This document shows positions 1-22,896 of a stretch of DNA of 22,896 nt, in pieces. The translations under genes and the position numbers were made by a program. A model generated the notes under the pieces. The model was not told the origin of the DNA. It made no database searches and was given only the letters and a program-made list of their open reading frames with translations. The first letter of the stretch is position 1. The number at the start of each line of letters is the position of its first letter. This DNA comes from a virus: positions 1 through 22,896 of IMG/VR virus record IMGVR_UViG_3300035698_000671, one strand, 5' to 3'.

Positions 1-1595
1 ATTCTATAGGTAGGATATCAGCTAGGTCTTCTCAGACATATGACGGAGGGTTGCAGTTTGATGTTTCTCAAAACACAGGGGCAGGTCAGACCAATTTTAT
101 TACAGCAATGACGATTCTTGATACAGGTAACGTAGGTATCGGGACGACTAATCCTACGAGCGCTTTACAGGTTGATGGTCAGGTTTTAATAAGTGCAACG
201 GCTCCTTTTTTGGATTTTGTAGATACAAACAGTTTTACAGATATTGATGATAGGTTTAGGATTCGTGCTGGTACAAATGAAGGGTCTATTCAGTGGATAG
301 ACTCTACAGGAGAGGACACCACTACTTTTATGAATTTTAAAAATACCGGTGATGTTATAGTTCCTAATGGAAAAGTAGGAATTGGAGTAACTTCTCCTAG
401 TTATGCTGTTGATGTTTTAGGAACAAGCGCTGCTGTTCTAGGCGTTAGATCTAGCGGTTTTGCAGGTATTGATGTTATTAGTGATAGAGATTCAGGTAAT
501 TTAGGGGGTATTAGGCTTAAGCACTCTGGAGACACGGCTCAGTCTGTTGAAATATTAGGTTTAATCGGTGGTTCTATAGATTTTAAACTAGGGGGGTCTG
601 GAGAAATAGCTCCATCTTCTAAGGTTAGGTTTGATTCAGATGGCAACGTAGGTATAGGGACGACTAGTCCAGTGCCTGCTCTTCAATTAGTATATAACGG
701 AGGAAGTTACGGAAGTGATTCTACAAGTGGATTTATAAATCAAGCCGACACAGGTAGAGCAACACTAAGGTTACGAAGTATAACAGATAACCCAGCAGAA
801 TTATTTTTTGATACTAATGGTGCTATTAGATGGGGTATATCCTGTAGAAATGGAGCTTCCCCTAATTTACAATTTTATCCACAAGCCGCTACTCCTTCGT
901 ACGCAGGTGTGGCTGCTCATACATTTCAATTAAGTCAAAATGGGGATGTTATTGTAACGGGTTCTGGATCTAGTGGTAAAATGGGTATTGGAACTACTAG
1001 TCCTGAAGAAAAGCTTTCTGTTGTTGGTAATGTAGGCCTAAGTAGTCTTAGTAAATTAATTTTCGCTTCTCAATTAACCCGTTCACCTTACATACAAGGC
1101 AATTGGGCAGATAACTATAATTCAGGTTTAACATTTCGCACGTATGTAAATGGAATAGATACGGAAACTCTAAAACTTGATTCGTTAGGCGACGCAATAT
1201 TTAATGGCAAGGTCGGTATTGGAACGACTAGTCCTAGTGAAAAATTAGATGTAGACGGCATTGGTAAATTTAAAACAAAACTTCTTATAGGCATAACAGA
1301 TGACTCTGATTATGTTTCTTTAGAAAGCACAGCTGGTCACGTTATATCTAGAGTAGATGTACAGGATGGGGTTTTTGATTATGGAGATTCAGCACTTTCT
1401 ATATCTGACGGTAAAGTTGGAATTGGAACATCAGCCCCTAGTGCGGATTTAGATGTCAATGGAACTCTTAAGGCTCAAGCTTACAAGTCTTCTGATGGGT
1501 CAGCTGGAATTACAGGTACTTTTTCTTTTGTAGACCATGATAGTTCCACAAGAACATTAACAATAAAAAACGGATTAATAACAGCAAAATCATAA
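1..1595 (+). CDS. Tail fibre protein, 5'-truncated by window edge
   Basis: The reading frame (codons starting at base 3) is open to the left edge, so the true start lies upstream; the TTG at 51 is only an internal codon. The visible part carries six copies of a short element of the form G-K/N-V-G-I-G-T-T-S-P followed by about eight residues ending in LDVDG-like sequence. Between copies are stretches of variable length, rich in G, S, T and D, that look like beta-structured repeats. Such repeats are typical of trimeric tail fibres and tail-spike-like proteins of marine and Bacteroidota phages, which bind host surface receptors. The C-terminus (SSDGSAGITG, then TLTIKNGLIT) resembles fibre ends in the same phages. 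There is no recognisable S74 chaperone domain in the window. The stop overlaps the next start (TAATG), implying coupled translation. Which receptor it binds cannot be told. Confidence 0.85.
   Translation, partial: SIGRISARSSQTYDGGLQFDVSQNTGAGQTNFITAMTILDTGNVGIGTTNPTSALQVDGQVLISATAPFLDFVDTNSFTDIDDRFRIRAGTNEGSIQWIDSTGEDTTTFMNFKNTGDVIVPNGKVGIGVTSPSYAVDVLGTSAAVLGVRSSGFAGIDVISDRDSGNLGGIRLKHSGDTAQSVEILGLIGGSIDFKLGGSGEIAPSSKVRFDSDGNVGIGTTSPVPALQLVYNGGSYGSDSTSGFINQADTGRATLRLRSITDNPAELFFDTNGAIRWGISCRNGASPNLQFYPQAATPSYAGVAAHTFQLSQNGDVIVTGSGSSGKMGIGTTSPEEKLSVVGNVGLSSLSKLIFASQLTRSPYIQGNWADNYNSGLTFRTYVNGIDTETLKLDSLGDAIFNGKVGIGTTSPSEKLDVDGIGKFKTKLLIGITDDSDYVSLESTAGHVISRVDVQDGVFDYGDSALSISDGKVGIGTSAPSADLDVNGTLKAQAYKSSDGSAGITGTFSFVDHDSSTRTLTIKNGLITAKS
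126..1463 (+). repeat. Six dispersed VGIGTTSP-type coding repeats in the tail fibre
   Basis: Six in-frame units of 54 bases (18 codons) start at 126, 369, 642, 975, 1206 and 1410. The core reads G-[KN]-[VM]-G-I-G-[TV]-[TS]-[SNA]-P, then a segment ending in hydrophobic-D/S-V-x-G. DNA of the core (ggtattggaacgactagtcct-like) stays close between the copies at 642, 975 and 1206, whereas those at 369 and 1410 have diverged. Spacing between copies is irregular (204-333 bases), so this is a dispersed modular repeat and not a tandem array. Confidence 0.85.
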
Positions 1596-2068
1596 TGGAA
1601 CTAATACAGAATTGGAGTTTAGAAGATAAAACTATTTTGTTAGAATCTATAAAGTCAAATATAAATGTAGAGTATAATGATATTATTATTTTTGGTAGTA
1701 GGGTATTTGGAGATTTTACTCCAACATCAGATATTGACATAGTGGTGTATACAAAAGAATCTAAAGATGTAGAATTTTTAACTTATTATTTTGATGCTGT
1801 TGAAAATCCTGAGAGTAAATATAATAACATTAGATGCAGTATATTGTTTAAGTACAGCAAAACATATATAACAGATACTTGGAAAAGCTGTGGCCATGAT
1901 TATTTTCTGTCTAGGTACTCTATAGTCAATGATAAGTTTTATGAAGGAAATCAAAATCATGTTATTCATCATCAAGGTTTAAGAGATTTAATAAAAAAAC
2001 ATAATGGCTGGAACGTTCCATTTGAAGAGTATAGTCTTAAAAATAAAGAATTATTAATAAATAAATAA
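1595..2068 (+). CDS. MNT-type nucleotidyltransferase-like protein
   Basis: A 157-residue protein. Residues 30-51 carry the signature of the minimal nucleotidyltransferase (DNA polymerase beta-like) fold: a hydrophobic strand IIIFGSR (30-36), a glycine two residues on, then SDIDIVVY (45-52), whose two aspartates, D46 and D48, would bind metal. In the family these enzymes transfer a nucleotide monophosphate to an RNA, antibiotic or protein. The third metal-binding acid expected on a later strand is not obvious; the corresponding strand (IRCSILFKY, about 79-87) has no aspartate. The rest is unassigned, with aromatic and His/Cys residues around 98-130. It starts on TAATG overlapping the tail-fibre stop, so it is probably co-translated with it. 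No HEPN-type toxin partner is adjacent, so a toxin-antitoxin reading is not supported. The target is unknown. Confidence 0.7.
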   Translation: MELIQNWSLEDKTILLESIKSNINVEYNDIIIFGSRVFGDFTPTSDIDIVVYTKESKDVEFLTYYFDAVENPESKYNNIRCSILFKYSKTYITDTWKSCGHDYFLSRYSIVNDKFYEGNQNHVIHHQGLRDLIKKHNGWNVPFEEYSLKNKELLINK

Positions 2069-2073
2069 ATAAA
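2058..2073 (+). repeat. (TAAA)4 stop/leader repeat
   Basis: Four copies of TAAA span the end of the nucleotidyltransferase-like gene and the leader of the next gene. The stop codon of the upstream gene (2066-2068) is inside the repeat, which places TAA in every forward frame. It leaves an A-rich, structure-free stretch just before the ATG at 2078, as expected of Bacteroidota leaders that lack a Shine-Dalgarno sequence. Confidence 0.7.
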
Positions 2074-2077
2074 TAGT

Positions 2078-2416
2078 ATGGTAAAGTATGATTGGAATTG
2101 TAGGACGGTAGATGCTTACGTAAAAAAAGAAGAGGAATCAGATGTAGTATACAATGTGCATTGGATAGTAACAGGTTTTTCAGATGAATTAAATCCAGAT
2201 GGAAATCCCTACTCCTCTAGAAGCATTGGTACTCAAACTCTGAATACTAGTGAAATTACAAATTTTATACCCTTTGACCAAGTAACAAATGAAGAAATTG
2301 TGGCTTGGACTAAATCATCTATGAGTGAAGAGCAAGTTAAAAATATAGAGACTGGTATATCTACTCAAATAGAATCTATCATTCATCCATTAACGGTAAC
2401 ACTTACCATTAAATAA
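2078..2416 (+). CDS. Small conserved phage protein next to tail fibre
   Basis: A 112-residue protein without an assigned function. The N-terminal half alternates hydrophobic and polar residues (DVVYNVHWIVTG near 22-33), suggesting beta strands. It is followed by a Pro/Asn/Gly-rich turn and the segment NFIPFDQVTNEEIVAW (about 62-77), which begins a mainly helical C-terminal part. The combination of a strand-rich start and an F-x-P-[FY]-[DE]-x-[LV]-T-x-E-x-V-x-x-W motif recalls a small family that I have seen beside tail-fibre genes in marine phages; its role there is not known to me. It has no signal peptide, membrane segment or catalytic motif. It follows the (TAAA) leader by four bases and is the last gene before the promoter-like site at 2436. 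Confidence 0.75.
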   Translation: MVKYDWNCRTVDAYVKKEEESDVVYNVHWIVTGFSDELNPDGNPYSSRSIGTQTLNTSEITNFIPFDQVTNEEIVAWTKSSMSEEQVKNIETGISTQIESIIHPLTVTLTIK

Positions 2417-2435
2417 CAAGTACATAAAATAGTTG

Positions 2436-2443
2436 TATATTTG
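2436..2443 (+). promoter_or_regulatory. Bacteroidota-type promoter -7 box
   Basis: TATATTTG in the 57-base gap between two genes fits the Bacteroidota housekeeping -7 consensus TAnnTTTG exactly and lies 31 bases before the ATG at 2474. I see no convincing TTG-type -33 element at the usual distance upstream. The same octamer also occurs by chance inside genes (for example near 3673 and 11918), so the intergenic position carries most of the weight. Confidence 0.55.
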
Positions 2444-2473
2444 TCTAAATCAAATTAAATAAATATTATTATT

Positions 2474-2713
2474 ATGGCAAAAATTACAGAAGAGCAGTTA
2501 GAGCAGTTGCAAAAAACCGTAGGTGACAGAAATAAGCTTCAATCTGATTTGGGTGCAATCGAAATTGAAAAGCATGAAATATTGAATAACGTAGTAAGAA
2601 TTCAAGAAAGCATGAAAGAACTTCAATTGGCTTTAGAGAATGAATACGGCACAGTTTCAATTAACCTGCAGGATGGGGAGATTACTGAAACGCCAAACGT
2701 TATTGAAGAATAA
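2474..2713 (+). CDS. Small coiled-coil phage protein
   Basis: A 79-residue acidic protein. Residues 4-55 form a continuous predicted helix with heptad-like spacing of hydrophobic residues (I, L, L, V, L, L, I, I, L), so a coiled coil is likely. The tail changes to EYGTVSINLQDGEIT (about 57-71), a strand-turn motif seen at the end of small proteins of this type in other Bacteroidota and marine phages. It has no enzymatic motif. It is the first gene after the promoter-like site at 2436 and may head the transcript running through TerL, portal and capsid genes. A structural or assembly role is plausible from context only. Confidence 0.75.
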   Translation: MAKITEEQLEQLQKTVGDRNKLQSDLGAIEIEKHEILNNVVRIQESMKELQLALENEYGTVSINLQDGEITETPNVIEE

Positions 2714-2715
2714 AA

Positions 2716-2940
2716 GTGCAAATAAGAAAAATATCCATAGGGCCTGACTACAAATCGGGCTCCATGCACTACATACACGGACAGGACGTTCTAAATGGCT
2801 CGTACAAGATTCATTTAATACACTACGATTCTAATTCATTGTCTTATAAGATATGGATTGAAAGAGATGGAGAAATACTTTTATGGAAGGAGTTTAATCA
2901 AAATATACCAGTTTCTTTAGAGTATAATATAAATTTTTAA
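2716..2940 (+). CDS. Small conserved phage protein, GTG start
   Basis: A 74-residue protein, probably a single beta-rich domain: strands around IRKISIGP (3-10), SYKIHLIHYD (28-37), YKIWIERDGE (44-53) and VSLEYNINF (66-74). The start is GTG at 2716, two bases after the previous stop; there is no ATG until codon 17, which would remove the first strand, so GTG is preferred. The opening I-R-K-I-S-I-G-P-D-Y-K motif and the ending W-K-E-F-N are familiar to me from short proteins in virion modules of crAss-like and flavobacterial phages, without a known function. It ends one base before the next gene. Confidence 0.7.
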   Translation: MQIRKISIGPDYKSGSMHYIHGQDVLNGSYKIHLIHYDSNSLSYKIWIERDGEILLWKEFNQNIPVSLEYNINF

Positions 2941-2941
2941 A

Positions 2942-3505
2942 ATGAAATCACCATTCAACTTTATTGTAAGGCCACAAGGAGGTAGACGATACGATAATAT
3001 CAAAAAAATCGGTGGAATTGACTTTGTTACAAGCACCTCTCAAGAAGACCACACAAAAGCGAATAGATATGCTGAAGTTATTGAGACTCCTATAGGGTAC
3101 AGCGGGGAGATAGCTCCAGGAGACACTTTAATAGTTCACCACAATACCTTCAAGTACTACAACGATATGCAAGGGAAACAGAAATCAGGGAAAAGTTTTT
3201 TGATGAACGACCTGTTTCTTATTGACGACTACCAATACTTTTTGTATAAGCATAACAATGAATGGAAGGCAGAGAATCAGTTTTGCTTCGTTAAGCCAAT
3301 ACCTAAAGAAGACCATTACTTGAACACAAACGGAGAAGAACAGCCATTAATAGGGGTTCTAAGGTACTCAAACAATTTTCTTGATAGTATGGGGGTTAGT
3401 AAAGGAGATGTAGTCTCTTATAAGCCTGAAAGCGAGTATGAGTTCGATATAGACGGGGAGAAGTTGTATAGGATTTTTACAAGCATGATAACAATTAAGC
3501 TATAA
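2942..3505 (+). CDS. Possible GroES-like (co-chaperonin fold) protein
   Basis: A 187-residue protein. Two segments look like the small GroES beta barrel. In the first (about 41-73) RYAEVIETP is followed by SGEIAPGDTLIVH, matching the G-x-V-x-x-hydrophobic-x-x-G-D-x-V/L-h-h core. In the second (about 134-187) GVSKGDVVSYKP is followed by EYEFDIDGEKLYRI and a hydrophobic end TSMITIKL, matching the second half of co-chaperonins (GD-VV-F, then a charged strand, D-G-x-x-Y, then hydrophobic residues). Some phages, such as T4 with gp31, encode a GroES substitute needed to fold the capsid protein; this gene sits in the same transcript as the capsid protein. Sequence similarity to GroES is weak, so fold and function are inferred. 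Alternatively it is an uncharacterised structural protein. Its stop overlaps the next start (TAATG). Confidence 0.5.
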   Translation: MKSPFNFIVRPQGGRRYDNIKKIGGIDFVTSTSQEDHTKANRYAEVIETPIGYSGEIAPGDTLIVHHNTFKYYNDMQGKQKSGKSFLMNDLFLIDDYQYFLYKHNNEWKAENQFCFVKPIPKEDHYLNTNGEEQPLIGVLRYSNNFLDSMGVSKGDVVSYKPESEYEFDIDGEKLYRIFTSMITIKL

Positions 3506-3786
3506 TGGATTCAAGAGAGTTAAAGATAGAAATAATAAAGGCAGCTCAAAAAGCTGTTACAGAGTTGATAAAGGTCGCTAAAGAGGATATCATTAAAAAG
3601 AATCTTGACGATCTTTCTCCAGAAATTGCTGCTGACAGGTTGAAGAACGCTGCAGCCTCTAAGAAGCTAGCTATATTTGATGCGTTTGAAATACTTTCAA
3701 GAATAGATTCAGAAAAAGCGATGCTAGAGGACACGGAGGGTTCTGATAAAAACATGAGTAACTTTGCGGAAAGAAGAGCTAAATAA
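3505..3786 (+). CDS. Helical protein before TerL, candidate small terminase
   Basis: A 93-residue, almost wholly helical protein (Ala/Lys/Glu/Asp-rich). The segment ASKKLAIFDAFEILSRID (about 51-68) is amphipathic and is the most recognisable part. No helix-turn-helix can be assigned with confidence. It lies directly before and overlapping the large terminase gene, the usual place for a small terminase subunit that recognises the packaging site. Length is at the low end for that role and there is no sequence proof. The start overlaps the previous stop as TAATG; its last 23 bases overlap the TerL frame. Confidence 0.65.
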   Translation: MDSRELKIEIIKAAQKAVTELIKVAKEDIIKKNLDDLSPEIAADRLKNAAASKKLAIFDAFEILSRIDSEKAMLEDTEGSDKNMSNFAERRAK

Positions 3787-6010
3787 AGAGTTATATACTA
3801 TAGTTAAAGGTTTCTTACCTAAATCGGTGATGACCAATAAAAATAAGGCAAAATCATTCTCCTACGGGTACGATGAAAAATATGACCTTGTTGTTATTTC
3901 TCGTGACGGAACTTTAGGTGATGTAATAAATATAAACGGCGTTAATATAGGGCTACCTAAAGAAAAGTTAACGTACGTAAGGGATCAAGATAAATCTAAA
4001 CAACACTGGAAACCTTTTGAATACCCTGCTGCGTTGAAAAAAATAAGATCAATATTTCAATGGAACGACTCTCCAAAAGACTTTAAGTCTAAATGGATAG
4101 ACTACGTTGAGACTGAGTTTGATAGACGTGATGAAGGTTTCTGGTTTAAAAATAACGGCATATCCACGTATGTAACTGGGGCCCACTACATGTATTTGCA
4201 ATGGACTAAAATAGATGTGGGCCTACCTGACTTTAGGGAGGCGAACAGAATATTTTTCATATACTGGGAAGCATGCAAGGCTGATAAAAGGAGTTTCGGT
4301 ATGGTGTACTTAAAAATACGTCGTTCTGGTTTTTCTTACATGGGATCATCTGAGTGTGTAAACACGGCAACACTTGCAAAGGATGCAAGAGTTGGTATTT
4401 TATCAAAAACTGGATCAGATGCAAAGAAGATGTTTACAGACAAGGTTGTTCCTATATCTAGTAATTACCCATTCTTTTTTAAACCAGTTCAGGATGGTAT
4501 GGATAAACCTAAAACAGAACTAGCATACCGGGTTCCAGCCTCCAAGATTACTAAAAAAAACATGTACGATTCTGAAGACAGCGATATCGAAGGGTTGGAC
4601 ACAACAATTGACCATAAAAACACTGACGATAACTCTTATGATGGGGAAAAATTATTACTCCTTATTCATGACGAAAGCGGTAAGTGGACAAAACCTAATA
4701 ATATATTAAATAACTGGAGGGTCACTAAAACTTGTCTTAGATTAGGTAGTAGAATAATCGGAAAATGCCTAATGGGCTCTACCTCCAATTCTCTTGACAA
4801 GGGTGGCGAAAACTTTAAAAAATTATACACAGATTCAGATCCAAGAAACAGAAACTCTAACGGTCAGACAAAAAGCGGAATGTATAGCATATTTATACCA
4901 ATGGAATGGAACATGGAGGGTTTTATAGACAGTCACGGCATGCCTGTTTTAGATACGCCTTCTAAGCCTATACTAGGCATGAATGATGAGCTTATAAAGA
5001 TAAGTGCTGTTGATTACTGGAAAAACGAGGTTGATTCACTTAAGAATGATCCTGACGCTTTGAATGAGTATTACAGGCAATTTCCACGAACAGAATCTCA
5101 TGCATTTAGAGATGAAAGTAAAGCTTCTATATTTAATTTGACTAAAATATATCAGCAGATGGATTACAATGACAACTTAATAAGGGACAGGGTTTTAACA
5201 AAAGGTTCATTTCACTGGAAGGATGGAATAAAAGACAGTGAAGTTATATGGACACCAAACGAAAGGGGTAGGTTTCTTGTTTCTTGGATACCGAACAGTA
5301 AGTTGCAGAACAATGTACAAAATAGGAATGGATTAAAATTCCCAGGGAACGAGCATATAGGTGCCTTTGGTTGTGATAGTTATGATATATCTGGAACCGT
5401 AGGTAACGGCGCCTCTAATGGAGCGCTACACGGTATCACTAAATTTCATATGGAGGACGCTCCTTCTGACGAATTTTTCCTAGAATACGTAGCAAGGCCA
5501 CAGACGGCAGAGATATTTTTTGAAGACGTATTAATGGCCTGTGTGTTTTACGGAATGCCTATATTAGCAGAGAACAACAAGCCTAGACTGTTATACCACT
5601 TTAAGAATAGAGGGTATAGAAAGTTTTCTATAAACAGGCCAGATAAACACGCAAGTAAATTATCAGTTACAGAAAGAGAGCTAGGGGGGATGCCTAACTC
5701 TTCAGAATCAGTAAAACAGGCGCATGCGGCTGCCATTGAAACATATATAGAAAAATACGTAGGATACGACTCTGAAGGCACTTATAGAAGCTCTGATGAA
5801 ATGGGGTCTATGATGTTTTCTAAAACACTGAACGACTGGGCAAGGTTTGACATAAATAATAGAACCAAGTTTGATGCATCGATTAGTTCCGGGTTAGCTA
5901 TAATGGCTACGCAAAAACACTTATATCAAACCGTTAAAAAAGAGTCTAAAATTAGTCTTAACTTTGCAACATATAACAACAATGGACGATTTAGCGAAAT
6001 AATTAAATGA
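3764..6010 (+). CDS. terL: Terminase large subunit (TerL)
   Basis: The DNA-packaging motor: an ATPase that drives DNA through the portal plus a nuclease that cuts the concatemer. The 748-residue length fits TerL proteins of crAss-like and related phages. The ATPase half shows a deviant Walker A region KIRRSGFSYMGSSE (184-197), lacking the usual GK[ST]; a clear Walker B LLLLIHDE (297-304) with the D-E pair; and a coupling-motif candidate GKCLMGSTSN (333-342). The nuclease half shows GAFGCDSYD (533-541, first acid D538), E603 after a hydrophobic strand, and NRTKFDASISSGLA (699-712) with D704 as probable third acid. The start is TTG at 3764: an in-frame TGA at 3755 rules out anything earlier, and the next ATG would remove the conserved-looking N-terminus. 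It overlaps its upstream neighbour by 23 bases and the portal start by 4 (ATGA). Confidence 0.92.
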   Translation: MRKEELNKELYTIVKGFLPKSVMTNKNKAKSFSYGYDEKYDLVVISRDGTLGDVININGVNIGLPKEKLTYVRDQDKSKQHWKPFEYPAALKKIRSIFQWNDSPKDFKSKWIDYVETEFDRRDEGFWFKNNGISTYVTGAHYMYLQWTKIDVGLPDFREANRIFFIYWEACKADKRSFGMVYLKIRRSGFSYMGSSECVNTATLAKDARVGILSKTGSDAKKMFTDKVVPISSNYPFFFKPVQDGMDKPKTELAYRVPASKITKKNMYDSEDSDIEGLDTTIDHKNTDDNSYDGEKLLLLIHDESGKWTKPNNILNNWRVTKTCLRLGSRIIGKCLMGSTSNSLDKGGENFKKLYTDSDPRNRNSNGQTKSGMYSIFIPMEWNMEGFIDSHGMPVLDTPSKPILGMNDELIKISAVDYWKNEVDSLKNDPDALNEYYRQFPRTESHAFRDESKASIFNLTKIYQQMDYNDNLIRDRVLTKGSFHWKDGIKDSEVIWTPNERGRFLVSWIPNSKLQNNVQNRNGLKFPGNEHIGAFGCDSYDISGTVGNGASNGALHGITKFHMEDAPSDEFFLEYVARPQTAEIFFEDVLMACVFYGMPILAENNKPRLLYHFKNRGYRKFSINRPDKHASKLSVTERELGGMPNSSESVKQAHAAAIETYIEKYVGYDSEGTYRSSDEMGSMMFSKTLNDWARFDINNRTKFDASISSGLAIMATQKHLYQTVKKESKISLNFATYNNNGRFSEIIK

Positions 6011-8427
6011 GAGAAGTAAAGAAGGATATAAACCCATCAGCATTTCCTAGCCAATACGTACCAGACGCTCAGAAAAATACTTATGAGTTTGGTTTACAGA
6101 TAGGTCAAGCTATTCAGCATGAATGGTTTAAAAGAGACGGTGGTAGTTCTAAGTTTTTTAATCAATGGGATTCATTTCATAAGCTACGTTTATACGCGAG
6201 GGCAGAGCAGTCTGTTTCAAAGTATAAGCAAGAAATAGCTGTAGATGGAGATTTATCGTACCTTAATTTGGATTGGACCCCTGTTCCTATTATACCTAAA
6301 TTCATAGATATAGTAGTCAACGGAATGTCTGACAGAATGTTTGAGGTAAAGGCTTACGCTCAGGACGCTATGTCTGCAGAAAAAAGAAATAATTATCAAA
6401 ACACCATACAAGCCGACATGGTTTCAAAGGATGTTTTGACACAAATAAAAAACGATTTAGGGGTTGATGCATTTAATAACGATCCAGAAAACTTGCCTGA
6501 GACTGACGAAGAACTAGAGCTGCATATGCAACTCAATTACAAGGCGTCTATAGAGCTTGCTGAAGAAGCGGCGATTAACACTATACTTGCTGAAAACCTT
6601 TACTCAGACACTAGAAAAAGAATGCTGTATGACATCACTACATTAGGTGTGGGGATGACAAAGCATGAATTTGAAAAAGGTAACGGGATTGTTGCAAAAT
6701 ATGTAGATCCAGCAAACGTTGTTTACAGCTACACGGAGGATCCTAATTTTAAGGATTGCTTTTATTGGGGAGAGGTGAAAACTGTTTCTACAGGAGAGGT
6801 ATTAAAAATTGATCCAACCGTAACTAGAGAACAGTTAAAAGAAATAGGTAAAGCTAGTTCTGATTGGGCTGGAGCTTACAAGGACAGTAGTTACTATGAT
6901 AATTCCTCGTTTAGTGGAGATACAGCTACTTTATTGTACTTCAATTACAAGACAACAAAGAAGTTTGTTTATAAGAAAAAAGGTGAAAAAGTAATAGAAA
7001 AAGAAGACACTTTTAACCCACCAGCAGAAATGATGGAGGAAAGAGGTTTTGAAAAGATTGAGAAAGTCATTGACGTCTGGTATGAAGGCGTAATGGTTAT
7101 GGGTACCAATATAGTTCTTAAGTGGGAGATGTCAGAAAACATGGTTAGACCAAAGTCAGCATCACAAAACGCTGTATCTAATTATGTTGCATGTGCTCCA
7201 AGGATGTACAAAGGAAATATAGAGTCTTTATTAAGAAGAATGATTCCTTTTGCAGACCTTATACAAATGACTCACTTAAAATTACAGCAAGTAATACAGA
7301 GAGTGGTTCCTGATGGGGTGTTTATAGATGCGGATGGATTAAATGAAGTGGACTTAGGTAATGGTCAGGCTTACAATCCAGAAGACGCACTTAAGCTATA
7401 TTTCCAGACAGGTTCTGTTATCGGTAGAAGCTTTACTCAGGACGGAGAATTTAATAACGCTCGTATACCAATACAAGAGTTATCAAAGAGTTCTAGTCAA
7501 GGTAAAATAGGTAGTTTGATAGGTAGTTATAATCACTACTTACAAATGCTTAGGGATGTAACTGGGTTAAATGAAGCTAGGGATGGATCAATGCCAGACC
7601 CTGATTCATTAGTAGGCCTACAGAAGATGGCAGCATTAAATAGTAACACAGCTACAAGGCATATACTTGATGGGTTATTGGATATTTCTAGGGATGTAGC
7701 GGTTGCATTGACTTGTAGAATATCAGACGCTTTAGAGTATTCTTCTTTCAAGGAGGAGTTTATAATGCAAATAGGAAAATTCAACGTAAGTCTTTTAGAA
7801 GATATTAAGGATTTGCATTTATACGATTTTGCTATATTTATAGAACTAACACCTGATGAAGAGCAAAAACAACAGTTAGAATCAAATATTCAGATGGCAC
7901 TATCTAAGCAATCAATTGATCTTGATGACGCTATTGATATTCGTGAAATAAGAAACGTTAAATTAGCCAACCAATTATTAAAGGTTAAAAAAAGGAAGAA
8001 AGAAAAAGATCTTCGTAAGTTTGAAATGCAGAAAATGCAGCAACAACAAGAAGCTCAGATTCAGTCTCAGCAAATGGCTGGACAGATGTCATTTCAAAAA
8101 CTAGAAATGGAAACACAGTCAGAGATGCAGATATCTCAAGCAAAAGCTGGTTTTGATATTGAAAGAATGAGAGGCGAGGCTGAAATAAAGTCTGGACTAA
8201 TGAAATTAGAGTTTCAATTACAAATGAGTTTAAAAGGATTAGATACAGAAAACCTTTCAAAAAGAGAAGAAGCTAAAGAAAAGGCTAAGGACGATAGAAT
8301 AAGTAAACAAAACACACAACAATCAAGATTGATAGAGCAACGAACTAAAGACTTGTCGCCTGTAAATTTTGAATCTAATGAAGACACGTTGGATGGTTTT
8401 GATTTATCTGAGTTCGAGCCTAGATAA
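6007..8427 (+). CDS. Portal protein
   Basis: The dodecameric ring at the capsid vertex through which TerL pumps DNA. Supporting evidence: it follows TerL directly with a 4-base overlap, has a large size (806 residues, fitting long podovirus portals) and a portal-like middle region. That includes IPFADLIQMTHLKLQQVIQR (about 412-431), the likely stem/crown helices, followed by DGVFIDADGL, and RDVTGLNEARDGSMP (about 516-530), resembling the R-x-x-T-G-hydrophobic motif of portals. From about residue 650 to 780 the protein is a long Gln/Glu/Lys-rich helix with a QQQQ run and Met-Gln repeats. This would correspond to the C-terminal barrel reaching into the capsid of P22-like and crAss-like portals. 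The final 20 residues are acidic (F-x-L-S-E-F-E). I am confident on role, less so on subdomain boundaries. Confidence 0.9.
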   Translation: MREVKKDINPSAFPSQYVPDAQKNTYEFGLQIGQAIQHEWFKRDGGSSKFFNQWDSFHKLRLYARAEQSVSKYKQEIAVDGDLSYLNLDWTPVPIIPKFIDIVVNGMSDRMFEVKAYAQDAMSAEKRNNYQNTIQADMVSKDVLTQIKNDLGVDAFNNDPENLPETDEELELHMQLNYKASIELAEEAAINTILAENLYSDTRKRMLYDITTLGVGMTKHEFEKGNGIVAKYVDPANVVYSYTEDPNFKDCFYWGEVKTVSTGEVLKIDPTVTREQLKEIGKASSDWAGAYKDSSYYDNSSFSGDTATLLYFNYKTTKKFVYKKKGEKVIEKEDTFNPPAEMMEERGFEKIEKVIDVWYEGVMVMGTNIVLKWEMSENMVRPKSASQNAVSNYVACAPRMYKGNIESLLRRMIPFADLIQMTHLKLQQVIQRVVPDGVFIDADGLNEVDLGNGQAYNPEDALKLYFQTGSVIGRSFTQDGEFNNARIPIQELSKSSSQGKIGSLIGSYNHYLQMLRDVTGLNEARDGSMPDPDSLVGLQKMAALNSNTATRHILDGLLDISRDVAVALTCRISDALEYSSFKEEFIMQIGKFNVSLLEDIKDLHLYDFAIFIELTPDEEQKQQLESNIQMALSKQSIDLDDAIDIREIRNVKLANQLLKVKKRKKEKDLRKFEMQKMQQQQEAQIQSQQMAGQMSFQKLEMETQSEMQISQAKAGFDIERMRGEAEIKSGLMKLEFQLQMSLKGLDTENLSKREEAKEKAKDDRISKQNTQQSRLIEQRTKDLSPVNFESNEDTLDGFDLSEFEPR

Positions 8428-8443
8428 TTTAAATTAAATCAAA

Positions 8444-9499
8444 ATGGAAATCAAATTAAGAGAGGTTGAAGGACCTGGACAAAAATCAAAACAAGAGGTA
8501 GAGGAGCAATTTATCGAAGACCAAGTAGAAACTGAAACAGTAGAAACTGAAACAGTAGAAACTGAAACGGTAGAAAAAGAGTTTGGGGATGAAGATGTTA
8601 TTTCATACTTTAAAAGTAAATACAACAAAGACATAGAGTCTGTTGATTCTTTATTTGCTGAAAAGCAGGCAGAGGAGTTGCCAGAGGATGTGTCAGCTTT
8701 CTTGAAGTACAAGAAAGAAACAGGGAGAGGCATTAATGATTTTATGAAGCTACAAGTGGATTATGATAATGTAGGCCAGGACCAATTATTGCAAGAGTAT
8801 TATGCGTTAACAGAGGATGATTTAGATTCTGAAGATATCTCGTATTTAATCGAAGAAAAATTCGGTTATGATGAGGATTTAGATAGTGATTCTGAAATTA
8901 AAGATAAGAAGATTGCAACCAAAAGAGAACTTGCAAAAGCAAAGAAGTATTTTAATGATTTAAAGGAGACATATAGGGTTCCTGCCGAGTCGGCTACAAG
9001 CCCTGTTAACGATGATGAATTAGAGAACTACAATGCTTACAAGGAGTATATATCACAGTCGCAAAGTAGCCAGGAAGCAAACGAAGCTAGGGCTAAGTTT
9101 TTTAATGAAAAGACGTCAGACGTGTTTAACGATGAGTTTAAAGGTTTTGAATTCAATATCGGAGACAAGTTAGTAAGTTTTTCATCAGGAGATAAAGCAG
9201 AGGTTAAGAATCTTCAGTCTGATGTCAATAATTTCGTGTCTAAGTATTTAGATGAGAATGGAATGATTAAAGATCCAAAAGGTTACCATCGTGCATTGAA
9301 CGCAGCAATGAATCCAGAAAAGTTAGCTAACTTCTTCTATGAGAAGGGTAAGTCTGATGGTGTTGGGGATGTATCAAGAAAATCCAAGAATGTGAACATG
9401 GATGTAAAAGGTACGCCACAATCGATAAATAATACTGGGTTTAAAATTAGAGAAGTAGAGAGCGATAGCGGACGTGGTTTAAAAATTAAAAAACGTTAA
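8444..9499 (+). CDS. Scaffold-like capsid assembly protein
   Basis: A 351-residue, very acidic, largely helical protein between portal and capsid protein, the standard place of a scaffold. The N-terminus is low-complexity, with three tandem VETET repeats (28-42). The middle is Asp/Glu-rich (for example EDDLDSEDISYLIEEKFGYD, about 123-142), followed by mixed helices and a basic end GLKIKKR. An acidic body with a basic C-terminal tail is typical of scaffolds, whose basic tail binds the inner face of the capsid protein. The short motif K-[LI]-R-E-V-E occurs at both ends (residues 4-9 and about 333-338). No protease motif is seen. The leader ttaaattaaatcaaa before the ATG has no Shine-Dalgarno. 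A structural minor capsid protein is an alternative. Confidence 0.75.
   Translation: MEIKLREVEGPGQKSKQEVEEQFIEDQVETETVETETVETETVEKEFGDEDVISYFKSKYNKDIESVDSLFAEKQAEELPEDVSAFLKYKKETGRGINDFMKLQVDYDNVGQDQLLQEYYALTEDDLDSEDISYLIEEKFGYDEDLDSDSEIKDKKIATKRELAKAKKYFNDLKETYRVPAESATSPVNDDELENYNAYKEYISQSQSSQEANEARAKFFNEKTSDVFNDEFKGFEFNIGDKLVSFSSGDKAEVKNLQSDVNNFVSKYLDENGMIKDPKGYHRALNAAMNPEKLANFFYEKGKSDGVGDVSRKSKNVNMDVKGTPQSINNTGFKIREVESDSGRGLKIKKR
8525..8569 (+). repeat. Three tandem 15-base repeats (VETET x3)
   Basis: Three head-to-tail copies of gtagaaactgaaaca at 8525, 8540 and 8555. The first two are identical and the third differs only in its last base; a partial fourth copy (gtagaa) follows. The unit is 5 codons, so gain or loss of copies keeps the frame. 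Confidence 0.95.
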
Positions 9500-9511
9500 A
9501 ACAAAAACAAA

Positions 9512-10903
9512 ATGGCACAAAATGTAGCAATTAGTGGGAATGTAAATTTAACTCCTACACAAACAAAAGTAGCCCTACCTGGGTCGTATATTACTGATTT
9601 CAATTTCTTAAACCAGCACTTGCCGGATACTTATGAAAAAGAATTCGAAAGATACGGAAATCGTTCAGTAAGTTCTTTTTTAAGATTAGTAGGAGCAGAG
9701 ATGCCTTGTACTTCTGACTTAATTAAGTGGTCTGAGCAAGGAAGATTACACATCAAGTACGAAGCTGTTGTAGTAAAAGATGGTGCAGCTGCTGCTGACA
9801 CTGTTATTACTTTAAACATAGCAAACTCTGCAATTAGAGTGGGTCAAACCATCATGATTTCAGATAAGACTGCTGGAGCAGTATCTGCTAAAGGTATTGT
9901 AACAAGTGTAACTGCAACGGAAGTAGCTGTAGCTTTATTCGATGCATCAGGTGTACCTGCTTTCAGTTCTTTAGGCGGCGCTGATAATTCAGGAACAAGT
10001 GTGGATGTGTTTATTTACGGTTCTGAATTCAAGAAAGGAACAAATGGAATGGAAGGAGCTTTAGAGGCTACTCCAGATATCTATGAAAACAATCCTATCA
10101 TAATCAAAGACAAGTACGAAGTTTCTGGATCTGATATGGCTCAAATTGGGTGGATTGAAGTAGAAGGAGATAATGGCGTTGGTTACTTATGGTACTTGAA
10201 GTCTGAGCATGAAACAAGATTACGTTTCGAAGATTACTTAGAGACTTCAATGATTGAAGCTATTCCAGCAGGAGCAAGTTCAGGAGCATTAGGATTAGGA
10301 TACAAAGGTTCTGAAGGTCTTTTATACTCTTTAGAGGATAGAGGAAATATCTCAACTGGAGCTTTCGAAACTTTAGAAGACGTTGATGCTGTAGTAGCAC
10401 AATTAGATAAGCAAGGTTCTATCGAAGAGAACGTTATGTTTGTAAACAGAGGTACATCTTTCGAGATTGACAACTTATTAGCAAGCCAAAACAACTTCGG
10501 AGCATCTGGAGCATCTTATGGTTTGTTTGACAACGAGAAAGATATGGCTTTGAACTTAGGTTTCTCAGGATTCCGTAGAGGTTATGACTTTTACAAGTCT
10601 GACTGGAAGTACTTAAACGACGCAACAATGCGTGGTGGTGTTGTAGGTGGTGGTATCGACGGAGTTGTTGTACCAGCAGGATCTACTACTGTTTATGATG
10701 AAGTATTAGGTAGCAATGCTAAGAGACCGTTCTTACATGTACGTTACAAAGCTTCTGAGACAGAAGATAGAAAAATGAAATCTTGGATCGTTGGTGGAGC
10801 AGGTGGTGCTTCAACTAGTGACTTAGATGCAATGGAAGTTCATTTCTTATCAGAAAGAGCTTTATGTACATTAGGTGCAAATAACTTCTTCTTATTGAAG
10901 TAG
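9512..10903 (+). CDS. Major capsid protein
   Basis: The main shell subunit, presumed HK97-fold. Position (after portal and scaffold, followed by a strong terminator) and length (463 residues) fit, as does the opening region with a helical arm and the motif SFLRLVGAEMPCTSDLIKW (about 55-73). A Gly/Ala/Val-rich stretch at about 86-170 reads as an inserted beta-barrel or Ig-like domain, after which GSEFKKGTNGMEGALE (170-185) returns to the conserved core. Later, MAQIGWIEVEGDNGVGYLW (209-227) and RLRFEDYLETSMIEAIPAG fit the peptide regions seen in capsid proteins of marine and crAss-like phages. Codon use differs from neighbours: no AGG arginine codons and only about two ATA isoleucine codons, suggesting high expression. 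The leader aaaacaaaaacaaa is purely A/C, a favourable initiation context in Bacteroidota. Confidence 0.88.
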   Translation: MAQNVAISGNVNLTPTQTKVALPGSYITDFNFLNQHLPDTYEKEFERYGNRSVSSFLRLVGAEMPCTSDLIKWSEQGRLHIKYEAVVVKDGAAAADTVITLNIANSAIRVGQTIMISDKTAGAVSAKGIVTSVTATEVAVALFDASGVPAFSSLGGADNSGTSVDVFIYGSEFKKGTNGMEGALEATPDIYENNPIIIKDKYEVSGSDMAQIGWIEVEGDNGVGYLWYLKSEHETRLRFEDYLETSMIEAIPAGASSGALGLGYKGSEGLLYSLEDRGNISTGAFETLEDVDAVVAQLDKQGSIEENVMFVNRGTSFEIDNLLASQNNFGASGASYGLFDNEKDMALNLGFSGFRRGYDFYKSDWKYLNDATMRGGVVGGGIDGVVVPAGSTTVYDEVLGSNAKRPFLHVRYKASETEDRKMKSWIVGGAGGASTSDLDAMEVHFLSERALCTLGANNFFLLK

Positions 10904-10916
10904 TATTAAGTTTAAG

Positions 10917-10949
10917 GAGGGGCTACACTAAAGTAGTCCCCTCTTTTTT
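10917..10949 (+). terminator. Intrinsic terminator after the capsid gene
   Basis: Left arm gaggggctac (10917-10926), loop actaaa (10927-10932) and right arm gtagtcccctc (10933-10943) form a 10-base-pair stem with one bulged T at 10937, followed directly by six T (10944-10949). It lies 13 bases after the capsid stop codon. It is the strongest GC-rich structure in the first half of the window. Confidence 0.9.
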
Positions 10950-10977
10950 ATAAAATCTAAATCTAATTATAATTATA

Positions 10978-11721
10978 ATGAAAAAACAAGTAACACAAAA
11001 AGACAGAGTATACAAGTTAAAAGGAAATACAACCCCATTAAGCTTTATGCTAAACTCAAGGAATTCAAGAAGAAAACCTTTACTACACTTTGACGGAAAG
11101 TTCAACAGAGCTTTAAGATATTCCGTAAACCAAAAAACACCATTTCAGGACGAGCAAGACGATAACGCTATATTAGAGCCTATTGTTTTTGATAAAGGTA
11201 TGTTATTCGTACCTAGAACTAATCCTGTTTTGCAAGAATTCTTATCACTACACCCTGGAAACAATAATGTTTTTTTTGAGGTTGATAACGAAAGAGATGC
11301 GTCAGAAGACGTAGAAATATTAGACCACCAATTGGATGCTCAAATAGCCGCTAAAGAATTAACTTTAGACATGATAGAGACGATAGGAAGGGTTGTAATG
11401 TCATTAAATATAGACAAGATGTCAACAGCTGAATTAAAGCGTGACGTTCGTTTATACGCTAGAAATAGCCCAGAAGAGTTTTTAGAAACACTCAACGACC
11501 CAATGCTTAAGTTGCAAAACTTAGCCGCTAAATCATTTAGCGAAAGGTTGTTAATATTAAAAAACAATAGCAAGGACATCTACTTTAACCTTCAAGGAAA
11601 CAAGAAGAAATTAGTCAGTATACCATTTGGAGAATCTCCAGTATCTACATTGGCCTCATTCTTCCAAACTAATGACGGTTTAGAGATAATGACCATGCTT
11701 AAAAACAAGTTAGAAGACTAA
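10978..11721 (+). CDS. Conserved capsid-adjacent virion protein
   Basis: A 247-residue protein placed directly after the capsid gene and isolated between two terminators. The N-terminal part (12-75) is strand-rich, with VYKLKGNTTPLSFML and LLHFDGKFNRALRY, then PIVFDKGMLFVPRTNPVLQEFL leading into FLSLHPGN. The C-terminal half is helical, with TAELKRDVRLYARNSPEEFL (150-169) as the clearest block. I recall proteins of this layout next to the capsid gene in crAss-like and flavobacterial phages, annotated only as hypothetical or structural. A capsid-decorating, head-completion or assembly role is suggested by location alone. No promoter-like box is visible in the 10904-10977 gap, so it may rely on read-through past the terminator. 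The leader is A/T only (taattataattata). Confidence 0.75.
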   Translation: MKKQVTQKDRVYKLKGNTTPLSFMLNSRNSRRKPLLHFDGKFNRALRYSVNQKTPFQDEQDDNAILEPIVFDKGMLFVPRTNPVLQEFLSLHPGNNNVFFEVDNERDASEDVEILDHQLDAQIAAKELTLDMIETIGRVVMSLNIDKMSTAELKRDVRLYARNSPEEFLETLNDPMLKLQNLAAKSFSERLLILKNNSKDIYFNLQGNKKKLVSIPFGESPVSTLASFFQTNDGLEIMTMLKNKLED

Positions 11722-11742
11722 TAGATTCAAATATTTATTAAT

Positions 11743-11783
11743 ATAACCCATCCTTTAGACCAAAGGGGTGGGTTATTTTTTTT
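11743..11783 (+). terminator. Intrinsic terminator before the tail gene block
   Basis: Arms ataaccca (11743-11750) and tgggttat (11769-11776) pair perfectly. The stem is extended inward by tccttt (11751-11756) against aaagggg (11762-11768), with one bulged G and one G-T pair. The loop is agacc and the structure runs into eight T (11776-11783). It starts 21 bases after the preceding stop codon. Confidence 0.88.
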
Positions 11784-11786
11784 GAG

Positions 11787-11794
11787 TATCTTTG
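11787..11794 (+). promoter_or_regulatory. Bacteroidota-type promoter -7 box
   Basis: TATCTTTG fits TAnnTTTG and sits three bases after the T-run of the preceding terminator and 17 bases before the ATG at 11811. A terminator followed at once by a promoter box before the first tail/neck gene is a coherent transcription-unit boundary. No clear -33 element is seen; the region where it would fall is part of the terminator hairpin. Confidence 0.65.
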
Positions 11795-11810
11795 TGCAAA
11801 ACAACAGACA

Positions 11811-12731
11811 ATGATAAACAGTGTAAGACAGACTGTCTTGGCTATTGCAAATAAAGAAAACTACGGATACATTACACCTACTGACTTTAATTTGTATGCA
11901 AAACAGGCTCAACTAGATATATTTGAAGACTATTTCTACAGGTATAACCAATGGATAAATAGGCAAAATCAAAGAGTTTCTGGTAGTGGATATGCTGATA
12001 TAGTTAAAAATTTAGAAGAAGCTATAGATACTTTTTCTGTAGAACAACCATTATTTAATACATTAAACAAGTATACGGTACCTAGTTCTTGCTATCTTTT
12101 AAACAAGGTTTTAATAAATACGGACTTAAAACACGAAGGAACAACAACTAGCGAAAACAACTTAACGGACACAGCGGCTGATTTTATTGCTTCAGGAATT
12201 GTTGCAGGCGATACTGTTGCTGCGATTGTTGATGAAAGTACTGTTTACTCAATAGTGTTAACTGTTTCACAGGAAACCATAACTACAACAAATGAAAACT
12301 TATGGATTGAATCCGGACTGAGTTATGCTATATACAAAACAAACAAGACAAAAGAGTCTGAAAAGATTTCTCACTCAAAAATAACGATGCTTAATGCGTC
12401 AAACTTAACGGCACCAACATTTGGTTTCCCTGTATTTACCCAGAGCGAAGATAAGATATCTTTATATCCATCAAGCATTGATTCAGTGGGACAGGTAGTG
12501 GTTCAGTACATAAGAACACCTAAACAACCAAATTGGACATTTATTGGTGGAGGAACACAAGCATTGTTTGACCAGTCAGCTAGCGATTACCAGGACTTGG
12601 AGATCCCAGAAACAGATGAACCATTGATTATTTCAAAAATACTAAAATATATTGGTATATCTATAAGAGAATCAGATGTTTATCAAGCGGCTGCTGCAGA
12701 GGAAACCAAAGAACAACAAAAACAAGGATAA
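11811..12731 (+). CDS. Neck/adaptor (ring) protein with beta insert
   Basis: A 306-residue protein. The N-terminus NSVRQTVLAIANKENYGYIT then DFNLYAKQAQLDIFEDYF (25-42) is helical. It is followed by about 107-176, a Thr/Val/Ser-rich insert (IVAGDTVAAIV, ITTTNENLW, SYAIYKTNK) resembling a small beta barrel. The C-terminal helical segment ETDEPLIISKILKYIGISI (about 267-285) followed by an Ala-rich helix matches the end of head-tail connector or ring proteins in related marine and crAss-like phages. Position between the capsid genes and the large tail protein supports a neck role, probably stacking on the portal. Which ring it forms cannot be decided from sequence alone. Only three bases separate it from the next gene, so both are probably in one transcript starting near 11798. 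Confidence 0.75.
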   Translation: MINSVRQTVLAIANKENYGYITPTDFNLYAKQAQLDIFEDYFYRYNQWINRQNQRVSGSGYADIVKNLEEAIDTFSVEQPLFNTLNKYTVPSSCYLLNKVLINTDLKHEGTTTSENNLTDTAADFIASGIVAGDTVAAIVDESTVYSIVLTVSQETITTTNENLWIESGLSYAIYKTNKTKESEKISHSKITMLNASNLTAPTFGFPVFTQSEDKISLYPSSIDSVGQVVVQYIRTPKQPNWTFIGGGTQALFDQSASDYQDLEIPETDEPLIISKILKYIGISIRESDVYQAAAAEETKEQQKQG

Positions 12732-12734
12732 AAC

Positions 12735-13652
12735 ATGGCATATTTAACAGGTTACCAGTATTACGAAAATAGTGGGACAGGGAATGAAAACGAGAACTGG
12801 GGTACATACCAATACACGTCATTAACTGACATAGTAAACAACTTCATGTTGATGTACGTAGGTAATGACAAGCTTATTAATAATGCCGAAAGATACAATA
12901 TAATCTTCCATGCAAAAAGAGGTATACAGGAATTGAATTACGATGCAATGAAAGAGACAAAAGTTATCGAACTCACTGTCGATGATAATTGTAGAATAAT
13001 TTTACCTCAAGATTTTGTTAACTGGGTTAGATTGTCGTTATATAAAGATGGGGTTTTAATGCCATTGACTGAAAATACACAAACAAATTACGCTAAAAGT
13101 TACCTTCAAGACAATGAAGCTAAGGTTTTATTTGATCAATTTGGGAATATCTTAACCGGTACATCTATACTTGATGGCGACAGGATCGATGGCGCATCTA
13201 AAACAATGTATATGGGGTCAGGAAGCATGAGCGGTAACATGGGTTACAATGTAGATGGTTCTTGGGTTTTCGACTATTCAGTTGGAGCTAGATACGGCAT
13301 GAATACTGAAACCGCAAATGTTAACCCAACATTTAAGTTAGACAAAAAATCAGGTGTAGTCAACTTTAGTTCAAACATGGCTGACGAAATTGTTGTTATC
13401 GAATATGTTTCTGACGGAATGGAATCTGGAGATGATACGTTAGTGAGTGTCAATAAATTGTTTGAGGACTACATTTACGCGTACGTAAAATATACTATAC
13501 TTTCTTCTAAATTTAATGTACAGGAGTATATAATAAACAGAGCGCGTAAAGAGAAATCAGCATTGCTTAGAAATGCTAAAATAAGAATGAGCAACATTAA
13601 CCCAAGTAGACTACTTATGAATATGAGAGGTCAAAGTAAATGGTTGAAGTAA
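12735..13652 (+). CDS. Neck/tail adaptor protein
   Basis: A 305-residue protein. The segment TSLTDIVNNFMLMYVGNDKL then RYNIIFHAKRGIQELNYDA (53-71) is a helical block. It is followed by VIELTVDDNCRIILPQDFVNWVRLSLYKDG (about 77-106), a strand-rich block ending in an N-W-V-R-[LI]-S-[LV]-Y-K motif. A Gly/Ser/Met-rich linker (about 157-180) precedes a C-terminal basic region rich in Arg and Lys. I recognise this arrangement from structural proteins that precede the giant tail protein in crAss-like and flavobacterial phages, where they form part of the collar or tail tube. The exact ring is uncertain. It ends one base before the start of the 1463-residue gene. Confidence 0.75.
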   Translation: MAYLTGYQYYENSGTGNENENWGTYQYTSLTDIVNNFMLMYVGNDKLINNAERYNIIFHAKRGIQELNYDAMKETKVIELTVDDNCRIILPQDFVNWVRLSLYKDGVLMPLTENTQTNYAKSYLQDNEAKVLFDQFGNILTGTSILDGDRIDGASKTMYMGSGSMSGNMGYNVDGSWVFDYSVGARYGMNTETANVNPTFKLDKKSGVVNFSSNMADEIVVIEYVSDGMESGDDTLVSVNKLFEDYIYAYVKYTILSSKFNVQEYIINRARKEKSALLRNAKIRMSNINPSRLLMNMRGQSKWLK

Positions 13653-13653
13653 T

Positions 13654-16600
13654 ATGAAAATAAATAAAACTTTTGTAGGGTCTAAGATGAATAAGTCTCT
13701 AGATGAAAGGTTGATACCTAAAGGAGATTACGTAGACGGTCAAAATATTAGGGTCTCCTCAGATGAAGACGGAGAGGCCGGGTCCATAGAGAACGCTAAA
13801 GGTAACACTCAACTTACATTATTGAGGTATAACAATTCTGCTATCCAGGATGCTAAAACAATTGGCGCTTACGAGGATGGTGAGAGTGAAACTCTTTACT
13901 GGTTTATAACATCTCCTACCGTTGACGTTATAGCATCATTTAACACTAGAACACAATCCTTAGTACAGCACGTAGTTAGTACAAGTGTGCTTAACTTTCA
14001 TGAAGACTATAGGGTAAATGGCGTTGACCTTATAGATGATCTTTTATTTTTCACAGACAACTATAACCAACCAAGAAGGATTAACGTAAAAGACAATTAC
14101 CTTAAGCCAATTGAAGGGGTTGATCAAATAATTGAGGATGATATATCTGTGATTGTTAGACTTCCAATAGAATCCCCTAAGATAAAATTAATAAAAAAAT
14201 CTACCGGAGAGAACTATATTAAGGATAAGTTTTTAAGGTTTGCTACAAGAAACAAATATAAGAACGGAGAGTATTCTCCATTATCTGAATTTTCTGACGT
14301 AGCCTTTGATCCAAAAAACTTTAATATAGACTACAATAACTATGACATGACAGGTATGCAGAACACTGCAAACTCTGTTAACGTGTCGTTTTCAACAGGA
14401 TCAAAAGATGTTGTAGCTATAGACCTTTGTTTTAAGGTTTCAAATACGAATATAATAAATGTTGTAGAGAAATTCAATAAGGAAGACGAGGGATGGAATG
14501 ACAATGAAACGGTAGAGATACCTTTTGATAACAAAAAAATATACACAACATTACCTGAAAGTGAATTACTAAGGGTTTACGACAACGTTCCAAGATTAGC
14601 TAAGACACAGACAACTATAGGTAATAGAATAATGTACGGAAACTATGTTGATGGATATGATATAAACAATAAAATAGATTACACGTTAGAGTTAAATAGT
14701 GAAGACATAGGGTCTTCAGAACTTGTGTCTGTAAAATCAGATGGTAGCAATTACAGTATTGATTCTAGTAAAGTTGTAGAGAATTCTGCAATATCTATTG
14801 ATTTCACTGGGTCTGACATTTTAAAGGGTGGTGCAATTTACATTGACTTAAGTGTAACCCATAAAGAATTCACTGGGTCTACTTCATACACTGACGCTCC
14901 TGAAAACATATTTCAAAACAACGTCTCTTTTGAATTCACTAAAACCTACTCTTCGGTACAAGAGCTTGCAAGTAGTGATGAGTTTTTAGAGGCAATACAA
15001 TCTAGTTTAACAATAAGCGAGGCAACAAGCGGATACAGTTTAACTGATATTTTTTATTCAGGCATTCAATCAAAAACAGGATGGACACTAATTGGGGGTG
15101 GAGTTGATTCTAGTGAAGGAGATTTTAAAGTGACGTCTTCTGGGAACGTATTGACAATCCAAATCCCAGCTGTTAAGTACGAAGACGACTCTAATCCGGG
15201 GACCTTTTCTTACGAATATTTTGAGATGACAAGTGTCTTTTCTAGTATAAACGAGATAAATTCAAGAGGAAGCCTACATAGCAATAGGGACTATGAGGTT
15301 GGTATAGTTTATTTGGATGAATACAATAGAGCTTCAACAGCGCTTGTGTCCACAAAAAATACTGTCTTTGTTGCGCCTAGATTAAGTATATTTAAAAACT
15401 CAATAACGGCCACTATAAAGAACACGGCGCCAGAATGGGCTAAGAGATATAGATTTGTATTGAAAACAAGTAAATCATCTTACGAGACACTGTATAGTAA
15501 TTTGTTTTTTTACGACTCTGTACAGTCAGCCTGGTGGTGTAAACTAGAGGGAGATAATCAAACAAAAGTTACGAAAGACACTACGTTAATTGTAAAAAAA
15601 TCATCAAGCGGAATACCTTCAAACCTTTTAACAGTTAAAGTTTTAGAGATAGAGGTGAAGAAGGAGAACTTTATAGATGAAAACGAGGTAGCGCCTTCAG
15701 GTGTTTATATGAAGATAAAACCAAATGGTTTTTCAATAAATAATGAGGACAATAACCCTATAATTGATTACGGTACATTTAGCCAGAAAAACACAAATAT
15801 AAAATACTCCACATCAATAATAAATCCAGAATACACGGTAGGCGGTAGTGAAAATAAATATGTAGAATATACGGTTCCTTCAGGGTCTCAGGTTACTTTT
15901 CACATAAACGCAGAGCAGTTTGGTAAGTGGGCTAATAAATGGGAGTTTGAAAGAACTTTTACAGCTAGTCGCGATTATGAAAACATGTATGACTTCATTT
16001 CGGGTGAAAGAATAAACTTCAATAGACCAACCATAGAACCAACATCTAGAGGAAGCGGAGAGAATGATACAGATGCAATATGGAACAGTAGTGTTGGGGA
16101 TGGTCAAAGCTTAAGTGATTTTGAAGAGCATAGCTCAGATAGCTTAAGTGGTACTCCCTACACGTTCACGGAGTTAAAAATACAGTACTTTAGAGACGAA
16201 TCAAATGGACATGGCTTTTTGACATTTAAAAATCCAAATGAAAAGGAATCAGGCCCAAGACATGCGTACTTAGATGTATCCGTGGAAGTAATAAGGGCGG
16301 ATGATGTTTTAGTTTTAGAAACACAGCCTCTTGACAATCCTAATGAATTTTACTACGAGAGTCACGAAAGCCACGCAATAAATGACGGCTATCATACAGG
16401 CAATGTAACAAACCAAAGCAACGGTGTAGATGCTGTTGTGGATTTAAATCTATACGACTGTTTTACTTTCGGTAATGGCGTAGAAAGCTTTAAGATCGAT
16501 GATGCTTTTAGCACTCCTGGTTTTAAAATAGGCTCGAGGGTTACTGCTGTTGCAGAAGAAGACTACAAAGAGGCAAGGCGTTATGCTGATATCACCTATA

Positions 16601-18045
16601 GCGGTGTGTACAATGAAGAAACAAATGTAAATAAACTAAACTCTTTCAATTTAGGGTTGGTAAACTGGGTTACATTGGAAAGATCTTTCGGTCCTATAAA
16701 TAAATTACATGCAAGGCAATCCGATATACTAGTCCTTCAGGAAGACAAAATATCAACCGTTCTCGCGAATGGTAAGAACTTGTTTTCTGATGCAAGTGCC
16801 GGTGGAGCTATATTGAGTACTCCAGATGTTTTAGGTAAACAGATACCTAGAGTAGAAGAGTTTGGGATAAGCAACAACGCAGAGAGTTTTGCTGTATATG
16901 GGTTTGATACATTTTTTACAGACTCAAAAAGAGGGGTTGCAATAAACCTTGTAGGGGATAGCTTAGATGTTATATCTAGTAAAGGCATGGGGTCTTGGTT
17001 TAGAGATAAATTTATACAAAACAATAATAATGTAATTTTAGGTGGTTATGACCCTTACGCAGGTGAGTACGTACTGGCATTTAATCAAGAAGAAGAGAAT
17101 GTAGACGTGATTGATGTAATCAGTTGTGGTACAGAGGTTTCTAGAATAGACGCAAACAACTCGTCGACATACAATGTTAGTTACAACTCAGTAATAGGTA
17201 CGTCTATGTTTAATTACAACGTATATTCTGGATCAGTAGTAATAACAGCAAACTACAACGGTATAGAGGTTATAAATGAAACCATAACAAACGCTTCTTC
17301 CGGAGCAATTTCTATCAGCAAAAATGCATACAATGTAGATGAAATGTCATTTACCGTGTTAGCCAGTAATAATGCAAGCTACAATGTATTGGTAGGATGT
17401 GTACAGGCGGAAAGCTTAACGGTTATTAGAATGGTTTCTAACGAACCAGCCTTAGAGGGTCAGACAATACACCACGACTACACTTGGAGTGAATCTAGCC
17501 ATAGCGGTGTTACGCAGTCAGATTTCCTTGTGTTATCGAATACTGGTTTATCATTAAGTAAGTCAAACACAGGCTTAGAGTCTACAGGTTCTATACCTAC
17601 AGAAGGGGCTAGTATCTTAATGAGGTCTATAAAACAAGCGTCAGATACAGCAAACTTTCAAAGAGGTTCGTTTAAGTATTTGGTTTCAGATACTTTGTAC
17701 ACTGATATTAGTTTACTTAATCCGTTACTAGTAAATTCTGCTAGTACGTTTAACTCTGTCACGGATACTTATGATACATCTTTTGTTTACCAAAACCCTA
17801 ACGATTATCAATATTTATATTTGGTATGGGACTACAAGTTACCGGCAATTTCACTAAACCTGTGTTTTTCATCGGTTTCAGAAAGTGAATTATGTTGCGG
17901 AACAGCAACACCAGTGACTGTATGGGTAGAAGAAGGAGAGACCTTTAATACAGCAAATAACTTATATACAAACGAAAGTCTTACAACACTAGCAACAGAT
18001 GGATGGTATAGTGATGACCTAACTCTTAGTTGTTACCAAGAATAA
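13654..18045 (+). CDS. Large tail muzzle/stabilisation protein
   Basis: At 1463 residues, the largest gene here. The N-terminus F-V-G-S-K-M-N-K-S-L-D-E-R-L, then GDYVDGQNIRVSSDE (about 24-38), is the hallmark of the tail stabilisation or muzzle proteins of crAss-like and many marine short-tailed phages, which close the end of the tail and form the DNA exit. Most of the protein is beta-rich, with a fibronectin-like region around 560-680 (YEVGIVYLDEYNRASTALV). A core at about 1000-1140 contains LHARQSDILVLQEDK and YDPYAGEYVLAFNQ, the typical C-terminal part of this family. After it lie an Ig-like insert between two cysteines (about 1157-1249) and a Cys-bounded end module (about 1414-1461, YTNESLTTLATDGWYSD), which look like host-contact additions. 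The following gene starts nine bases later. Confidence 0.85.
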   Translation: MKINKTFVGSKMNKSLDERLIPKGDYVDGQNIRVSSDEDGEAGSIENAKGNTQLTLLRYNNSAIQDAKTIGAYEDGESETLYWFITSPTVDVIASFNTRTQSLVQHVVSTSVLNFHEDYRVNGVDLIDDLLFFTDNYNQPRRINVKDNYLKPIEGVDQIIEDDISVIVRLPIESPKIKLIKKSTGENYIKDKFLRFATRNKYKNGEYSPLSEFSDVAFDPKNFNIDYNNYDMTGMQNTANSVNVSFSTGSKDVVAIDLCFKVSNTNIINVVEKFNKEDEGWNDNETVEIPFDNKKIYTTLPESELLRVYDNVPRLAKTQTTIGNRIMYGNYVDGYDINNKIDYTLELNSEDIGSSELVSVKSDGSNYSIDSSKVVENSAISIDFTGSDILKGGAIYIDLSVTHKEFTGSTSYTDAPENIFQNNVSFEFTKTYSSVQELASSDEFLEAIQSSLTISEATSGYSLTDIFYSGIQSKTGWTLIGGGVDSSEGDFKVTSSGNVLTIQIPAVKYEDDSNPGTFSYEYFEMTSVFSSINEINSRGSLHSNRDYEVGIVYLDEYNRASTALVSTKNTVFVAPRLSIFKNSITATIKNTAPEWAKRYRFVLKTSKSSYETLYSNLFFYDSVQSAWWCKLEGDNQTKVTKDTTLIVKKSSSGIPSNLLTVKVLEIEVKKENFIDENEVAPSGVYMKIKPNGFSINNEDNNPIIDYGTFSQKNTNIKYSTSIINPEYTVGGSENKYVEYTVPSGSQVTFHINAEQFGKWANKWEFERTFTASRDYENMYDFISGERINFNRPTIEPTSRGSGENDTDAIWNSSVGDGQSLSDFEEHSSDSLSGTPYTFTELKIQYFRDESNGHGFLTFKNPNEKESGPRHAYLDVSVEVIRADDVLVLETQPLDNPNEFYYESHESHAINDGYHTGNVTNQSNGVDAVVDLNLYDCFTFGNGVESFKIDDAFSTPGFKIGSRVTAVAEEDYKEARRYADITYSGVYNEETNVNKLNSFNLGLVNWVTLERSFGPINKLHARQSDILVLQEDKISTVLANGKNLFSDASAGGAILSTPDVLGKQIPRVEEFGISNNAESFAVYGFDTFFTDSKRGVAINLVGDSLDVISSKGMGSWFRDKFIQNNNNVILGGYDPYAGEYVLAFNQEEENVDVIDVISCGTEVSRIDANNSSTYNVSYNSVIGTSMFNYNVYSGSVVITANYNGIEVINETITNASSGAISISKNAYNVDEMSFTVLASNNASYNVLVGCVQAESLTVIRMVSNEPALEGQTIHHDYTWSESSHSGVTQSDFLVLSNTGLSLSKSNTGLESTGSIPTEGASILMRSIKQASDTANFQRGSFKYLVSDTLYTDISLLNPLLVNSASTFNSVTDTYDTSFVYQNPNDYQYLYLVWDYKLPAISLNLCFSSVSESELCCGTATPVTVWVEEGETFNTANNLYTNESLTTLATDGWYSDDLTLSCYQE

Positions 18046-18054
18046 TATAAAAAT

Positions 18055-19119
18055 ATGTCAAATTACAGAAAAATAATATCATCAAGTCTAGAAGTATTAA
18101 CAGGATGCCCTTCTTGTACACCACCTGCAATAGCTTGTGGAGAAGGCGTTAATCCTCCTTCAGGAACACAAGGGCTTTATAATTTAACATTTAACTCAGG
18201 CGATACAGCTGGAGATGTGGGGGCTATAATAATATACTTTAACCCTCAAAACGTGCCTGATGGATTAAGGGTTTTATATGACGGTACTTATTATAATTCA
18301 GTTTCAGCACCCACTTATGGAAGAATACAGTCAACGAGCGGTGTTACAGGAGCGTTTACGTTGTTAGGATTTTCTAACGAATGTGTTCCTGAGCTACCAA
18401 ACACGACAACTTATAATTATTTTGACGGATTTACTGGAAATACATGGGTTGCCGGAAACCCTTCTACGCAAGACGTAACGTTAAATGTAGGGGACGACGC
18501 ATATGGAGGAGCTGCAGAGTATAGTACAATGGTAATACCTAAGACGGATTCATCTATAACAGACGTAACCGTACAGGTTTTAGGGCCTTGTTCAGGTACG
18601 GCATGGAATATTGAGGTGGATTGTCCAACTGATTTACCTGCGTTTACCTCTTCTTCAAACCAAGGTTCTTCACTAGCATGTGCTACAGTTGACCAAACAT
18701 TTTATTTTGCAAACCACAGGGGAACAACAAATACTAAACCTGTTTTAACAAGCTGGGTTTTTTCTGACACCAATGGAGCTACTGTTTTGACTAATGGAAA
18801 TTATGTTATTTCTGGAAACGAAGTAATAACCGTTTTAAGTGGAGTAGTAACAAACTTAAATTCTAGCTGTACAAGTAGCTCAGGGCACTTGATTTCTGAA
18901 TCAGAAAACACTACTAGTCAAGCCTGTTCATTGCCTCAAAACAGCACAACGTCAGCTTACAGTAGTGACTTTATGATAGGAAGTATTGTATATTCAGACT
19001 CAGGGTTGAATACATCATTTGTAGGGGACGGTAACTGGTATCACATATCAGACTTCCATAGTGTATATCAAATAAATTCATCTGGAGAGATTTTAGATAT
19101 TTTTGATTGCTTTGAATAA
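18055..19119 (+). CDS. Cys-containing adhesin-like tail protein
   Basis: A 354-residue protein rich in Ser, Thr, Gly and Asn. After a short Cys cluster (GCPSCTPPAIACG, 17-29) comes VGAIIIYFNPQNVPDGLRVL (55-74) and YDGTYYN, a beta-sandwich-like motif I know from tail-associated proteins of Bacteroidota phages. Two related C-terminal modules follow: about 208-272 (AC ... FSDTNGATVLTNGNYVI ... SGVVTNLNSSC) and about 290-353 (AC ... VYSDSGLNTSFVGDGNWY ... YQINSSGEI ... DCF). Each is bounded by cysteines. There is no signal peptide, and none is expected in a virion protein. Its place between the muzzle protein and another tail protein suggests it lies at the tail tip or forms a fibre or spike, so host surface binding is inferred. 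The stop codon begins a (TAAA)6 repeat. Confidence 0.7.
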   Translation: MSNYRKIISSSLEVLTGCPSCTPPAIACGEGVNPPSGTQGLYNLTFNSGDTAGDVGAIIIYFNPQNVPDGLRVLYDGTYYNSVSAPTYGRIQSTSGVTGAFTLLGFSNECVPELPNTTTYNYFDGFTGNTWVAGNPSTQDVTLNVGDDAYGGAAEYSTMVIPKTDSSITDVTVQVLGPCSGTAWNIEVDCPTDLPAFTSSSNQGSSLACATVDQTFYFANHRGTTNTKPVLTSWVFSDTNGATVLTNGNYVISGNEVITVLSGVVTNLNSSCTSSSGHLISESENTTSQACSLPQNSTTSAYSSDFMIGSIVYSDSGLNTSFVGDGNWYHISDFHSVYQINSSGEILDIFDCFE

Positions 19120-19140
19120 ATAAATAAATAAATAAATAAA
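19117..19140 (+). repeat. (TAAA)6 stop/leader tetranucleotide repeat
   Basis: Six perfect TAAA units. The first supplies the stop codon of the adhesin-like gene, and the last ends one base before the ATG at 19142. The repeat contains TAA in all three forward frames and gives an unstructured A-rich leader. A shorter (TAAA)4 copy lies in the same kind of position at 2058. Confidence 0.95.
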
Positions 19141-19141
19141 A

Positions 19142-19939
19142 ATGAGCAGAGATAATACATTGACATACAGTAGAAAAACAGGAGGCTGGCCCTCCTTCTA
19201 CTCGTATGAACCAGAAATGATGATTGGTATGAATAACTATTTTTATTCATTCAAGGGAGGTAACTTATATAGGCATAATACGAATTCTCAAAGGCTAACG
19301 TTTTACGGAAGCAATAACATCGGTAACGACCAAATCGTATCAAGCGTAACTGGTGTTGTAAACGAGTCTCCTCACGACGTCAAGCAATTTAAAACAATGT
19401 CTTTTGAAGGCACGGAAGGGTGGGGCGCTGTTGTCAAAACAGATCTTGGGACAGGAGAGGCTATTGCGTCTCATTTCGTGAGAAAAGAAGGAGAGTCTTT
19501 CGCGTACATAAGAACAACAACAGGTGGAAATTACTCCGAAAAAGGTGAAAGAGGTGTCCAGGGCGTTGGTCGGTTTTCAAGCTTAGAGAGCGTAAGTTTT
19601 AATGTGGTTAAACTTCTATTTAATTTTGAAATAAATACAGCCGTAAACGTAAACGATGTTATATTCAAAATTCCTGAAAACATAAATGAAGCCAGTCAAA
19701 TAGGTAAGGTTTTATCTAAAACAAATAAAACAATAACAGTATCTTTAGCAGGTATAGATTCGGGGCAGGAATCGGCTCCAACACCAACGGTTGGTGAGTT
19801 TATTTTTGTAAGAAAGAAATCTGAAGATGAGTCAAGTGGATTAAAGGGCTATTACATGAAGTATACGATGGAAACCTCGTCTACACAATTCTCGGAATTA
19901 TTCAGTATAGGGACAGAAGGTTTCAAGAGTTATCCATAA
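19142..19939 (+). CDS. Tail protein (muzzle-associated) with beta insert
   Basis: A 265-residue protein. The N-terminus SFYSYEPEMMIGMNNYFYSF (18-37), then GGNLYRHN, is a recognisable block that, as I recall, often occurs within or next to large tail proteins of crAss-like and marine phages. FKTMSFEGTEGW (83-94) and FAYIRTTTGG (120-129) continue that region. At about 160-224 there is a barrel-like insert (AVNVNDVIFKI, IGKVLSKTNKTITVSL, GEFIFVRKKS), followed by SGLKGYYMKYTM and a short strand-rich end. Since related sequences can form the last part of a bigger protein, this may be a separated C-terminal domain of the tail assembly. It follows the (TAAA)6 leader and ends 19 bases before the next gene. 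The tail role is well supported by context; the exact position is not. Confidence 0.75.
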   Translation: MSRDNTLTYSRKTGGWPSFYSYEPEMMIGMNNYFYSFKGGNLYRHNTNSQRLTFYGSNNIGNDQIVSSVTGVVNESPHDVKQFKTMSFEGTEGWGAVVKTDLGTGEAIASHFVRKEGESFAYIRTTTGGNYSEKGERGVQGVGRFSSLESVSFNVVKLLFNFEINTAVNVNDVIFKIPENINEASQIGKVLSKTNKTITVSLAGIDSGQESAPTPTVGEFIFVRKKSEDESSGLKGYYMKYTMETSSTQFSELFSIGTEGFKSYP

Positions 19940-19945
19940 AAATCG

Positions 19946-19953
19946 TATATTTG
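19946..19953 (+). promoter_or_regulatory. Bacteroidota-type promoter -7 box, near-leaderless
   Basis: TATATTTG fits TAnnTTTG, lies in the 19-base gap and ends five bases before the ATG at 19959. Transcription from it would begin within a few bases of the start codon, giving an almost leaderless message for the acetyltransferase-like gene. Two other intergenic sites in this window carry the same box. A -33 element is not evident. Confidence 0.5.
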
Positions 19954-19958
19954 CAGTA

Positions 19959-20363
19959 ATGATTGTAAGAAAGTTAAATTCAAGTGATTATGACGACATA
20001 CTAGTAGGGTGGTGGAAGCAATGGAGATGGACACCACCCTCTAAAGACTTTCTTCCAGAAGATGGTGAAGGCGGTTGGATAGTCTATGACGGAGACATTC
20101 CTGTGTGTGCCGGGTTTAATTATATAACAAACTCAAAAACTGGATGGTGTGAATTCATTATATCAAACTTTGATTACAAGGATAAGGAAAAAAGAAAGCA
20201 AGCTTTAGCTACATTAATAGCGACAATAAACAAGTTTTTCGAGATACAAGGGTGTAAGTACATATTTACATCTGTAAAGAACGAGTCACTAATAAGTGCT
20301 TATGAAGAATCTGGTTTTCAGCGAGGTTCAAACAAATGTTTAGAAATGGTAAAAATAATATAA
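19959..20363 (+). CDS. GNAT-family N-acetyltransferase-like protein
   Basis: A 134-residue protein of the size of a minimal GNAT domain. Family members move an acetyl group from acetyl-CoA to an amine on a protein or small molecule. Visible features in order: an opening strand MIVRKLNSSDYDDI; a Trp-rich WWKQWRWTPP (18-27); GGWIVYDGDIPVCAGFNYI (38-56), the central strands; CEFIISNFDYKDKEKRKQAL (64-83), where motif A should lie; and YIFTSVKNESLISAYEESGF (101-120), the C-terminal strand-helix with the N-x-x-L-I-x-x-Y-E-x-x-G-F pattern of GNAT motif B. The canonical pyrophosphate loop Q/R-x-x-G-x-G/A is replaced by KEKRKQA, so activity is uncertain. It is the first gene after the promoter-like site at 19946 and precedes the internal virion genes by one base. 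Target unknown. Confidence 0.75.
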   Translation: MIVRKLNSSDYDDILVGWWKQWRWTPPSKDFLPEDGEGGWIVYDGDIPVCAGFNYITNSKTGWCEFIISNFDYKDKEKRKQALATLIATINKFFEIQGCKYIFTSVKNESLISAYEESGFQRGSNKCLEMVKII

Positions 20364-20364
20364 T

Positions 20365-21111
20365 ATGGCAGCATTCACGGCGATAGCTACAACAGTATTA
20401 GGAGTTGCAGGTGCAGGAATGTCTGCAGCTGGAGGGATAGCTTCAAAAAAGAGACAGAGGGACGCTGAGAGAGCGGCTGACGAAGCGTTAGCTTCAGCTA
20501 AACGAAACTTAAGCGTAAACAGAATGGAGGGCTTACAAGTGCCTGTAGAGTCTTATACTCAAGCAATGCGTGAAGTAACATCACAGCAGGGCCAAGCCGT
20601 TGATGCTTTAACTGAATCAGATTCAAGGTCTCTTGCAGCAGGGATTGGTAAACTAGGTGCATCCTCAGCTAACGCTACTGAAGCACAGAGGCTAAAGATG
20701 GATCAAGCAATATATGACAGAGACACTTTAATCGCTAAAGAGGATGCAAGAATAGACCAAAACTTAGCGTCATTAGATTTACAAGAAGTTAGAGGCGCTC
20801 AAGCTGCTGCCGCACAGTCAGAGCAAGCCGCCGCACAGCAATTTTCAGGAGCGATATCTGGGCTAGGCGGTGTTGCAAACATGCTATACCAAAACAAAGA
20901 TTTATACGGAAAAAATAATGAAGCATCTGAAGAACAGAGAATAGAACAAGAAAAGGTAAGACTTAGGAATGAATTAAACGCATCCGCTAGCAAGAGTGTC
21001 AATAAGTTCGTTGTTCCAGATTTTACCGTACCTTCGCTAAATAACTTTACGGGTCTACAGGGTGTAAAAGAATTTCCAGTAATGCCTGACTTATTACCAA
21101 AACAAAAATAA
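20365..21111 (+). CDS. Probable internal virion (cargo/ejection) protein
   Basis: A 248-residue protein. Residues 4-27 form an Ala/Gly/Thr-rich hydrophobic stretch ending in basic KKRQRD, as in small ejected proteins that insert into host membranes (compare T7 gp14). About 30-165 is Ala/Gln/Glu-rich and strongly helical, with Ala runs at 147-157 (AAAAQSEQAAA). A second Gly/Ala segment FSGAISGLGGVANML follows at about 159-173, then a charged helix and a Pro/Phe-rich end (FVVPDFTVPSLNNF). In crAss-like phages proteins of this type lie in the capsid interior and leave with the DNA. Here the role rests on composition and on its place ahead of two more probable internal proteins. It ends two bases before the next start. 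Confidence 0.65.
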   Translation: MAAFTAIATTVLGVAGAGMSAAGGIASKKRQRDAERAADEALASAKRNLSVNRMEGLQVPVESYTQAMREVTSQQGQAVDALTESDSRSLAAGIGKLGASSANATEAQRLKMDQAIYDRDTLIAKEDARIDQNLASLDLQEVRGAQAAAAQSEQAAAQQFSGAISGLGGVANMLYQNKDLYGKNNEASEEQRIEQEKVRLRNELNASASKSVNKFVVPDFTVPSLNNFTGLQGVKEFPVMPDLLPKQK

Positions 21112-21113
21112 AA

Positions 21114-22805
21114 ATGAGCTACTTAGGTTATAAAGATAAGGAGTTAGATAAATCAATTATTGATTGGTCTGGCATTACTAAAAACATTTCAGATGGTCTC
21201 ATGAAGACCAAGAATGATAGAGAGGATCAGAGGTTTGAAATAGAGAAACTACAAAACGAAGAGTTAGACAAGATAAATAACTACGAGCAGGGTGATAGTT
21301 TAGCTCAAAATACGTTTATAATGAAGCAAGCTCAGTCTACAAGAAATCTACTTATAGAGAGACATAAGCTTATGAAGAATGGGTTAGTATCGGTTGATGA
21401 TACAAAGCTATTTAAACAAAACGTAAGCAACACTTGGAAGCAAATCAGTGAGTCAAGTAAAAACTTTAACGCAAACTACAAGCGTCTTGCAGATTCACCT
21501 GGGAAGATGAATGAAGCTAAGGCTGCTTTAATGGAAAAACAATCTCAACTAGACAATAAGCAAATATATTACTCAGACAAGGGTGAAGGTTTTTATGTTG
21601 ACGTAGATAAGTCTACAGGTAAAATAAACATGGATACGGCTGTCCCTGTTAAAGCCATAAACAACATAGCAAACCAAACGGCAGTAGTTGTTGACGTAGA
21701 TGCTGAGACATCTAAAATAGCGTCAAGAGCGCCTGAGTTTGTTATAGCCAAAAGCGGTACAACAAGTATCGATAGTGCGCTACAGAATAAAGAGTTTGGT
21801 AAATACATAGACAACGTTGTGGCCTCTAAGTTAAGTGACGACGGTAGAATGGTGTCGGTTGGATTAGATTTCTTAAACATGGAGTACAGTGTTGACGGTA
21901 ACCCCGGATCAACAACAATAACCTACAATAAAATAACAGGATTTAATTCCGATGGAACGGTAAACAGCAAAGATATAACGGAGACTGTCGGAGAGATAGA
22001 GGTAGACCCTAGGACAGGGTACCCTAAATTAAATGATTCTCAAAGAAGACTAATTACAGCCGCATATAAGAATGCTGTTGTCGGTAAAATAAAAAGAAAG
22101 GAATCTAAACAATATGTTGCCCCAGTAAGAAAAACAGGAGGAGAGAAGGCTGATGAGAATTCAGTTGGATTGATCGATAAGTTTGTTCTTAACGGGGACT
22201 TCTCTGCGCTTAAATCAGCGTTAACTGGGAAAGGTTTTATTGGAATAAAGAAACCAGACGCAAATGGAGTTATAAGAATGACAGATGCAAATGGGAAAGA
22301 CCAAATGGTTAGTACAAAAAACCTTAACAGTGGTGAGGTTGGTAGAGAAATTGCAGGTTTCTTAGGAATTGCTGGTGTTTACAACAGAAAAGGAAGAGCA
22401 AAAGGTAGTCCATTAAATAGTAGTATATTAGACACAGCAAATGTAGGCTCTTATAATACTTATACTACTTCATCAGGGGTAAATAAAAGTGCTCTTGAAA
22501 AAGCTTTAAACCCAACAGAGAATAAGGATTTTGCTGGAGATATAACATTTACCCCTGTTTCAGATAAAAAGATACTTGATGGAGTACATGCAGAGGTACA
22601 GAGCCTAGGTTTAGATACACAAAAATTTACTGTAGAAGAAGGTGTTATATACTACAACGAAAACCCTAATAAGATGGGTGAGATTCCAGAAGTAATAGGT
22701 ACTGTGGGAGAAGATTCTACTACAAATATAATAAACAAAATAGAAGCTCTACAACAACAAAACAATAATAAATCAGGAGGAGTTCCGTTACCAAAATCAA
22801 AATAA
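21114..22805 (+). CDS. Probable internal virion protein
   Basis: A 563-residue protein with no enzymatic motif that I recognise. Residues 1-165 are charged and helical (DREDQRFEIEKLQNEELDKI, about 35-54), a likely coiled coil. The middle (about 175-300) is strand-rich with YSVDGNPGSTTITYNKITGF. After VDPRTGYPKLNDSQRRLITA (about 297-316) a Lys/Arg-rich linker leads to a Gly-rich region (FVLNGDFSALKSALTGKGF, about 350-368), and the C-terminus is Asn/Gln/Lys-rich. The layout and position resemble the second of the internal or cargo proteins in crAss-like and flavobacterial phages. It is one base from the next gene, which appears to begin another protein of the same set. Function is assigned by context. 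Confidence 0.6.
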   Translation: MSYLGYKDKELDKSIIDWSGITKNISDGLMKTKNDREDQRFEIEKLQNEELDKINNYEQGDSLAQNTFIMKQAQSTRNLLIERHKLMKNGLVSVDDTKLFKQNVSNTWKQISESSKNFNANYKRLADSPGKMNEAKAALMEKQSQLDNKQIYYSDKGEGFYVDVDKSTGKINMDTAVPVKAINNIANQTAVVVDVDAETSKIASRAPEFVIAKSGTTSIDSALQNKEFGKYIDNVVASKLSDDGRMVSVGLDFLNMEYSVDGNPGSTTITYNKITGFNSDGTVNSKDITETVGEIEVDPRTGYPKLNDSQRRLITAAYKNAVVGKIKRKESKQYVAPVRKTGGEKADENSVGLIDKFVLNGDFSALKSALTGKGFIGIKKPDANGVIRMTDANGKDQMVSTKNLNSGEVGREIAGFLGIAGVYNRKGRAKGSPLNSSILDTANVGSYNTYTTSSGVNKSALEKALNPTENKDFAGDITFTPVSDKKILDGVHAEVQSLGLDTQKFTVEEGVIYYNENPNKMGEIPEVIGTVGEDSTTNIINKIEALQQQNNNKSGGVPLPKSK

Positions 22806-22806
22806 A

Positions 22807-22896
22807 ATGAACGAATACTTAGAATCTCTTTACGAGTTTATATCATCACAAGACGCAGATTTTAGTTCAGGAATAAGTAAAAAGGACTGGGTGTCA
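22807..22896 (+). CDS. Start of a further virion gene, cut by window edge
   Basis: An ATG one base after the previous stop opens a frame that is still open at the last base (30 codons). The visible residues NEYLESLYEFISSQDADF and SKKDWVS resemble the N-terminal repeats of the very large internal proteins found after these genes in crAss-like phages, where L-Y-x-F/Y-[IL] and D-x-x-F units recur. It is too short for a firm call. Confidence 0.6.
   Translation, partial: MNEYLESLYEFISSQDADFSSGISKKDWVS

Follow-up and report, generated by a model that had tools for sequence, protein, structure and literature searches.

The closest described systems are the minimal nucleotidyltransferases (NTases) of the MntA type (PF01909; MntA-HepT, PMC7641770), small, single-domain proteins that carry an exact GSX10DXD motif and are encoded beside a presumed protein partner, all of which also applies to the fibre-linked NTase described here. 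With this same motif, MntA AMPylates a tyrosine of the protein encoded next to it (PMC7641770). The fibre-linked NTase differs in having no HEPN partner, in scoring about 24 bits against the 60 expected of MntA, in having lost the third acid in the clade of the sequence analysed here, and in possessing an extra C-terminal LPxYSL/Y.GN motif, and its partner is a phage fibre. The best fold matches are ANT(4'), KNTase, ANT(3'')/(9) and Tam41, but these are larger, two-domain enzymes, the sequence match to them lies below all family cut-offs, and nothing around the fibre-linked gene resembles the small-molecule resistance context of the ANTs. Other phage-encoded NTases (phrog_388, phrog_14344 and the tRNA nucleotidyltransferases of Pectobacterium phages, PMC7693777) belong to the same superfamily, but they are larger proteins with no reported fibre linkage, and we found no published pairing of an NTase with a fibre in the open-licence literature. 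The position directly behind a fibre is shared with Tfa, gp38, T4 gp57A and the S74 intramolecular chaperones, and several of the linked fibres have S74. Unlike the NTase, these have no enzyme fold and act as chaperones or adhesins.

The window, meaning the whole stretch of DNA that was analysed, is an IMG/VR viral record of 22,896 bases, and all features given here lie on its plus strand. It begins with the 3' part of a tail-fibre gene (3..1595) that is open at the 5' end of the window, has its first in-frame start at position 51 and matches the PHROG tail fibre families phrog_9942 (9e-23) and phrog_18345 (5e-19). The fibre ends in a C-terminal tip domain (NGTLKAQAYKSSDGSAGITGTFSFVDHDSSTRTLTIKNGLITAKS; 1458..1592) defined by alignment and by profile matches with iE values of 1e-20 to 1e-26. 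The NTase of 157 residues follows with an ATG start (1595..2068), and its assignment is based on the ORF, Pfam, conservation, an AlphaFold2 model and fold searches. The fibre TAA occupies 1593-1595 and A1595 is common to this stop and the NTase ATG, a one-base overlap, so that the ORF starting on the fibre stop and its GSR...SDIDI signature are exactly as given in the original prediction. That prediction also spoke of translational coupling, of which the overlap is a fact; the offsets seen in relatives (-4, -1, +1 and +11 nt) fit termination-reinitiation without showing it. No terminator was found between the fibre and NTase genes and no inverted repeats were found at the locus, where promoter-like matches were little above those in shuffles of the same AT-rich stretch. 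The next gene (2078..2416) encodes a DUF7936 protein (Pfam PF25590, 1.7e-18) and has the same place in three relatives (L001-L003); it is probably a neighbour and not part of the fibre-NTase pair, and its presence agrees with the earlier statement that no HEPN partner adjoins.

Further along, the window encodes a GroES-like co-chaperonin (2942-3505; phrog_13932, 1.5e-20), and in relatives structural-operon chaperonins lie a short distance behind the NTase, as with the GroEL-like and GroES-like genes of L001 (3228-5067). The structural module also contains a 134-residue protein (19959-20363) matching phrog_17252 of unknown function (3.8e-44), whose C-terminus looks acetyltransferase-like by eye only and has no Pfam match. 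The earlier view that such enzymes are rare in structural modules applies to the NTase, and relatives hold a GT32 glycosyltransferase and SET domains in or near the same module. The SET-domain genes (protein lysine methyltransferase-like; L003 1909-2319 and L217 6559-6960; Pfam 9e-8 and 7e-7) lie near GroES-like and terminase genes, and the one in L217 has beside it, in front of the terminase, a DUF6445 protein (5984-6559; PF20043, 1.4e-5). Further methyltransferases behind fibres (L185, L217) were plausible by eye, fell below the Pfam cut-offs and were not used as evidence.

By profile, motif and fold, the window protein is a member of the polymerase-beta-type nucleotidyltransferase superfamily (NTP_transf_2). 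It matches Pfam NTP_transf_2 (E=1e-8, 35.9 bits, cut-off 21) and Polbeta (9.6e-8), as do all 14 non-redundant relatives. Its motif, G34-S35-R36...S45-D46-I47-D48, is an exact GSX10DXD (residues 34-48, GSRVFGDFTPTSDID; 1694..1738) and is the predicted nucleotide and metal-binding site. G34, S35, R36, D46 and D48, including the two aspartates previously described as intact, are invariant in 14/14 non-redundant relatives, down to 34-39% identity, and close and distant homologues alike keep both GSR/SDxD and the fibre linkage. The other invariant residues are M1, L3, Q5, W7, W96, Y103, Y108-S109, Y116 and G118, those from Y103 onward marking a family-specific C-terminal motif (FLSRYSIVNDKFYEG, residues 104-118; 1904..1948) that reads LPxYSL in most members.

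Modelled with AlphaFold2, the window protein (pLDDT 70) and a member of the sister clade (clade II; pLDDT 76) both show an NTase core. The best solved Foldseek match was ANT(4')-IIb (probability 0.99, E 3e-3), followed by kanamycin NTase and other ANTs, and VIA-align gave Tam41 and ANT(4')-IIb with Z scores of 5.1-5.7. The scores are modest, but the match lists are dominated by one superfamily, and both models have a fold of the polymerase-beta type. Within PHROG, the phage NTase families phrog_388 and phrog_14344 were matched only at E about 0.1. More specific identities were considered and rejected. The MntA antitoxin of type VII toxin-antitoxin systems is one, in that the NF047752 cut-off was missed (23.7 bits for L006 against 60; best member E 6.4e-6) and no HEPN toxin with RX4HXY adjoins, the neighbours being fibre, DUF7936, coiled-coil, GroES-like or GroEL genes. 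The protein is likewise not placed among the aminoglycoside nucleotidyltransferases (12.5 bits against 340 for ANT(9), below cut-off) or the known tail-fibre assembly proteins, to which there was no Pfam or PHROG match.

The third acid, which had not been evident from the window alone, is replaced. In the alignment, the window has S82 (IRCSILF; 1838..1840) where the sister clade has an aspartate (WFVMDITF), and strand E79-87 of the window model matches E87-96 of the sister model. Classical catalysis depends on the third acid, whereas membership of the superfamily, as judged by profile and fold, does not. In MntA it is D71, which helps bind the second Mg2+ (PMC7641770), so that the NTase of the window's clade (clade I) could be impaired or could rely on a different group. 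With S82 in its place the catalytic activity of clade I is in doubt. One speculative candidate for the substitute is Asp94 (1874..1876), which is invariant in the window clade (TDTW/KDTW) and is Asn or Gly in the sister clade. A reciprocal exchange between the third acid and D94 was considered and is suggestive only, as this loop is variable among members of clade II.

Scans of viral contigs yielded 20 viral records with a stand-alone NTase gene, the window included, and their 14 non-redundant sequences fall into two clades that are 34-39% identical to each other. Clade I consists of the window, L001, L002 and L011/L012, with L003 as a fragment, and is set apart by a C-terminal extension and by S82, the counterpart of an Asp (VMDITF) in clade II. 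In clade II (L004, L006, L007, L009, L015 and L018-L024) the DxD strand is followed by an inserted cysteine cluster, RCPCC, that possibly binds metal and is absent from the window's clade. Pairwise dN/dS was about 0.03-0.14 where dS could be estimated, and the gene is therefore under purifying selection in both clades. Among 50,697 records of annotated phages there was no NTase homologue (best E 0.5 over 28 residues); low-scoring T4-like matches of the sister NTase are chance, the one examined lying upstream of the annotated gene and not inside it. Bacterial and archaeal genomes gave only two weak matches from Bathyarchaeota that covered about 40 residues of the motif. The carriers are some uncultured marine and aquatic phages. 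The terminase and a major structural protein of the window are closest to those of the environmental podovirus MW202828.1 (terminase 70.6% identical) and next to those of Maribacter, Flavobacterium elemo and Cellulophaga phages. The host is therefore probably a marine or freshwater flavobacterium. MW202828.1 has neither the NTase nor the tip beside its fibre, and neither was found in the regions read of Maribacter phage Panino and elemoA.

The link between the NTase and the fibre is consistent. In all 19 records in which the upstream end is visible, the NTase begins at an offset of -4, -1, +1 or +11 nt relative to the stop codon of a fibre gene, and all of these fibres share one C-terminal tip of about 37-45 residues (YKSSDxxxGxTxT...IKNGLIT). 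Most clade II fibres have an S74-type chaperone domain after the tip, and the fibres of the window, L001, L002, L007, L011 and L015 have none. Among 58 sister contigs, collected via a neighbouring gene and having enough upstream sequence, tip and NTase were both present in 13 and only one of the two in none, while both were absent in 80 contigs related to the window, collected via another neighbour gene (62 of them with more than 1.5 kb upstream). From this presence in 13/58 sister contigs and 0/80 around the window, the NTase gene is accessory. At 11 clade II loci, distances between NTases correlated with those between tips (Mantel r=0.71, P=0.0005), compared with 0.40 for the following 96-residue gene and 0.08 each for GroEL and GroES, with the caveat that NTase and tip adjoin and some co-divergence is expected from linkage alone. 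The pattern fits a fibre-NTase cassette that may move between phage backbones. A strict form of this association, in which the tip is the exclusive partner of the NTase, was rejected, since shorter tips and some long ones with no NTase came up in a broad scan (L113, L115, L119-L120, L125-L128 and others), and the invariant residues of the NTase-linked tips are largely found in these as well. Given that such tips occur in other phages with no NTase, any dependence would run in one direction only: NTase implies tip, not the reverse. In L113 and L114 a long tip of the same type lies at 3001-3138 with no NTase nearby; these may belong to a different phage group, one source contig being 123 kb.

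The same broad scan found a different phage, IMGVR_UViG_3300031227_009133 (L112/L143), in which one uninterrupted ORF of 369 residues, on a single contig and open at its 5' end, contains fibre sequence, the tip (YKSQDGTAGVTENHTF...TTKNGLVT), about 105 residues and an NTase domain. The fused domain retains an intact GSX10DXD and the C-terminal motif as LPQYSL, and scores 22.6 bits against Pfam (cut-off 21). Its third acid is not evident: plain MAFFT places the third strand ambiguously, and a Cys aligns to S82 by eye. When genes that normally lie side by side are found fused, this is classically read as evidence of a common function, and that the fibre-NTase pair functions together is well supported.

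We propose that the NTase is a fibre-cassette enzyme that would nucleotidylate the fibre, probably at the tip, during assembly, and we give this reading a probability of about 45%. In this hypothetical mechanism the NTase would be the enzyme half of a mobile fibre cassette. The overlapping gene would be translated after the fibre gene, in the same place and in step with the fibre, and its product, taken to be catalytically active, would bind an NTP with Mg2+ at GSX10DXD. A nucleotidyl (AMP-type) group would then pass to the fibre, most likely onto a hydroxyl-bearing residue in its C-terminal tip, either ahead of virion assembly or in the course of it, and the altered tip chemistry could change how the fibre binds its receptor, how stable it is or how the host recognises it. 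We infer the acceptor role of the fibre as well as the nucleotide, residue and benefit involved; the likely chemistry, by analogy to MntA acting on HepT, is nucleotidyl transfer to a hydroxyl of the partner protein. We count for this reading the NTase identity, the GSR/DxD invariance, the adjacency to the fibre, the co-inheritance with the tip, the fusion, the purifying selection and a nearby GT32, and against it the lost third ligand (clade I and the fused protein), the tips without NTase, the invariant tip residues they share, the linkage and the restriction of the fusion to one contig. A fibre-dedicated modifying enzyme is the most economical reading of a protein that is made with the fibre, moves with the tip and has an NTP site preserved by selection.

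The fusion behind the tip would also fit if the NTase-fold protein were itself a virion-borne part of the fibre, located at the tip or beside it and acting in receptor binding or in cell-surface chemistry, with the fused protein as its one-chain version. The conserved non-catalytic motifs, M.L.Q.W at the N-terminus and LPxYSL/Y.GN at the C-terminus, could then be docking surfaces, and the nearest solved folds bind aminoglycoside sugars. Yet NTPs are scarce outside cells while GSX10DXD is invariant, and the stand-alone NTase has no visible fibre-attachment domain, and we consider this role unlikely. About as improbable is a role inside the cell, as an effector or counter-defence enzyme with a host RNA, tRNA or protein as its target, in which case the NTase would accompany the fibre only because both are linked in an exchangeable part of the genome. 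Toxins, tRNA and proteins are among the targets of small NTases from this superfamily, and the fibre-linked NTase weakly resembles the MntA antitoxin models. Pol-beta NTases have been listed among phage protein-modifying domains (PMC5512222). For such an effector one would not expect an unvarying position after a single type of fibre across two diverged clades and phages of different groups, nor fusion to the fibre in one contig, and no HEPN or other toxin partner lies nearby. Of the three roles first suggested, the fibre-directed one gains from tip co-inheritance and the fusion, and searches for a HEPN partner or RNA link gave no findings in favour of a tRNA-directed or host-RNA activity. Very unlikely is a weak or dead NTase fold serving as a fibre-specific chaperone or adaptor that could replace the missing S74 in the window fibre, since, for all that clade I has lost the third acid, six NTase-linked fibres lack S74 and the gene sits where tail-fibre assembly genes do, a pure chaperone would have no need of the invariant GSR and DxD and the NTase occurs both with and without S74.

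Our preferred reading of a fibre-modifying enzyme can be extended, more tentatively, to a wider one. In L031 (721-1377) and L080 (4316-4972), a GT32-type glycosyltransferase gene (PF04488 Gly_transf_sug, 2e-11 and 5e-11) sits between fibre-like genes in the region corresponding to the NTase site of sister phages, in keeping with a more general tendency to place modifying enzymes near fibres. It is possible, to our minds still short of probable, that a dedicated enzyme inherited together with the tip attaches a nucleotide to it covalently (by AMPylation, UMPylation or similar) and so tunes the host-binding organ after translation. NTase and possibly glycosyltransferase genes would then be interchangeable enzymes that accompany the fibres of aquatic phages, and in one phage the enzyme would have become part of the fibre chain.

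Tail fibres decide which bacteria a phage can infect, and their variation is commonly regarded as a matter of sequence only. The existence of a dedicated NTase that accompanies one tip, and has in one phage been fused to it, suggests chemical modification of the fibres as a further means in some phages. If so, predicted fibre sequences would not be sufficient to explain host range, and two small genes would constitute a directly testable enzyme-substrate pair.
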